Assembly (NCBI RefSeq): GCF_001747405.1
Contig: NZ_CP017305.1
Coordinates: 2,650,001-2,714,000, forward strand
DNA length: 64,000 nt
Reading direction: 5' to 3'
Source: Chlorobaculum limnaeum
GTDB lineage: Bacteria > Bacteroidota > Chlorobiia > Chlorobiales > Chlorobiaceae
The position numbers and the translations under genes are program-made. Every line of letters begins with the position of its first letter. The first letter of the stretch is position 1. This document shows positions 1 to 64,000 of the stretch, in pieces. The notes below the pieces were generated by a model that had not been told where the DNA came from, did no database searches, and worked only from the letters and a program-made list of their open reading frames with translations.

Positions 1-740
1 TCGAGCCAGCGCATGGTAGCCTTGACGCCAAGCGGCGCTTCGGTGATCGAGGGCATCCCGAACTTCTCATTGAGGTATCCGGCAGCCTGGCAGCCGATCT
101 CGCGGAACGGCGCAATGTTGACCCATGCGGCGGGCAGCCTCTTCAGGTCGTCGATGCCCGCGCCCCATGGGGCCATCACGTTCACCTCGATGCCGAGCGT
201 CTTGAGCATCCGGCGGAGGCTGGTGAGGTTGGAGCGGAGATGGAAGCCGAGGGAGGTGAAGCCGAGCAGGTTGACCGAGGGCTTTTCGGTTTTCGGTTGT
301 TCGGCGGCGAAGCGCTTCACCAGTTCAGTGAAGAGTCCTTCAGCGGCCTCGTTTTCGGCCACCCTGAAGGGGTTGACCGCATAGACCATGATTTTGTCCT
401 GATCGACGCCGGAAGCTCGCGCCATCTGGCCGAGGTCTTCCTGCAAGAGTGCCGTGCTGCAACTCGGCGCCACAACGACCAGCTCGGGCTTGTAGTGCTC
501 GTCCACCTGCTTCACCGTGCCGGGCAGGCGCGAGGTGCCCCGCGCGAGATCCTGGCCGCGAACGACGCTGATGGAGAGCTTGGGAAACTCTGGCGTCCTT
601 TCGAGCATGGTGTAGGTCGCCGTGATATAGTCGTCACCCTGGGGTGCGTGGTAAACGGTATGGACCCCTTTCATGCTGTTGGTCACCCGGCTTACGCCGT
701 GCAGCGCGGTCCCTTCATAGAGCCAGAAAGCTAAACGCAT
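1..740 (-). CDS. bchB: Light-independent protochlorophyllide reductase subunit B (partial)
   Basis: BchB pairs with BchN to form the NB component of dark-operative protochlorophyllide reductase, which reduces ring D of protochlorophyllide without light. The reading frame starts at an ATG at 740 (protein begins [15 protein letters not shown]) and runs off the left edge, so about 246 of the usual 530 or so residues are present. An Asp-Asp pair at residues 37-38 lies where this family supplies an aspartate ligand to the intersubunit 4Fe-4S cluster (family knowledge, position judged by eye). The gene follows bchN by 29 bases on the same strand, so the two are surely cotranscribed. Confidence 0.93.
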
Positions 741-769
741 GGTGTTTCGTTGGTTTTCGTCCTTGAATT

Positions 770-2032
770 TTACCGTGAGCTGGGCATCACCCCTTCGAGC
801 CACACCGATTCGTCGAACTCCGGCAACGACTGGCGGCGCAGGAACGGTGCGACAAAAAGGTTGGCGAGGGTGAATACGCCCGACCAGCTGTGAATGGACA
901 TGAGCGTGAACTCCATGCTCCACTTCACGATGAAGCCGTTGCCGACAAACGGGTTGGCCGTCATGAGCGAGGTGACGATCATGTCGGGCCTCGTCTGTTT
1001 GATCTCTTCGAGCTGGCGATGGAAGTTCGGCTGTTCGACCACCCGAACGCCTTCGAGCGCTTCGAGTTCGCGGGCATGGAACTTCTTGTTGATGTAGGCG
1101 CTGCTGCACTCGACCACCTCCGCGCCGGCGTTCTTGAGGAAGCGGGCCAGCGGCAGCTCCATCATGGTGTCGGCGGTGAGGAAAATCTTTTTGCCCTTCA
1201 GCAAATCGGTCTGCGGCTTGATCTTCTCCCATGCGGCTTCGGCGCGGTCGGAGAGATCGACCGTAATACCGAACATCGCGGCAAGGTCTTCCCAGAAGGT
1301 CTTGGTGCCGTCGGGGCCAAACGGGAAAAGTGAGGTCAGCACCTGCGAGCCGCGTTCGCGGTTCAGGCGGGAGCAGACGCGCGACAGATAGGGCTGGATC
1401 GGCGCGAGCACCGTGTCGGGGCCGATGGCCGGAAGCTTGTCGAACCGGCTCTCGGGCAGGAAGCCTCCCACCGGAATGCCGAGCTGTTCGGCCTCGGTGC
1501 GCAGGTCGTCCGCCGTGATGTCGTTGACCGAACCGACGAAAACCACCTTCTTGTCACCAGCAGGAGCCGTGGGGCAGAAGGGCACGAGCGCCTGGAGCAC
1601 CGAGTCCTCGGCCTGCGTGAAGTTGAACACGAGACCGCTGGCAGGCACGAAGAGCACCGGAGTCTTGTCGGAACTGAGATGGTGCGCGAGGCCCTTGAAG
1701 TCCACCTTCATCACCTCGGGGGTGCAGGAGGAGAGCAGGAAGATCACCGACGGATTGTGGTCGCGCTTGATCTCCTCGATCACCGCTTCGAGCTGCGGCT
1801 CGGCGCGGGAAAGATCGGCCTCCTCGATGAGGGCAATGCCAAACCGGGGCTTGGCGAAGATCATCATGCCGAGAGCGTTCTGGAGAAAGTGGGCGCAGGT
1901 GTGGGTACCGAGAATGAGGAAAAAGCTGTCCTTGATCTTCTGGTAGAGCCAGCCGACGCAGGCCAGTCCGCAGAAGCTGTGGGTGACGTTATCCTCCTTG
2001 AGAATCTGGCAATCGCTTGAAACCGGCATCAT
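770..2032 (-). CDS. bchN: Light-independent protochlorophyllide reductase subunit N
   Basis: BchN is the partner of BchB in the nitrogenase-like NB complex that binds protochlorophyllide and receives electrons from BchL. The 420-residue protein shows the N-terminal cysteine segment FCGLACVGW and the following [10 protein letters not shown], which supply three Cys ligands of the NB cluster, and the conserved SSCTPEVM and FVGNGF motifs. Two consecutive ATG codons open the frame at 2032 and 2029, so the first residue is uncertain by one. The length is normal for the family. It is the upstream gene of a bchN-bchB pair; the 93-base gap before it is AT-rich and may hold the promoter. Confidence 0.96.
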
Positions 2033-2125
2033 GGCATTATGTCTTTAAAGATGGTGCTGGAAGCTCCGAGATGATTCCGGGCGGCCAACCCTGAATTTTT
2101 AGAACCCGAAGATAAAAATATTTTT

Positions 2126-2437
2126 TCATTTATCCGGCGAGGCTTTGCGGGCCTCGACCGACGCTACCTTGTCGCCGATGGAGACCGCCTTGTCGCGCCG
2201 GTCATCGATCTTCATCACGGTGTAAACCCTCGCCGCTCCCTCGACGAAGCAGTGCTCATGCAGTTTTCGGGCGATGGCGAAAAGCTCGTCCGCCGAACCC
2301 TCCACGATGGTGCCCATGTCGTTGAGCCGGAAGGGCAAACCGCTCGCCTGGAGCAGCGTTTCGAGACCTGCGATCCAGGCGCTCAAACCGCCGGCTGCCG
2401 TGCCGAGCGGAATCACCGTAATTTCGAGAAGGGCCAT
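2126..2437 (-). CDS. MTH1187-family thiamine-binding-like small protein
   Basis: This 103-residue protein belongs by eye to the MTH1187/YkoF-like family (formerly DUF77), ferredoxin-fold proteins that form tetramers and have been linked to thiamine or hydroxymethylpyrimidine binding. It has the usual pattern: an N-terminal strand ALLEITVIPLGT, then a GLPFRLNDMGTIVEG segment and a C-terminal VYTVMKIDDRRD strand. It starts 18 bases after purA ends, so it is probably cotranscribed with purA and possibly read through to bchN. A role in thiamine metabolism is family-level inference; nothing nearby makes thiamine. Confidence 0.75.
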   Translation of the reverse strand: MALLEITVIPLGTAAGGLSAWIAGLETLLQASGLPFRLNDMGTIVEGSADELFAIARKLHEHCFVEGAARVYTVMKIDDRRDKAVSIGDKVASVEARKASPDK

Positions 2438-2455
2438 GCCGGCGGATCCGTCCGC

Positions 2456-4353
<1,898 letters not shown>

Positions 4354-4506
4354 GGACGCAAGTGATGGGTGAGGACACAGCGGCAATTTCCGGGAGGATT
4401 GCCGTGCGCCTCATGCCGGTTGCCAAAGGTGTGAAGCTAAACAATAGCGGGAGGAAATCCGAATGGAGACCGGCGGAAAGGCTCTTGGTTTTGAATTGAA
4501 CCGACG

Positions 4507-6021
4507 CTAATATGCCCAGGCATTTTCCTTAAACAGTTTGATTTCTTCTGGCTGAACCTTTTCCGGCACGTCTTCAGCATCAGCAATCACAATTTTGCTA
4601 ACATCCAAGACTTTCTTGAGAGATTCATCTGTAATCCAAGAAGATTCCCAGAGTTGAGATGCTGCTCCATTCACAATTTGACAAATAGGCTCATTACTAT
4701 CCAATACAAACCCAACTGCCCTTGGCTTAGTAACACGCTGTAACCAAACTTCCAGATAACCATTGTACGGAACTCGCCTCATTTTTTCTCTTACGCTTGT
4801 CCACAAACGAATTTTCTCTTCACTTGGAGCAAGCGAGATCAGATGACTTAAAATACTGGCCACAGCAGGAAAAGTTGAAGGAGAAACAAACGCGATATCA
4901 GTTGCAATCGCCACCTGAACATCGAGATCATAAGGAGCTTTAGTCTGCTGTGATATACAATCGTAAAAATCACTGACCAAACGCCGCAAGGCCCCGCTAT
5001 TTGGGAACCGTTGACCAAAAGAGTGTAATCTTAATAATTGCTTTTGAATCGTCGTTTCGCTTGATTCTCCGAGGTCTTGCAAATCAAGACCTGCCAATTT
5101 ATCCGGTTTTATTGAACCCTCCACCACGTTTCTACAAGAAAAAGTTTTTGATACGCCGAGCTTCATACCAACAACGTGCAACTTATCGCTAATCACTTTT
5201 AGAACCCTTTCTGCATCTTCGTCACTATTTGCAAAGACTCTATAGTCATCCCTATATCGGAGTACACGAGCATCTTTTTGATTAATCTGTTCCAACTCTT
5301 CATTGATTAATTTATCAACAAAACCAAGCACAAGCTCCGCAATAAAGTCCATAAGAACTGAACCTTGTGCAATTCCATTTGTCTGGCCATAACGACCAGC
5401 CCTAATATGAGAATCTATTTTATCCCCAAGTTCCGTTTCTTTATTCTTTTCATCTTTAGATTTTAAGCCATGCAATGCCCATACGATACTATGAGTGTAT
5501 AAAGAACCATAACAGTCCGTCACATCAGTATGCAAGAGATGGCTAAACTTAATCGAATAGCTTAATGATTTTTGCTCAACAAGCTGCCACCAGCTCCTAA
5601 TTTGCGTTGCAACGTCTGACTGGTGATCAACAGACATCACAGGCGCACTACAACACTCAACAAATCCATTCTCAAAGTCTTTAACTCTTTTTTTTATGGT
5701 GTCCCAATTATTCTTTTCACAAACAACATTAACCAAAGAAACATATATCACCGGATGCATCAGCTCATATGGCCGCCAAGCAAATCTTCCGTCTTTATTG
5801 GCAATAAATTTATAGTTCACATCAGGAAGATCACTAGGCTTTAACTTTTTTTTATCATAGAACCGAGGCTGATTGTAAAATCCGCGCTTAAGAAATGATG
5901 CAACATCTTTTAGTATTGGCTCAAAACTAATATAGTTAGGAAAATCTCCATTAAAATAACTACTACCTTTTAAAAAATGCGACTTCGCCTCATCACTTGT
6001 AAGATCGATCAACCTTCTCAT
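4507..6021 (-). CDS. Reverse transcriptase, candidate defence-type (unknown group)
   Basis: A 504-residue RNA-directed DNA polymerase. Palm motifs are clear: TDVTDCY at residues 165-171 (motif A, Asp166), GIAQGS at 216-221 (motif B) and RYRDDYRVF with the catalytic YRDD at 256-259 (motif C). About 230 residues follow that look largely helical and match no maturase, endonuclease or integrase domain I know. That layout, a palm without a mobility domain and with a helical tail, fits the abortive-infection and unknown-group (UG/DRT) reverse transcriptases better than group II introns, and no msr/msd-like pair of long inverted repeats is evident. The gene is far richer in A+T than its neighbours and follows an exonuclease gene by 84 bases. 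The subtype cannot be assigned by eye. Anti-phage function is inferred from family and context. Confidence 0.85.
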   Translation of the reverse strand: MRRLIDLTSDEAKSHFLKGSSYFNGDFPNYISFEPILKDVASFLKRGFYNQPRFYDKKKLKPSDLPDVNYKFIANKDGRFAWRPYELMHPVIYVSLVNVVCEKNNWDTIKKRVKDFENGFVECCSAPVMSVDHQSDVATQIRSWWQLVEQKSLSYSIKFSHLLHTDVTDCYGSLYTHSIVWALHGLKSKDEKNKETELGDKIDSHIRAGRYGQTNGIAQGSVLMDFIAELVLGFVDKLINEELEQINQKDARVLRYRDDYRVFANSDEDAERVLKVISDKLHVVGMKLGVSKTFSCRNVVEGSIKPDKLAGLDLQDLGESSETTIQKQLLRLHSFGQRFPNSGALRRLVSDFYDCISQQTKAPYDLDVQVAIATDIAFVSPSTFPAVASILSHLISLAPSEEKIRLWTSVREKMRRVPYNGYLEVWLQRVTKPRAVGFVLDSNEPICQIVNGAASQLWESSWITDESLKKVLDVSKIVIADAEDVPEKVQPEEIKLFKENAWAY

Positions 6022-6105
6022 TAGCCTACACTTGTATAGATTAATCTTATCAATTACCGTTTGAGATAAAAGCCTATCTCACACAGCCAAAAAAACAAAA
6101 AATAC
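6022..6105 (-). other. Hairpin-bearing spacer between exonuclease and reverse transcriptase
   Basis: The 84-base AT-rich gap upstream of the reverse transcriptase holds a perfect 7-bp inverted repeat (TGAGATA at 6062-6068, TATCTCA at 6075-6081, loop of six) and, nearer the start codon, a weaker CTATAC/GTGTAG repeat. A run of Ts precedes the hairpin on the coding strand. Several DRT-type reverse transcriptases use a structured RNA encoded beside the gene, so this is one place to look for one, but the spacer is short and could simply be a leader. Confidence 0.25.
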
Positions 6106-6672
6106 TCACATATAACCCTCTATACACCTCATAACCTCTCGTGTCGCCTTTATATCCGACATTGCGTCATGAGCACTATTCAACTCAACACCAAAGTGCG
6201 CACACACTGTTTGAAGCTTATAATTCTCCAATGCAATCTTATCAAGATAATCCATATAATACAACAGCGGCAAGAGATCGATCCTTTTCCAGTTAACAAA
6301 AGACCCTATCCCATACTGATCATATCGACGAAACATTTTGTTTAAAAAATCAAGATCAAACTGAACATTGTACCCAGCCGGGTAAAATTTATCTTTACGA
6401 TCGAAACGAGAAACATATTGCGCAAGAAAAGAGTCTATTTTTCCGTATGCCTCATCGTGCGGCATAAACCCCTGAATTTCCTCTCTACTAACACCATTAA
6501 CAACAAGTGCATCTTCCGAGATAAGTGCCCCTTGATGCGGCTGCATCTTTATTTCCAAAGTATCAACCAACTCTCCATCAATCTCAACAATTGCTGCGAA
6601 TTGGATAATACCGTGACGATCAGAATCAACTCCGGTTGTCTCAACATCAAACCATAGGATTTTTTTCATCAT
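6106..6672 (-). CDS. DnaQ-like (DEDDh) 3'-5' exonuclease
   Basis: This protein of about 188 residues carries all DEDDh exonuclease motifs: FDVETTG at its N terminus (Asp9 and Glu11), NVQFDLDFLN in the middle (Exo II) and HDAMSDIKAT near the end (Exo III with His and Asp). It lacks any polymerase or tau-binding extension, so it is a stand-alone nuclease, acting on DNA or RNA. I set the start at the ATG-ATG pair (6672/6669) because the exonuclease fold begins there; an in-frame ATG at 6711 would add a hydrophobic stretch unlike the family. It is AT-rich like the reverse transcriptase gene that follows it and is probably in one transcript with it. Confidence 0.82.
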   Translation of the reverse strand: MMKKILWFDVETTGVDSDRHGIIQFAAIVEIDGELVDTLEIKMQPHQGALISEDALVVNGVSREEIQGFMPHDEAYGKIDSFLAQYVSRFDRKDKFYPAGYNVQFDLDFLNKMFRRYDQYGIGSFVNWKRIDLLPLLYYMDYLDKIALENYKLQTVCAHFGVELNSAHDAMSDIKATREVMRCIEGYM

Positions 6673-6762
6673 ATAGAAAAGTGAAAACACCAATATTTGA
6701 AAAAAAATCATTCAAAAAAATCTACTTCTAATCATTGAAACAGTCAAGCTAATTGCTCGCCC

Positions 6763-7023
6763 TCACCGGTAAACCTCTCTCCGATGCCCGACCCGAACGA
6801 CAAGAACTGAAACGGTCTCATCGCGGATTTCGCAAATCACCCGATAATCCCCTATTCGATACCGCCAGAGTCCGGCATGATCGCCACGTAACGCCTTGCC
6901 CGATGAGCGGGGGTCGATGGCTACGCGCTCTCGCAGGAATTTGAGAATCCGCTTTACAGCGGCTTTATCCAGCCTGGAGAGCTCTTTTTCTGCTGACGCG
7001 GCAAACTCAATCTTCCAAGTCAA
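6763..7023 (-). CDS. RelE/ParE-superfamily toxin
   Basis: An 86-residue basic protein of the RelE fold, most likely a ribosome-dependent mRNA interferase that stalls growth when its antitoxin is lost. The sequence begins [19 protein letters not shown] and contains the usual [18 protein letters not shown] core and the C-terminal [13 protein letters not shown] strand, with the Arg and Tyr residues active in RelE proteins all present, so it looks intact. Its start overlaps the end of the antitoxin gene by 17 bases, the classical antitoxin-first arrangement. Base composition is close to the host background, unlike the downstream exonuclease and reverse transcriptase genes. Confidence 0.9.
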
Positions 7024-7255
7024 GACGACGCTCCACTTCGTCTATATCGGACACCGCCTCCTCACCCCGCCTGACGCGTTCGAGAACCTGTTCTGCCAGA
7101 TAAATATCTTCAAGATCATCGAGATGCTCCATGATCGCCTCGCGAATATACCAGGTCTTGGTGCGGCCAGTTCTTTTGGCAAGGTTATCCAGCCGCTGAC
7201 CTACGCTCTTCGGAATACGAATTCCGATCATCTGATCCGCTTTTTCCTTTTCCAT
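7007..7255 (-). CDS. Ribbon-helix-helix (RelB/CopG-type) antitoxin
   Basis: An 82-residue acidic-tailed protein. The N-terminal half ([20 protein letters not shown], then [13 protein letters not shown]) is a ribbon-helix-helix DNA-binding domain; the C-terminal half (residues about 50-82) would wrap the RelE toxin encoded next. It is the first gene of a two-gene operon. Such antitoxins repress their own promoter, and a pair of 8-bp repeats lies directly upstream at 7270-7296. Confidence 0.88.
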
Positions 7256-7269
7256 AGCCCTCTCGTATT

Positions 7270-7296
7270 ACATGTTAGTCAATGCAGAACATGTTA
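7270..7296 (-). promoter_or_regulatory. Candidate antitoxin operator (paired ACATGTTA repeats)
   Basis: Two identical 8-base repeats, ACATGTTA at 7270-7277 and 7289-7296, each containing the palindrome ACATGT, sit 14 bases upstream of the antitoxin start with 19 bases (about two helical turns) from centre to centre. That phasing suits cooperative binding of RHH dimers. No footprint is known; the assignment is inferred from position and symmetry. Confidence 0.4.
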
Positions 7297-7544
7297 AGCA
7301 AAAAATACGCCTATGGCAAATAAACCCGCCGTACTGACCTGCATGCAAAGAGTTGAACCTAACCTCGCGCCACTGGAACAAGGCTATGATGAAGAGCGTC
7401 GCATTCCGGGTTTCACTTTTCGAGAACCGATCAATGGATAAGGGATAAAGAAAAGGCAATGAAGGACTTAACATGACCACCGCTGCCCGGCGCGAAAGGC
7501 ATTCAGCCCTTCGTCAAAGCCGGCGCAGCGGTTCCCGAAAAACG
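7297..7544. other. Intergenic stretch without a recognised gene
   Basis: Between the toxin-antitoxin operon and the VWA gene I see no convincing coding sequence. A long imperfect inverted repeat (ACCGCTGCCCGGC at 7479-7491 and GCCGGCGCAGCGGT at 7519-7532) lies just after the VWA gene's stop codon; it could act in termination or mRNA stability, but it lacks a T tract and has a loop of 27 bases. Confidence 0.35.
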
Positions 7545-8780
7545 TTATTTGTAGCTGAAATTCTTCTTCGCCGCCTGCGTGCGCAGGTTTTCGAGAATCA
7601 CCGTTCCGAGGCTCTTTGAATCGACGGTTTCCCGCTCTTTCGCCTGAACATAGGCATCCCGCTTTTTGCTGAGCGCAGAAATCTGCGCTTTCAGGCTTTC
7701 GCGCTCCGCTTTTTTCTGCTGCACATAGCTGCCGATCTCTTTATCCGATTTGCCTTTCAGCTCATCGGGAAGGCCGTCCTTTTTGATCCCCTCGACCGTA
7801 ACGCTCTTGTTGTCGATGGTATCGACAAGGTCCCAGCCGGAAGCCTTGTACAAGGACGAACCTTTCGAGGCAGCCCGTTCAGCCGCAACCGGTGCCGACA
7901 TTGCCGCGGCGTTCCGATCCTGCATTGACTGTCTGGCCAGTCGCTCTTTACCCTTTTCGCCATAGGGCACATAGGTGTCGTTGAGCCTGCCATTGAGCCT
8001 CATGAGGTCATCATCATAGGGCGTCACAATGCCTGGCGTGCGCTCGTCGCTGTCGATGGCAAAATAACTGCCCCCGCCGATTGTAGCGCCTCTTTTCCAG
8101 AGCCCCTGGACACCGGCATAATAGTCGCCGCAATAGATGGTATTGACCGCGACATCACACTCGGCAGCCCAGCGGCATGCCGCCTGATAGCTTACTTCAC
8201 CCTGGTCGAAAGGCTCATTGCCGGCAATGTAAATCAGCGTCAGCCCATTACGGGAGCTATTCCATTTCAACTGGTTCAGACTGCTGCCGATCACGTGGCC
8301 GCAATACTCCGAGCCACCGTTGGTTGTCAGCGAAAAGAGCGCTTCGGAGAGCAGATCGAGATCCTCGGTGAACGGGACAACCTGACGAATATAGCCAGAT
8401 CTGGCAGAGAGGCCGTTGTTGCCATACTCGTACAACGCAACCTGCAACCGGATCGGCTCACCCCTTTTACGCATTCTCGACACCTCGTTGACAATGCGCC
8501 AGAGCTGGCTCTTTGCCTGACTGATCAGGCCATCCATGCTGTTGCTGGTATCGAGCAACAGTGCGAGCTGCACCAGCCTGTAGTCCGACGGGCACTGCCC
8601 TTTGACTGGCCTCAGGTTGTCATACTCCTGCGCATACTTCGCGAATGTCTTTCTCAGAGACTGGTCGCGAATTTGCCGCGCTTCGGAACATCCGGCTTCG
8701 GTTACAGGCTTGGCTTCGAGGATTGCTTTACCGGGAAGAACGGTGGCCGCCAGCAGAAATGAGATCAGTTGTTTTTTCAT
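7545..8780 (-). CDS. Exported von Willebrand factor A-domain protein
   Basis: The 411-residue protein begins MKKQLISFLLAATVLPGKA, a probable Sec signal peptide, so it should act in the periplasm or outside. A VWA domain follows from about residue 70, with the MIDAS motif DTSNSM after LVQLALLL and a second metal-coordination region around TTNGGSEYCG; the domain binds metal and mediates protein contacts. The C-terminal third (about 310-411) is Lys/Glu-rich and likely coiled coil. I use the ATG at 8780, since a longer open frame upstream would bury the signal peptide. Partner and function are unknown; neighbours give no hint. Confidence 0.75.
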   Translation of the reverse strand: MKKQLISFLLAATVLPGKAILEAKPVTEAGCSEARQIRDQSLRKTFAKYAQEYDNLRPVKGQCPSDYRLVQLALLLDTSNSMDGLISQAKSQLWRIVNEVSRMRKRGEPIRLQVALYEYGNNGLSARSGYIRQVVPFTEDLDLLSEALFSLTTNGGSEYCGHVIGSSLNQLKWNSSRNGLTLIYIAGNEPFDQGEVSYQAACRWAAECDVAVNTIYCGDYYAGVQGLWKRGATIGGGSYFAIDSDERTPGIVTPYDDDLMRLNGRLNDTYVPYGEKGKERLARQSMQDRNAAAMSAPVAAERAASKGSSLYKASGWDLVDTIDNKSVTVEGIKKDGLPDELKGKSDKEIGSYVQQKKAERESLKAQISALSKKRDAYVQAKERETVDSKSLGTVILENLRTQAAKKNFSYK

Positions 8781-9053
8781 CGGAGGGTCTGTGTATGGGT
8801 TGGAAAAAGCCTGTATCCTTTTGACGCGGCTCTGGATACCCTCTTGTGCACCCATTTGAAAATTGATCTCCGTGTGCGCGACCTCCGTAAGGCCGTATCA
8901 CAATTCATTCACCAAAATCCACATTCACTCCTCGTCATCCCCGGTTATCGAGCAGTCCCGGCCAACGAGCTGCCACCGTTATCACAGCTTCTTTTACCGG
9001 CACCGGAGTGCTCTCCTGAAAAACGAGTGAGCCCCACGCTTTTCATTACCAGG

Positions 9054-9086
9054 AAAAGCCGGCTTGACCGCGTATTGCCGGTTTTT
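9054..9086 (+). terminator. Terminator-like hairpin between divergent genes
   Basis: AAAAGCCGGC (9054-9063) pairs with GCCGGTTTTT (9077-9086) with one mismatch around a 13-base loop, and more Ts follow. The form is that of a bidirectional rho-independent terminator, yet both flanking genes point away from it. It may end an unannotated small transcript or protect either gene from readthrough. Confidence 0.45.
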
Positions 9087-9122
9087 CTTTCCCCGGCCAT
9101 TAGTGACCTGTTTGCTATGGTT

Positions 9123-9151
9123 TTGTCTCAATGAACCTCTACCTTTAATTT
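9123..9151 (+). promoter_or_regulatory. Candidate sigma70-type promoter
   Basis: TTGTCT (9123-9128) and TAATTT (9146-9151) are separated by 17 bases and lie 55 bases upstream of the small gene that starts at 9207. Spacing and sequence suit a housekeeping promoter, but this is a pattern match only. Confidence 0.35.
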
Positions 9152-9206
9152 AATGAGAGGGTTACCCTGTTTTTTTCTTTTCAAACCAACACTCGGGAGG
9201 TTACTC

Positions 9207-9434
9207 ATGGCACGAAAAGTTGTCGCACAGTATGCGGTGTTTCATAACATCGGAGGCACATCCAGCATTATTTTTTATTACGAGGGCGGGGGAGCTGATT
9301 CGGTTTCGGATATTCCTTATGGCGAGGCGCAACATATCATCGACCTGCTGCGTAATGAAAAGCCGATGTCGTATGACCACAGCCAGAAACGGCTTTCCAC
9401 CTATACTCCGGAACCGGTCGGCGAAGGGGAATAA
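9207..9434 (+). CDS. Small conserved-looking protein of unknown function
   Basis: A 75-residue protein (MARKVVAQYAVFHNIGGTSS at its start). The ATG at 9207 has a strong ribosome binding site, GGGAGG at 9195-9200, and a candidate promoter upstream, which together make it likely to be expressed. The sequence suggests two beta strands, a glycine-rich turn (YYEGGGADSVS) and a helix (GEAQHIIDLLRNEK), with no signal peptide or membrane segment. I do not recognise the family. It stands alone between the divergent VWA gene and decayed sequence. Confidence 0.6.
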   Translation: MARKVVAQYAVFHNIGGTSSIIFYYEGGGADSVSDIPYGEAQHIIDLLRNEKPMSYDHSQKRLSTYTPEPVGEGE

Positions 9435-9509
9435 ACCATGAGGCGAGAATCCTGAACGGAGCCAGGCGATCTTCGGGAATAATGTGGAAGATCCCTGGCG
9501 TTATGCTAC

Positions 9510-9776
9510 GTGCCTGCCGGTGCTGATTCTGGTCAAAAATTCCGGTATCGACAGACAATACTCGAACGCTGGAAGCAGCTTTTCGGCGGTCTGGCGCTCG
9601 TGCCGGAGCAGATCAAGGGCTATCCGGTGATCGTGAAAATAAACGGCAAGTTCAGGGCGCAATGAACGATGATGCGCCGTTCCTGTGCTCCCGAAATTCT
9701 CACGGAACAAACCGCCCGACTCATTGCCAGGGCAGGCGCTTTTCCTGACAACATCCGGCCATCGACTCCGCCCTGA
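9510..9776 (+). pseudogene. Decayed coding sequence, origin unknown
   Basis: Upstream of cysS several short frames read like pieces of real proteins: one ends with LALVPEQIKGYPVIVKINGK and stops at 9663-9665, and a second, from the ATG at 9669, contains LTEQTARLIARAGAFPDN and stops at 9776. Neither has a proper start with a ribosome binding site, and the frames do not join. The most economical reading is a degraded gene in the 456 bases between 9435 and 9890; I do not recognise the parent family. Confidence 0.22.
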
Positions 9777-9890
9777 AAAATCAGGAACGGGCAGCCGCTG
9801 AAAAGCCTTGTCATAACATGCCAAATGTTTAACTTTTACGACATTTCCCGGTCATCGGGCCGGGATTCGCCAACCTATTTCGCTATCCGG

Positions 9891-11345
9891 ATGTCCTCTT
9901 CTCTCGCTATCTACAACTCCCTGAGCCGCACGAAAGAACCGTTCGAACCGCTTCATCCCGGCATTGCCACCATCTACGTCTGCGGGCCGACCGTCTATGG
10001 ACACGCCCATCTCGGCCACGCCAAGAGCTACGTGTCGTTCGACGTGGTGGTGCGCTGGATGCGCCACCTGGGGCTGAAGGTCAAGTATGTGCAGAATATC
10101 ACCGACGTTGGCCACCTCACCGACGACGCCGACGAGGGAGAGGACAAGATCCAGAAGCAGGCGCGGCTGGAAAAGACCGAGCCGATGGAGATCGCGCAGT
10201 ACTACACCCGCAGCTTCTACGAGGACATGGACAAGCTCGGCGTCGAGCGCCCGAACATCGCGCCAACGGCCACCGGACACATTCCGGAGCAGATCGCGCT
10301 GGTCGAGCGGCTCGTCGCAACCGGCCACGCCTACGAGTCCGGCGGCAACGTTTATTTCGATGTCAACTCGTTCGCGGGTTACGGAAAGCTTTCGGGACGC
10401 ACCGACCAGGCGGCGTTGCAGTCGGGCGGGCGCGTCGCGGAGCGCTCCGACAAGCGCAACCCTTCGGACTTCGCACTCTGGAAAAAGGCCGAGCCAAGCC
10501 ACATCATGAAGTGGCAATCGCCGTGGGGCGAGGGCTATCCGGGCTGGCATCTCGAATGCTCCGCGATGGCGATGAAGTATCTCGGCGACACGATCGACAT
10601 CCACGGCGGCGGCATGGAGAACAAGTTCCCGCACCACGAGTGCGAGATCGCCCAGTCAGAAGCAGCCACCGGCATGCCGTACGTGCGCTACTGGATGCAC
10701 AACAACATGGTGACGGTCGATGGCGTCAAGATGGGCAAGTCGCTCAAGAACTTCGTGAACCTCAAGGAGTTGTTCGGCGCGTTCGACCCGCTGGTGATCC
10801 GCTTCTTCATTCTGCAATCGCACTACCGCTCCCCGCTCGACTTCTCCGAAGCGGCGATAAAGGCTTCGCAGTCGGGATTCGAGAAGTTGCAGGAGGCGTA
10901 CAAGCGATTGCTGGAATCCTCGGAGGGCAAGGGGCAGCTCGATGTGTCGGCGTTTGACGCCAGAATCACCGACGCACTGAACGACGATTTCAACACGCCG
11001 GTGGCGATCTCGGTGATCTTCGAGTTCGTCAAGGCGCTGAACGGAGCGCTCGACAAGGAGGCGCTCGACGCCGACTCGAAAACAAACGCCCTTGCGCTCC
11101 TCGACTCCTTCGCTGGCGAGGTGCTCGGCATCCTGAAAAGCCGCGACGAGCTGCTTGCCGGAGAGAGCGGCGAGAGCGCCCAAACGCTCGACGAGGTGAT
11201 GCAGGTGCTGCTCGAACTCCGCAAGGAGGCGCGGGCGAACAAGGATTTCGCCACCAGCGACAAAATCCGCGACCTGCTCCTCCAGCGCGGCATCGAGGTC
11301 AAGGACACCAAAGAGGGCGCAACCTGGTCAAAGAAAAAAGGTTGA
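9891..11345 (+). CDS. cysS: Cysteinyl-tRNA synthetase
   Basis: CysS charges tRNA-Cys. The 484-residue protein shows the class I signatures [16 protein letters not shown] (HIGH variant HLGH) and KMGKSLKNF (KMSKS variant), plus the zinc-site residues: Cys in YVCGPTVYG, then WHLECSAM and [17 protein letters not shown]-type anticodon-binding region and a short C-terminal helical tail complete a normal length. The ATG at 9891 ([10 protein letters not shown]) is chosen over an in-frame ATG at 9825 because family members begin close to the LAIYNSLSR segment; no strong ribosome binding site is visible for either. Confidence 0.95.
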
Positions 11346-11354
11346 TTGTATCAC

Positions 11355-11389
11355 AAAAAAAGCCGGAGCAAATTGCCTCCGGCTTTTTT
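11355..11389 (+). terminator. Rho-independent terminator after cysS
   Basis: AAAAAAGCCGGAG and its complement CTCCGGCTTTTTT form a strong GC-rich stem with a short loop and a T tract on either strand. It lies nine bases after the cysS stop and also faces the end of the leftward mannose-1-phosphate guanylyltransferase gene, so it can serve both convergent genes. Confidence 0.88.
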
Positions 11390-11445
11390 CTTCTCTTCGA
11401 TCTTCGTCCACGACGTCCACAAAGTCCACTTCGTCCACTGCTCTT

Positions 11446-12570
11446 CTACAAAAATCCTTCCAGACCTGGCTCCCGCTTCATCATCTCCACCGCCTTGACC
11501 ACCTTCTGCGACTCGCCCGCCTTGCAGATGAGCAACGCGTCGGGCGTATCGACCACGATGATGTCCTCCACGCCGACCGTCACCACCGCCTTGCCGTGGG
11601 GTTTGCGGACAAAGACCTCTTTCGAATCGATCATGATCACCTCCTGGCCATCCGTGTCGCGCCCTTCGAGGCCGAGGCCGATCTTGATCACCTCGTCCCA
11701 GCAGCCAAGGTCGGTCCAGCCGAAGTTCCCTGCAAGCATATAAACCTTCTCGGCCTTCTCCATGATGCCGTAGGCAATCGAAACCGGGTGAACCCAGCTG
11801 TATACATCCTCAATGACCGAATCCTGCCGCTCGGTGCCGATGAAGGCGTGAACGTTCTGCATGTCCTCGTAAAGGTCGGGCAGCGAGCGGCGGTACTCGC
11901 GGTTGATGTCATCGACGTGCCAGATGAACACGCCGCTGTTCCACCAGAAGTCCTGGCTTTCGAGAAAATGCTCGGCAGTGGCGAGATCTGGCTTCTCGGC
12001 GAAGGTTTTCACGCGGAACAAGGAAATGTGGTCGTCCTCAGGATTGTCGTTCTCTTCGCCGATCATCACCGACGGCTCAACCTGGATATAGCCATATCGC
12101 GTCTCGGGGCGGTCGGGATGGATGCCGACGGTGATCAGCCCCCGCTGATCCCGCGCGAGTCCAACGCCCTTGGTGATGGTCTTGAGGAACTGCTCCTCGT
12201 CGAGCACGAGATGGTCGGCAGGGAGCACGATGGTCACGGCGTCGGGATCGCGCTTGCGGATGAAGGTGGTCGCCAGCGCGATGCAGGTGGCCGTATCCCG
12301 GATCGTCGGCTCGATGATGATATTGCCGGGATCAAAATCGGGAAGCGAGTCGTTGACCAGAAGCCAGTGTTGCTTGCCGGTGATGATGAAGATGTTCTCC
12401 ATCCGGACGGCCCCGGCAATTCGCTCGACCGTTTTGCGGATCATCGTGCCGCCATCGAAGAAATGGAGGAACTGCTTTGGGGATTTTTTTCTCGAAAGTG
12501 GCCAGAGCTTGCTTCCGCTGCCTCCCGCCATGACCACGGCATAGACATGATTATCGGCAATCTGCTTCAT
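11446..12570 (-). CDS. manC: Mannose-1-phosphate guanylyltransferase
   Basis: This enzyme makes GDP-mannose from mannose-1-phosphate and GTP, a precursor for polysaccharide and lipopolysaccharide sugars. The 374-residue protein has the nucleotidyltransferase signature AVVMAGGSGSKLWPLSRKKSPKQF near its N terminus (here split by a Lys in place of the usual Arg before LWP), then ADHLV, the FAEKPD motif and WNSGVFIW. It lacks the C-terminal phosphomannose isomerase cupin found in bifunctional ManC/AlgA, so it is monofunctional. It is a single gene, convergent with cysS. Confidence 0.88.
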   Translation of the reverse strand: MKQIADNHVYAVVMAGGSGSKLWPLSRKKSPKQFLHFFDGGTMIRKTVERIAGAVRMENIFIITGKQHWLLVNDSLPDFDPGNIIIEPTIRDTATCIALATTFIRKRDPDAVTIVLPADHLVLDEEQFLKTITKGVGLARDQRGLITVGIHPDRPETRYGYIQVEPSVMIGEENDNPEDDHISLFRVKTFAEKPDLATAEHFLESQDFWWNSGVFIWHVDDINREYRRSLPDLYEDMQNVHAFIGTERQDSVIEDVYSWVHPVSIAYGIMEKAEKVYMLAGNFGWTDLGCWDEVIKIGLGLEGRDTDGQEVIMIDSKEVFVRKPHGKAVVTVGVEDIIVVDTPDALLICKAGESQKVVKAVEMMKREPGLEGFL

Positions 12571-12751
12571 AACATCTTGTTCTTTCTGGGCATACTACGA
12601 TTGAGCTACGATTGGCATGTTAACAATGTACAACATTTCCGCCAGAGCCTGCGGGCTTTTCTGAAGAGCGCGGAACATTTGCCATTGGCGTTAAAATGTC
12701 GTTTTTTCCTGTTGTACGCATCTCTTCACCATCGCAGCCGAATGATTTGTC

Positions 12752-13405
12752 ATGCCGAATGACCTGCACCTGATCGAGGGACTCTGCCGCCAGCACGGCA
12801 TCCCCGCTACAAAAAAAGCACTGATACTTCTTGAGCGTTACGCCGCGCTTCTCGATGAGTGGAACCTCAAGGTGAACCTCGTCAGCCGCAAGGAACATGC
12901 GCCGGTCATCGTCAAGCATGTGTTTCACTCGCTGCTCATCAGCCGCATCCACGACTTCAGGCCCGGCGAAAAGGTGCTTGACCTCGGCACCGGCGGCGGC
13001 TTGCCGGGCATTCCGCTGGCCATTCTCTTTCCTGAAACCTCGTTTCTTCTGGTTGACTCGACCGGCAAAAAAATAGCAGCCTGCAAGACGATGATCAAAG
13101 AGCTGGGCCTCGAAAACGTCATTGCGCTGCATTCGAGGGTGGAGGAGCTGAAAGGGGTGCTCTTCGATACGGTACTCAGCCGCCAGGTCGCGCCGCTCGA
13201 AGAGTTGTGCGCCTACAGCGCCAGACTGCTCAAACGGGAAGGCGTGCTCATCTGCCTCAAGGGGGGGAACCTCAACGAGGAGATTGCCCAGGCTGTGCTG
13301 TCGCGGGAAAAACATCTTGGATTCCCGGCATCCGTGGATCAGTTGCCGATCGGGGAGATCGATCCGATGTTCTCAGAAAAGCAGATAGTCATCGCCCGCT
13401 GGTGA
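12752..13405 (+). CDS. rsmG: 16S rRNA (guanine-527-N7)-methyltransferase RsmG
   Basis: RsmG (GidB) methylates G527 of 16S rRNA using S-adenosylmethionine. The 217-residue protein contains the SAM-binding motif [17 protein letters not shown] at residues of about 73-90, and the family features LNVKLVSR-like [11 protein letters not shown] and [11 protein letters not shown]. It is a lone gene, convergent with the end of the ribosomal cluster; no clear terminator separates the two in the 61 bases between them. Confidence 0.94.
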
Positions 13406-13466
13406 TCGTGAAGATCGAGCGAACGATGACTACCGTGTTTTTTATCCGAACCGGGAGAAAAGAGCC

Positions 13467-13940
13467 TTATTCGGCAGCTTCGCCGCCCTCTTTCTCCTGA
13501 GCATCCGCTTCGGCTCTCTTGGAGCCTTTGACGCGCTTCGAGCGATCCTGCTTTGCGGCTACCGGCGCGGCTGAAGGAGCCTCGGCATAATCCACCAGCT
13601 CAATGACGGCCATCTTCGCGGCATCGCCATAGCGGGGAACGAGTTTGATGATACGGGTGTATCCGCCGTTACGCGAACCGATCTTTCCCACGATCTCTTC
13701 GAAAAGCTCCCGGACAGCTTCCTTATCACGAAGGGCGCTGAAAATCTCACGCTGCGCATGGTGAGTCCCCTTGCGTGCTTTGGTGATGATTTTTTCGACA
13801 ACCTTGCGGGTTTCCTTGGCTTTCGCCTCGGTCGTTTCGATTCGCTTGTGGATCAACAACTGAGTCGAAAGGTTCGACAGGGTTGCTTTTCTATGGGCGG
13901 CCGTTCTCCCGAGTTTTCTTGCTGGCTTGACTTTACGCAT
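13467..13940 (-). CDS. rplQ: 50S ribosomal protein L17
   Basis: L17 binds 23S rRNA near the exit tunnel. The first 120 residues are the standard domain ([20 protein letters not shown] at the start, then the NGGYTRI segment). A tail of about 35 residues rich in Lys, Ala and Glu makes it longer (157) than the E. coli protein, as in other Chlorobi and Bacteroidetes. It is the last gene of the ribosomal supercluster, 47 bases after rpoA. Confidence 0.96.
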
Positions 13941-13987
13941 TGCTTTTTTCCGCTCTCATTGATTTTCAATAAAACAAATAGCCTTTC

Positions 13988-14974
13988 TCAACCCTTCATC
14001 TGGTAACGGGTAATATCCATCCCGAACTTCAGGTTGAACTTCTCGAGCTGTTCCTTGAGTTCCGTCAGCGATTTCTTGCCGAAGTTCTTGTAGTTAAGCA
14101 GCTCATCCTCTTTTCTGGAGACCAGATCACCGAGCGTATCGATTTCAGCGAGCCTCAGGCAGTTGTGCGAACGCACCGAAAGATCGAGATCTTCTATCTT
14201 CGTATACAAGAGCTTGCGCATGCTTTCGAACTCGTCGTCAAGCTGCTTGTACTCTTCTTCCGAAAACTCCTCTTCGGTCGGAGAGAAATTGGCGAAAAAG
14301 GTGACATGGTCGTTGATGATCTTGCCGGCAAGGCTGATGGCGTCATCGGGCGAGATCGATCCGTCGGTTTCGACATCGAGAATCATCTTCTCGTAGTCGG
14401 TTCTCTGTCCCACGCGGGTGTTCTCGACAGTCAGTTTGACGTTTCTGATCGGGGTAAAGATCGAATCGATAGCGATGAAACCGATCGGCAATCCTTCGCT
14501 GCGATTCTCCTCGGCCGGTACGTAACCGCGTCCGCGTCCGACGTAGATGTCGATGGTAACTGTAGCTTCGGCATTGATCGTGGCAATATGCATATCCTTG
14601 TTGAGCACCTCGAACTCGCCATCATGAGCGATGATATCTCCGGCGAGGAACTCTTTCGGACCGGCAAGGGTAAGGGTCGTCTTGCAGCTACGCTTGCAGT
14701 TAGACCGGAAACGAACCTTCTTCAGGTTCAGGACGATCTCGGGAACATCCTCGCGAACGCCCTCGATCGTTGAAAATTCGTGATAAACACCATCTATCTT
14801 GATCCCGGTGATTGCGGCGCCGGGAAGAGAGGCCAGCAGAACCCTTCTCATGGCATTGCCCAGCGTAACTCCGTATCCCCTCTCCAGCGGCTGGGCGATG
14901 AAGCGCCCGAAACTGCCGGTGTGGGTCGTTTCATCCACATCGATCTTTGCAGGCATCTGCATCTGGTATATCAT
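13988..14974 (-). CDS. rpoA: DNA-directed RNA polymerase subunit alpha
   Basis: RpoA dimerises to nucleate RNA polymerase assembly and contacts UP elements and activators. The N-terminal domain shows the [20 protein letters not shown] and [12 protein letters not shown] segments; the C-terminal domain (about 255-328) shows the [20 protein letters not shown] helix-hairpin-helix region. Length 328 is normal. It sits in the usual alpha-operon place between rpsD and rplQ. Confidence 0.97.
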
Positions 14975-15003
14975 AGTCTTGCTACCTTAAGGATTCAAAA
15001 AAA

Positions 15004-15615
15004 TCACTTGGAGTACAACTCAACGACAAGCTGTTCGTTATAGGGCTCCTGAATATCTTCACGCTCGGGAACTGCAAGAAATACCGCTTTTTTGTTGGCT
15101 TTGTCCACCTGGATCCATGCGGGAATCCTCGATTCTGAGGCTTTGTTCAGCGAATCAGCCACGGCATCAAGATTGCGGCTCTTCTGTTTGAACTCGATCT
15201 GGTCACCAGGAGAAACAAGATAGGAAGGAATGTTGACCTTCTTGCCGTTGATGAGCAGATGACCGTGAGAAACGAGCTGACGGGCGCCTGCGCGCGACGG
15301 AGAGAAACCGCAACGGTAGACGACGTTGTCGAAACGCCTTTCAAGGAGCTTCACCAGGTTGTCACCGGTAACACCTCGCTGCGCCACCGCTTTTTTGTAA
15401 TAGTTTCTGAACTGCTTTTCGAGGATGCCGTAAAGATATTTCATCTTCTGCTTTTCCCTCAACTGCAGCGCATATTCCGACACTTTGCCCTTGCGGGACT
15501 GGCCGTGCTCACCCGGAGCGTACGGACGTCTTTCGAGATACTTTTCCGCCTTGGGAGAAAGCGCTATCCCTAACCTGCGTGATACTTTGGTAATTGACCC
15601 TCTGAATCGTGCCAT
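15004..15615 (-). CDS. rpsD: 30S ribosomal protein S4
   Basis: S4 is a primary 16S rRNA-binding protein that nucleates small-subunit assembly and in many bacteria autoregulates the alpha operon. The 203-residue protein has the N-terminal [10 protein letters not shown] segment without the four-cysteine zinc site, and the S4 RNA-binding domain with [20 protein letters not shown] and [18 protein letters not shown]. Its position between rpsK and rpoA is canonical. Confidence 0.97.
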
Positions 15616-15651
15616 AGCAATTGCTTCATTGATAATTCTTGATAATAACCG

Positions 15652-16035
15652 TCAGACCCTTCTGCGCTTGGGCGGCCTGCAACCGTTGTGCGGCAGGGGA
15701 GTAATGTCGCGGATAGTCTTGACCTCGAGACCAGCGCCCTGAAGCGCCCTGATGGCCGCATCGCGACCGGCGCCGGGGCCTTTGATGAACACATCGACGT
15801 GACGCATGCCAAGATCAAAAGCTTCCTTGGCTGCTGCCTCGGAGGTGACCTGCGATGCGTACGGGGTATTTTTCTTGGAACCCTTGAAGCCGTTCTTGCC
15901 GGCGCTCGACCATGATACCGTATTGCCGAGCGTATCGGTAATAGTCACCATGACGTTGTTGAACGAAGCCTTGATATGGACGGTACCTTCTGGGGTAACC
16001 TTGACTTTCTTTTTTTTCCTGCTCGCTGTTGCCAT
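15652..16035 (-). CDS. rpsK: 30S ribosomal protein S11
   Basis: S11 lies in the platform of the small subunit near the mRNA exit. The 127-residue protein carries the conserved [15 protein letters not shown] start, [19 protein letters not shown] and the C-terminal [18 protein letters not shown]. It sits 36 bases upstream of rpsD in the alpha-operon order rpsM-rpsK-rpsD. Confidence 0.97.
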
Positions 16036-16082
16036 GAGTCTGTCGGTGTTTTATCTCTCTTGTTGCTTGATTGCTCCGGACC

Positions 16083-16460
16083 TTACTTCTTACCCGCCTT
16101 CTTTTTGCCGGCAACCGTCTTGCGCTTGCCTTTTCTGGTACGGGCATTGGTGCTGGTACGCTGGCCGCGGACCGGAAGTGAGCGCCTGTGGCGGAGACCA
16201 CGATAGCATCCGATATCCATCAGGCGTTTGATGGAGAGCTGCTGTTCAGCGCGAGCCTCACCTTCGACAGTGTACTCGTTGCCGATGATTTCCCTGATAG
16301 CGTGCGCCTCTTCGTCGCTCAACTCGGAGATTTTCTTTTCAGGAGCGATTCCGGCTTTGGCGAGTATGTTCTTGGCGGATGTTTTTCCGATGCCATAAAC
16401 ATAGGTCAAGCCGATGACCGCATGCTTGTTCAATGGCAAATTAACCCCAGCTAACCTCAT
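16083..16460 (-). CDS. rpsM: 30S ribosomal protein S13
   Basis: S13 sits at the head of the 30S subunit and bridges to the 50S. The 125-residue protein starts [20 protein letters not shown] and has the [18 protein letters not shown] segment and the basic C-terminal tail [18 protein letters not shown] that reaches the P site. It lies 35 bases after rpmJ. Confidence 0.97.
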
Positions 16461-16495
16461 ATGTTTTTCTCAAATCTGTTGATTGTTCCTGAAGA

Positions 16496-16612
16496 TCACC
16501 CTTGGCGCTGCTTGTGGCTTGGATTCACCTTGCAGATCACAAATCGTTTTCCTTTGCGCTTGATAATCCTGCAGTGCTCGCAACGTTTTTTGATAGATGA
16601 ATATATTTTCAT
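16496..16612 (-). CDS. rpmJ: 50S ribosomal protein L36
   Basis: A 38-residue protein that starts [20 protein letters not shown] and ends HKQRQG, the L36 pattern. It keeps the three Cys and one His that bind zinc (CEHC, then VICKVNPSH), the C+ form. L36 organises 23S rRNA helices near the L6 site. It lies between infA and rpsM, as in many bacteria, 35 bases before rpsM. Confidence 0.95.
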
Positions 16613-16724
16613 GGTAAACCCCACATGCTATGGTTGTCCGGTCTGTCCAAAATATGAAAAGGCATGTAATGTAATAAATACAACCCTAATAATCAACCGG
16701 ATAATGGACGAATAATTCTGTTTT

Positions 16725-16943
16725 TTATTTGTACCGGTAGGTAATCCTGCCTTTTGTCAGGTCATACGGAGAAATCTGAACCTTGACCTTGTCACCGGGA
16801 AGGATTCTGATATAGTGCATCCTGATCTTGCCCGATACGTGGGCAAGCACTTCAAGACTGTTCTCCAGCTTGACCCTGAACTGTGCATTGGGTAGCGCTT
16901 CAAGAATTTCGCCTTCCACCTCGATTGATTCTTCCTTGGCCAA
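16725..16943 (-). CDS. infA: Translation initiation factor IF-1
   Basis: IF-1 occupies the A site during initiation and helps IF-2 and IF-3. The 72-residue OB-fold protein has the typical [19 protein letters not shown] start, [19 protein letters not shown] and the C-terminal [12 protein letters not shown]. It sits downstream of map in the spc/alpha junction, as in many bacteria. Confidence 0.97.
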
Positions 16944-17000
16944 TGTATCTCTCCGCTTTCTGATCGTTATGTTATTCTACTTGTGCTTGCCTTGCCGGCA

Positions 17001-17774
17001 TCACTTTGTCAGGATTTCAGCTTCGCCTTTGCGTATTGCGATGGTATGCTCGAAATGGGCCGAATGCCGTCCGTCTTCCGTCACTGCCACCCATGCGCCT
17101 CGCTTGCTGACAGCGCGACGCGAACGCCCGATGGCGATCATCGGCTCGATGGCGAGCGTCATTCCCGCACGAAGCTTCACTCCGGTATGAGGTCTGCCGT
17201 AATTCGGCACCGCAGGCTCTTCGTGCAACTCGCTGCCAATACCGTGACCAACCATGTTTTCGATGACACTGTAGCCAAACGAACGCGCGTGCTTTTCGAT
17301 GGCTGCCGATATGTCATGCAGACGATTTCCCTCGACGGCCTGAGCGATGCCGCGATGGAGACACTCCCGCGTCACATCGACCAGTTGCCGTACCGCAGGA
17401 TCGACCTCGCCGATGATGTACGTCCGCGCGGCATCGCCATGATAACCGCCTTTATAGACTCCGCAATCGACCGAGACGATTTCGCCTTCGCGAATAATGC
17501 GTTTTCCGCTTGGTACTCCGTGCACAACCTCGTTGTCAATCGACACACAGAGTGTTGCCGGATAGGGTGTCACGCCGGACTCGCCTTTCGGCACGTAATT
17601 CAGAAAACTCGGTACTGCGTTGTGATCTCTGATGAACTGCTCAGCCAGCTCGTCGAGCCGCCTGGTTGACATTCCTGGAACGATCTCCTGTTCGAGCATG
17701 TCGAGTACGCGAGCGACCAGTCCTCCAGCCTCCCGCATCAGCTCAATTTCCCGCTCGCTCTTGATGGTGATCAT
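17001..17774 (-). CDS. map: Methionine aminopeptidase, type I
   Basis: Map removes the initiator methionine from nascent proteins after deformylation. The 257-residue protein has the five metal ligands in the usual contexts: VSVDCGVYKGGYHGDAARTY (two Asp), GHGIGSELHEEP (His), AIEPMIAIG (Glu) and the C-terminal HSAHFEHTIAI (Glu). It follows secY by 15 bases. The adk gene that often separates secY and map elsewhere is not here. Confidence 0.96.
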   Translation of the reverse strand: MITIKSEREIELMREAGGLVARVLDMLEQEIVPGMSTRRLDELAEQFIRDHNAVPSFLNYVPKGESGVTPYPATLCVSIDNEVVHGVPSGKRIIREGEIVSVDCGVYKGGYHGDAARTYIIGEVDPAVRQLVDVTRECLHRGIAQAVEGNRLHDISAAIEKHARSFGYSVIENMVGHGIGSELHEEPAVPNYGRPHTGVKLRAGMTLAIEPMIAIGRSRRAVSKRGAWVAVTEDGRHSAHFEHTIAIRKGEAEILTK

Positions 17775-17789
17775 GAAGTGGCCCCTCTG

Positions 17790-19115
17790 TTATCGGCGAC
17801 CTTTTGCCTTGGCCGTCTTCATGAAACCGTCATAGTGACGCATCATCAGATGGCTCTCGACCTGCTGTAACGTATCGAGTCCAACGCTGACGACGATGAG
17901 CAGGCTCGTGCCGCCAAAAAACTGGGCGAATCCTGGCGTTACGTTGGCAAACTTGGTAAGGAATGTCGGCAATATCGCAATCAGGGCAAGAGTGATAGCA
18001 CCCGGCAGCGTGATTCTCGTGAGGATGTTGTCGATGAACTCCTCGGTGTTTTTGCCGGGACGGACCCCCGGAATAAAGCCTCCCTGACGGCGCATTGTAT
18101 CGGCTACCTCTTTCGGATTGAAGGCGATGGCCGTATAGAAATAGGTGAAAAAGACAATCATCAGACCAAAGATGAGCGCATACCACCATGAGTCGTAGGC
18201 GAAGGCTGCCGCCACTTTCTGCATTGCCTCGCTTTCAGGGAAAAATGACAGGAAGGTGCTGGGCAGAAACATGATCGACTGTGCGAAGATGATCGGCATG
18301 ACGCCCGCAGTGTTGATCTTCATGGGAATGTACTGGGTGCCCCCGCCGTAGACCTTTCGTCCAACGACACGCTTGGCGTGCTGCACGGGAATCCTTCGTG
18401 TCGCAACAGTCAAAAGCACGACAACAGCTACGATTCCCGCCATCAGCGCCATGATGATAATTTCGAGAATCCAGTTCTTGCTGCCCAACGAGACCGACTG
18501 GATTTCAGCGACCAGCGAGGCCGGGAAGGTAGCCAGGATACCGATCATGATAATGAGCGATATGCCGTTGCCTATGCCCCGCTCCGTGATCAGCTCGCCG
18601 AGCCACATCACGAACACCGTGCTGGCGGTGAGGATGATGACCGCAGTGATGCTGAAGAAAAAGCCTGGATCTGGCACGACAACCTTGCCAAACGATGACG
18701 GGCTGGAAAGATTGACGCTCACGCCCCACGCCTGCAACAGCGCGATAAGAATGGTGCCGTAACGAGTGTACTGGTTGATCTTCTGGCGTCCATCCTCGCC
18801 CTCTTTCTGGAGCTTCTGTACATAGGGCGTCACCGCTCCGAGCAGCTGGATAATGATCGATGCCGAGATATATGGCATAATGCCGAGAGAAAAGATCGAG
18901 GCGCGAGCAAACGCGCCTCCGACGAACAGATCGAACAGACCGAACAGGTCGTTCGAGTGAGATGTGGTTGCGCTCGCTACTGCGGCGGCGTCAACCCCGG
19001 GAATGGTGATATGCGATCCCAGCCTGTAGACGAAAAGCAACAGGAGGGTATACACGATACGCTGCCTTAACTCCGGGATCTTGTTGATATTCCTGATGCT
19101 CTCAGTAAGCTTCAT
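17790..19115 (-). CDS. secY: Preprotein translocase subunit SecY
   Basis: SecY is the channel of the Sec translocon in the cytoplasmic membrane. The 441-residue protein shows about ten hydrophobic segments, the signature IPGVDAAAV region near the N terminus and the cytoplasmic loop KVYGGGTQYIPMKINTAGVM used in ribosome and SecA binding. It follows rplO by 18 bases, the standard spc-operon position. Confidence 0.97.
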   Translation of the reverse strand: MKLTESIRNINKIPELRQRIVYTLLLLFVYRLGSHITIPGVDAAAVASATTSHSNDLFGLFDLFVGGAFARASIFSLGIMPYISASIIIQLLGAVTPYVQKLQKEGEDGRQKINQYTRYGTILIALLQAWGVSVNLSSPSSFGKVVVPDPGFFFSITAVIILTASTVFVMWLGELITERGIGNGISLIIMIGILATFPASLVAEIQSVSLGSKNWILEIIIMALMAGIVAVVVLLTVATRRIPVQHAKRVVGRKVYGGGTQYIPMKINTAGVMPIIFAQSIMFLPSTFLSFFPESEAMQKVAAAFAYDSWWYALIFGLMIVFFTYFYTAIAFNPKEVADTMRRQGGFIPGVRPGKNTEEFIDNILTRITLPGAITLALIAILPTFLTKFANVTPGFAQFFGGTSLLIVVSVGLDTLQQVESHLMMRHYDGFMKTAKAKGRR

Positions 19116-19133
19116 GGCAGCTCATTCCCTGGT

Positions 19134-19694
19134 TCAAGACTTGACCGATTTTTTTGCTTTCTTGACCTTTACAACTTTCGCTTTAGGAGTCAAGAGCGCT
19201 TCTTCGAACGGCAGACCGTTGACCTTGGCAGCCTCTTCGAGGGTGCGATAGGCCATGACAATCTTGCCGCCTGCGCTGGTGATCTTCTCTTCGGCGCTCT
19301 TGCTGAAAAAGTGGGCCGTGATGGTCACAGCGGAAGAAAGCTCACCGTTGCCGAGCACCTTGAAATACTCCTGATTGCTGGCGTTGCACAGGTGCTTGAG
19401 ATCGAGAACGCTGATCTCTTCGCCGATAAGGCCTTTCTCGATCCACATCTGAATCTGGGCGACGTTGACGCATGCCACAGCCTTCCGGTTGGGAGGAGTG
19501 AAGCCGAATTTCGGAAGCCTGCGGTAGATCGGCATCTGACCACCCTCGATGACCGGACGCTGGTAGCCGCTCCGCGACTGCTGACCCTTGTTGCCCTTGC
19601 CCGCTGTCGTACCATTACCTGAACCGGGGCCGCGACCGACCCTTTTTCTTGCCTTGACTGCGCCTTTGGCAGGGCGGAGTGAACTTAAATCCAT
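19134..19694 (-). CDS. rplO: 50S ribosomal protein L15
   Basis: L15 binds late in 50S assembly. The N-terminal tail is typical (LSSLRPAKGAVKARKRVGRG, then GSGNGTTAGKGNKGQQSRSG), followed by the globular domain. At 186 residues it is longer than in E. coli because of a Lys-rich C-terminal extension. It follows rpmD in the usual order. Confidence 0.96.
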   Translation of the reverse strand: MDLSSLRPAKGAVKARKRVGRGPGSGNGTTAGKGNKGQQSRSGYQRPVIEGGQMPIYRRLPKFGFTPPNRKAVACVNVAQIQMWIEKGLIGEEISVLDLKHLCNASNQEYFKVLGNGELSSAVTITAHFFSKSAEEKITSAGGKIVMAYRTLEEAAKVNGLPFEEALLTPKAKVVKVKKAKKSVKS

Positions 19695-19727
19695 TGCTGT
19701 GATTCCCGACTTTCTTTATTGATTCTG

Positions 19728-19913
19728 TTAAAGCTCTTCTACCTTGACAAGGTGCTGGACGACGCGAATCTGGCCTCTGGTGCAGGCGTTGTCCTTTATT
19801 TCAACCTTGTGGTTCGGCCTTCCCAGACCGAGAGCCTTGATCGTGTCTTTCTGCTTCTTGGTGCCGCCGATAACGCTGCGCACCTGGGTAACCTTTATCA
19901 TTTTCTCGCTCAT
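19728..19913 (-). CDS. rpmD: 50S ribosomal protein L30
   Basis: A 61-residue L30 protein with the diagnostic IKVTQVRSVIGGTKKQKDTI start and LGLGRPNHKVEIKDNACTRG, ending in a GQIRVVQHLVKVEEL-like strand. It sits between rpsE and rplO as expected for the spc operon. Confidence 0.95.
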   Translation of the reverse strand: MSEKMIKVTQVRSVIGGTKKQKDTIKALGLGRPNHKVEIKDNACTRGQIRVVQHLVKVEEL

Positions 19914-19931
19914 GGTCGCCTTGTTTCCTGT

Positions 19932-20450
19932 TTAGCTTTCAAATACCTCTTTCAGGCTCTTCGAACGGCGTTCTGCAACATCGTTGGCGTCAGAGATGCT
20001 CTGAAGACCTTTGATGGCCGCCTTCACCACATTATGCGGATTAGAAGAACCGAGAGACTTGGTCAGGATGTCATGTATGCCAGCCATTTCAAGCACAGCC
20101 CTGACCGCGCCGCCGGCAATGAGACCGGTACCGGGGGTCGCCGGCTTCATCAGCACTTTGGCCGAACCGTATTTGGCGACGATCTGGTGCGGAATGGTTC
20201 CCTTCACGATCGGCACCTTGATGACGTTTTTCTTGCCATCTTCAACACCTTTGGCGATGGCGTCCTGAACTTCATTCGCTTTTCCGAGTCCGTATCCAAC
20301 ATGACCTTCCTTGTCACCGACAACCACAATAGCGTTGAAACCGAAGCGCTTGCCACCCTTGACCACCTTGGCGGTCCTGTTGATGTGCACCAGCTTTTCT
20401 TTCAGATTCAACTCACCGGGCTTTATACTCCTGGCAGATTTTTTCGACAT
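19932..20450 (-). CDS. rpsE: 30S ribosomal protein S5
   Basis: S5 lines the mRNA entry path and affects decoding accuracy. The 172-residue protein has the dsRNA-binding-like N-terminal domain ([20 protein letters not shown], then [15 protein letters not shown]) and the C-terminal domain with [20 protein letters not shown]-like sequence. It lies between rplR and rpmD. Confidence 0.97.
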
Positions 20451-20471
20451 GTACGTTCTCTTTGAAAAGTT

Positions 20472-20831
20472 TTAAAAGATCAGGCCTGCTTCACGTGCGC
20501 CATCGGCAAGCGCCTTGATGCGACCGTGGTACCGGAATCCGTTCCTGTCGAAGACGACGCTGGAAATACCCTGAGCAAGAGCCTTCTCGGCAATCTGCTT
20601 GCCAATCATCGCACTCACTTCAGACTTGGTACCGGTGAGTCCGGCATTCTCTTTCGACATGGTCGATGCCGCCATGAGGGTCTTGCCGTTCTCGTCGTCG
20701 ATCAGCTGCGCATAGATCTGTGAAAGACTCCTGAAAACGCACAGTCTTGGCCGTTCCTGGTTGCCATGCACGACAGCCCTGCTGCGTGCCTTGATTTTCT
20801 GCCTGCGGGCAGCTTTATCTACTTGGCTCAT
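20472..20831 (-). CDS. rplR: 50S ribosomal protein L18
   Basis: L18 binds 5S rRNA and anchors it in the central protuberance. The 119-residue protein has the [20 protein letters not shown] segment, and ends [20 protein letters not shown] with AREAGLIF, the L18 signature. It lies between rplF and rpsE. Confidence 0.97.
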
Positions 20832-20890
20832 TATCTCTAACCGTATAAATGTTTTTTACCTGACTTGTTTCGCTTATCCGGCGGCGCGGC

Positions 20891-21430
20891 TTACTTGCCG
20901 GCAGCCTTGCCTTCCTTGCGACGGATGACTTCGCCTTCGTACTTGATACCTTTGCCGCGATACGGTTCAGGCTTCCTGAAAGAGCGAATCTTGGCGGCGA
21001 TCTGACCTACAAGAGCCTTGTCGATACCGCTGACAAGAACGGTGGTCGGATCCGGAACCTCGATCTTGATCTCGGCTGGAGCCTGGAAATAGATCATGTG
21101 CGAGTATCCGAGAGTAAGCGCTAGCAGGTCACCCTTGAGTTCGGCGCGATAACCGACGCCGGACATTTCGAGTTTGCGGGTGAACCCTTTGGTCACGCCC
21201 TCGACCATGTTGCTGACCAGCATCCGGTACAAACCGTGCATGGAGCGCGCGCGCTTGCTGTCGTCCTTCCTCTGGACGGTCACGGCGCCATCGGCAACCG
21301 AAACGATAACCTCATCGACCAGAGCCTGACAAAGCGCTCCCTTCGGACCGGTTACGTTGATCATATTGTCCTTGACCTCGACCTTAGCCTGATCAGCGAG
21401 CCTGATTGGCATTTTTCCTATTCTTGACAT
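20891..21430 (-). CDS. rplF: 50S ribosomal protein L6
   Basis: L6 supports the factor-binding site at the base of the L7/L12 stalk. The 179-residue protein starts SRIGKMPIRL and shows both L6 repeats, with the C-terminal PEPYRGKGIKYEGEVIRRKE signature. It lies between rpsH and rplR. Confidence 0.97.
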   Translation of the reverse strand: MSRIGKMPIRLADQAKVEVKDNMINVTGPKGALCQALVDEVIVSVADGAVTVQRKDDSKRARSMHGLYRMLVSNMVEGVTKGFTRKLEMSGVGYRAELKGDLLALTLGYSHMIYFQAPAEIKIEVPDPTTVLVSGIDKALVGQIAAKIRSFRKPEPYRGKGIKYEGEVIRRKEGKAAGK

Positions 21431-21459
21431 GGTAAACTGTTGCTCTATGGCTTATGAAA

Positions 21460-21855
21460 TTAATAAATACGGAACAGCACCTCGCCACCGACGTTCTGCT
21501 CGCGTGCTTCCTTGTCGGTCAGGATGCCTTTCGAGGTCGAAAGGATAAACAGACCAAGCCCGCCGAGGTATCTCTTGATATCCTTGCCCTGATAGACCCT
21601 GCGGCCGGGTTTGCTGACCCTTGAAATCTCCTTGATGGCGTGCTGGCCATCCTGCATGTATTTCAGCTCGACGCGGATGAAGGGAAACTGCTCGGAGGTG
21701 ATCACCGTGTAGTTCTTGATATATCCTTTATCGACAAGAAGCTTCGAGAGATTTTCCCTGACCCTGGTATAAGGAATATCGGTCGTCTTGTTTTTTGCAC
21801 TACCGGCATTTCTGATCCGGGTGATGAAATCGGCTATGGAATCCGTTACGGGCAT
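21460..21855 (-). CDS. rpsH: 30S ribosomal protein S8
   Basis: S8 binds the central domain of 16S rRNA and in E. coli represses the spc operon. The 131-residue protein begins [20 protein letters not shown] and ends with the [20 protein letters not shown] region, close to the usual GILTDREAR signature. It lies between rpsN and rplF. Confidence 0.97.
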
Positions 21856-21922
21856 GGCTCTAACAGTTGGTTACATTCGTAAATGAACAGACATCTTTCT
21901 CTTGATCTCCGCAGAGGCTCGC

Positions 21923-22192
21923 TTACCAGCTCGCCTTTCTGACACCAGGAAGCTTTCCTTCGAGGGCCAGCTTGCGGAACATGTGGCGGCAAAGCCCGAA
22001 CTTCTGGTAGTTACCGCGACCACGTCCAGTCAGGACGCAACGGGTGCGAACCCGAGTAGCTGAACTGTCTCTCGGAAGCTGGCTCAGAGCCTGGTAATCG
22101 CCTGCCGCTTTCAGCTCCTCACGCTTAGCCGCATACTTTTCGACGAGCTTCTTCCTCTTTTCGTTTCGCGCAATGATGCTTTTCCTTGCCAT
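21923..22192 (-). CDS. rpsN: 30S ribosomal protein S14 (zinc-free form)
   Basis: An 89-residue S14 with the C-terminal signature [20 protein letters not shown] and [18 protein letters not shown]. It lacks the two CxxC pairs of the short zinc-binding form, so it is the long C-minus type. It lies 18 bases after rplE, the standard order. Confidence 0.96.
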
Positions 22193-22210
22193 CTTGGTAC
22201 AGGGCTATGA

Positions 22211-22798
22211 TTATTGGTTCTTTTTCTTGAACGGCATGCCGAGCAGGGTGAGCAGCTCGTAAGCCTCTTCATCCGTTTTGGCTGAGGTGACGAAACTGAT
22301 ATCCATACCGTTGATTCTCGGCACCTTGTCGATGTCGATTTCAGGGAAGATAATCTGCTCGCGGATTCCTGCATTGTAATTTCCTCGGCCATCGAAGCTC
22401 GTATCGCTCAGGCCACGGAAGTCGCGAATCCTCGGCACGGCGACAGAGATGAAGCGATCGAGGAATTCGAACATGATCTTGCGGCGAAGGGTAACGCGGC
22501 AACCGATGGCCTGACCCTCGCGGAGCTTGAAGTTCGAGATAGCTTTCTTGGCTTTGCGAACCTGCGGCCTCTGGCCGGTGATCTGGCCGAGTTCCTGCAT
22601 GGCGGTTTCGAGCAGCTTCGGCTCCTGTGCGGCTTCACCGACACCGATGTTCACCGAAATCTTTTCGAGGCGGGGCACCATCATGATGCTCTTGTACTGG
22701 AATCGCTCCATCAGTTTCGGAACGACGGTCTCTCGATAGTAGACCTCAAGGCGGGCAGGCATTGCAATTTCCTGCTCTACACTCTCTTTTTTGGACAT
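22211..22798 (-). CDS. rplE: 50S ribosomal protein L5
   Basis: L5 binds 5S rRNA and touches the P-site tRNA. The 195-residue protein has the [13 protein letters not shown]-like segment ([20 protein letters not shown]), [20 protein letters not shown] and the [17 protein letters not shown] region. The first 18 residues are a slightly long N-terminal leader. It follows rplX by 62 bases. Confidence 0.97.
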
Positions 22799-22860
22799 CT
22801 TTTCTTTTGCTTTTACACAGGATGGTCTGGGTCATCCTGCCTTTTTTAACGAAATCTCTG

Positions 22861-23103
22861 TCAGCTCTTTTTCACGTTGGAGGCATGAATCGGGAACTCA
22901 CGTTCGATGATCGTTCCCTGTGGCGTGCCCTGGGTCGGGCGCATGTGGCGCTTCCTGATGTTGACGCCCTCGATGATCACGCGGCCCTTCTGGGGGAACA
23001 CTTTCAGGACTTTACCTGATTTTCCCTTGTCGTTGCCGGCGATGACGGTGACCTCATCATTCTTCCTGACGTGGAGCTTGACCTTTTTAATACCAGTTTT
23101 CAT
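22861..23103 (-). CDS. rplX: 50S ribosomal protein L24
   Basis: L24 is an assembly initiator at the exit tunnel. The 80-residue protein has the KOW motif [20 protein letters not shown] and [17 protein letters not shown]. It is shorter than the E. coli protein (104) but similar to those of related phyla. A tRNA-Gly gene separates it from rplN, an unusual interruption of the spc operon. Confidence 0.95.
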
Positions 23104-23136
23104 GATTGACCTGTGTGATAGTAATTCATAAACGTG

Positions 23137-23209
23137 AGCGGGAGACGGGACTCGAACCCGCGACCAACAGCTTGGAAGGCTGTGACTCTACCAGCTGAGT
23201 TACTCCCGC
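23137..23209 (-). tRNA. tRNA-Gly (anticodon UCC)
   Basis: A complete cloverleaf can be drawn on the minus strand: acceptor arms GCGGGAG and CTCCCGC, D loop with AGCTGGTAGAG, anticodon stem ACAGC/GCTGT around loop CTTCCAA (anticodon TCC, reading GGA and GGG codons), and TPsiC arm GGGTTCGAGTCCC. The discriminator base is T and CCA is not encoded. It begins 10 bases after the rplN stop and ends 33 bases before rplX, on the same strand, so it must be cut out of the ribosomal-protein transcript unless it has its own promoter. Confidence 0.95.
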
Positions 23210-23219
23210 TGATCGGCTC

Positions 23220-23588
23220 TCAGAGAACTTCCGGAGCCAAAGATACGATTTTCATATATCTTTTGTCGCGAAGCTCGCGTGCGACAGGCCCAAAAATACG
23301 GGTGCCTCTCGGCTCGCCCTGAGCGTTGAGCAGCACGACGGCGTTTTCGTCGAACCTGATATAGGAGCCATCCTTTCTTTTCTGCTCCTTGACGCAGCGG
23401 ACAACGACCGCCTTGCAGACATCTTTCTTCTTGACGACGCCGCCAGGAACCGCAGCCTTGACCGATACCATGATCTGGTCACCAAGCGCGGCATAACGCC
23501 TGCCGGTACCGCCGAAAACATGAATACACCGTACTTTTTTCGCTCCGCTATTATCGGCGACAACCAGATTAGTCTCTTTCTGGATCAT
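23220..23588 (-). CDS. rplN: 50S ribosomal protein L14
   Basis: L14 forms an intersubunit bridge. The 122-residue protein starts [20 protein letters not shown] and has [20 protein letters not shown] and [20 protein letters not shown], all family signatures. It follows rpsQ; its stop codon lies ten bases before the tRNA-Gly gene. Confidence 0.97.
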
Positions 23589-23623
23589 CCTGCTTTAACC
23601 CCTGTTAAATGATAGTAAATCCG

Positions 23624-23908
23624 TTACTTGGCCTTTTCGACGATTTCAACAAGACGGCAGCTCTTGTTTTTGCTGAGCGGCCTGCACTCGGTGATTCTTA
23701 CAAGATCGCCGACGCCAGCCTCGTTTTTCTCGTCGTGAGCCATCAGGCGTGTAGTCTTCTTGAAATATTTCTTGTAGACCGGATGCTGAACCCTGCGCTC
23801 GACGGCAACGACAATACCTTTATCCATGCTGTCGCTTACAACCTTGCCCAACCAGCTTTTTTTCCTGCCTCTCGCTTCAGCTCCACTTGACATTGCTGCG
23901 TTGTCCAT
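23624..23908 (-). CDS. rpsQ: 30S ribosomal protein S17
   Basis: A 94-residue OB-fold protein that binds 16S rRNA early in assembly. Signatures are [39 protein letters not shown] and [20 protein letters not shown]. It lies between rpmC and rplN, the standard order at the S10-spc junction. Confidence 0.97.
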
Positions 23909-23960
23909 TTGTTTATTCTTCTTGTTGAAACCATTTATTGTTTACTGACGCACCCATCGA

Positions 23961-24167
23961 TCAGGCGTTGCTCTTTCCCTGCCTGTCGATCTGGGTGAGT
24001 CTGGTTTTCATCCGGGCGATATCCCGCTTCGAGTTACGGAACACCATCGGGTTCTGCGGCGGTTCGATTGCCTGGTAAAAGTTGATGTCGGCCAGCCTGT
24101 TTTCAAGCTCTTCGATCTTTGCGAGGAGCTCTTTCCTGTCCATGGCCACTATTTCATAGTTTTTCAT
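23961..24167 (-). CDS. rpmC: 50S ribosomal protein L29
   Basis: A 68-residue helical protein at the tunnel exit that helps form the docking site for trigger factor and SRP. Signatures are the Leu-rich ELLAKIEELENRLADINFYQ helix and the C-terminal RDIARMKTRLTQID. It lies between rplP and rpsQ. Confidence 0.95.
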   Translation of the reverse strand: MKNYEIVAMDRKELLAKIEELENRLADINFYQAIEPPQNPMVFRNSKRDIARMKTRLTQIDRQGKSNA

Positions 24168-24197
24168 AATACGCTTCTCTGGCGGTTAGATTGCACG

Positions 24198-24617
24198 TTA
24201 TCCTTCGTAATCGGGCCTGACGATGAACTTTGTCTTGATCGGCAGTTTTTTTGCGGCAAGCCTGAATGCCTCGGCGGCGACTTCACGCGGCACGCCATCT
24301 GCCTCGAACATTACGCGGCCCGGCTTGACGACGGCAACCCAGAACTCCGGGGAACCTTTACCGGAACCCATTCGGGTTTCGGCAGGCTTCTTCGAAACCG
24401 GCTTGTCAGGGAAAATCCTGATCCAGATTTTTCCGTCTCTCTTCATGTAACGGTTCATGGCGACGCGAGCGGCTTCGATCTGTCGGCTGGTGATCCATGC
24501 CGGCTCCAGAGCCTTCAGGCCGAAGGAACCAAACGAAACCGCGGTTCCACGCCCGGCGTTCCCCTTCATGCGGCCACGCTGCGTCTTTCTATATTGAACC
24601 CTCTTTGGCATTAACAT
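24198..24617 (-). CDS. rplP: 50S ribosomal protein L16
   Basis: L16 organises the A-site side of the peptidyl transferase region. The 139-residue protein starts [19 protein letters not shown] and shows [19 protein letters not shown] and [19 protein letters not shown]. An ATG two codons in is an alternative start. It lies between rpsC and rpmC. Confidence 0.97.
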
Positions 24618-24665
24618 ACCGGCAACTCCATTCTCTGTTTCGAATTATATGGTATTAGTGACAGG

Positions 24666-25430
24666 TCAGGCTTTCTTTGCCGGACGGCGGCGGCGTTTCG
24701 CACCGCGGCCATCGCCACGTCCACCCCTGCCGCGAGAGTCGCCACGGCGCTCCTGCATTTTCTTCATTTCATCCTCTTCGATGGCATCGAGTCTCTGAAC
24801 GAGCACTTCGCCTTTGTACACCCAGACCTTGATACCGATAGCACCAGCGATAGTGTGAGCGGTCACGCTCGCGTAGTCGACATTGGCGCGGAGTGTGTGA
24901 AGCGGAATCTTGCCCTCTTTGTACTGCTCGGCACGGGCGATTTCAGCACCGCCGAGACGGCCTGCGCAACGAATCCTGACGCCCTCGGCTCCAGCCCTCA
25001 TGGCCTGCTGGATAGCCATTTTCATGGCGCGACGGAAAGAGACGCGGTTTTCGAGCTGATAAGCGATGTTCTCGCCGATGAGCTGCGCTTCGATTTCCGG
25101 TTTGATCACCTCGACAACGTCGATCTTGACCTCTTTGCCGGTGATGCGGGTCAGCTCCTGCGAGAGATTGTTGATCTCTTCGCCCTTGCGGCCAACGACA
25201 GCTCCGGGACGAGCGGCGTAGATATTGATCTTGATATGCTTGGTCGTGCGCTCGATAACAATTTTGGCAATACCGGCCTTCTCTTTTTTCAGCCTTGCCT
25301 GGACGTAGTTGCGGATAACCTGATCCTGCTTGATCTTTTCGGCGATAACCGGTCCGTCATCGTACCAGCGGGAAGTCCAGTCCTTGATGATTCCCAGCCT
25401 GAATCCGGTTGGATTAACTTTCTGACCCAA
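24666..25430 (-). CDS. rpsC: 30S ribosomal protein S3
   Basis: S3 lines the mRNA entrance and has helicase-like action with S4 and S5. The 254-residue protein has the N-terminal [20 protein letters not shown], a KH domain around [16 protein letters not shown] and the C-terminal domain. The last 25 or so residues are an Arg/Gly-rich tail ([20 protein letters not shown]) that extends beyond the E. coli protein. It lies between rplV and rplP. Confidence 0.97.
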
Positions 25431-25444
25431 TGCTATCTCCTTAT

Positions 25445-25804
25445 TTATTTGGTTACCTTGTTTTCGAGCTTGTCCACGACGATGGTCAGGTGATTCGAAC
25501 GTTTGCGAATCCTGTAGGCACGGCCCATCGGAGCCGGAAGAAGCCTCTTGAGTGAAGGGCCTTCATCGACGAAGACCGCCTTCACGAAGAGCTCATTATC
25601 ATTGAGCCTTTCGTCGGGATTGAGCTGCGACCAGTTCGCAACAGCCGATTTGAGCGTAACCATCACGTTACGGGAGGCACTTTTGGTGGAGTTGTGCAGG
25701 ATGGCTTTCGCCTGATCGACCTGCTTGCCACGAACAAGGCCGGCCACGAGCCGCATTTTTCTGGGCGACGTCGGTGTATGCCGTAAAATTGCTTTAGCTT
25801 GCAT
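25445..25804 (-). CDS. rplV: 50S ribosomal protein L22
   Basis: L22 extends a loop into the exit tunnel and contributes to macrolide response and nascent-chain stalling. The 119-residue protein has [20 protein letters not shown]-like sequence near its start ([19 protein letters not shown]) and the C-terminal [20 protein letters not shown] loop. It lies between rpsS and rpsC. Confidence 0.97.
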
Positions 25805-25834
25805 GATATCTCTTACCTTTCCGCGTTATTCAGT

Positions 25835-26131
25835 TTATTTTTTCCTGGGTGCCGAACCGCCCTTTTCAGCCTTGCCGCCCGCATGGCCGCGGAACAACCT
25901 GGTCGGAGCGAATTCGCCAAGTTTGTGGCCGACCATGTTTTCGCTGACGTAAACCGGCACATGGGTCTTGCCGTTATGAACCGCTACGGTGTGACCGACA
26001 AAGTCAGGAGAGATCATCGAGCTTCTCGACCAGGTTTTCACCACCTTCTTCTCACCTTTGCTGTTCATATCAAGGATCCGCTTTTCCAGCTTGAATTCGA
26101 TGAACGGGCCCTTTTTCAGTGATCTTGGCAT
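25835..26131 (-). CDS. rpsS: 30S ribosomal protein S19
   Basis: S19 sits at the head of the 30S beside S13. The 98-residue protein starts [20 protein letters not shown] and contains [20 protein letters not shown] and [20 protein letters not shown]. It lies between rplB and rplV in S10-operon order. Confidence 0.97.
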
Positions 26132-26164
26132 AATTCTCTCTGCTTGTTGTTTGTTTCCGCTTTG

Positions 26165-27004
26165 TTACTTGGCTTTTCTGCCGCGAACGATAAGCTTCGT
26201 CGAGGCTTTTTTCTTGTTCCGGGTCTTCTGACCTTTTGCAAGCTGACCCCACGGCGACTTCGGATGCTTGCGGCCACCGCCGGACTTTGATTTACCTTCA
26301 CCACCGCCCATCGGGTGATCGACCGGGTTCATGGCCATACCGCGAGTCTGTGGACGGATACCGAGCCAGCGGCTGCGTCCCGCCTTACCGAGGCTGATGT
26401 TTTCGTGCTCCGAATTGCCGATAACGCCAATAGTTGCACGGCACTCGACGCGTACTTTCCTGATTTCGCCTGAAGGCATCTTCAGGGTTGCGTAGAATCC
26501 TTCACGAGCGGCAAGCACTGCATATGAACCAGCTGACCTTGCCATCTGACCGCCCTTTCCGGCTCTCAGCTCGATGTTGTGCACATCGGAACCGATCGGA
26601 ATGTTTTTCAGAGGCATGGTGTTGCCTACCCTGATATCCACCTTTTCGCCGCTTTCGAGGCGGTCGCCGACCTTCAGACCTTTCGGGGCGAGAATATAAC
26701 GTTTTTCTCCATCAACATAATGAAGAAGTGCAATCCTGGCCGAACGGTTGGGATCATATTCGATAGCGGCAACTTTTGCTGGCACGTTGTCCTTGTTGCG
26801 CTTGAAATCGATGATACGGTAGAACCTCTTGTGACCGCCGCCCATGTGGCGGGAGGTCACGCGACCGTTGCTGTTGCGTCCTCCGGTTCTCTTGATCGGC
26901 ACAAGAAGGCTCTTCTCGGGCGCACTCTTGGTGATCTCATCGAAACCTGCATATGAGGCGAACCTTGTGCCCGGAGTGACCGGCGCTAATTTCCTGATTG
27001 CCAT
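26165..27004 (-). CDS. rplB: 50S ribosomal protein L2
   Basis: L2 is essential for subunit association and peptidyl transferase activity. The 279-residue protein has the central [20 protein letters not shown] segment and the C-terminal signature [20 protein letters not shown] with its catalytic-centre histidine. It lies between rplW and rpsS. Confidence 0.98.
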
Positions 27005-27033
27005 CGTACTATTTATCTATCCAGTTGATAATC

Positions 27034-27345
27034 TTATTTCTCGCTCTTTTCCGTCGGCTTGGCATAGTAGTCGATCGTCTGGCCGTCGCCAAGGGTCACG
27101 ACCGCTTTTTTCCAATCGTTCTTCTTTCCGGCGATGAGCCCCTTGCGGGTGTACTGCCGCTTTGACTTGCCGAGGCAGTTGATGGTGCGGATCGAGACCA
27201 CGTCAACGCCGAACTTCTCTTCGACCGCTTTCTTGATGTCGAACTTGTCGGCGTCCATCTTGACCTGGAACACATACTGGCCTTTCTGCTCGGTGAGTTT
27301 TGTGCTCTTTTCGGTCAGCCACGGCCGCAACAACGGGTTTTTCAT
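27034..27345 (-). CDS. rplW: 50S ribosomal protein L23
   Basis: L23 is at the tunnel exit and docks trigger factor and SRP. The 103-residue protein starts [20 protein letters not shown] and contains [20 protein letters not shown]. It lies between rplD and rplB. Confidence 0.97.
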
Positions 27346-27378
27346 TGCAATCTTCTCCTTTTTACTGGCAAACGGTAA

Positions 27379-28005
27379 TTACCCTAATGTTTCTTCTATT
27401 TTCTGCAGGGCGGCCTTCTGGAAAAGCACGGCCTGGCTGTTGAGAATATCGTAGGTCGAAGCCTGCTCGGCAACCATGACGTTCAACTTCTCGATGTTCC
27501 TGCCCGATGTGCTGACCACGGCATCGTGGAACGGCATCAGGAGGAGAGTTTTCTTTTCGGCGAGACCGAGGTTTTTGAGCATATCTGCAACGGGGCGGGT
27601 CTTGATCGCTTCGAAGCTGAAATCTTCGATCACGACGATCTGTCCGGCTGCGGCCTTGGCGCTCAGCGCTGAACGGCGGGCAAGCTGCTTGACTTTGCGG
27701 TTGACCTTCTGCTCGTATGTGCGCGGCTGTGGGCCGAAAATCGTGCCGCCTCCGACCATGAGGCCGGAACGGGTCGATCCCTGGCGAGCGTTGCCGGTGC
27801 CCTTTTGGCGGAACGGCTTCTTGCCACCACCACGTACTTCGGCGCGGGTCTTCGCTTTATGAGTGCCCTGACGACGGTTGGCAAGAATTGCCTTCACATC
27901 CAGGTACATGGCATGTTCAGAAACTTCAACGGCGAAAATCTCATCGTTCAGCGTAACCACTTCACCGGTTTCTGCGCCTTTTATATTGAGCACTTTTAAT
28001 TCCAT
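27379..28005 (-). CDS. rplD: 50S ribosomal protein L4
   Basis: L4 reaches the exit tunnel and in E. coli regulates the S10 operon. The 208-residue protein shows the loop GTHKAKTRAEVRGGGKKPFR and QKGTGNARQGSTRSGLMVGG. I start it at ATG 28005 (MELKVLNIKGAETGEV); a further ATG at 28053 in the same frame would lengthen it into sequence that resembles no L4 protein and would overlap the end of rplC. Confidence 0.96.
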   Translation of the reverse strand: MELKVLNIKGAETGEVVTLNDEIFAVEVSEHAMYLDVKAILANRRQGTHKAKTRAEVRGGGKKPFRQKGTGNARQGSTRSGLMVGGGTIFGPQPRTYEQKVNRKVKQLARRSALSAKAAAGQIVVIEDFSFEAIKTRPVADMLKNLGLAEKKTLLLMPFHDAVVSTSGRNIEKLNVMVAEQASTYDILNSQAVLFQKAALQKIEETLG

Positions 28006-28024
28006 TGTTCTCTGCACTCTCCGT

Positions 28025-28654
28025 TTACTTGGTTGTTGAAACAATCTTGACATAGGAGTTCTTCGGGCCAGGCACTGCGCCTTTGACGACGATGATGTTG
28101 GACTCGGGCATAACCTTGACGATCACGAGATTTCTGGTCGTTTTGTTCTCTCCGCCCATTCTGCCAGCCATTCTGGTGCCCTTGAAGGTTCTCGAAGGAT
28201 CGGAAGAACCGCCAACCGAACCCGGCGCCCTGAGCCTGTCGGACTGACCGTGCGTTCTCGAACCACCACCGAAGTTGTGGCGCTTGACGACACCGGCAAA
28301 ACCTTTACCCTTGGTGACGCCGAGCACGTCGATCTTGTCGCCTTCCTTGAAGACATCGACCGGCACGGTAGCGCCAGCTACAAGCTCTTCGGCAATCAGG
28401 CTCTTGCTGATTTCGGATAAAATGTATCCGGGATTCTTGCCTGCTTTTTTATAGTGGCCTGCCAGAGGCTTGGAGACCTTTTTTTCATCACGCTCGCCAA
28501 AGCCGAGCTGATAGGCTTCATAGCCATCTTTTTCCGTGCTCTTTACCTGAGTCACATAACACGGCCCGGCCTGAATCACCGTGCAGGGAACAGCTTCACG
28601 TTTATCATTGTATAAACGGGTCATGCCGATTTTTTTCCCGAGAATCGCACCCAT
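28025..28654 (-). CDS. rplC: 50S ribosomal protein L3
   Basis: L3 is an early assembly protein that touches the peptidyl transferase centre. The 209-residue protein starts [20 protein letters not shown] and has [20 protein letters not shown] and [11 protein letters not shown]-like signature ([20 protein letters not shown]). It lies between rpsJ and rplD. Confidence 0.97.
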
Positions 28655-28688
28655 ATCCGATTAGCTTTTCTATTTACTTTAAAACACT

Positions 28689-29000
28689 TTATGACTTGAT
28701 TTCCACATCAACGCCGCTCGGAAGCTCGAGCTTCATGAGCATATCAATCGTTCTGGCCGTCGGGTTGATGATTTCGATCAACCTCTTGTGCGATGAAAAT
28801 GCGAACTGCTCACGGGATTTCTTGTCCACATGAGGTGAACGGTTGACCGTATAAACATGAGTTTTCGTGGGCAGCGGAATGGGGCCAAAAATGATGGCAT
28901 CCGTCTGCTTGACCACATCGATAATCTTCAAAGCCCACTTATCAACGAGGCTATGGTCGTAAGACTTGAGCTTTATCCTGATCTTTTGCTGAACAGCCAC
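28689..29000 (-). CDS. rpsJ: 30S ribosomal protein S10
   Basis: S10 is a head protein of the 30S and a partner of NusB in antitermination. The 103-residue protein has [20 protein letters not shown], the [20 protein letters not shown] motif and the C-terminal [15 protein letters not shown]. The start is the GTG at 29000 ([11 protein letters not shown]), since a longer frame runs back through a terminator-like hairpin. It is the first gene of the S10 operon. Confidence 0.95.
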
Positions 29001-29029
29001 TGGTCTATCCCTGTTTCGATGGTTTCTAT

Positions 29030-29060
29030 AAAAAAGGGGCGAGAGACGAGCCTCGCCCCG
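29030..29060 (-). terminator. Terminator-like hairpin between tuf and rpsJ
   Basis: On the minus strand a perfect 8-bp GC-rich stem (GGGGCGAG with CTCGCCCC, loop of eight) is followed by six Ts. It begins 18 bases after the tuf stop codon and lies 30 bases before rpsJ, so it could end or attenuate the str transcript before the S10 genes. Confidence 0.7.
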
Positions 29061-29077
29061 GGATAACAATCAATCGA

Positions 29078-30259
29078 TCACTCGACGATCTTGGTTACCG
29101 AACCGGCACCGACCGTGCGGCCGCCTTCACGGATAGCGAAGCGGAGGCTCTCCTCCATAGCAATAGGAGCGATCAGCTCGACATCGACGGAGAGGTTGTC
29201 ACCAGGCATAACCATTTCGACGCCCTCAGGAAGGGTCACCGAACCGGTAACATCGGTGGTTCTGAAGTAGAACTGCGGACGATAGCCGTTGAAGAACGGA
29301 GTGTGACGGCCACCCTCTTCTTTCTTCAGGATGTAAACCTCAGCCTTGAATTTGGTGTGAGGAGTGATCGAACCCGGCTTGGCGATAACCATGCCGCGCT
29401 CGAGCTCGGTCTTGTCAACACCGCGAAGGAGCAGACCGGCGTTGTCGCCTGCCACACCCTCGTCGAGGATTTTCTGGAACATTTCGATACCGGTAACGAC
29501 CGATTTGCGGGTCGGTTTGATACCGACGATCTCGATCTCTTCGCCAACCTTGACGCGGCCACGCTCGATACGGCCGGTACCCACGGTGCCACGGCCAGAG
29601 ATGGAAAACACGTCTTCGACCGGCATCAGGAACGGCTTGTCAACGTCGCGGACAGGCTGCGGAATGTAGTTGTCAACGGCATCCATGAGTTCCATGATCT
29701 GCTTCTCGCCTTCGGGCTCGCCGTTAAGAGCGGCCAGAGCGGAACCTTTGATGATCGGAATATCGTCGCCAGGGAAACCGTACTCGGTGAGGAGCTCGCG
29801 GAGTTCCATTTCGACCAGCTCGAGAAGTTCCGGATCGGCAATGTCAACCTTGTTGAGGAAGACGACCAGAGCGGGAACGTTCACCTGACGGGCAAGCAGG
29901 ATGTGCTCGCGGGTCTGAGGCATCGGGCCGTCGGTACCGGCAACGACGAGGATAGCGCCGTCCATCTGGGCAGCACCGGTGATCATGTTTTTGATGTAGT
30001 CAGCGTGACCGGGGCAGTCGATGTGCGCGTAGTGACGGTTTGCAGTCTGATACTCGACGTGTGCGGTCGAGATGGTGATACCGCGCTCTCTCTCTTCCGG
30101 AGCCTTGTCGATGTCGCCAAACTCACGGAAAGCGGCCATGCCCTGCTTGGCCAGAACGCTGGTGATTGCTGCGGTAAGAGTGGTTTTACCGTGGTCAACG
30201 TGACCGATTGTACCAATATTTACGTGGGGCTTATCCCTCTTGTATGACTCTTTAGCCAT
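29078..30259 (-). CDS. tuf: Elongation factor Tu
   Basis: EF-Tu delivers aminoacyl-tRNA to the ribosome. The 393-residue protein has [10 protein letters not shown] (P loop), [12 protein letters not shown] (switch I), DCPGHADY (switch II), NKVD (G4), and domains II and III with the RTTDVTGSV and PGDNLSV segments. It is the last gene of the str group, after fusA; whether a second tuf exists elsewhere cannot be judged here. Confidence 0.98.
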
Positions 30260-30310
30260 AACTCTTCTCCCTGTCGGTTATCTTTTTAGTGATGCGGTGA
30301 TGAAAAACTG

Positions 30311-32425
30311 TTATTCGGAATCCTTGCCAACCCTCTTTTCCTGCAATGCTTCGGCGATGCTGCGCGGCACCTCGCGGTAGCTCTCGAACTCCATCGAGTA
30401 GTTCGCGCGGCCCTGTGTCATCGAACGAAGATCGGTCGAGTAACCAAACATCTCGGAGAGCGGCACCTTGGCGCTGACGAACTGCGCGCCCGCGCGCTGG
30501 CCCATGCCTTCGATGTGACCGCGACGTCCTGAGAGATCGCCCATCACATCGCCGAGATACTCTTCCGGCGTGATAACCTCGACCTTCATGATCGGTTCGA
30601 GCAGCACCGGGTTGGCCTTTTTGGCCGCGCCTTTGAAGCCGATGGAACCCGCGATCTTGAACGCCATTTCCGAAGAGTCAACCTCGTGGTACTTACCGTC
30701 AATCAGCGCGACCTTGATATCCTGCATCGGGAAGCCGGCGACAACGCCGTCTTTCATCGCCTGCTGGATACCGGCGTTGACTGCCGGGATATACTCTCTC
30801 GGAATCACGCCACCCTTGATCTCATCGGCGAACTCGTAGCCTTTGCCCTCTTCGAGAGGCTCGACCCTGAGCACAACAAGACCAAACTGACCCTTACCGC
30901 CGGACTGGCGAACGAATTTACCTTCGTATTCAACCTTGCCGCGAATGGTCTCGCGATAGGCAACCTGCGGTTGACCAACGTTGGCTTCCACCTTGAACTC
31001 GCGTTTCAGGCGGTCAACCAGAATTTCGAGGTGAAGCTCACCCATGCCAGCGATGAGCGTCTGGCCTGTTTCCTCATCAGTTTTCACCCTGAAGGTCGGA
31101 TCCTCTTCGGCGAGCTTGGCAAGAGAAATGCCCAGCTTGTCGGAGTCCGCCTTGGTTTTCGGTTCTACCGCGATCTCGATGACGGGTTCGGGGAACACCA
31201 TCTTTTCGAGGACGATAGGATTGTTTTCATCGCAGAGCGTGTCACCGGTTCTGACATCTTTCAGACCGACGGCGGCGGCGATATCGCCAGCGTAGACCGC
31301 ATCACGCTCTTCGCGCTTGTTGGAGTGCATCTGAAGCACGCGACCAACGCGCTCTTTCTTGCCAGTGACCGAGTTGAGCACATAGCTGCCAGCGTTGAGT
31401 ACGCCGGAATAAACGCGGAAGAAAGTCAGCTTTCCAACGAAAGGATCGGTCGCGATCTTGAATGCGAGACCGGCAAACGGCTCCTCGTCTTTCGGCTGGC
31501 GAACGACCTCCTCTTCGGTTCTCGGGTGATGCCCCTCGACCGAACCCACATCGACCGGCGAAGCGAGATAATCGATCACGGCATCAAGCATGAACTGTAC
31601 GCCCTTGTTCTTGAACGACGAGCCACAAAGCACCGGAATGATGGTCACGCCGAGTGTCGCCTTGCGAAGCACGACGCGAACCTCGTCTTCGGTGATCTCT
31701 TCGCCGTTCAGATATTTTTCGAGCAGGGTATCGTCAACCTCGGAGACAGCTTCGAGCATGTTAATGCGCCAGGTACGTGCCTCGTTTTCGAGATCGTGCG
31801 GAATTTCTACTTCGGTGTAGGTGCTGCCGTCTTCTTTATCGTAGATGATCCCCTTCATGCGGATCAGATCGACGAAGCCGGCAAAGATTTCGCCCTGGCC
31901 GATCGGAATCTGGATCGGAACCGGGTTGGCGCCGAGACGCTCGCGTATCGCTTTGACGGTATCGAAGAAATCAGCGCCAACGCGATCCATCTTGTTGACG
32001 TAAGCGATTCTCGGCACGCCGTACTTGTTGGCCTGACGCCAGACGGTTTCGGACTGGGGTTCGACACCGCCCACCGCGCAAAAGAGCGCGACTGCGCCAT
32101 CGAGCACGCGAAGTGAACGCTCCACCTCGACTGTGAAGTCAACGTGGCCGGGAGTATCGATAATATTGATTCGGTGATTGAGGCCGGTGTAGTTGCCGTA
32201 CTTCGGAGTCCAGAAACAGGTAGTAGCCGCGGAGGTAATGGTGATGCCGCGCTCTTTCTCCTGCTCCATCCAGTCCATGGTGGCGCCGCCCTCATGAACT
32301 TCACCCATCTTGTGCAGGCGACCGGTGTAATAGAGAATCCTCTCTGTCGTCGTGGTCTTGCCCGCATCGATATGGGCCATGATCCCGATATTCCTGACTT
32401 TATCTAACGCAACCTGCCGTGCCAT
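30311..32425 (-). CDS. fusA: Elongation factor G
   Basis: EF-G drives translocation. The 704-residue protein has the G-domain motifs [19 protein letters not shown], the RGITITSAA switch [10 protein letters not shown] and NKMDR, and domains II-V with the C-terminal [20 protein letters not shown] segment. It lies between rpsG and tuf in normal str order. A long open frame on the other strand here is a by-product of codon bias. Confidence 0.98.
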
Positions 32426-32460
32426 AAATCAATCTATTTAATAATTCCTGCTTAACAGAC

Positions 32461-32931
32461 TCAGAACCTGAAGTGAGCGAATGCCTTGTTGGCTTCAGCC
32501 ATGCGATGCACCTCGTCACGTTTCTTCACCGAAGCGCCCTGCTCGTTGGAAGCATCGAGTAACTCAGCCGCAAGCTTCTCGGCCATCGAACGACCGCCGC
32601 GCCTTGTGGCATACTGCTTGATCCAGCGAAACGCGAGAGCGGTTCTCCTGGAAGCCGGAACCTCCATCGGAATCTGGTAGGTGGCGCCGCCAACCCTTTT
32701 GCTGCGAACTTCGACCAACGGAGCGACATTGCCCATCGCCTTTCGGAATACTTCAAGAGCATCACCACCCTCGACCTTGTTCGCGATGATATCGAAAGCA
32801 TCGTACACAACCTTGGTCGCCACAACTTTCTTGCCGTCGAGCATGATCGCGTTGATCAGACGGGAAACCGTCTCGTCACCGTAACGATGATCGCCGCCGC
32901 GCACTCCGTATCCGGAACCCTTCTTTGCCAT
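32461..32931 (-). CDS. rpsG: 30S ribosomal protein S7
   Basis: S7 initiates assembly of the 30S head and contacts the E-site tRNA. The 156-residue protein has SRLINAIMLDGKKVVATKVV, the PLVEVRSKRVGGATYQIPME signature and the C-terminal KRDEVHRMAEANKAFAHFRF. It lies between rpsL and fusA. Confidence 0.97.
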   Translation of the reverse strand: MAKKGSGYGVRGGDHRYGDETVSRLINAIMLDGKKVVATKVVYDAFDIIANKVEGGDALEVFRKAMGNVAPLVEVRSKRVGGATYQIPMEVPASRRTALAFRWIKQYATRRGGRSMAEKLAAELLDASNEQGASVKKRDEVHRMAEANKAFAHFRF

Positions 32932-32955
32932 TATAATCCGAGTTAAGATTCAGTT

Positions 32956-33354
32956 TTATTTTTTCTTTGCTGGAGCAGCGCCGGGCTTCGGAACCTTTGC
33001 ACCATACTTGGAGCGGCTCTGCTTGCGGTCGGCGACACCCGAAGTATCGAGGGAGCCGCGGACGATATGATAACGGACACCAGGAAGATCCTTGACCCTA
33101 CCGCCACGGATCAGCACAATCGAGTGCTCCTGGAGGTTATGACCTTCGCCGGGGATGTACGCCGTCACTTCGATTTTATTGGACAGCCTGACACGAGCGA
33201 CCTTGCGAAGCGCGGAGTTCGGCTTTTTGGGGGTAGTCGTGTAAACACGGGTGCAGACACCTCTTTTCTGGGGGCACTTTTCCAGTGCCGGTGAGGCGGT
33301 CTTTGACGCCTTCATACTCCTTCCGTGCCTGATAAGCTGCTGAATCGTCGGCAT
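32956..33354 (-). CDS. rpsL: 30S ribosomal protein S12
   Basis: S12 lies in the decoding centre and is the classic site of streptomycin resistance. The 132-residue protein has [20 protein letters not shown] (with Lys at the PKKPNS site linked to streptomycin sensitivity in other bacteria), [10 protein letters not shown] and the loop [13 protein letters not shown]. It is the first gene of the leftward str group, and so of the whole ribosomal cluster; its promoter should lie just upstream. Confidence 0.97.
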
Positions 33355-33793
33355 ACAGTAAACTCTTTTCTATTTCGTTTGAGACTTCCGGTGAAAAATC
33401 ATTCAGGGAAAACCATAAGGACGACCAAAGTAAAAGATTTACCCCAAAAAACAAAATTTCATCTATCGTTTTTTTGACTTACCAGCCTCTTTTCTCCATT
33501 TTTATACTTGTCAAGCCTGGGATCGCCTCAAATCGATCGATGAGCACCGCCGGAAGAGTCGGAAAGCGATGCTCGTCGCGCTCTTCCCTTGCGAAACAGC
33601 TTTTTTTAGCGCATTTAACAAAATCCGCCTCACAAGGCCCGAAATGCATTTCAGGTTGCGCTTGTACTAAAGTGCGGTCTCGGCAAGATCACTCTCCGGG
33701 AACGATGCTGATCAAAAATTCGTAGATTGGCAAAGCGGAAGGTTGTTCGCGAAGTGAAGCCGCGCCCTTCCCGTAAACCAGAGAGACGCAACG
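33355..33793. other. Intergenic region between rpsL and the phosphopantetheinyl transferase gene
   Basis: This 439-base gap between divergent genes holds no convincing open frame. It must contain the promoter of the ribosomal cluster. AT-rich sequence at about 33440-33500 is the likeliest place, but I cannot pick out unambiguous promoter boxes. Confidence 0.4.
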
Positions 33794-34519
33794 ATGATCA
33801 TTTCGAAAGAGGCCGTCACCCTCATCCATACCGACACGCACATCGCCAGAATTCCCGAAGCGACGCTCCTCGACAATCTTACCGATGAGGAAAAGGAGCT
33901 GGCCGATCGTTTCCGGTTCGACAACGACCGGCAAAACTTCGTTCTCCGCAGGGGGCTCCTCCGACAGCTCCTCGGCGAACCCCTGGCCATCGCCCCCTCC
34001 CTGATCCGCTTCGACAGCACGCCGGTCGGCAAGCCGTTCATCGCATACCCGGAAAACTCAGGCCTCTCTTTCAACCTCTCGCATTCTGGCCGCCAGATTG
34101 TCTATGCCTTTTCCAGGCACCCCGAAACGGGCATCGACATCGAGAGAATCCGTACCGTGGACGACATCGACCAGCTTGCGCTCAAATACTTCTCCGCCGA
34201 GGAGTATGCGATCATCGTGAACCTGCCGAGCTGGGAAAAGAACAAGGCCTTCATCCGGATATGGAGCATCAAGGAGGCACTGATCAAAGCATGCGGCTGC
34301 CCTCTCGAATATGGCCTGGCTGCATTCGATGTCGCCACGCAGTACCGCATGAACCGGTTCCTCGTGCCATTCGGCCATGACCGAACCATCACCTGCGTCA
34401 CCCCTGTGTTCGACTACATCTGCGGCTTCGCCACCGCGCTGGCCATCCAGCTCGACGCCGGCGAGCCCCTGAACCTCCGCCGCTATTCGCTGCAAAACGG
34501 CGAGTACATCGAGCTGTGA
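33794..34519 (+). CDS. Sfp-type 4'-phosphopantetheinyl transferase
   Basis: Sfp-type enzymes transfer the 4'-phosphopantetheine arm of CoA to carrier proteins. The 241-residue protein has the family's metal-binding GIDIERI motif at about residues 114-120 and WSIKEALIKACG (the WxxKEAxxKA motif) at about 156-167, preceded by the FNLSHSG segment. Its length marks it as the long Sfp/Gsp type rather than AcpS. It stands alone, with no polyketide or peptide synthetase near it, so its carrier-protein target is unknown. Confidence 0.88.
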   Translation: MIISKEAVTLIHTDTHIARIPEATLLDNLTDEEKELADRFRFDNDRQNFVLRRGLLRQLLGEPLAIAPSLIRFDSTPVGKPFIAYPENSGLSFNLSHSGRQIVYAFSRHPETGIDIERIRTVDDIDQLALKYFSAEEYAIIVNLPSWEKNKAFIRIWSIKEALIKACGCPLEYGLAAFDVATQYRMNRFLVPFGHDRTITCVTPVFDYICGFATALAIQLDAGEPLNLRRYSLQNGEYIEL

Positions 34520-34654
34520 CTGACTCGCCTTCTCATTTTTCGCATCTCTCGAAAATCCCCGGCGACAAACTGCAACTCATTTCTCGATAAAAAGATATAC
34601 CGGCTTTCACCAACGCCTGCCGGGCATCATCGTCACTCCCCCGAAAAAGTTCAC

Positions 34655-34683
34655 TTGCTTGCATTAATTTTACACAGTATATT
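34655..34683 (+). promoter_or_regulatory. Candidate promoter of the TetR-flavoprotein operon
   Basis: TTGCTT (34655-34660) and TATATT (34678-34683) are 17 bases apart, close to the sigma70 consensus, and lie 26 bases upstream of the TetR start codon. The -10 box overlaps a repeated operator-like sequence. Confidence 0.55.
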
Positions 34684-34694
34684 TACACTGTATA
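34671..34694 (+). promoter_or_regulatory. Candidate TetR operator
   Basis: Two near-identical 11-base units, TACACAGTATA (34671-34681) and TACACTGTATA (34684-34694), stand two bases apart, and each is itself an imperfect palindrome. They cover the -10 box of the promoter upstream of the TetR gene. The arrangement fits two TetR dimers that block RNA polymerase, giving autoregulation. Binding is inferred. Confidence 0.55.
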
Positions 34695-34709
34695 CCTAAA
34701 AAAAGCATC

Positions 34710-35429
34710 ATGGCGAGACCGACCAAAAAACAGCAGCAGGCGAACCTGCCGGAAATCATCAAAGAGGCGGCGTGGCGGCAGATTGGCGAATCGGGCGCTT
34801 CGTCGCTGTCGCTTCGCGGCATCGCGCGGGAGCTTGGCATCACCGCGCCGGCCATCTACAACTATTTCCCCGATCGCGACGCTCTCGTGACGGCGCTCGT
34901 CATCGACGCCTTCAGCTCCTTCGGCGACCGGCAGCTCGCCGCGCGGGACGCCTTTGCCGGGCCGGGCAGGGAGCTCGAACGACTCCGCGCCACCGGCCTC
35001 GCATACCGCGCCTGGGCGCTCGACCATCCGCACCGCTACCTGCTCATCTTCGGCAATCCGGTGCCGGGTTACCAGCCGCCCATGCAGGAGCTGCTGCCAG
35101 TCATGATGCGCTCGCTCAGCGCGCTCACCGGCATTATCGGCGAGCTGTACGCTCTCGGCTGGATCGACCCCCAGGGCATTCCGCTGCCGCAGCTCGAACC
35201 CGACGACCGCTTTTGCGGCCTCCTCGAAAACGCGAACACCGACACGCTCAACGTCCTCGCTGTCGCCATGCTCATCTGGAGCCGCGTTCACGGACTGGTC
35301 TCGCTGGAAATCACCGGCCAGCTTCCGCCCTTCGCAAACGACGGCGCGGCGCTCTACGAATTCGAACTCGAAGCCATCGCCCGGCAGTTCGTCAGTCCGA
35401 CGCAACACGCACCAAATACCTCTCAATAA
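34710..35429 (+). CDS. TetR/AcrR-family transcriptional regulator
   Basis: A 239-residue regulator. The N-terminal helix-turn-helix reads SLSLRGIARELGITAPAIYN followed by YFPDRDALV, typical of TetR. The C-terminal half, with WALDHPHRYLLIFGNPVPGY, resembles the WHG-type ligand-binding domain. It precedes the tandem flavodoxin-fold gene by 20 bases on the same strand, and probably represses both genes through the repeats at 34671-34694. The inducer is unknown; regulators linked to flavin reductases often answer electrophiles or quinones. Confidence 0.88.
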   Translation: MARPTKKQQQANLPEIIKEAAWRQIGESGASSLSLRGIARELGITAPAIYNYFPDRDALVTALVIDAFSSFGDRQLAARDAFAGPGRELERLRATGLAYRAWALDHPHRYLLIFGNPVPGYQPPMQELLPVMMRSLSALTGIIGELYALGWIDPQGIPLPQLEPDDRFCGLLENANTDTLNVLAVAMLIWSRVHGLVSLEITGQLPPFANDGAALYEFELEAIARQFVSPTQHAPNTSQ

Positions 35430-35449
35430 CAAACCCCGAGGAGGAAATC

Positions 35450-36769
35450 ATGAAAGCGACCATCTTCGACGGCTCACCGGCGGGCGACCCAACGGGCGAG
35501 CGGATTGCCGGACTCCTGACGCCACTGCTCTCGGCGAAGGGCTACGAAGTGAAGCACATCGTCGTCCTGCGCGACAAAACGCTCGGCCACTGCCGGGGCT
35601 GCTTCCAGTGCTGGCTGAAAACGCCCGGCATCTGCGTCATCGACGACGACAACCGCGAGCTCTCCGCGAAATTCATCCAGAGCGACCTGGTGATCATGCT
35701 GACCCCCGTCACCTTCGGCGCCTACTCGCCGGAACTCAAGGGAATGCTCGACCATCTCATCGCCAACGTCTCGCCATTTTTCACGACGGTCAACGGCGAA
35801 TCGCACCATCGCAAGCGCTACAGCCGCTACACCGACCTGATGGCGATCGGCTGGAATGACACTCCCGACGAAACGCAGAAAGCCATGTTCCGTCATCTCG
35901 CCTGGCGCAACGCGATCAACTTCCACTCTGAGCGCAGCAACTGGGGCGTCGTGCGGAGCGAAGCCAGCGATGCCGCGCTGAAGGCGCAGCTCGAAGCGCT
36001 GACGCGAAATCTCGACCGCACGACAGCCAAAAGCGGCGAAGCGCTCCCCCGCATCGCCGTGACCGGAGGAGTTGCGAGCGAGCTGCGCAACGCGCTGCAA
36101 CTCGTCGGCAGTCCGCGCATGGCGACCAGCTCGTCGGCGGCGCTGGGCGGCTATCTGCTCCAGCAGCTCGAAGCACAGGGCGTCGCGACCGAAACCATCT
36201 GCATCCATAAAGCGATGCGCGACGCGGAAAAGCGTCAGGCGATGCTCGAGGCCATCGACCGCGCCGACCTCTGCATTCTCGCCTTTCCGCTCTACATCGA
36301 CAGCCTTCCCGCGCCGGTGCTCTCGCTGATGCGGACGATTCGCGAACGCCGCGCCGGATTGCCGCCGAAGGGCGCATTCGCCGCGATTGCAAATTGCGGC
36401 TTCATCGAATCGCGCCAGAACGCCCATGCGCTCGCAACCTGCGCCATCTTCGCCGAAGCCGCCGGACTGCGCTGGCTTGGCGGCATTGCCATAGGCGGCG
36501 GCGAAGGGCTGGTGCACGGGCAGGAGTTCCTGAAACCGGGACGCATGACCATACCCTACAAACATGCGCTCGACCAGGTCGCCGAAGCGCTCGCCGTCGG
36601 CAAGCCAGTGCCCGAGGAGGCCCGCCAGCAGCTCGCCAAGCCTTTCATCCCCGCCTGGCTGCACCGCTTCGCCGGTTCGATGCGCTGGAAAAAAGAGGCG
36701 CGGAGAAACGGAGTTGAGCGAGAACTTGGGGCGCAGCCGTACCGGATTCAGGAAATGAGGGCGGGTTAA
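35450..36769 (+). CDS. Tandem flavodoxin-fold NAD(P)H-dependent reductase-like protein
   Basis: A 439-residue protein with two flavodoxin-like domains in one chain. The first (about 1-200) is an NADPH-dependent FMN reductase/iron-sulfur flavoprotein type: it starts MKATIFDGSPAGDPTGERIA and has a cysteine group HCRGCFQCWLKTPGIC. The second (about 205-390) restarts with a strand-loop IAVTGG and has AFPLYIDSLPAPVLSLMRTI, the typical flavin-contact segment. The start is the ATG at 35450, with a GAGGAGG ribosome binding site just before; an open frame continues far upstream only because it shadows the TetR gene. It should be an oxidoreductase; substrate unknown. Confidence 0.78.
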   Translation: MKATIFDGSPAGDPTGERIAGLLTPLLSAKGYEVKHIVVLRDKTLGHCRGCFQCWLKTPGICVIDDDNRELSAKFIQSDLVIMLTPVTFGAYSPELKGMLDHLIANVSPFFTTVNGESHHRKRYSRYTDLMAIGWNDTPDETQKAMFRHLAWRNAINFHSERSNWGVVRSEASDAALKAQLEALTRNLDRTTAKSGEALPRIAVTGGVASELRNALQLVGSPRMATSSSAALGGYLLQQLEAQGVATETICIHKAMRDAEKRQAMLEAIDRADLCILAFPLYIDSLPAPVLSLMRTIRERRAGLPPKGAFAAIANCGFIESRQNAHALATCAIFAEAAGLRWLGGIAIGGGEGLVHGQEFLKPGRMTIPYKHALDQVAEALAVGKPVPEEARQQLAKPFIPAWLHRFAGSMRWKKEARRNGVERELGAQPYRIQEMRAG

Positions 36770-36828
36770 GTGCAAAAAAGGTTTTGGCTTTTGTGAGAGT
36801 GATCCTGTTTTGGAAACTGCGCGAGATC

Positions 36829-37674
36829 TCAGTTCTGTAATATCCGGAGATGCTCGACGGCCAAGCGGACATGCTCAATCGGAAACATGGCGTTTTTTCT
36901 GGCTGACCAATGGTTGATTGCATTCATCGACGCCTGCGAATCGGTTTGGCCGTTTTCTGCTCGAACCCTTTGAGGTCGCAACCATTCAGAGCATACAGAA
37001 CATGGCGAACTTTGCCTGAAGAGGGGCCATAATACCCTTTAGGTCAGCCGCAACTGTTTCTCTCCGGTTCTCTGGAAAAAATAGCTGAGCTTTTCAGCCG
37101 CAAACTCGCTGGCGTGTTCACCCATTACACGGCACCGGCAGAGTAAAAAAAAGTAATATTACCCTGGCAGGCGTCAACCGGACAGCCGCAAGTTTCTCCT
37201 GCTTAGCAAGAAGCTCCTTGATTTCAGCAGTCGGCTCATAAACTTGGATGTCAGCCGGAAGATCATGCAAAACGCTCTCGATCTCCTCCTTGACTGCCAT
37301 CCACTCCAGACCGCCATTGCCGCATCCAAGAGCAGGAATCGCACTTGAATCGATCGGAGTGTCGAGAATTTTCTTTCGCAGATCACGCAATCCCTCCCTG
37401 ATCCACTCGATTTTTGAAGGATAGCGCCAATGATTTTCATCGGAAAATTGACGATATAACGAACACCGCTCAGAGTTGAGAATGGTACTGCCTGCACCTG
37501 GCCGGTTCTGATCTCGCCTCGCTTGACCGCATCCGAATAAATCTTGAAATTCTCGGAAAAAGCGTTCTTCATCTGCAAGGCGATTCCCTTGCCCATCACC
37601 CCGACGGTATTAACCGTATTGACCAGAACCGAAGCCTTTGCGTCAAGTATGTTACCGGTTCTGTAGGTGATCAT
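36829..37674 (-). pseudogene. darG: Decayed darG (macro-domain antitoxin), several frameshifts
   Basis: DarG removes ADP-ribose from DNA and neutralises the DarT toxin. The ATG at 37674 opens a macro domain (MITYRTGNILDAKASVLVNT, then VNTVGVMGKGIALQMK), and this frame breaks at about 37430-37440, after YIVNFP. The next frame continues the domain (ENHWRYPSKIEWIREGLRDL, then IPALGCGNGGLEW). The C-terminal DarG domain follows in three further pieces: KLSYFFQRTGEKQLRL ending in a TAA at 37039-37041, KGYYGPSSGKVRHVLYALNG in another frame, and a last piece with SMNAINHWSARKNAMFP that stops at 36829. At least four lesions mean the gene is dead unless the sequence is wrong. The family call rests on remembered DarG patterns. 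Confidence 0.72.
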
Positions 37675-37978
37675 AATAGAGTTTTTGTGGAGAGACTTTG
37701 ACCGCAAAATCAAGTTGCGCTTCAGAAAGAAGCGGGATCATGGTTTGCCGCGCGTTCTCATTATAAACGCCGAAACCTTCCCGCCCGGAGGAACTGGAGC
37801 GTCAATGTCATCCCTAACCTCTATAAGTCAGCTGTCTCCGATGCTGACAAACGCCTTATTGGTATTCACGGCATAGTGCGTCACCAGCCCATGCCGCAGG
37901 ATATGCGGGATGCTGTCGATATGGGTAATCCGAAACAACCAGAATTTTTCAGGGATTGAGCCCTCCAGGCCTTCGTTT
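37652..37978 (-). pseudogene. darT: Decayed darT (DNA ADP-ribosyltransferase toxin) remnant
   Basis: Directly upstream of the darG remnant, one frame reads PEKFWLFRITHIDSIPHILR, then HGLV and FVSIGDS, which is the N-terminal signature of DarT (DUF4433). A TGA at 37828-37830 cuts it; the same frame resumes with IEVRDDIDAPVPPGG, and a frameshift then leads to FAVKVSPQKLYY, which overlaps the darG ATG as expected for a darTG operon. The middle of the toxin, including most of the catalytic core, is missing, and no start codon is visible at the 5' end. The remains cannot encode an active toxin. Confidence 0.65.
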
Positions 37979-37980
37979 GG

Positions 37981-38170
37981 TTATACTCTGACTGCCTTTT
38001 CGATAGCTGACAGCTCGAGTCCTTTGGGCATGACGAACAGGCACGAGCCACCGCTTCGTTTCGCCCACAGCTCGGCGAGTGCGGGTTTCTCTTTCGAATC
38101 GTCATCGCTCCAGGCCTTTTCGGGTTTGTAACGGATTTGTAAGTAATGTACGACCCCACGGTCGAAAGAT
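37981..38170 (-). pseudogene. C-terminal protein fragment beside the darTG remnant
   Basis: An open stretch ending at the TAA at 37981-37983 reads like the end of a real protein: VVHYLQIRYKPEKAWSDDDS, then ALAELWAKRSGGSCLFVMPK. No start or upstream domain precedes it; the frame runs back into the end of the FISUMP lipoprotein gene. It lies immediately upstream of darT on the same strand. The pattern faintly recalls the C terminus of large helicase or restriction subunits, but I cannot name the family. Confidence 0.35.
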
Positions 38171-38246
38171 AGCTGCTTCGGCCATGCCGCCACACACGGA
38201 GAAATTGGTATTGCCAGGCTCCGATGGACGAAATCCCACCACCACC

Positions 38247-38930
38247 TCAATCCTTCACGCATCGTACCGCGAAGCCGTTCTTCGGGCCTACTTCGCCGCC
38301 GCGCAGGGCGTTGTCGTAGAAGCCGAGGGCGCGGGCGCGGGCTTTGCCGTTGCTGGCTGGCGTGGAGGTCCAGAAGCGGGCGAACTGGCCGCGCATGAGG
38401 AATCCGCCGTCGGCATCGCGCCGCGCGCCGGAGGGCAGGGCGTCGAAGCCGCTGCCATTGCCGCTTTCGCTGGCCGGGTCGCCCCATTTGCCGGGCGACT
38501 TCAGTGCGCCGCCGGCCTCCTGTTCGCCGCCGAGCGCTTCGGCCAGCTCCTGCCACTCCCCGTCGGTCGCCACATGCCACCCTTCGGGAGCGAGACCTCT
38601 CGCGTCGTTGACGGCGTGCCAGTTGTAGAGCATTCCGTAGGTTTTGCCATTCTCCGCATCGTTATCATACGAGCTGCGCGCGCCTGCGCTCTGCGCGGCC
38701 CACGAAGCCCCCGCCTTCACCTCCGGCACGGGCTCGCCATTCCGATAACGGCTCACTCTCAGGTTTTCAGCCATCCAGACATGCTGGCCGATTTTGACCG
38801 TCCTGTAGCTGTTGCCGTCAATGTCGGTGACGGCTTCCGGCGCTTTGCCGTTGCAGCCAGCCATGAGCAGGGCGGCAAAGAGAAGCGGCTTCATCGCGCC
38901 GGTCATATCGAAGATGCGTCGTTTGATCAT
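38247..38930 (-). CDS. FISUMP-domain lipoprotein
   Basis: A 227-residue predicted lipoprotein. After the N-terminal KRR there is a hydrophobic stretch ending in LLMAGC, a lipobox with Cys26. The rest matches the Fibrobacter succinogenes major paralogous domain: DIDGNSYRTVKIGQHVWMAE, then LYNWHAV, GWHVATDGEWQELAEALGGE and GFDALPSGARR, ending in FAVRCVKD. The start at 38930 has a GGAG eight bases upstream; ATGs at 38906 and 38894 are alternatives. The domain is common in Bacteroidetes/Chlorobi/Fibrobacteres surface proteins; its molecular role is not known. Confidence 0.85.
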   Translation of the reverse strand: MIKRRIFDMTGAMKPLLFAALLMAGCNGKAPEAVTDIDGNSYRTVKIGQHVWMAENLRVSRYRNGEPVPEVKAGASWAAQSAGARSSYDNDAENGKTYGMLYNWHAVNDARGLAPEGWHVATDGEWQELAEALGGEQEAGGALKSPGKWGDPASESGNGSGFDALPSGARRDADGGFLMRGQFARFWTSTPASNGKARARALGFYDNALRGGEVGPKNGFAVRCVKD

Positions 38931-39140
38931 CGTTGTGCTCCACTGATTGAATGTGCGCTCCGCGTGTTTCCGGGTGCCGGATGGTTGAGGCGGAAACGCA
39001 TGTTAACGGGGTTATCACACCCAATGTAGTGATCGCAGGAACTTTATGCCACCCCTCTTATCGAGTTGTCACCGTCTGCCTCCATTTTTTTATTACATTT
39101 GAAAAACGAAGCGGTTACCATCCACTTGCCACGAACGATC

Positions 39141-39635
39141 ATGAGCCGACACCTGTCCAGCAAAAGCATCGGGGGACTGAATCTCATCGTCCTTGCAGGC
39201 ATTCTCGGAGCCTGCAATCAAAAGCCGCCGGAGCCACCCGCGCTCAAGCCCGCCCCGGCGGCTGCCGATACCTCGGAGAATAGCGTCACGATCGAATCGG
39301 GCAGAGGCTCGTTCGAGATTATCGACGCGGCCAAGCCGTGGCCGGACGACGCGCCTGCCGATGTGCCCAGGTACTCTTTCGGCACGATCCGCAAGATCAT
39401 CAGAACCGAAACGCCCGAAGGAAGCAGTTGGGACATGGCTATCGACCGTTTGCCGGAACACGCTCTCCGCGATTACGAAGTGGCGCTCAAGGCGAAGGGC
39501 TTCGAGACCACCTCGATGATCGTCGCGGAACAAGAGGGAGACCGGGGCAGCGTGACCGGCATCAAGGGGCCGTTCACGGTGGTGCTTATCGGTTCGGGCG
39601 GCAGCATGAGCCTGTCGATCATCCAGAAACAGTAG
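39141..39635 (+). CDS. Predicted lipoprotein of unknown function
   Basis: A 164-residue protein. MSRHLSSKSIGGLNLIVLAG and the following ILGAC form a lipoprotein signal with Cys25 at the lipobox, followed by a Pro/Ala-rich linker (PPEPPALKPAPAAA). The mature part, from about residue 55, has a strand-helix pattern with DYEVALKAKGFETTS and ends GSMSLSIIQKQ. I do not recognise the family. It probably sits in the outer membrane, facing the periplasm. The HIT protein gene follows after 14 bases, but a shared function is not evident. Confidence 0.6.
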   Translation: MSRHLSSKSIGGLNLIVLAGILGACNQKPPEPPALKPAPAAADTSENSVTIESGRGSFEIIDAAKPWPDDAPADVPRYSFGTIRKIIRTETPEGSSWDMAIDRLPEHALRDYEVALKAKGFETTSMIVAEQEGDRGSVTGIKGPFTVVLIGSGGSMSLSIIQKQ

Positions 39636-39649
39636 TTCAGCATCCATAA

Positions 39650-40048
39650 ATGGTCAATGCCATGACACGTTACGAGCCAGAGTGCATCTTCTGCAAGATT
39701 GCCGCCGGGCACATTCCGGCCAGACTGATCTACAAAAACGACCACGTTGCCGCGTTTCACGACCTCAATCCGGTCGCGCCCGTCCACGCGCTCATCATTC
39801 CGCTCGAGCACATCCGCTCGCTGAGTGATCTGACGGAGGACGATGCCGGGATTGCCGCAGAAATTCTTCTTGCCGCGCGTGTCGTGGCTGAAAAGACCGG
39901 CGTGCTTGAATCGGGCTACCGGGTGGTTTTCAACAATGGCGATGACGCCTTGCAAAGCGTGGGACACATCCATGCGCATGTGATCGGCGGCAAAACGATG
40001 GGCTGGCCTCCATTCGCGGGCCGCGAAGTGGCGCACGGCGAGGGATAA
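39650..40048 (+). CDS. HIT-family nucleotide hydrolase/transferase (HinT-like)
   Basis: A 132-residue protein with the histidine triad motif VGHIHAHVIGG at about residues 107-117 and the N-terminal CIFCKIAAGHIPA segment typical of HinT (purine nucleoside phosphoramidase). Such enzymes hydrolyse AMP-lysine or AMP-amines. The C terminus is a short PPFAGREVAHGEG. Start ATG 39650; an ATG four codons in is an alternative. Confidence 0.88.
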   Translation: MVNAMTRYEPECIFCKIAAGHIPARLIYKNDHVAAFHDLNPVAPVHALIIPLEHIRSLSDLTEDDAGIAAEILLAARVVAEKTGVLESGYRVVFNNGDDALQSVGHIHAHVIGGKTMGWPPFAGREVAHGEG

Positions 40049-40195
40049 TCGCGCGAGCGTTTTTTCCCGGAAATTGCATCCCGCCGCCGGAACAGGAAAA
40101 CTTTTCATCGGCGCGCCCTGTTATTTGTATTTAATCTATTTAAGCTCGCCAGAAAACCCCGCGAGCGGAAACTTTTTTACAAGTTCAAGAATTAA

Positions 40196-40489
40196 ATGAA
40201 GTTATCGGAATTGAAAACCGGAGATCGCGCCGAGGTGACGGCGGTCACGGCGGAACCCGCCGTCAGACGTCGGCTCATGGATCTTGGGCTGGTGAGAGGC
40301 ACGGAGCTGGAGGTTCTCAGGTTCGCGCCGCTTGGCGATCCCATAGAGATCAGTTGCAAAGGGCTGCTTCTGACGCTGAGGCGGAACGAGGCCGAAGGAA
40401 TCACCGTCAACCAGCTCGAAGCCGCGGAGAGCCGCCCGGTGGCGTGGCACGGCTTGCGCAAGCGCCATCGTTTCGGAAAACGCGCATGA
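40196..40489 (+). CDS. feoA: Ferrous iron transport protein A
   Basis: FeoA is a small cytoplasmic SH3-like protein that supports FeoB. The 97-residue product shows the family pattern MKLSELKTGDRAEVTAVT, then RRRLMDLGLVRGTELEVLRF and GDPIEISCKGLLLTLRRNEA. Its stop overlaps the feoB start (ATGA), so translation is coupled. The 147 bases upstream are AT-rich and should hold the promoter; I could not make out a clear Fur box. Confidence 0.93.
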   Translation: MKLSELKTGDRAEVTAVTAEPAVRRRLMDLGLVRGTELEVLRFAPLGDPIEISCKGLLLTLRRNEAEGITVNQLEAAESRPVAWHGLRKRHRFGKRA

Positions 40490-42624
40490 GCACGCACAGA
40501 ACCATCACGGTCGCCCTTGCCGGAAATCCGAACGCGGGCAAGTCCTCGCTCTTCAACGCGCTGACCGGCGCTCACCAGCGGGTGGGCAACTTTCCTGGCG
40601 TAACCATCGAAAAGCACGAGGGTTTTCTCGATTACAAGAACTACCGGATCACCGTGGTCGATCTGCCAGGCACCTATTCGCTCACGCCCTATTCGCCGGA
40701 GGAGATCGTCACCCGCCGCTTCATCATCGACGAAAAGCCCGATGTGGTGGTGAACGTGGTCGAGGGCACCAACCTCGAACGGAACCTGATGCTCACCGTG
40801 CAGCTCATGGAGATGGAGGTCGATCTGCTCGTGGCGCTCAACATGATGGACGAGGTCGAGGAGAAGGGCATTGCCATCGATCTGGATCAGCTCGAACAGC
40901 TCTTCGGCAGCCATATCGTGCCGATCTCCGCGCGGAACCGCAAGGGGCTCGACGACCTGCTCGACCATGTCATCAGCGTCAGCGAAGGATGCATCGAGAT
41001 ACGCAAAAACAAGATAACCTTCAGCGCCGAGGTCGAGAAAGCTATCGACAAAATCTCGGCCCTGCTCTCCCGCGAGCGGGAACTCGACGCGGCGGCAAAT
41101 AACCGCTGGCTCGCCATCAAGCTCCTCGAAAACGACCGCGAGGTCTACACGCAGGTGCAGAAGTATCCGGTGTGGGTCAAGGTGGAGCTGGCGTTGCAGG
41201 AGGCGATCAAAGAGTGCGCGCGGTTGCACAGCACCGATCCCGAAGCGCTCATCACCGAAGACCGGCACGCCTTCGTTCACGGCGCGATGCAAGAGTGCGT
41301 GCGCAAGCCAAAGGCGACTCGCGCCTCGGTGAGCGACTACATCGACATGGTAGTGCTGAACCGGGTGCTTGGCCTGCCGGTCTTTTTCCTCGTCGTCTGG
41401 GCGATTTTCCAACTCACCTTCACCCTTGGTTCGCCGCTCATGGACGCGCTCGACTACGCCTTCGGGCTGCTGTCGGAGACGGTCGCGCCGCATCTGCCCG
41501 CCGGAATGGTGCGCTCGATCTTCGTTGACGGCGTGATCTCCGGCGTGGGCAGCGTGGTGGTGTTCCTCCCGAACATCGTGCTGCTCTTCATGGGGCTGTC
41601 GTTCCTCGAAGCGTCGGGCTACATGGCGCGCGCGGCTTTCGTGATCGACAAGGTGATGCACCGCTTCGGTCTGCACGGCAAGTCGTTCATTCCGATGATC
41701 ACCGGCTTCGGCTGCTCGATTCCGGCCATCATGGCCACGCGCACGCTGAAGAGCCGGTCGGACAGGCTGGCCACCATCATGACGATTCCCTTCATGAGCT
41801 GCGGCGCGAAGCTGCCGGTGTACGTGCTGCTCGCCGGAGCCTTTTTCCCGCCCGCGATGGCGGCCAACGTGATGTTCGGCATCTACCTGCTCGGCATCGC
41901 CGTGGGGCTGTGGACGGCGTGGCTGCTCAAGTCCACCGTGCTGAAGAGCGACTCGGAGCCGTTTGTCATGGAGTTGCCGCCCTACCGCTGGCCAACCTTC
42001 ACCTCGGTGGTGTTCCAGGCGCGGATGAAAGCCGTGATGTACCTGAAGAAGGCCGGAACACTGATTCTCGGCGCGGTGATCCTGATCTGGGTGGCGAGCA
42101 ACTTCCCGCGAAGCGCAGCGCTCGAAGCGGAGCTGGCGCGTGAAACCGCGCGGATCGAAACGCTGACGGTCGCGCCGGAGCTGAAAGCGGAGCGGTTGCA
42201 GAAGCTCGAAGCACGCATCGAAGCGGGACAGCTCGAATATTCGCTGGCCGGACGGAGCGGCAAGCTGCTCGAACCGCTGATCCGCCCGCTCGGCTTCGAC
42301 TGGAAGATCGGCATCGCGCTGGTTACAGGACTTGCCGCCAAGGAGGTGGTGGTCTCGACGCTCGGCACCATCTATTCAATCGGCCAGGTCGCAGACGAAA
42401 CCTCTCTGTCGGAGATTCTCAGGAGCGATTCGACCTTCAGCCAGGCCACGGCGCTGAGCCTGATGGTCTTCGTGCTGCTCTACATCCCGTGCGTGGCGGC
42501 GGTGGGCGTGATGAAAAAAGAGGTTGGCGCGTGGAAACCGGTGCTCTTCTACTCCGCCTACGTGCTCACGGTAGCGTGGATTGCCTCGTTCATCACCTAC
42601 CGGCTGGCGCTGATGTGGATGTGA
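40486..42624 (+). CDS. feoB: Ferrous iron transporter FeoB
   Basis: FeoB is the membrane permease for Fe2+. The 712-residue protein starts MSTHRTITVALAGNPNAGKS: the GTPase domain (1-160 or so) has GNPNAGKSSLF (G1), GVTIEK (G2), DLPGTYSL (G3) and LNMMDE (G4). A helical spacer domain follows, then the membrane part with Gate motifs (GFGCSIPAIMATR and MSCGAKLPVYVLL) and about nine to ten segments. The ATG at 40486 overlaps the feoA stop by four bases. Chlorobia need much iron for their reaction centres, ferredoxins and cytochromes and live in anoxic, Fe2+-bearing water. Confidence 0.95.
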   Translation: MSTHRTITVALAGNPNAGKSSLFNALTGAHQRVGNFPGVTIEKHEGFLDYKNYRITVVDLPGTYSLTPYSPEEIVTRRFIIDEKPDVVVNVVEGTNLERNLMLTVQLMEMEVDLLVALNMMDEVEEKGIAIDLDQLEQLFGSHIVPISARNRKGLDDLLDHVISVSEGCIEIRKNKITFSAEVEKAIDKISALLSRERELDAAANNRWLAIKLLENDREVYTQVQKYPVWVKVELALQEAIKECARLHSTDPEALITEDRHAFVHGAMQECVRKPKATRASVSDYIDMVVLNRVLGLPVFFLVVWAIFQLTFTLGSPLMDALDYAFGLLSETVAPHLPAGMVRSIFVDGVISGVGSVVVFLPNIVLLFMGLSFLEASGYMARAAFVIDKVMHRFGLHGKSFIPMITGFGCSIPAIMATRTLKSRSDRLATIMTIPFMSCGAKLPVYVLLAGAFFPPAMAANVMFGIYLLGIAVGLWTAWLLKSTVLKSDSEPFVMELPPYRWPTFTSVVFQARMKAVMYLKKAGTLILGAVILIWVASNFPRSAALEAELARETARIETLTVAPELKAERLQKLEARIEAGQLEYSLAGRSGKLLEPLIRPLGFDWKIGIALVTGLAAKEVVVSTLGTIYSIGQVADETSLSEILRSDSTFSQATALSLMVFVLLYIPCVAAVGVMKKEVGAWKPVLFYSAYVLTVAWIASFITYRLALMWM

Positions 42625-42890
42625 ATGATATCTCTCACCATCGGAATCGATCTGAATTGTTCGATTTCGATGGTGAGGATTGTTCTGGAGATTGTCTCAA
42701 AAGCCGGAAGCGCCTTCCCGACGGGTTGGGACAAATAAGTGATTCGATTGTCACAAAGATGCCAAGCCGACGCTCGGCGTCCCCAGGAAAAACACAGGAA
42801 GGGGCATCCTCCCTGCTTTTGTGTGAGCCTCTTCTTCCCTTTATGCCCTGGCCGCAAACAGATTGAGAAATCCGGTACAGTGAGAAAATT

Positions 42891-42909
42891 GGGCTGAAGC
42901 CCTTTTTTG
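42891..42909 (+). terminator. Rho-independent terminator, probably for feoAB
   Basis: GGGCT and AGCCC form a short stem with a two-base loop, followed by six Ts and, after a G, five more. It lies 266 bases after feoB, so it would end a long feoAB transcript. The stem is weak on paper, but an AATT/loop extension may help it. Confidence 0.5.
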
Positions 42910-42923
42910 TTTTTATCCACGAA

Positions 42924-42943
42924 CCCCGGCTTGAAAGCCGGGG
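42924..42943. repeat. Perfect palindrome, candidate dispersed repeat
   Basis: CCCCGGCTT, GA and AAGCCGGGG form an 8-9-bp perfect stem. This kind of GC-rich palindrome often appears in many copies as a REP-like element in bacterial genomes; whether it is repeated here outside the window cannot be judged. Confidence 0.35.
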
Positions 42944-43005
42944 CAACATGAAACGCAAGAAGATTGAAGGTCGGGAGTCCAGAATGCAAGCGACATCTCG
43001 TTCGC

Positions 43006-45405
43006 TTACGCCGTGGCTTCAGCCTCCTGCTGTTCGCTCGCAGCACTGATGAGGCCCGCATCCTCGGCGCGGAGGATGATGTCTTCGATGGGGAGGTTCA
43101 TCGGCGCGGGTTTGCCGTCGAGCATCATGATCGTTACCACCGGATGGGCGGCCATGTGCTCGTTCATGATCTTCTCCCAGCGGGCCTGCATCTCAGGATC
43201 GAGCGTGTTCCACGAGAGCCGTCCGCGGCACTTCGGGAATTTCGAGCAGCCGAGCCACAAGCCGCGTTTGCCGGTTCGGAGGTACATCGGCGCACCGCAT
43301 TTGGCGCAGGCGAGATCGGTGGTGACGGGCGGAACCTTGATCGGCTCGATGTGCCGCAGCTTGCTGAGGTTGAGCAGCGTGTTGCACTTCGGGTAGTTCG
43401 AGCAGGCCAGGAACGGGCCGAGCCGACCGTTGCGCAGGAGCATGTGCCCCTCGCCGCACACCGGGCAGCGTACGCCGGTCTCCTTCGGCTTCGCCTTGTT
43501 GGTGGTGATCGCCTTGATGTTCTTGCACTTCGGATAGTCCGAGCAGCCGAGGAACTTGCCGCTGGTCGTCCACTTGACGATCATGTGCCCCTTGCCGCAC
43601 TTTTCGCAGAGCACCGCGTCGCGGTTTTGCGGAATGAGCGGATCGCTTTTGCGGTGGCTCAAGACCGATTCGAGCGGGCGATAGAAGGCGTCGAGCACCT
43701 TTTCGTACTCGTCGTCGCCCGAGGCGACCTTGTCGAGTTCGTCCTCCATCTCCGCCGTGAAGCGGACGTTGAAGAGGTCGGGGAAGTTCGCCACGAGAAT
43801 CGTCGAGACGTCGCGACCCAGTTCGGTCGGGATGATCTTTTTCTTCTGAAGCTCCACGTAGCGCCGCTCCTGAAGGGTCGAGAAGATCGACGCGTAGGTC
43901 GATGGACGACCGATGCCGTGGTTGTCGAGCTCCTTGACGAGGCTCGCTTCGGTGTAGCGGGCGGGCGGACGGGTGAAGCTCTGCTTGCGGTCGAGCGCCG
44001 ACATCGCGAGCTTGTCATCGGCGGCAAGCCGTTCGGGCAGCTTGACGAGCTGCTCCGCTTCGACCTCGTCGCGGGTGGACTTCTGCGCTTCGTAATCAAG
44101 CTCCTTCTGGTCGTCGTAGACGCGGAAGAAGCCGGGGAAGAGCACCTTGTTGCCGGTGGCGCGGAAGACGAACTCTTTTTTCTGATCCTCCACGTCAACG
44201 CGCGTCTGCTCGATTTTGGCCGGAGCCATCATCGAGGCCACGAAGCGCTTCCAGATCAGCTCGTAGAGGCGGAACTGGTCGGGCGAGAGGTGGCGGCGGA
44301 GCGATTCGGGCGTGCGCGTCACCGAGGTCGGGCGGATCGCTTCGTGCGCATCCTGCGCATTCTTGCCCGCCTTGCCCGGCCCGCCGAAGCCCTTGTACTC
44401 CGGGCCGAACTGCTGCGAAATGTAGTCGTGCGCCTGCGCGACCGCCTCGGCGCTGATGCGGGTCGAGTCGGTACGCATGTAGGTGATGAGACCGGTCGCC
44501 CCCTCCGGGCCGAGTTCGATGCCTTCGTAGAGCTGCTGCGCGGTGCGCATCGTTTTCTGCGAGCCGAAGCCGAGCTGGTTGGAGGCCGCCTGCTGCAACA
44601 GCGAGGTGGTGAAGGGTAGTGGCTGCTTGCGCTGGATCACCTTCGGCGCGATCTCGCCGACCGCGAAGAGGCGTCCCTGAATGGCCGACGCAATCGCCTC
44701 GGCCTCTGCGCCGGAGCCGATCTCCGGCTTCTGGCCCTTTACCTTCACCAGCTTCGTGCGGAAGGTCTCGCCAGCGTCGGTGGTGAAGTCGGCGTAGATC
44801 GTCCAGTACTCCTGCGCCGTGAAGGCCTCGATCTCGATCTCCCGCTCGCAGATCAACCGGAGCGCAACGGATTGTACGCGCCCCGCCGAGAGGCCACGAT
44901 AGACAACGTTCCACAGGAACGGGCTGATCTTGTAGCCCACGATCTTGTCGAGTCCCTGCCGTGTCTGCTGAGAGCGCACCAGCCGGTAGTCGATCTGCTT
45001 GGGGTGGCCGATGGCCTCGATGATGGCGTTTTTGGTGATTTCGTTGAAGAGCACGCGGAAGACCGGCTTCTTCGCGAAGTCGATCTCGTTTGAGATGTGC
45101 CAGGCGATGGCCTCGCCTTCGCGATCAGGGTCAGTGGCGATCAGCACCCTGTCGGCCTCCCCGGCCAGCTTCTTGAGCTGCCGCACCACCTTCTCCTTGC
45201 CCGCGATCACCTCGTAGCGCGGTTCGTAGTGGTTGTCGAAGTCGATGCCGATCTCTTTTTTGGGCAAGTCCTTGATATGCCCTACCGAAGCATAGACCGT
45301 GTAATCGTCACCAAGGTACTTGTTGATGGTTTTTGCCTTGGAGGGTGACTCGACGACGATGAGAGTCCTGTTCCTGGCCGAAGGGGTTGCGCTTTTTGAA
45401 GCCAT
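43006..45405 (-). CDS. topA: DNA topoisomerase I
   Basis: TopA relaxes negative supercoils by a type IA mechanism. The 799-residue protein begins, after a short Ala/Ser-rich lead, with RTLIVVESPSKAKTINKYLG (toprim Glu), then ATDPDREGEAIAWH (toprim Asp motif) and the active-site Tyr in GLITYMRTDSTRIS. Three C-terminal zinc ribbons are visible (CEKCGKGH, CPVCGEGH and CAKCGAPM, each with a second Cys pair such as CSDYPKC). I use the ATG at 45405 (MASKSATPS) because a longer frame upstream encodes a hydrophobic leader not found in the family. Confidence 0.95.
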   Translation of the reverse strand: MASKSATPSARNRTLIVVESPSKAKTINKYLGDDYTVYASVGHIKDLPKKEIGIDFDNHYEPRYEVIAGKEKVVRQLKKLAGEADRVLIATDPDREGEAIAWHISNEIDFAKKPVFRVLFNEITKNAIIEAIGHPKQIDYRLVRSQQTRQGLDKIVGYKISPFLWNVVYRGLSAGRVQSVALRLICEREIEIEAFTAQEYWTIYADFTTDAGETFRTKLVKVKGQKPEIGSGAEAEAIASAIQGRLFAVGEIAPKVIQRKQPLPFTTSLLQQAASNQLGFGSQKTMRTAQQLYEGIELGPEGATGLITYMRTDSTRISAEAVAQAHDYISQQFGPEYKGFGGPGKAGKNAQDAHEAIRPTSVTRTPESLRRHLSPDQFRLYELIWKRFVASMMAPAKIEQTRVDVEDQKKEFVFRATGNKVLFPGFFRVYDDQKELDYEAQKSTRDEVEAEQLVKLPERLAADDKLAMSALDRKQSFTRPPARYTEASLVKELDNHGIGRPSTYASIFSTLQERRYVELQKKKIIPTELGRDVSTILVANFPDLFNVRFTAEMEDELDKVASGDDEYEKVLDAFYRPLESVLSHRKSDPLIPQNRDAVLCEKCGKGHMIVKWTTSGKFLGCSDYPKCKNIKAITTNKAKPKETGVRCPVCGEGHMLLRNGRLGPFLACSNYPKCNTLLNLSKLRHIEPIKVPPVTTDLACAKCGAPMYLRTGKRGLWLGCSKFPKCRGRLSWNTLDPEMQARWEKIMNEHMAAHPVVTIMMLDGKPAPMNLPIEDIILRAEDAGLISAASEQQEAEATA

Positions 45406-45730
45406 TGCGGTTGATCCCGGTTGCGTTGGGATTGCGGGCAGCCAGCATCCAAAAAGAAAAAAGAGTTGCCCGTGTAAAAGAATGACCGAAAAGATAGGGG
45501 TTGCCCGCCAAAAAACAAACTTTGCCCGATTCGGGCTTTCGCGGCTGAAGATCACCGATTTACTGAAACTGGATAACGCCAGCGCTGGACGCTGAACTAT
45601 TAATTGCTTATTATTATCCCAAACGAAAAGTAACGGCGGGCGCCACTCATTTCCGGCAGAAACCGGTCATGCCGGTCATGCCGTCGTTCAAGGCCGACCC
45701 AATGCATAGCGACGACTTCAATTGCGAATC
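45406..45730. other. Divergent intergenic region between topA and the amidase gene
   Basis: The 325 bases must hold the promoters of both genes. No coding frame is convincing. A small direct repeat (CCGGTCATG twice in a row, around 45660-45685) is visible upstream of the amidase gene; its meaning is unknown. Confidence 0.35.
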
Positions 45731-47485
45731 ATGAAAGACGCTTTATCCAGACAGTATTTCCGGCCTCTGGGCCTCCTGATGTTCCTCATGCTGTTCGCCT
45801 CAGGCGCTCTGGCTGAAACTTCCGGAAAGAATGATGTTTTTCTGCGGGTCACCAACGGCCCCGAACAGGGGTATCTGATCAAGGTACAGGGCATGCAGAC
45901 CGCGCAAGGATTTCTTGCGGATCTCGGTTCCTTCGCCCGCGCCCTGCGCCTCGGCAGCGTGTTCGATGGCAAGCGGATGCAGATCGACGAAGCGTTCGGC
46001 TCCACGGTAACAAGCTGCATCCTCGACGTGGGAGCCAATTTCGCGGTGATCGGTTCCGCCTCCGGCGACAGCCCGAAGCGAGTGCTGCAACTCGGCGCGC
46101 CTCCATCGGCATCGCAGAACCGGGTCTATATGCCGGTCGAGCAGGCGTGCCGGATGTTTACGCTCTGGCTGGGCCGGAGAGTGCACTTTGACGCCGCCGA
46201 GAGCCGGATCGACGCCGCTCTCGGCAGCCGCTGGCCAAATGCATCGCTGCAATCGGTCGGGCGGCTCGGCCGGAGTGACTTATGGCAGACAGAGCCGCCG
46301 GAATCGTCCGGGCCACCGGCGGACGACAACGCCTCCACGCCACCGGTCAATGGTAAAACCATGATCGAAGATATCGAGGTCGAAACCCGCGCAAACGGCA
46401 TTGTCATCCGGTTTTCGGCGACCGGCGGCATGCGGCAGGCATCCTTTCTCAGACCCGATGGCAGCGGCATCCTCTATCTGACCATTGAAAATGCCGCCGG
46501 AAACCCTGACCTTCTCGCGAAAACCTATCAGGAAGGGGTCGTCAGGTCGATCGCTCCGGCGCTTCTCGACAGCGGGGCGATACAGTTCACCATAGCGCTC
46601 AACACCCCTGCCTACACGATCAAGTCATCGTCATTCAGATATGATGCCGCGAAGAACGATTATGTCATCTCGATCATGAACGATGTCGATGTCGAGGCGA
46701 TCCACCTGTCGGAAAAGGAGCGTCGCATACAGGAGGGGCTGAGCCGCGACGCGGACAAGTGGAAGCTCGACGCGGTGGTGATCGATGCCGGTCATGGCGG
46801 AAAAGATCCGGGAGCGATTGGCGCACGGGGAACTCGCGAAAAGGACGTGGTGTTGAACATTGCCAGAGACCTCGGCATGTTCATCCGGCAGCAGTGGCCA
46901 GATGTTAAAGTGATCTACACCCGCAAGGAGGATCGCTTCATTCCCCTGAAAGAGCGCGGACAGATCGCCAACCGCTACAAAGGCAAGATGTTCGTCAGCA
47001 TCCACTGCAACTCCACCGCTGGCAACAGCAAGGTGCGCGGGCCGGAGGTGTACATTCTCGGCCCTCACAAAACGGATGCCGCGCTCCGGGTGGCCATGCT
47101 CGAAAACGCGGTCATCACCGGAGAGGAGAACTCCGCGGAAAACTACAAAGGCTTTTCGGATGAATATCTCATCATGAGCAGCATGGCGCAGAGCGCCTTT
47201 GCGACGCAATCGACCGAGCTGGCCCAGGATGTGCTCCGTCGGCTGAGCCGGAATGGCAGCAACAACGGACTCGGCGTGCGGCAGGCAGGCTTCATGGTAC
47301 TCTGGACGCCCTCGATGCCGAGCATTCTGGTAGAGGCGGGCTATCTCTCCAATCCCACCGAGGAGCTGATCCTGCGCGACCGCAAGGAGCAGACGGGCAT
47401 CGCCTACTCCATTTTTCAGGGACTGCAACAGTATCGCGCCAGCTACGAAAGCCGGGTAACCGCGTCGATGCGCGCTGCCAATTGA
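45731..47485 (+). CDS. AMIN-domain N-acetylmuramoyl-L-alanine amidase (AmiC-type)
   Basis: The enzyme cuts the bond between MurNAc and the stem peptide of peptidoglycan during cell separation. The 584-residue protein starts MKDALSRQYFRPLGLLMFLM with a signal sequence ending near SGALA. Two AMIN-like regions follow (about 40-330), and the Amidase_3 catalytic domain runs from about 340, with zinc ligands in VVIDAGHGGKDPGAIG, an acidic residue in the EKDVVLNIARDL helix, FVSIHCNST and the catalytic Glu in ILVEAGYLSNPTE. It is exported and periplasmic. The ATG at 45731 is used in place of an upstream TTG. Confidence 0.9.
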   Translation: MKDALSRQYFRPLGLLMFLMLFASGALAETSGKNDVFLRVTNGPEQGYLIKVQGMQTAQGFLADLGSFARALRLGSVFDGKRMQIDEAFGSTVTSCILDVGANFAVIGSASGDSPKRVLQLGAPPSASQNRVYMPVEQACRMFTLWLGRRVHFDAAESRIDAALGSRWPNASLQSVGRLGRSDLWQTEPPESSGPPADDNASTPPVNGKTMIEDIEVETRANGIVIRFSATGGMRQASFLRPDGSGILYLTIENAAGNPDLLAKTYQEGVVRSIAPALLDSGAIQFTIALNTPAYTIKSSSFRYDAAKNDYVISIMNDVDVEAIHLSEKERRIQEGLSRDADKWKLDAVVIDAGHGGKDPGAIGARGTREKDVVLNIARDLGMFIRQQWPDVKVIYTRKEDRFIPLKERGQIANRYKGKMFVSIHCNSTAGNSKVRGPEVYILGPHKTDAALRVAMLENAVITGEENSAENYKGFSDEYLIMSSMAQSAFATQSTELAQDVLRRLSRNGSNNGLGVRQAGFMVLWTPSMPSILVEAGYLSNPTEELILRDRKEQTGIAYSIFQGLQQYRASYESRVTASMRAAN

Positions 47486-47551
47486 CGGATTGCCACCACG
47501 CACTCCCGCTATTCTGACAATGATGCGGCGACTGATTTTTCAGTTGCACAG

Positions 47552-47583
47552 TTGTCAACCTCCGGCTAAATTCCGGTTTACAA
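47552..47583 (+). promoter_or_regulatory. BirA operator of the biotin operon
   Basis: TTGTCAACC (47552-47560), 14 bases, and GGTTTACAA (47575-47583) match the known BirA box (TTGTAAACC, 14-16 bases, GGTTTACAA) with a single mismatch in the left arm. It lies 115 bases upstream of birA, the first gene of the biotin operon, and includes a TACAAT that could be the -10 element. It should be bound by holo-BirA with biotinyl-5'-AMP. Confidence 0.9.
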
Positions 47584-47698
47584 TTCAACTCCAGCCGATT
47601 GTCATTTCTCTTGCAGATCGAGACCGTTTCGACATGAGCGACTCCTGTCATTACCATTTTTTGCCGCTGGCGGTGGCACCGGACGGGGCGGCGGCGAC

Positions 47699-48700
47699 AT
47701 GAATCCCGTGACGGCGACCATTCTCCAGCGCCTTGCCGGTAACGGCGGCTTCGTCTCCGGCGGCGATCTCTGTGGCGAACTGCGGATCAGCCGGAGCGCT
47801 GTCTGGAAGCACATCGCCGCCCTGCGCAAGGCCGGATACGCCATCGTGGCGGTGAGCGGCAAGGGGTACCGGCTCGAACGGCTCACCGGTGATCCGGTGC
47901 AGGAGGAGGTCGCGCCGCTGCTCGACACGGCGTCGTTCGGACGAAACTTCATCTCTCTGGCGAGCACCGATTCGACCAACCTCCGTGCGCGGGCGCTTGC
48001 CCGTGACGGCGCGGCGGAGGGCACGGTCGTCGTGGCCGACAGCCAGACCGGGGGGCGTGGGCGGATGCGCCGCGCCTGGGTTTCGCCTGCCGGAGTGAAT
48101 CTCTACTGCTCGATTGTTTTGCGCCCGCCTGTGCCCTCCGTGCGCGTGCCGGAGATTCCGCTCGTGGCGGCGGCGGCTATTCACGAAGCTGTCGCCGCCG
48201 AGTGTCCCGATCTTGCCGCTTTCATCAAGTGGCCGAACGACATCATTGTTGCCGGGCGCAAGCTCTGCGGCATCCTGTGCGAAATGGAGTCCGAACCCGA
48301 TTGCACCCACTTCGTCGTGGTGGGTTTCGGCCTGAACGTCAATCTCGACCCCGCGCCGGAGGAGTTGCGTGAGATCGCCACCTCCATCGCCATCGCGACC
48401 GGGCGCTCGGCCTCTCGCGCCCGGTTGCTCGCCGCCGTGCTCAACCGCTTCGAGCGGCTCTATCTCGATTGGCGCGAGCGGGACGATCTTTCGTTCATTC
48501 TCCCCTACCTCGAAGCGCACGCCTGGCTGAAGGGGCGCGAGCTAAAGATCGAGCAGTTCAGCAAGGTGCTGACCGGCCTGGAAGCCGGACTCTCGCCGCA
48601 GGGCCACCTCCTTTTGCGCACCGCCGATGGATCGATTCTTCCCGTTTCATCGGGAGAGGCGCATCTTTTACCCGTCAACCATGAAACACGACCCGCATGA
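47699..48700 (+). CDS. birA: Bifunctional biotin operon repressor/biotin--[acetyl-CoA-carboxylase] ligase
   Basis: BirA attaches biotin to carboxylase carrier protein and, with biotinyl-AMP, represses biotin genes. The 333-residue product is class II: an N-terminal winged helix ([20 protein letters not shown]) binds DNA, and the catalytic domain shows [24 protein letters not shown] and KWPNDIIV, followed by [12 protein letters not shown] small C-terminal SH3-like domain follows. It heads the biotin operon; its stop and the bioB start overlap (ATGA). Autoregulation through the operator upstream is likely. Confidence 0.95.
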
Positions 48701-49698
48701 CTTCACGACTCCATCCCGATATTGAACAGGCTTACCGGGTGCTCGATACCGGCGAACCGGCGTCGCTCGAACTCGCCACTGCGCTGGCGAAGCTGCCGGA
48801 CTCCGAGGTGCTCGATCTGGTGTCGCTGGCCAACAAGGTCAAGAACCGCCATGCCGCGAACCACGGGGCCGTTCACGCCTGCTCGATCATGAACGCCAAG
48901 TCGGGGGTGTGCGGCGAGAACTGCCGCTTTTGCGCCCAGTCGAAGCACAACAGCGCCAACGTCGAGGTCTACGGGCTGGTCGATGACGCACCGGTGCTCG
49001 AACAGGCGCGTAACGCCTGGGAGCAGGGGGTGACTCACTTCGGCATCGTGACCAGTGGCTACGGGTACCTGAAGGTGACGCCAGAGTTCGAGAGGATTCT
49101 CGGCATGATCGACCTGTTGCACCGTGAACTGCCCGGCCTCTACGTCTGCGCCTCCCTCGGAGTGCTTGGCGACGAACCCACCGCCGAACTCGCCCGCCAC
49201 GGCGTCGCCCACTACAATCTCAACATCCAGGTCGATCCGCGCCGCTACGGCAAGCTGATCGCCACGACGCACGGGGTTGACGAGCGGATCGAGACGATCC
49301 GGCGGCTCCGCTCGAACGGCATCGGCGTCTGTTGCGGCGGCATCCTCGGCGTTGGCGAATCGATGCAGGAGCGCGTCGCCATGATCTTTGCGCTGCGCGA
49401 ACTCGACGTGACGGTCATTCCGCTCAACGTGCTGGTGCCCATCGACGGCACGCCGCTCGAAGGGGCTGCGCCGGTTTCGGTGCCGGAGATCGCCAAAACC
49501 TTCGCCATCTGCCGCCTCGCGCATCCATCCAAAATCATCAAGTTTGCCGCCGGGCGCGAAACCGTGATGAAGGATTTCCAGGGTCTCCTGATGCTCGCCG
49601 GGGCGGACGGCTTTCTGACCGGCGGCTACCTGACCACCCGTGGCCGCGACATCGCCGCCGACCGCCAGCTCGCCCGGCAACTCTCGATGTTCTCATGA
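48697..49698 (+). CDS. bioB: Biotin synthase
   Basis: BioB inserts sulfur into dethiobiotin by radical SAM chemistry. The 333-residue protein has the cluster motif [13 protein letters not shown] (CxxxCxxC), the YGLV segment and the conserved NLNIQVDP-like and [14 protein letters not shown] sequences; the last supplies residues of the second iron-sulfur cluster site. Two four-base overlaps link it to birA before and bioF after. Confidence 0.96.
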
Positions 49699-50912
49699 GC
49701 GGCGGAGTGACGGACGGAGGCAACATCGAACCGCCAATTCTGGCCGACATCGCTGCGGAGCTTGAAAAGCTGAAAGCGAAGCAGCGCTTCCGTTCGATCC
49801 CCGCCACCGGCGAGCGGAGCGGGCGGTTCATCACGGTTGGCGAACGGCAACTGCTCAACCTCTCCTCGAACGACTACCTCGGCCTCGGCGCAGACCGAGA
49901 GCTTTTCGAGTCCTTCATCGCCGGGATTCAGGATGATCGGTTCGACGACGGACGCTACGCCATGACCAGCTCCTCATCGCGGTTGCTGACGGGCCACCAC
50001 CCGGTCTGCGACCAGCTCGAAGCCGCGCTTGCTGCCGCGTACGGAATCGAAGCGGCGCTGGTGTTCAACAGCGGCTACCACGCCAACACCGGCATCCTGC
50101 CCGCGCTCGCCACCCGCCACGACCTGATCCTCAGCGACAAGCTCAACCACGCGAGCATCATCGACGGCCTGCGGATCGCCGAAGCCGAGTATCGCCGCTT
50201 CCGCCACGCCGACTACGACCATCTCGAAGCGCTGCTTCAGGCCGCCGGAGACCGGTACCGGCAGATTTTCATCGTCACCGAATCGGTCTTCAGCATGGAT
50301 GGCGACTTGGCCGACCTCGGGCGTCTCGTCAATCTCAAGCGGCGCTACGGCGCAGTGCTGATTGTCGATGAGGCGCACGGCGTGGGGGTCTTCGGCAACC
50401 GGGGCCTTGGCCTCTGCGAGGCGGCGGGGGTGACACGGGAGATCGACATCATCGTCGGCACCTTCGGCAAGTCGCTCGCCTCCGTCGGCGCGTACGCCGT
50501 CATGCGCGGCCTTTTCCGCGAGTACCTCGTGAACACAATGCGCACGCTGATTTTCACCACCGCCCTGCCGCCGGTGACGCTCGCCTGGAGCCTCGCCACC
50601 TTCTCCCGACAGCTCGAAATGCAGCCGGAGCGCGAGCATCTGCTCGGCCTCGCCGCCTCGTTGCGCATCCGGCTTCGGGAGGCGGGATTCGACGTTCCCG
50701 GCGAGAGCCACATCGTGCCGGTGGTGCTGGGCGAAGATCGCCGGGCGGTGGCTATGGCCGCTGCGTTGCGCGAGGCGGGCTTCCACGCGCTGCCGGTGCG
50801 CCCGCCGACCGTTCCCGAAAACAGCGCGAGACTGCGCTTTTCGCTCCGCGCCGACCTCACCGGCGACGACATCGCTGCGCTTGCTGAAACCATGAAAAAG
50901 GGCGCGCCATGA
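49695..50912 (+). CDS. bioF: 8-amino-7-oxononanoate synthase
   Basis: BioF condenses pimeloyl-ACP (or -CoA) and L-alanine on pyridoxal phosphate. The 405-residue protein has [13 protein letters not shown], the GSGSRLLTGH-like [20 protein letters not shown], the [13 protein letters not shown] and [12 protein letters not shown] segments, and the PLP lysine in [15 protein letters not shown]. Start ATG 49695 overlaps the bioB stop; the frame is open further upstream only as a shadow of bioB. Confidence 0.95.
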
Positions 50913-51589
50913 AAGCGGAGTGGATTGTTCGCAAGGGCAGCCGGAATCTGCTGCTCTTCTTCAACGGCTGGGGCATGGATCGCCGCGTGGCCGACTGGCT
51001 CACCTCGGCGTGGCCCAGCGGCGACGTACGCGACCTCGCCGTGCTCTACGACTACCGCGACCTCGCGCTGCCCGCGTGGCTCGGCGAGGCGATGGCCGGA
51101 GCGGATTCGGTCGATCTCGTCGCCTGGTCGCTCGGCGTCTGGGCGGCCTCGAACGCCGGGATCGGGCGAGTCCGACGCGCCGTGGCGATCAACGGTACGC
51201 CGACGCCGGTCGACGCGGAGGGCGGCATTCCGCCGGAGATTTTCAAAGGCACGCTCGAAAGCTGGAACGACGCCAACCGCAAGCGCTTCGAGCGCCGGAT
51301 GATGGGCGGCGTTCCGGCGGAGATCGCCGAGAACGCCCGTTCGGAGCGCGATGCCAACGACCAGCAGGCGGAGCTTCGCTCGATTGGCGAGGCGGTCGCC
51401 CGTTTTTCGACGGAACCCGCCGCATCGTGGAAATTCTCGAAAGCGCTGATCGGTGGCCGCGACCTGATCTTTTCGCCCGCAAACCAGCGCCGCGCGTGGC
51501 GCGAGGCCGGAGTGTCCACCGCCGAAATCGCGGCAATGCCCCACTTTCCCTTCACCAACATCGCCGGATGGCGGGAGCTGCTCGCATGA
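50909..51589 (+). CDS. bioG: Pimeloyl-ACP methyl ester esterase BioG
   Basis: BioG (DUF452) replaces BioH in some bacteria: it removes the methyl group from pimeloyl-ACP methyl ester, ending the disguised fatty-acid synthesis route started by BioC. The 226-residue alpha/beta hydrolase has LLLFFNGWGMD at its start, the nucleophile in LVAWSLGVWAAS, and a His near the end in MPHFPFTNIAGWREL. It lies between bioF and bioC, as in other bioG operons. Confidence 0.88.
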   Translation: MKAEWIVRKGSRNLLLFFNGWGMDRRVADWLTSAWPSGDVRDLAVLYDYRDLALPAWLGEAMAGADSVDLVAWSLGVWAASNAGIGRVRRAVAINGTPTPVDAEGGIPPEIFKGTLESWNDANRKRFERRMMGGVPAEIAENARSERDANDQQAELRSIGEAVARFSTEPAASWKFSKALIGGRDLIFSPANQRRAWREAGVSTAEIAAMPHFPFTNIAGWRELLA

Positions 51590-52368
51590 GCGCGGGGATC
51601 GACAAGCAGCTCGTGCACCGCCGTTTCCGGCGGGCGCTGCCGACCTACGCCGGTCACGCCGAGGTGCAGCGCCGCATGGCCGCCCGGCTGGTTGCGATGA
51701 TCGAGAGCGCCGGAGCCGCGCCGCCGATTGGCCGCGTCTTCGAGTTCGGCTGCGGCTCGGCCATGCTCACCTCGATGCTCTTCGAGCGCCACTCGGCGGA
51801 GGCTTTTTACGCCAACGACCTCGTCGCCGAAAGCCGTGCCTTCGTCGAACAGGCGGTGGCGGGACGACCGGTCGGGCGGCTGGAGTTCCTGCCCGGCGAC
51901 GTCGAGCGGCTCGACCCGCTGCCCGGCAATCTCGATCTCGCCCTCTCGAACGCCACCTTGCAGTGGCTACACGAACCGGCGCGATTTTTCGAGCGGCTGG
52001 CCGGATCGGTAAAGCCGGGCGGCCTCGTGGCCTTCAGCACCTTTGGCGCGGAGAACATGCGCGAGATCGCCACGCTCGCCGAAGCGTCGCTGTCCTACCG
52101 CAGCCTCGGCGAAATCGCCGCGCTGGCGGGAGCAGCGTTCGAGGTGATCGTCATCGAAGAGGAGATCGTCCGGCAGGAGTTCGACTCGCCCGAAGCGGTG
52201 CTCCGCCACATCCGCGCCACCGGCGTGAACGGCGTAGCCCGCCGCGCCTGGACGCGCTCGCACTACCTCGACTTTCTGCAACGATACCGGGCGGCCCACC
52301 CGGCTGGCAGTGGCGTCGCACTCACCTGGCACCCGGTGTACTGCTGTTTCAGGAGGAAAAAATCATGA
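51586..52368 (+). CDS. bioC: Malonyl-ACP O-methyltransferase
   Basis: BioC methylates malonyl-ACP so that fatty-acid enzymes can build pimeloyl-ACP methyl ester. The 260-residue SAM methyltransferase has VFEFGCGSAMLTSMLF (motif I), LALSNATLQWLHEP and VKPGGLVAFSTFG (motif post-II), and the YRSLGEIA and HLRATGVNG-like (IRATGVNGVARR) sections typical of BioC. The start overlaps the bioG stop by four bases. Confidence 0.93.
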   Translation: MSAGIDKQLVHRRFRRALPTYAGHAEVQRRMAARLVAMIESAGAAPPIGRVFEFGCGSAMLTSMLFERHSAEAFYANDLVAESRAFVEQAVAGRPVGRLEFLPGDVERLDPLPGNLDLALSNATLQWLHEPARFFERLAGSVKPGGLVAFSTFGAENMREIATLAEASLSYRSLGEIAALAGAAFEVIVIEEEIVRQEFDSPEAVLRHIRATGVNGVARRAWTRSHYLDFLQRYRAAHPAGSGVALTWHPVYCCFRRKKS

Positions 52369-53063
52369 GAGGACAGGTACTCGCCATCTCCGGCATCGAC
52401 ACCGGCATCGGCAAAACCGTCGCCACCGGCCTGCTCGCCCGGCGCTTCACCGAAACGGGCGTGCGAACGATCACCCAGAAGATCGCGCAAACCGGCTGCG
52501 AAGGGATTGCGGAGGACATCGCCGCGCATCGCGAACTGATGGGCATTCCGTTGCAGGAGGTCGATCTGGACGGTACGACCTGCCCGTACCTCTTCCGCTT
52601 TCCGGCCTCGCCGCATCTGGCCGCCGCGCTGGAGGGGCGCGAGATCGACTTCATGGCGATCCGGCGCAGCACCTTTAAATTGCAGAAGCTCTTCGACCTG
52701 GTGCTGCTCGAAGGGGTTGGCGGACTGCTCGTCCCGCTTACCCCGGAGCTGCTTTTCGCCGATTACGTGCGCGACGCGGGTTACGGCCTCATGCTGGTCA
52801 GCTCATCGCGGCTCGGCAGCATCAACCAGACGCTCCTCTCGCTCGAAGCGTGCGCGGCTCGGCGCATTCCGCTCAGGGGCGTTATCTACAACCGGTTCGA
52901 CGAGGGCTGCGGCGCGGCGATTGCGGAGGATACGCGCAAGGTGATCGCCGCCGCACTCAAGCGCTACAGTTTCGACGCCGCGCCGGTGATCGACCTCGAC
53001 GCCAACGGCCTCGCTACGGAGGCAAGCGATCTGCGGCGCATCCTCAACCCGCCGGGCCGATGA
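52365..53063 (+). CDS. bioD: Dethiobiotin synthetase
   Basis: BioD makes dethiobiotin from diaminopelargonic acid, CO2 and ATP. The 232-residue protein has the P-loop-like start [20 protein letters not shown], the Lys in TQKIAQTGC and the [15 protein letters not shown] segment. A good ribosome binding site (AGGAGG) lies upstream of ATG 52365 inside bioC. The stop overlaps bioA by four bases. Confidence 0.94.
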
Positions 53064-54373
53064 CGATGCATCTCGATTTCGACCGCTGCCACCTCTGGCA
53101 TCCCTACACTTCAATGGCCGATCCATTGCCGGTCTATCCGGTCAAAAGCGCCAGCGGCGTCTTGATCGAGCTGGAGGATGGTCGGCAGCTCATCGATGGT
53201 ATGTCGTCATGGTGGGCGGCGATTCACGGCTACAACCATCCGGCGCTGAACCGCGCCGTGACGGAGCAGCTCGGTCGCATGAGCCACGTCATGTTCGGCG
53301 GACTGACGCACCAGCCAGCCATCGAGCTTGGCCGCCTGCTCGTCGGCCTTCTGCCCGCTCCGCTCGACCGCGTTTTCTTCTGCGACTCCGGCTCGGTGTC
53401 GGTCGAGGTGGCCATCAAGATGGCGCTGCAATACTGGCAAGCGGCAGGCCGGGCGGAGAAAAAACGGTTGCTCACCGTGCGCTCCGGCTACCATGGCGAC
53501 ACCTTCATGGCGATGTCGGTCTGCGATCCGGTCACGGGGATGCACAGCCTCTTCAGCGGTGCGCTGCCGGAGCAGCTCTTCGCCGAAGCGCCGTCGTGCG
53601 GCTTCCGCGAGCCGTGGCGCGAGGAGGCGATTTCGGAGATGCGTGAACTGCTCGAAACTCACGCCAGCGCCATCGCGGCGGTGATCATCGAGCCGGTCGT
53701 GCAGGGGGCGGGCGGGATGCGTTTCTATAATCCGGTCTATCTGCGCCGACTCCGCGAGCTGTGCGATGAGCACGAGGTGCTGCTCATTTTCGACGAAATC
53801 GCCACCGGCTTCGGGCGCACGGGCAAGCTGTTCGCGATGGAGCACGCGGGCGTCACGCCGGACATCCTCTGCCTCGGCAAGGCGCTGACCGGCGGTTACA
53901 TGACCCTCGCCGCCACGGTCGCCACCAGCCACGTCGCCGACACGATCTCGGCGGGCAATCCCGGCGTGTTCATGCACGGCCCCACCTTCATGGCCAACCC
54001 GCTCGCCTGCGCGGTCGCCGTGGCGAGCCTGAACCTGCTGCTCTCCGGCGACTGGCGGGCCAGCGTCCGGCGCATCGAGCGCCAGCTCGCCGAAGGCCTC
54101 GCGCCCTGCGCAGCGACGCCCGGCGTGCGCGACGTGCGGACGCTCGGCGCCATCAGCGTGGTGGAACTCGACCGCCCCGTCGATATGGCGAAAATCCAGC
54201 AGGCGTTCGTCGAGCGCGGCGTCTGGGTCAGGCCGTTCGGCAGGCTGGTCTACCTCATGCCGCCATTCATCATCGGAGAGGACGAAACCCGGACGCTCAC
54301 CTCGGCGGTGTGCGAGGTGCTGGAGATGAGCGCTGACAGCGCTCCACCAAATCCTGATGGAGCACATATCTGA
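53060..54373 (+). CDS. bioA: Adenosylmethionine-8-amino-7-oxononanoate aminotransferase
   Basis: BioA transfers an amino group from SAM to KAPA to make diaminopelargonic acid. The 437-residue class III aminotransferase has WHPYTSM near the start, [13 protein letters not shown], the [15 protein letters not shown] phosphate-binding loop, [13 protein letters not shown] and the PLP lysine in [15 protein letters not shown]. It is the last gene of the operon. Its stop codon lies in the left arm of an inverted repeat shared with the convergent gene. Confidence 0.95.
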
Positions 54374-54388
54374 CCGCGCTCAGATATG
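54365..54388. terminator. Shared inverted repeat over both convergent stop codons
   Basis: CATATCTGA (54365-54373) and TCAGATATG (54380-54388) form a perfect 9-bp stem with a six-base loop. The bioA stop (54371-54373) is in the left arm and the stop of the convergent membrane-protein gene (54380-54382) in the right. There is no T tract, so if it terminates at all it is not a classical terminator; mRNA 3' end protection is another possibility. Confidence 0.45.
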
Positions 54389-55246
54389 CGCCGAGCGCTG
54401 CATCTCAGCGTTATCGAAGCGGTTGTAGGCGAAGGTGATGCCGATGGCGAACGCAATCGCGCCGATGCCGAGCAGTACGCTGAAATAGGGCGGCGCGGTC
54501 AGGGTGAGCCGAATGAGCAAGGTGGCAACGGCGAAGCCGGAGTTACGGAAAACAACCGGATAGCTCGAACTGTAACGCAGCGAGATCAGCACGATCAGCA
54601 CGTCGCTGAAGATAAGGATGGTGTAGAACAGCGAGAAGAATTCGTTCGTGGCATTGCCATTCAGGTACTTCACGCCGTCGGCAGCGCCGATGACAAGAAA
54701 GATCAGCAGGAGCAAAAGCGAGATGATCTTCTTGAAAACGATGAAATCCGCCGCGGCCTCCATGTCGCGGGTGATGGCGCGATGGTGCTGGAGCTTGTAA
54801 TAGACGCCGAGCAACAGAAAGATCGACAGGCCGCCGCCCGCATAGGCAAGCATGTACAGCACCGGCTGCGACGCCTCCGCCCAGACCAGCGGCTCATTGA
54901 AATGAACAAGCTCGGTGAAAGAGTGGCGAAGCAGGATGAGCGAGAGGATTTCAAACTGTTTGCCGACCGACACCGAAACCGATTTGGCGATGCTGAACAC
55001 CAGCCCGAACACCTCGAGGCCGAGCAACATGGAGAGCGCCGTATTGATGGCATAGTAGTGGCTTTTTGGCAGAAGAGCGGCGACATCTGCCGGAAGCAGC
55101 CCCTGGCGGGCAAGCTCGATCAGCGCGAGCGACCCGGCAAACGCCAGAATCAGCAGATTAGCCGCAATGCGCTCCGTGCGCTTGTGTTCCCAGTGATGCT
55201 CCAGCCAGTCGTACAGGGCGACAACCCGCCTGAGAATAACAACCAT
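54380..55246 (-). CDS. Multi-pass membrane protein of unknown function
   Basis: A 288-residue protein with about seven hydrophobic helices, starting MVVILRRVVALYDWLEHHWE. Segments include NLLILAFAGSLALIEL, TALSMLLGLEVFGLVFSIA and IISLLLLLIFLVIGAADG. It has no catalytic motif I recognise. The ATG at 55246 is preferred to an in-frame start 27 bases upstream, which overlaps the PHP gene. It follows that gene by 23 bases and is probably cotranscribed with it, though the two proteins have no obvious link. Confidence 0.65.
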   Translation of the reverse strand: MVVILRRVVALYDWLEHHWEHKRTERIAANLLILAFAGSLALIELARQGLLPADVAALLPKSHYYAINTALSMLLGLEVFGLVFSIAKSVSVSVGKQFEILSLILLRHSFTELVHFNEPLVWAEASQPVLYMLAYAGGGLSIFLLLGVYYKLQHHRAITRDMEAAADFIVFKKIISLLLLLIFLVIGAADGVKYLNGNATNEFFSLFYTILIFSDVLIVLISLRYSSSYPVVFRNSGFAVATLLIRLTLTAPPYFSVLLGIGAIAFAIGITFAYNRFDNAEMQRSAHI

Positions 55247-55269
55247 CGTTCCGCATTTGAGGCCGCAAG

Positions 55270-55974
55270 TCACGGCCGGATTTTTCCGCCACGGTACAAA
55301 AATAACGAAACCTGCTCGTTCTTTCTGATGGCGGCCTTGACCGATTCAACATTTTTTTCGCACCGCAAGAGCGTTTTCCACGACAACAGATGACGCCGTT
55401 CGTGAAAGTCGGAGTTGGCGATGTAGTTGAACTTTTTCAGACCGACCACATTGAACAGGTCGTCGCGGTTGGCCACCTCCCAGGCGTCGAACAGCGAGGC
55501 GAGCCGTTCGTGATTTTCCCAGAGATAAAACGACGGCTCTTCGCCGGAGTGGTTCCGGAAATAGGGATGGCAGGCAACCGAAATGCCCTGCTGCCTCCGG
55601 ATCGACTCGATGATCTCTTCGACGGAGAGATCGGGCGAGATGAGTTCCTTGATATCGAGAGCCAGAATGTGGTAGCGCTTCGTGTCGTTGGTCAGCTCGA
55701 CACCCGGAATCAGCAGCATTCCATACCTCTCCCAGGCGCGCCGCGCCGCCCCCCACAGCGCCTCCTGGTACGCGCCGAACTCCAGACTGTCCATGACGGA
55801 AAGCTCGGAAGCAGGCTTGCCGTAGCGTTCGATGCTTTCGCTGTCGAGCAGATGATCGGTGATGGCGATCACGTCGAATCCCGCTTCGCCGTACAGATCG
55901 ACGACCTCGTCAATCGAGCAAGCTCCGTCGCTCCAGACCGTGTGGATATGAAAATCACAGTAGAGCCATTGCAT
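55270..55974 (-). CDS. PHP-domain metal-dependent phosphoesterase
   Basis: A 234-residue PHP protein. The metal-binding motifs are CDFHIHTVWSDG near the N terminus, AITDHLLDSES, IPGVELTND and ACHPYFRNHSGEE in the middle, and IANSDFHERRHL near the end, so the active site looks complete. Families with this layout include histidinol-phosphatase-like and nucleoside-phosphate phosphatases; the substrate cannot be set by sequence alone. I use ATG 55974 (MQWLYCDFH), as an earlier in-frame start adds 12 residues with no family match. Confidence 0.82.
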   Translation of the reverse strand: MQWLYCDFHIHTVWSDGACSIDEVVDLYGEAGFDVIAITDHLLDSESIERYGKPASELSVMDSLEFGAYQEALWGAARRAWERYGMLLIPGVELTNDTKRYHILALDIKELISPDLSVEEIIESIRRQQGISVACHPYFRNHSGEEPSFYLWENHERLASLFDAWEVANRDDLFNVVGLKKFNYIANSDFHERRHLLSWKTLLRCEKNVESVKAAIRKNEQVSLFLYRGGKIRP

Positions 55975-56138
55975 GGGTTGTCCTGTAAGATTGAAATACA
56001 AAGGTAACACGGGGAAGTCTGCGGTGATCTGTTCTGAGCGTGAACGCTCTGCAAACTATTCGACGGGCAGGCGCCATTCGGAAGGATGTGTTCCGTATGC
56101 TATCTTCCGCAATCGCTCATCTACCCAACTGATTGACT

Positions 56139-57113
56139 ATGCTGCTGTTTTCTCTCTCTCTCGTTGCCGGGCTGGTATTGCTGGTCTGGAGCGCTGGCCG
56201 TTTTGTTGATGGATCGGCTGCGGCTGCCCGCCATTTCAGGATTCCGCCGCTGCTGATCGGCATGCTGATCGTGGGTTTCGGCACTTCGGCTCCGGAAATG
56301 TCGGTTTCGGCCATCTCCGCCTCCGAGGGCAATCCCGATATTGCGCTTGGCAACGTGTTCGGCTCGAATATCACCAATATCGCCCTGATTCTCGGCGTCG
56401 CCTCGCTCATCAGCCCGATTGCCGTTCAATCTCGCGTCCTGCGCAAGGAGTTGCCGATCCTGAGCGCCGTGACGGCCATCGCGGCGTTTCTGTTCTTCGA
56501 CGGTATGCTTGACCGTCAGGATGCGGTCATTCTGCTTGGATTGTTTGCGCTGCTGACCGGCTGGTCTCTGTGGGAAGGCATCAGCAAATCGAGCGACGAA
56601 TTCAGCGAAGAGATGGAGCGAGAGCTCGATCAGCACCAGATGCCGCTGAAAAAATCGCTTTTCCTGATAGCCATTGGTTTCGGGCTGCTGCTCGCAAGCT
56701 CGCGCATGCTGGTCTGGGGAGCGGTCGGCATAGCGGCGGCGCTTGGCGTGAGCAACCTGGTCATCGGATTGACGGTCGTGGCGATTGGCACCTCGCTGCC
56801 CGAATTCGCCTCTTCGGTGGTGGCCGCCCGCAAGGGAGAGCATGACATCGCGCTCGGCAACGTGCTGGGCTCGAATCTGTTCAACACTCTGGCGGTTGCC
56901 GGAATCGCCGGAGCTATTCATCCGGCGGAAATAGCGCCGGTGGTCTTTTCCCGCGACATCATGGTGATGTCTCTGCTGACCCTGTCGCTCTTCGTCATCG
57001 GTTATGGCTTCCGCGGCGCGGGCACCGGGCGGATCAACAGGATCGAGGGCAGTTTGCTGCTCGGCAGCTATATCGCCTACACGGTGTACCTTGTCATGAC
57101 CACCATGAGCTGA
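56139..57113 (+). CDS. Calcium/sodium antiporter (CaCA family, YrbG-like)
   Basis: A 324-residue inner-membrane exchanger with about ten helices in two inverted halves. The alpha repeats are GFGTSAPEMSVSAISASEGN with GNVFGSNITNI, and AIGTSLPEFASSVVAARKGE with GNVLGSNLFNT, exactly the cation-binding motifs of the family. It exports Ca2+ or another cation in exchange for Na+ or H+. The ATG at 56139 begins MLLFSLSLVAGLVLL; a TTG at 56133 is in frame. Confidence 0.88.
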   Translation: MLLFSLSLVAGLVLLVWSAGRFVDGSAAAARHFRIPPLLIGMLIVGFGTSAPEMSVSAISASEGNPDIALGNVFGSNITNIALILGVASLISPIAVQSRVLRKELPILSAVTAIAAFLFFDGMLDRQDAVILLGLFALLTGWSLWEGISKSSDEFSEEMERELDQHQMPLKKSLFLIAIGFGLLLASSRMLVWGAVGIAAALGVSNLVIGLTVVAIGTSLPEFASSVVAARKGEHDIALGNVLGSNLFNTLAVAGIAGAIHPAEIAPVVFSRDIMVMSLLTLSLFVIGYGFRGAGTGRINRIEGSLLLGSYIAYTVYLVMTTMS

Positions 57114-57162
57114 CAGCGAAGCGCCCGGGTCGAAAGGCGAAAGGCCTGCGGCTCCGGCATAT

Positions 57163-57202
57163 AAAAAGCGCCTGCGCATCGAGGGAACAATGCGCAGGCG
57201 CT
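57163..57202 (-). terminator. Rho-independent terminator for the CsgG-like gene
   Basis: AGCGCCTGCGCAT (57167-57179) and ATGCGCAGGCGCT (57190-57202) form a perfect 13-bp stem with a ten-base loop. On the minus strand it is followed by TTTTT, and it lies 29 bases after the stop of the leftward CsgG-like gene. Confidence 0.9.
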
Positions 57203-57231
57203 GCTGAAATCAGGCGACCCGTTCCGGCTGA

Positions 57232-57951
57232 TCAATCGAGATCGATCGCGTTTCTGGTCTTTTCCCGGCGATTCCTCTCTTTCTGGTTGTACTCATCCAT
57301 GCAGCCGCTGTCTTTGCCTTCCACGAGCGAGCATTGCAGATAATCGGCAATTTCGATGATGCAGGCGCGGATCGCTTTGCCGACAGGGGTGTTCTTGTAC
57401 TCGCTGAGGTGACCGCCAAAGCCGCCGCGATACACGCCCACACTGACGCCGCTCGATTTCGAGGTCGCCTCGACCGTCCTTGCGTCGTAGATTTCGCCGG
57501 TTTCGACATCGATCACCTTCAGATCGACCGCCATGTAGGCCTTGTCCTGCCTTCCGCCAAGGCTGATTCCCTGAAAGGAAATACCGCCGCCACCACCGCT
57601 GGTGTTGTGTTCAAAAGCGGAAACCGTTGCTGCCACAAGGTATTTGGCACCGGTGATCTTTCCCACTTTCGCCCTTGTCCTCGGATTGATCCTGCCAGAC
57701 CTGCCGAGATCCTGCTCGTCGAGCACCGCATCGAGTTCCCGCCTTTCGAGCACGCGGAAGCTGTTCGTTGATGCAAGTTCCGAGATGAGCATGTCTTGCA
57801 GGTCGGTACCAACACCGCCGCTCCACCATGCCGCGGCGGAGTGGTTGGTGAACCTCAGGACGCCAATCCGGGGTTTTTCACCAGCAAACCCCTCCTGAAA
57901 GAGGGCGATGGTGCAGAAAAACAGCAAAAGCAGCAAGGCTTTGATTTTCAT
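57232..57951 (-). CDS. CsgG/HfaB-family exported protein
   Basis: A 239-residue protein with a signal peptide (MKIKALLLLLFFCTIALFQE, cut near GFAG). The mature part fits the CsgG family: PRIGVLRFTNHSAAAWWSGG, DLQDMLISELASTNSFRVLE with RRELDAVLDEQDL, then VGKITGAKYLVAATVSAFE and DLKVIDVETGEIYDARTVEA. There is no lipobox, so it is probably not a lipidated secretion pore of the curli type; related proteins act in assembly or stress response. Start ATG 57951; the longer open frame has no signal at its N terminus. It has its own terminator. Confidence 0.8.
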   Translation of the reverse strand: MKIKALLLLLFFCTIALFQEGFAGEKPRIGVLRFTNHSAAAWWSGGVGTDLQDMLISELASTNSFRVLERRELDAVLDEQDLGRSGRINPRTRAKVGKITGAKYLVAATVSAFEHNTSGGGGGISFQGISLGGRQDKAYMAVDLKVIDVETGEIYDARTVEATSKSSGVSVGVYRGGFGGHLSEYKNTPVGKAIRACIIEIADYLQCSLVEGKDSGCMDEYNQKERNRREKTRNAIDLD

Positions 57952-58309
57952 GATGAGTCTCCTTGGATTGTTACGGTGATGGTTAGCATTCAGATGCGAA
58001 ACTGACAGAGAACAGGGGCGAAATTTTTCCGGCCCGGCCTTCATGAGTCACGCCATATATAAAAATAGGCAATGAATCTGTGCAGGGCTAAGCATAAGTA
58101 AAGTATCACAGTTAAAAGGAAAAGCAAAGGGCGCAAAGTTCACCGCGAACTCGACCGGCCTCATTTTCCGGCCCGCGTCTTGCCCCTGCCGGATACTGCT
58201 CCTGAGGGCGTGCACGACAAAAGGAGGATATTGGTATATTGGCCAACAAATTTCAAGGCAAGCTCGCCAGCTCTCACTTTTCATTTACGCCTCAAAAGGC
58301 GCCGACGCC
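57952..58309. other. Divergent intergenic region
   Basis: The 358 bases separate the leftward CsgG-like gene and the rightward acetyltransferase gene. I see no convincing gene. A GGAGG followed by AT-rich sequence at about 58220-58250 is suggestive of a short leader, but no open frame there resembles a protein. Confidence 0.35.
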
Positions 58310-58831
58310 ATGAACCATAAAATCGTCATCAGACCCGAAACGCCTGCCGATGCCGCAGCGATCAGCGACGTGACCGTCGCGGCTTTCGCGACGCTCGAAA
58401 TCAGCCAGCACACCGAACAGTTCGTCATCGAGGCGCTACGCGCGGCTGGCGCATTGACGCTCTCGCTCGTGGCCGAGCTCGACGGGCGCGTGGTCGGCCA
58501 CATCGCCTTCTCGCCGGTGGGGATGCAGGACGGCACGCCGGACTGGTTCGGCCTCGGGCCGGTCTCGGTGCTGCCTGAGCTTCAGCGCCAGGGCATCGGC
58601 AAGGCGCTGATCTTCGAAGGCCTCGCCCGGCTGCAAGAGCTCGGCGCGAAAGGGTGCTGCCTGGTCGGTCATCCTGAATATTACCGGCAATTCGGCTTCG
58701 AGAACCCGCAGGGGCTGGCGCACGAAGGCGTGCCGCCGGAGGTCTTTTTCGTGCGCTCGTTTGACGGGCACGTTCCGCAAGGCATGGCGAGCTTCCACGA
58801 AGCGTTCATGACGAGTGGCCCCGCCGCATAA
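58310..58831 (+). CDS. GNAT-family N-acetyltransferase (YhbS-like)
   Basis: A 173-residue acetyltransferase. It begins MNHKIVIRPETPADAAAISD and has the acetyl-CoA-binding motif VSVLPELQRQGIGKALIFEG at about residues 84-103, followed by GCCLVGHPEYYRQFGFENP, a segment that marks the YhbS/COG3153 group. The acceptor is unknown. The SEC-C protein gene follows after 26 bases and may be cotranscribed. Confidence 0.85.
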   Translation: MNHKIVIRPETPADAAAISDVTVAAFATLEISQHTEQFVIEALRAAGALTLSLVAELDGRVVGHIAFSPVGMQDGTPDWFGLGPVSVLPELQRQGIGKALIFEGLARLQELGAKGCCLVGHPEYYRQFGFENPQGLAHEGVPPEVFFVRSFDGHVPQGMASFHEAFMTSGPAA

Positions 58832-58857
58832 ATCGATAACACATCACCAGACGAATC

Positions 58858-59562
58858 ATGAGTGACAATTTTCATTATAACTCCACCGCAGAGCTGACCA
58901 CGCAGGAATACGAAGAGCTGGAGGATTTCCTGCTGCGCGAATCGGAGCTGAAGCATCCGATGAATCTCGATGCGCTCGATGGCTTCCTGACCGCGCTCAT
59001 CATCGGGCCGGACACGATCGCCCGTGACGAATGGCTGCCGTACGTGTGGGGTTCGGCTGGCTCCGCCGAAGCGCCGGTGTTCCAGTCCGGCAGGCAGGAG
59101 GAGCGAATCGTGGGGTTGATCGTGCGAATGATGAACGTGCTCGCGCATCAGTTTGAAGAGAGTCCCGCCGACTACGCGCCGCTACCGAACCTGACCACCT
59201 TCGATAACGACGAGGCGCAGCGCCACGCGGCCAGATCGTGGTGCCTCGGCTTTATCGAGGGAGTGAACGTGAGGCCCGCCTCATGGCAACCGCTGCTGAG
59301 AGACGAAAAAGGCTCCAAGACCATCTTCGCCATCTCCGCAGCCTCCGGCCTGTTGCGCGACAAGCTCGGGCTGGATGAGGAGAAGGAGTACGAACTGTGG
59401 AAGCTGATCCCTGAAGCCGTGCTCGAAATCAGGAGCTTCTGGATGCCAGCGCGGAACCAGGCGGCGGAAAGCGCGAAACAGCCCAAAGCCGAAGACCCCG
59501 GCAGAAACGACCTCTGCCCCTGCGGCAGCGGCCTGAAGTACAAGAAGTGCTGCGGGAAGTGA
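58858..59562 (+). CDS. YecA/UPF0149-family protein with SEC-C motif
   Basis: A 234-residue protein. Residues 10-180 match the UPF0149/YecA fold: NLDALDGFLTALIIGPDTI and ARSWCLGFIEGVNVRP. The last 20 residues form a SEC-C zinc-binding motif (NDLCPCGSGLKYKKCCGK), also found at the SecA C terminus, which binds ribosomes or SecB. A role linked to translation or export is possible; YecA in E. coli binds ribosomes and zinc or iron. Confidence 0.85.
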   Translation: MSDNFHYNSTAELTTQEYEELEDFLLRESELKHPMNLDALDGFLTALIIGPDTIARDEWLPYVWGSAGSAEAPVFQSGRQEERIVGLIVRMMNVLAHQFEESPADYAPLPNLTTFDNDEAQRHAARSWCLGFIEGVNVRPASWQPLLRDEKGSKTIFAISAASGLLRDKLGLDEEKEYELWKLIPEAVLEIRSFWMPARNQAAESAKQPKAEDPGRNDLCPCGSGLKYKKCCGK

Positions 59563-59605
59563 GGAGAATGATGAATGATGAATTGAAGAAAAAGATGAGG
59601 ATGTG

Positions 59606-60001
59606 ATGGGCAATCGGGATGCGGGAAATCGAGAAGCGATGAAGATTACGGAGCGGACGTTCAGGTTTTCTGTCCGGATTGTCAACATTTGCCGTTTTCT
59701 CGAGAAGCAGGGAAGCGTGTCGCGCACACTTGCCGGACAGTTACTGCGTTCAGGTACCTCGATTGGCGCGAATGTTGAAGAGGCGTCGGCGGGGTAAAAC
59801 AGGCCGGATTTTATCTTGAAAATGTCCATCGCCTGCAAAGAGGCTCATGAAACCAATTACTGGCGTCGTCTGCTTATCGCTTCCGACATCGTTCAGGAGG
59901 GCATAATCGGCGATCTGGTCAAGGAGTCGGATGAACTGCTTCGCATTCTGTCCTCCATAGTGAAGTCATCCAGAACCGGCAAAATCGACCCCGAAACCTG
60001 A
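59606..60001 (+). pseudogene. Four-helix-bundle (S23/IVP-type) protein gene broken by a stop codon
   Basis: The frame reads KITERTFRFSVRIVNICRFL, LRSGTSIGANVEEASAG, then TAA at 59795-59797, and continues in the same frame as NRPDFILKMSIACKEAHETN with YWRRLLIASDIV. This is the four-helix-bundle family found inside 23S rRNA intervening sequences and as free genes, normally about 120 residues. Only the stop separates the halves, where the family usually has Gln, so one C-to-T change (CAA to TAA) would explain it. The lesion is in helix 2, so the short product should not fold. Confidence 0.78.
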
Positions 60002-60057
60002 TCTCAAAATAACGTCCGCCCCCTCTTCAATTCTCAATTCATAATTCATAATTACCC

Positions 60058-60573
60058 CTACCGGTACACCGACTCGATCTTCACCCTGGCGGTGCCTTTG
60101 CCGTAGAAGCCGAGCCGTTTGGCGGCTTCCATGCTCAGATCGATCACCCGGCCATCGACGAAGGGGCCGCGGTCGTTGACCCTCACGACGATCGATGCGT
60201 TGTTTTCGAGGTTGGTGACTCTCACGATCATCGGCAGGGGCAGGTATTTGTGGGCGGCGCTGGGCAGATTTGGGTCGAACGTTTCGCCGTAGGCCGTGGG
60301 CTGTCCGTTATGCTGGTCGAGCGTCTCCTGGCCGTACCACGAGGCGAGGCCTGTCTCCTCGTAGGCATAGACCTGGTCGAAGCTCATGGGCACATAGAGC
60401 CGCCCGTCGATGAGGTAGGGATTATTCTTGAGTTTGCCCAGCCGGTATGCCTCTTCCGGCGATATTCGCTGTTGGCCGCGTGACGTGGTCGTTGTGCCCT
60501 TGTACGTCGAACAGGCCTGAAGCGACAGGAGCAGAAGCAACAGCAGGACGGGTATTCTCTTGTACTTGATCAT
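60058..60573 (-). CDS. rlpA: RlpA-family septal ring lytic transglycosylase lipoprotein
   Basis: A 171-residue lipoprotein: IKYKRIPVLLLLLLLSLQAC gives a lipobox at Cys21. The mature part has the double-psi beta-barrel of RlpA: TGLASWYGQETLDQHNGQPT, YGETFDPN, then IVVRVNDRGPFVDGRVIDLS and ending AKRLGFYGKGTARVKI. RlpA proteins cleave glycan strands lacking stem peptides. No C-terminal SPOR domain is present, unlike the Pseudomonas protein. Start ATG 60573; the upstream in-frame start adds nothing family-like. Confidence 0.87.
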   Translation of the reverse strand: MIKYKRIPVLLLLLLLSLQACSTYKGTTTTSRGQQRISPEEAYRLGKLKNNPYLIDGRLYVPMSFDQVYAYEETGLASWYGQETLDQHNGQPTAYGETFDPNLPSAAHKYLPLPMIVRVTNLENNASIVVRVNDRGPFVDGRVIDLSMEAAKRLGFYGKGTARVKIESVYR

Positions 60574-60758
60574 GGCGTATCTCCGGTAATCGGGGAGCTG
60601 CATATCGACATGGTAGCGCTATCCTTTGAATAAAAAAATAGCTATTTCGACTGAATATTCCTGAGTCCCTTGTATATTTCCTGAATCAAAATTTTCTGCC
60701 ATATGTCTGCAAACGCTTTTGCCGCAGATAGTTATGCAGTGAACAGCACTCTTGCCGA

Positions 60759-61547
60759 ATGACGAATCGGGTTTCACATGAGTCGCCACAGAGACGTTTG
60801 ACGGGAGTCGTGATCCTTCATGGATTTACAGCGAACCTCGAAAGCGTCCGGGAGCTTTTTGGCCCGCTTGGGCGCTTCGATCTCAAGATTGCCTCGCCAT
60901 TGTTACGCGGTCATGGCGCATCTTCGCCGAATGAGCTGCGCGGCGTGACCTGGACGGAGTGGCTCGAAGACGCCGAGCGGGCGCTCGAAACGCTGACCGG
61001 CATCGACGGCAAAGCGGTTGTCATCGGCCACAGCATGGGCGCGCTGCTCGCCATGCAGCTTGCCGCGCGCCGTCCGGAGCTGGTCGATTCGCTCGTGCTC
61101 GCCACGCCGCCGGTCAGGCTGACCTCGCTGCTCGGCCCCGGACGGCCACTCAACTTCCTCGCTCCGCTCATCAGCCATTTTGTTGACCGATGGAACATGG
61201 ATACGAAATTTGCCGATCCCGGCAATGCCATCATGCCGAAGCAGTATGACTGGTCGCCAACAAAGACCATTCTGTCGATGTTCGACCTCTTGCAGGAGAC
61301 GCTCCGGATCGCCGGCAGCGTCCACGTCCCGGCGCTGATTCTGCATTGCCGGAACGAAAGCATCGTGCTTCCCCAAAGCGCCGAGATTCTCTTGCGCTCT
61401 CTCGGGACGCCGCCGGAGAAGAAGTCCATCGTCTGGTTCGAAAAAACCGATCACCAGATTTTCTGCGATTGTGAACGCAAAGCGGCCGTCGATGCCGCCG
61501 TCCGGTTTGTCGCTGACCGTTTGAACCATAAACCACTCAACCCGTAA
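60759..61547 (+). CDS. Alpha/beta hydrolase, carboxylesterase/monoacylglycerol lipase-like
   Basis: A 262-residue cytosolic hydrolase of the Est30/monoacylglycerol-lipase kind. It has VVILHGFTANLESVRELFG (oxyanion hole), SPLLRGHGAS, the nucleophile elbow VVIGHSMGALLAMQ, a probable acid residue near LHCRNESIVLP and the His in FEKTDHQIFCD. The PagL-like gene begins four bases later, so the two are probably cotranscribed. Confidence 0.82.
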   Translation: MTNRVSHESPQRRLTGVVILHGFTANLESVRELFGPLGRFDLKIASPLLRGHGASSPNELRGVTWTEWLEDAERALETLTGIDGKAVVIGHSMGALLAMQLAARRPELVDSLVLATPPVRLTSLLGPGRPLNFLAPLISHFVDRWNMDTKFADPGNAIMPKQYDWSPTKTILSMFDLLQETLRIAGSVHVPALILHCRNESIVLPQSAEILLRSLGTPPEKKSIVWFEKTDHQIFCDCERKAAVDAAVRFVADRLNHKPLNP

Positions 61548-61551
61548 CATC

Positions 61552-62148
61552 ATGAAAAAACAGTTGTCCGGCCTGTTCAAAACGCTGCTGCTCGCCTGCG
61601 TTTTCATTCCGGGAAGGCTCGATGCCGCAACCCCAGACCAGCACGAGGGCGTGCATCTCGATGAAATCGCCATCGGCTCCGGTTACGCATGGGGGCATAT
61701 GAAGTTCACCGAAGCGGATTTCCAGGCGGTTCCGCTCTTTGCGCGTTTCGGCTTCGACATCAACTCCGTGTTCGGCATGAGCGAGAGCAAAGGCACGCTC
61801 CAGCTTGCGCTCGAACCATTCTGCAATCCCGTCACCGAACCCGAATCGGGAGTCGAAACCGGCCTGAACGTCTTCTTCCGCTATCTCCACCCGGTCGCGC
61901 CGTCGGTGAAGCTGGTCGGCGAGATCGGCTCCGGGCCGATGTACCTGAGCATCGACAGCAAGGAGCAGGGTGACGCCGGATTCAACTTCCTGAACCAGTT
62001 CGGCCTCGGCGCGCAGGTCGCCGTTTCCGGTAACAGCGCCATCACCGTTGGCTACCGCTTCCGCCACCTTTCGAACGCGGGCACCAGCGAGCCGAACCGC
62101 GGCATCAACAGCAACGCGGTGGTGCTGAGCTATTCGCTGCTCTACTGA
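61552..62148 (+). CDS. PagL-like lipid A 3-O-deacylase
   Basis: A 198-residue outer-membrane beta-barrel candidate. A signal peptide (MKKQLSGLFKTLLLACVFIP, cut after LDA) is followed by alternating strands. The PagL active-site pattern is present near the C terminus: GYRFRHLSNAGTSEPNRGIN (His and Ser of the catalytic set), and the protein ends in an aromatic residue (SYSLLY) as barrels do. PagL trims the 3-linked acyl chain of lipid A. It follows the hydrolase gene with four bases between. Confidence 0.82.
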   Translation: MKKQLSGLFKTLLLACVFIPGRLDAATPDQHEGVHLDEIAIGSGYAWGHMKFTEADFQAVPLFARFGFDINSVFGMSESKGTLQLALEPFCNPVTEPESGVETGLNVFFRYLHPVAPSVKLVGEIGSGPMYLSIDSKEQGDAGFNFLNQFGLGAQVAVSGNSAITVGYRFRHLSNAGTSEPNRGINSNAVVLSYSLLY

Positions 62149-62186
62149 CGAAGCCACGCGAACCGTTCCGCAACCGGAGCATCGCC

Positions 62187-62840
62187 ATGCGCATCGTTGA
62201 CCTGAGCCATCCGGTTTCGCCCGAAATGCCGCTCTGGCCGGGAACGCCCCGGCCGGAGTTTTCCGATCTCTGCACGGTCGGGCGCGACGGCTTTGGCGAG
62301 CGCTGGCTGCAACTCTCCTCCCACACTGGCACCCACATCGATGCTCCGGCGCACCTCTTCGAGGGTGCGGCCACGCTCGACCAGCTCGATGCCAGGCGCT
62401 TCGTTGGCAAGGCGATGCTGCTCGACTTCACGGACTCGCGCCACGAGACGATCTCGCTCGACGAGCTGGTTGAGTTCCGGACGCAAATCGAACAAGCTGA
62501 ATTCCTGCTGCTGCATACCGGCTGGAGCCGGTTCTGGGGAAGCGATGCCTACAACCGCGATTATCCGGTGCTTTCGCCAGATGCGGCGGAGTGGCTCTGC
62601 GGAATGGGCATGAAAGGGATCGGCATCGACGCGCCGTCGTTCGACGCCGCAGACTCCAGGGAGCTGCCGGTGCACCGTTGCCTGCTCGGCGCGGGCCTCA
62701 TTCTCATCGAAAATCTCACTGCGCTGGAGTCTCTTGGCGACAGCGATTTTCTCCTTTCCGCGCTGCCGCTGCCCATTTCCGGCGCGGAAGCATGCCCCGT
62801 TCGGGCGGTCGCCGTAATTCCTTCTTTCGATACCGAATAG
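62187..62840 (+). CDS. Cyclase-family metal-dependent hydrolase (kynurenine formamidase-like)
   Basis: A 217-residue protein of the cyclase/KynB family. It has DLSHPVSPEMPLWPG near its start and the metal-binding motif SSHTGTHIDAPAHLF (HxGTHxDxPxH) at about residues 48-62, then GIGIDAPSFDAADS in the second half. Members hydrolyse formamides or related cyclic amides with zinc or manganese. No tryptophan-degradation genes are near, so kynurenine formamidase function is unproven. Confidence 0.8.
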   Translation: MRIVDLSHPVSPEMPLWPGTPRPEFSDLCTVGRDGFGERWLQLSSHTGTHIDAPAHLFEGAATLDQLDARRFVGKAMLLDFTDSRHETISLDELVEFRTQIEQAEFLLLHTGWSRFWGSDAYNRDYPVLSPDAAEWLCGMGMKGIGIDAPSFDAADSRELPVHRCLLGAGLILIENLTALESLGDSDFLLSALPLPISGAEACPVRAVAVIPSFDTE

Positions 62841-62935
62841 ACGATTCAGCTTGTCATTTCGACAGGATGGCGTTAGCTTGCGAAAAAATCAACGGATGGC
62901 GCGACCCGCATCCTGTCACTGAAAGTTCACGAGTT

Positions 62936-63604
62936 ATGGACGCCACAGAGCAGAGAACATTCTCATCCATTGCCAGCAAGGTGCTTATGGCGCTGGCTGG
63001 AGTATTTCTGCTCGTGTTCCTCGCGGTGCATCTCGGCATCAACATGCTGCTGCTGGTTGATGATGGCGGCAAGGCTTTTTCAGCGGCGGCGGGCTTTATG
63101 GGCACCCATCCGGTGATCCGTATTTTCGAGCTTGCGCTCTTTGGCGGCATCCTGCTGCACATCGCCTTCGGGGTAGCCGTCAGCATCCGGAACCGCATGT
63201 CGCGTCCGATCCGCTACCAGCACCAGAGCCGTTCCGAAACCTCGCCGTTTTCAAAGTACATGCTGCACAGCGGCATGATCGTGCTGCTCTTTCTGGCGCT
63301 TCATTTCGTCGATTTCTACTTCATCAAGATCGGCATTACCGCGCCGCCGCCAGGCGTCGAGCGTCACGATTTTTACAGCCGCGCGGTGCTGCTGTTTTCC
63401 GACCAGACCTATTCAGCGATCTATCTGGTTTCGCTTCTTGCGCTCGGATTTCACCTGAACCACGCCCTTCAGGCCGCCATGCAGACGCTTGGCCTGAACC
63501 ATCCCCGATTCACGCCGCTCATCAAGGCGGCAAGCGCGCTGTATGCGATGATCATTGCCGGGGGGTTCATGGCGATTCCGCTGCGCTTCACCCTGTTCAA
63601 CTAA
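62936..63604 (+). CDS. Succinate dehydrogenase/fumarate reductase cytochrome b subunit
   Basis: A 222-residue membrane subunit with five hydrophobic helices, of the b558 (Bacteroidetes/Wolinella-like) type. Haem-ligand histidines are expected in [37 protein letters not shown] and [12 protein letters not shown]. The flavoprotein gene follows after 28 bases. In a green sulfur bacterium this complex serves fumarate reduction in the reductive TCA cycle. Confidence 0.88.
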
Positions 63605-63632
63605 CGCCGGGCCGTATGGAGATCGAGTGCCG

Positions 63633-64000
63633 ATGATCAAACTCAACGCAAACGCGCCGAATGCGCCGCTTGCCGACCAGTGGGACGCCTACAAGGCAAG
63701 CTGCAAGCTGGTCAATCCGAACAACAAGCGCAAGCTCGACATCATCGTGGTGGGCACGGGGCTGGCGGGCGCTTCGGCGGCGGCTACGCTCGGCCAGCTC
63801 GGCTACAACGTCAAGTCCTTCTGCTACCAGGACACCCCGCGCCGGGCGCACAGCATCGCCGCGCAGGGCGGCATCAACGCCGCCAAGAACTACCAGAACG
63901 ACGGCGACAACGTCTACCGGCTCTTTTACGACACCATCAAGGGGGGCGACTACCGTTCGCGCGAATCGAACGTCTATCGCCTCGCATCGATAAGCCCTGA
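63633..64000 (+). CDS. sdhA: Succinate dehydrogenase/fumarate reductase flavoprotein subunit (partial)
   Basis: The frame starts at ATG 63633 and runs off the right edge, giving about 122 residues. The FAD-binding Rossmann motif is clear: [20 protein letters not shown], then the His-FAD segment [20 protein letters not shown] with the histidine that binds FAD covalently in the family, and [20 protein letters not shown]. The long lead ([20 protein letters not shown]) is typical of the b558-type SdhA. Confidence 0.93.

Follow-up and report, generated by a model that had tools for sequence, protein, structure and literature searches.

An Abi-P2 reverse transcriptase gene with a phage-type exonuclease neighbour at a variable defence site of Chlorobaculum limnaeum

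The 64,000-nucleotide stretch of Chlorobaculum limnaeum DNA analysed here (the window) carries a small AT-rich cassette of two genes that is best explained, with a probability that we put at about 0.75, as a horizontally acquired Abi-P2 polymerase accompanied by a phage-type exonuclease, which is not part of the definition of Abi-P2, at a defence hotspot beside engB. What is new here is an Abi-P2 copy with an unusual exonuclease neighbour of single origin, not a new kind of system. A first-pass annotation had described two adjacent genes on the same strand, the first encoding an exonuclease with DEDDh residues and the second a reverse transcriptase (RT) with a YRDD motif. Both open reading frames are confirmed (Table 1), the exonuclease having an alternative in-frame start upstream (ATG at 6711) that would extend the protein to 201 aa.

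Table 1. Features of the cassette and its surroundings (positions in the window)
Feature	Position	Strand	Remarks
engB (GTP-binding protein gene)	3775-4386	minus	conserved; anchors the variable defence site
Two-gene AT-rich cassette (exonuclease and RT)	4467-6760		about 2.3 kb, between engB and relE
RT gene	4507-6021	minus	504-aa ORF, 84 nt after the exonuclease gene
Intergenic stretch between exonuclease and RT genes	6022-6105	minus	84 nt
DEDDh exonuclease gene	6106-6672	minus	188-aa ORF, first in reading direction
relE/parE-type toxin gene	6763-7023	minus	cassette neighbour
relB-type antitoxin gene	7007-7255	minus	cassette neighbour

The reverse transcriptase and the Abi-P2 family

Judging from its sequence, the RT of the window is a full-length Abi-P2 abortive-infection RT and belongs to an already characterised family. 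It matches the PADLOC AbiP2 model with 612.7 bits (E=1e-184), residues 1-501 of 504 being aligned with profile positions 4-487 of 489, and the next-best PADLOC family, UG14, scores 152.7 bits. Among solved structures, the sole strong match is the Abi-P2 protein of E. coli (7r08; E=4.9e-68, residues 1-497), and the protein of the family encoded by an E. coli phage is about 29-31% identical. A maximum-likelihood tree of 41 RTs splits 33 Abi-P2 sequences from 8 other UG-type RTs (branch support 96/97) and nests the window RT with proteobacterial and plasmid Abi-P2 proteins (support 99/91; 100/100). Model scores and tree thus bear out the earlier view of an RT of the UG/DRT (Abi/UG) kind and not of a retron or group II intron. 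The placement by profile search and phylogeny proposed at that stage confirms the UG/Abi lineage but not the unknown type then suspected, the RT falling inside the clade of Abi-P2, a characterised family (PMC9508834); nor can the protein be called uncharacterised, since Abi-P2 is established as an RT of abortive infection and its structure has been solved (7R08). Two other assignments were tried and rejected, namely a retron (retron_St85 at 23 bits against a cut-off of 235, no Rfam RNA match, and upstream DNA not conserved) and a group II intron RT (TIGR04416 at 35.4 bits against a cut-off of 300, with the maturase domain absent). The Pfam domain search of the RT detected neither a maturase nor an endonuclease domain.

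Abi-P2 is known to form a trimer, to prime on Tyr61 and to synthesise DNA without a template (PMC9508834), and the copy from the E. coli P2 prophage provides resistance to T5 (PMC11077055). In the window RT, the catalytic residues D166 and Y256-R257-D258-D259 (the YRDD motif) are invariant across 19 Abi-P2 proteins, as is Y30, which aligns with Tyr61 of 7r08 and is the putative priming tyrosine. The position of another Abi-P2 tyrosine, Tyr46, is occupied by a histidine, consistent with the published finding that loss of Tyr46 had no effect (PMC9508834). For the C-terminal part of the RT, where Abi-P2 has a helical domain instead of a thumb, the sequence alignment with 7r08 reaches residue 497, and the AlphaFold2 model (mean pLDDT 49.8) is of too low quality for a judgement of the fold. 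By homology, the RT would form a trimer, prime on its own Y30 and make untemplated single-stranded DNA, a product that in infected cells would lead to abortive infection or growth arrest. We infer polymerase activity and phage resistance for this RT, expression of the two genes as an operon and whatever link may exist between RT and exonuclease. The protein resembles the Abi-P2 of the E. coli P2-like prophage in its full-length homology, YRDD motif, priming tyrosine and lack of maturase and endonuclease domains, but it is encoded in the Chlorobaculum chromosome instead of a P2-like prophage, is preceded by a DEDDh exonuclease and belongs to the proteobacterial and plasmid sub-branch of the family.

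The short stretch separating the two genes has no conservation with the upstream regions of other Abi-P2 loci and, on the minus strand, no promoter-like match, the promoter and terminator scans giving results no better than shuffled sequences. A conserved noncoding RNA upstream of the RT was also considered and rejected: similarity among Abi-P2 upstream regions is found only between the two Chlorobaculum relatives, and an Rfam scan of positions 3800-7600 returned nothing above the gathering score. DRT9 and DRT3a, by contrast, use a noncoding RNA template, of which none was found at this locus.

Borders of the cassette and turnover of defence genes beside engB

The cassette differs strongly in composition from its surroundings, as noted in the first-pass annotation. 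The GC content is 39.2% in the RT gene and 39.5% in the exonuclease gene against 55-61% in engB, purA, cysS and relE, and 51-55% in the relB/relE pair next door; at third codon positions it is 33% and 37%, respectively, against 73-84% in engB, purA and cysS. Comparison with relatives devoid of the two genes delimits the cassette on both sides. In four of them (G052, G063, G106 and G110), blastn homology upstream of engB ends at positions 4463-4467, and in a fifth one (G312), where the relBE neighbours occur without the cassette, homology resumes at 6760, just past relE. Because homology stops and resumes at these borders, the exonuclease and RT genes make up a single unit of about 2.3 kb. Composition and borders agree with the proposal that the RT was acquired horizontally together with the exonuclease, and both observations are consistent with a joint arrival of the two genes beside engB.

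The interval between engB and cysS (window 4386-9825) carries differing cargo across Chlorobaculum genomes. At the same site, other members of the genus have a type III restriction-modification system with an HKD/Snf2 protein, PD-Lambda-4, an AbiJ-like Abi_C protein with a trypsin-like protein, a zeta toxin, or an AT-rich nitrilase-like gene. The site beside engB is a rotating defence hotspot in Chlorobaculum, and this turnover supports a defence role of the cassette, for which it is the best contextual evidence; the defence context initially proposed for the locus is in line with these neighbouring genomes.

Several observations concern the site itself. Four relatives share a common breakpoint some 80 bp upstream of engB. 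In three relatives, a partial second copy of the 5' part of engB precedes the complete gene (L003 1120-1302 and 2630-3205; L120 3979-4116; L121 9279-9452) and is separated from it by a VOC-family gene and an 82-aa ORF, an arrangement suggesting that recombination or insertion makes use of the 5' end of engB. The AT-rich insert of G110 at this site (L118 7510-10066; 35% GC) contains two ORFs, one of 495 aa whose nitrilase-like match to DRT-associated nitrilases is weak (22.8 bits), and a second one downstream, of up to 395 aa, which matches no family and has a HEPN-like look on inspection by eye; the two are possibly an undescribed defence pair.

The exonuclease and its association with Abi-P2

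The 188-aa protein appears to be an intact, stand-alone, phage-type DEDDh 3'-5' exonuclease of the DnaQ/RNase_T fold. It scores 66.3 bits against Pfam RNase_T (PF00929; cut-off 24; E=6e-18), its best family match is phrog_192, "DNA polymerase exonuclease subunit" (132.8 bits), and its DEDDh residues (D9, E11, D106, H168 and D173) are all invariant in the alignment. An AlphaFold2 model (pLDDT 71.0) matches RNase T, oligoribonuclease, DnaQ and the nuclease part of ExoI, and as a prediction confirms only a generic DnaQ fold. Two more specific identities were discarded. The PADLOC model of CRISPR-associated DEDDh proteins matches at 85 bits, but the neighbouring genes read include no cas-like gene. 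Membership in RTasSbcB, the RT-associated SbcB-like nucleases, in which a DEDDh exonuclease domain likewise occurs close to a defence RT, was rejected since the match (36.7 bits) covers only positions 3-188 of the 436 in the profile, that is, the N-terminal nuclease part; the window protein is short, stands alone and is of the phage type.

Among 395 sampled genomes of the phylum, clear relatives of the exonuclease were found in 16 other genomes of the same family and in the same-genus relative, and a weak one in three more distant genomes. Of those with 44-53% identity, most belong to prophage replication operons that also contain Erf, RusA, DnaD-like, Gam and small-terminase genes; the window gene, with its phrog_192 likeness, differs in being detached from a prophage and placed beside an RT. 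Those with 60-66% identity are stand-alone, and several adjoin a helix-turn-helix or WYL-like regulator; in five genomes with such stand-alone relatives (G075, G060, G102, G028 and G090), at least three of the genes adjoin the same helix-turn-helix regulator. No RT was found beside any of the exonuclease relatives with an RT model that recovered all 15 control loci.

The pairing of RT and exonuclease is not conserved among the sequences sampled. Its second occurrence is in one Chlorobaculum sp. MAG, where the pair again sits between cysS/relBE and engB, with an exonuclease 90% and an RT 95% identical to those of the window; because this sole other case is the same site in a same-genus relative, the pairing counts as one event. 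In the MAG, the exonuclease is intact but the RT gene is interrupted by an insertion sequence, so that a benefit of the cassette is not evident in the only relative that bears it. The interruption lies around codon 213-222 and shows a short overlap resembling a target-site duplication (L004 6148, L003 129); intact copies exist elsewhere.

Outside Chlorobaculum, the exonuclease is absent beside the closest RTs, from proteobacterial MAGs (73% and 70% identical, the flanks available for the latter being limited to about 1.7 kb upstream and 0.4 kb downstream), and beside the plasmid copies of Agrobacterium (61-67%) and Paracoccus (51%). In 14 other genomes with Abi-P2, RNase_T genes are located on other contigs, are more than 100 kb away from the RT, or are absent, most of these genomes having RNase_T-domain genes elsewhere. 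None of seven plasmid or phage Abi-P2 loci has an exonuclease homologue nearby, with a negative whole-record RNase_T check for six and, for the E. coli phage locus, a check by the exonuclease model and annotation only. A scan of virus contigs that returned nothing with a single RT query recovered, with an alignment query, 32 Abi-P2 records that form 17 clusters at 90% identity, and an RNase_T domain occurs anywhere in 0 of the 32. The literature on Abi-P2 with an exonuclease yielded incidental mentions only. Another genus of the same family has a distant Abi-P2 (G173 C37; 39% identity) with no exonuclease neighbour and one stop codon inside the scanned match.

The first-pass annotation had taken the pair for a possible new variant or module, and the adjacency of the two genes on one strand in one cassette would suit a new DRT type composed of an RT and a separate DnaQ-like nuclease. 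This reading, which we regard as highly improbable, is largely refuted by the standard Abi-P2 nature of the RT and by the absence of the exonuclease from its nearest relatives, from all other loci sampled and, as any RNase_T domain, from the viral records. The co-occurrence check proposed at the outset found the exonuclease beside the RT only in the window and at the orthologous site of the MAG, and its absence from close homologous loci is an outcome that the first-pass annotation had itself named as refuting.

Between these two relatives, both cassette genes are under purifying selection, with a dN/dS of 0.18 for the exonuclease and of 0.18 and 0.32 for the two halves of the RT. The dS of the cassette genes (0.07-0.26) is lower than that of cysS and engB (0.42-0.57), with purA (0.30) near the exonuclease, so that exchange of the cassette genes within the genus is possible.

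Possible roles of the exonuclease

We rate a passenger or loosely linked status of the exonuclease as the most likely one, at roughly even odds. A gene of prophage recombination or replication left beside the RT by chance, with a function of its own or none, has about one chance in two in our estimation: the pairing is confined to one orthologous site, the relatives lie in prophage operons or beside unrelated regulators, and none adjoins an RT. By contrast, the persistence of an intact, selectively constrained exonuclease in both genomes, even where the neighbouring RT is broken, as well as the cassette borders and AT content common to both genes, count against mere chance. Shared composition, a single cassette and purifying selection on both genes leave room for some functional link. 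In the sequence of events that we favour, a gene from the prophage pool would have joined this Abi-P2 copy in one Chlorobaculum lineage and, if it contributes at all, would most likely carry out 3'-5' trimming of the single-stranded product of the RT.

An unlikely but more specific role is that of a dedicated off-switch that would degrade Abi-P2 DNA in uninfected cells until phage infection, for example through a DNA-end-binding protein of the phage or an overload of single-stranded DNA, relieves the restraint and the cell arrests. Such restraint is exerted by ExoI (sbcB) on DRT9 (PMC12483538) and by RecBCD on DRT3 (PMC13174585), so that a possible likeness to these systems would be an exonuclease keeping the DNA product of the RT low. 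The window genome has no ExoI, its sole and sub-threshold match to the ExoI model being this exonuclease, whose predicted fold resembles the ExoI nuclease domain (TMq 0.71-0.77), and the presence of both genes in one cassette of like composition also points in this direction. ExoI and RecBCD are host housekeeping enzymes that, unlike the exonuclease of the window, are not encoded beside the RT. Against this role, the 14 other Abi-P2 genomes also have no ExoI above the cut-off and no adjoining RNase_T exonuclease, so that Abi-P2 does not in general depend on a partner of the ExoI kind. Other RNase_T-domain genes are present in most of them, and the same exonuclease family persists in genomes without Abi-P2. 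We consider even more doubtful that the cassette is a self-contained Abi-P2 variant whose exonuclease, taken over from a prophage, acts as a built-in antidote, replacing the absent host ExoI; were this true, a phage blocking or diverting the exonuclease would set off the defence.

The locus provides green sulfur bacteria with an example of Abi-P2 outside a prophage and reveals the engB-cysS interval of Chlorobaculum as a site of defence-gene swapping. The adjoining exonuclease also offers a test case for the idea that some defence RTs come with a nuclease of their own to degrade their product, to be compared with ExoI for DRT9 and RecBCD for DRT3.
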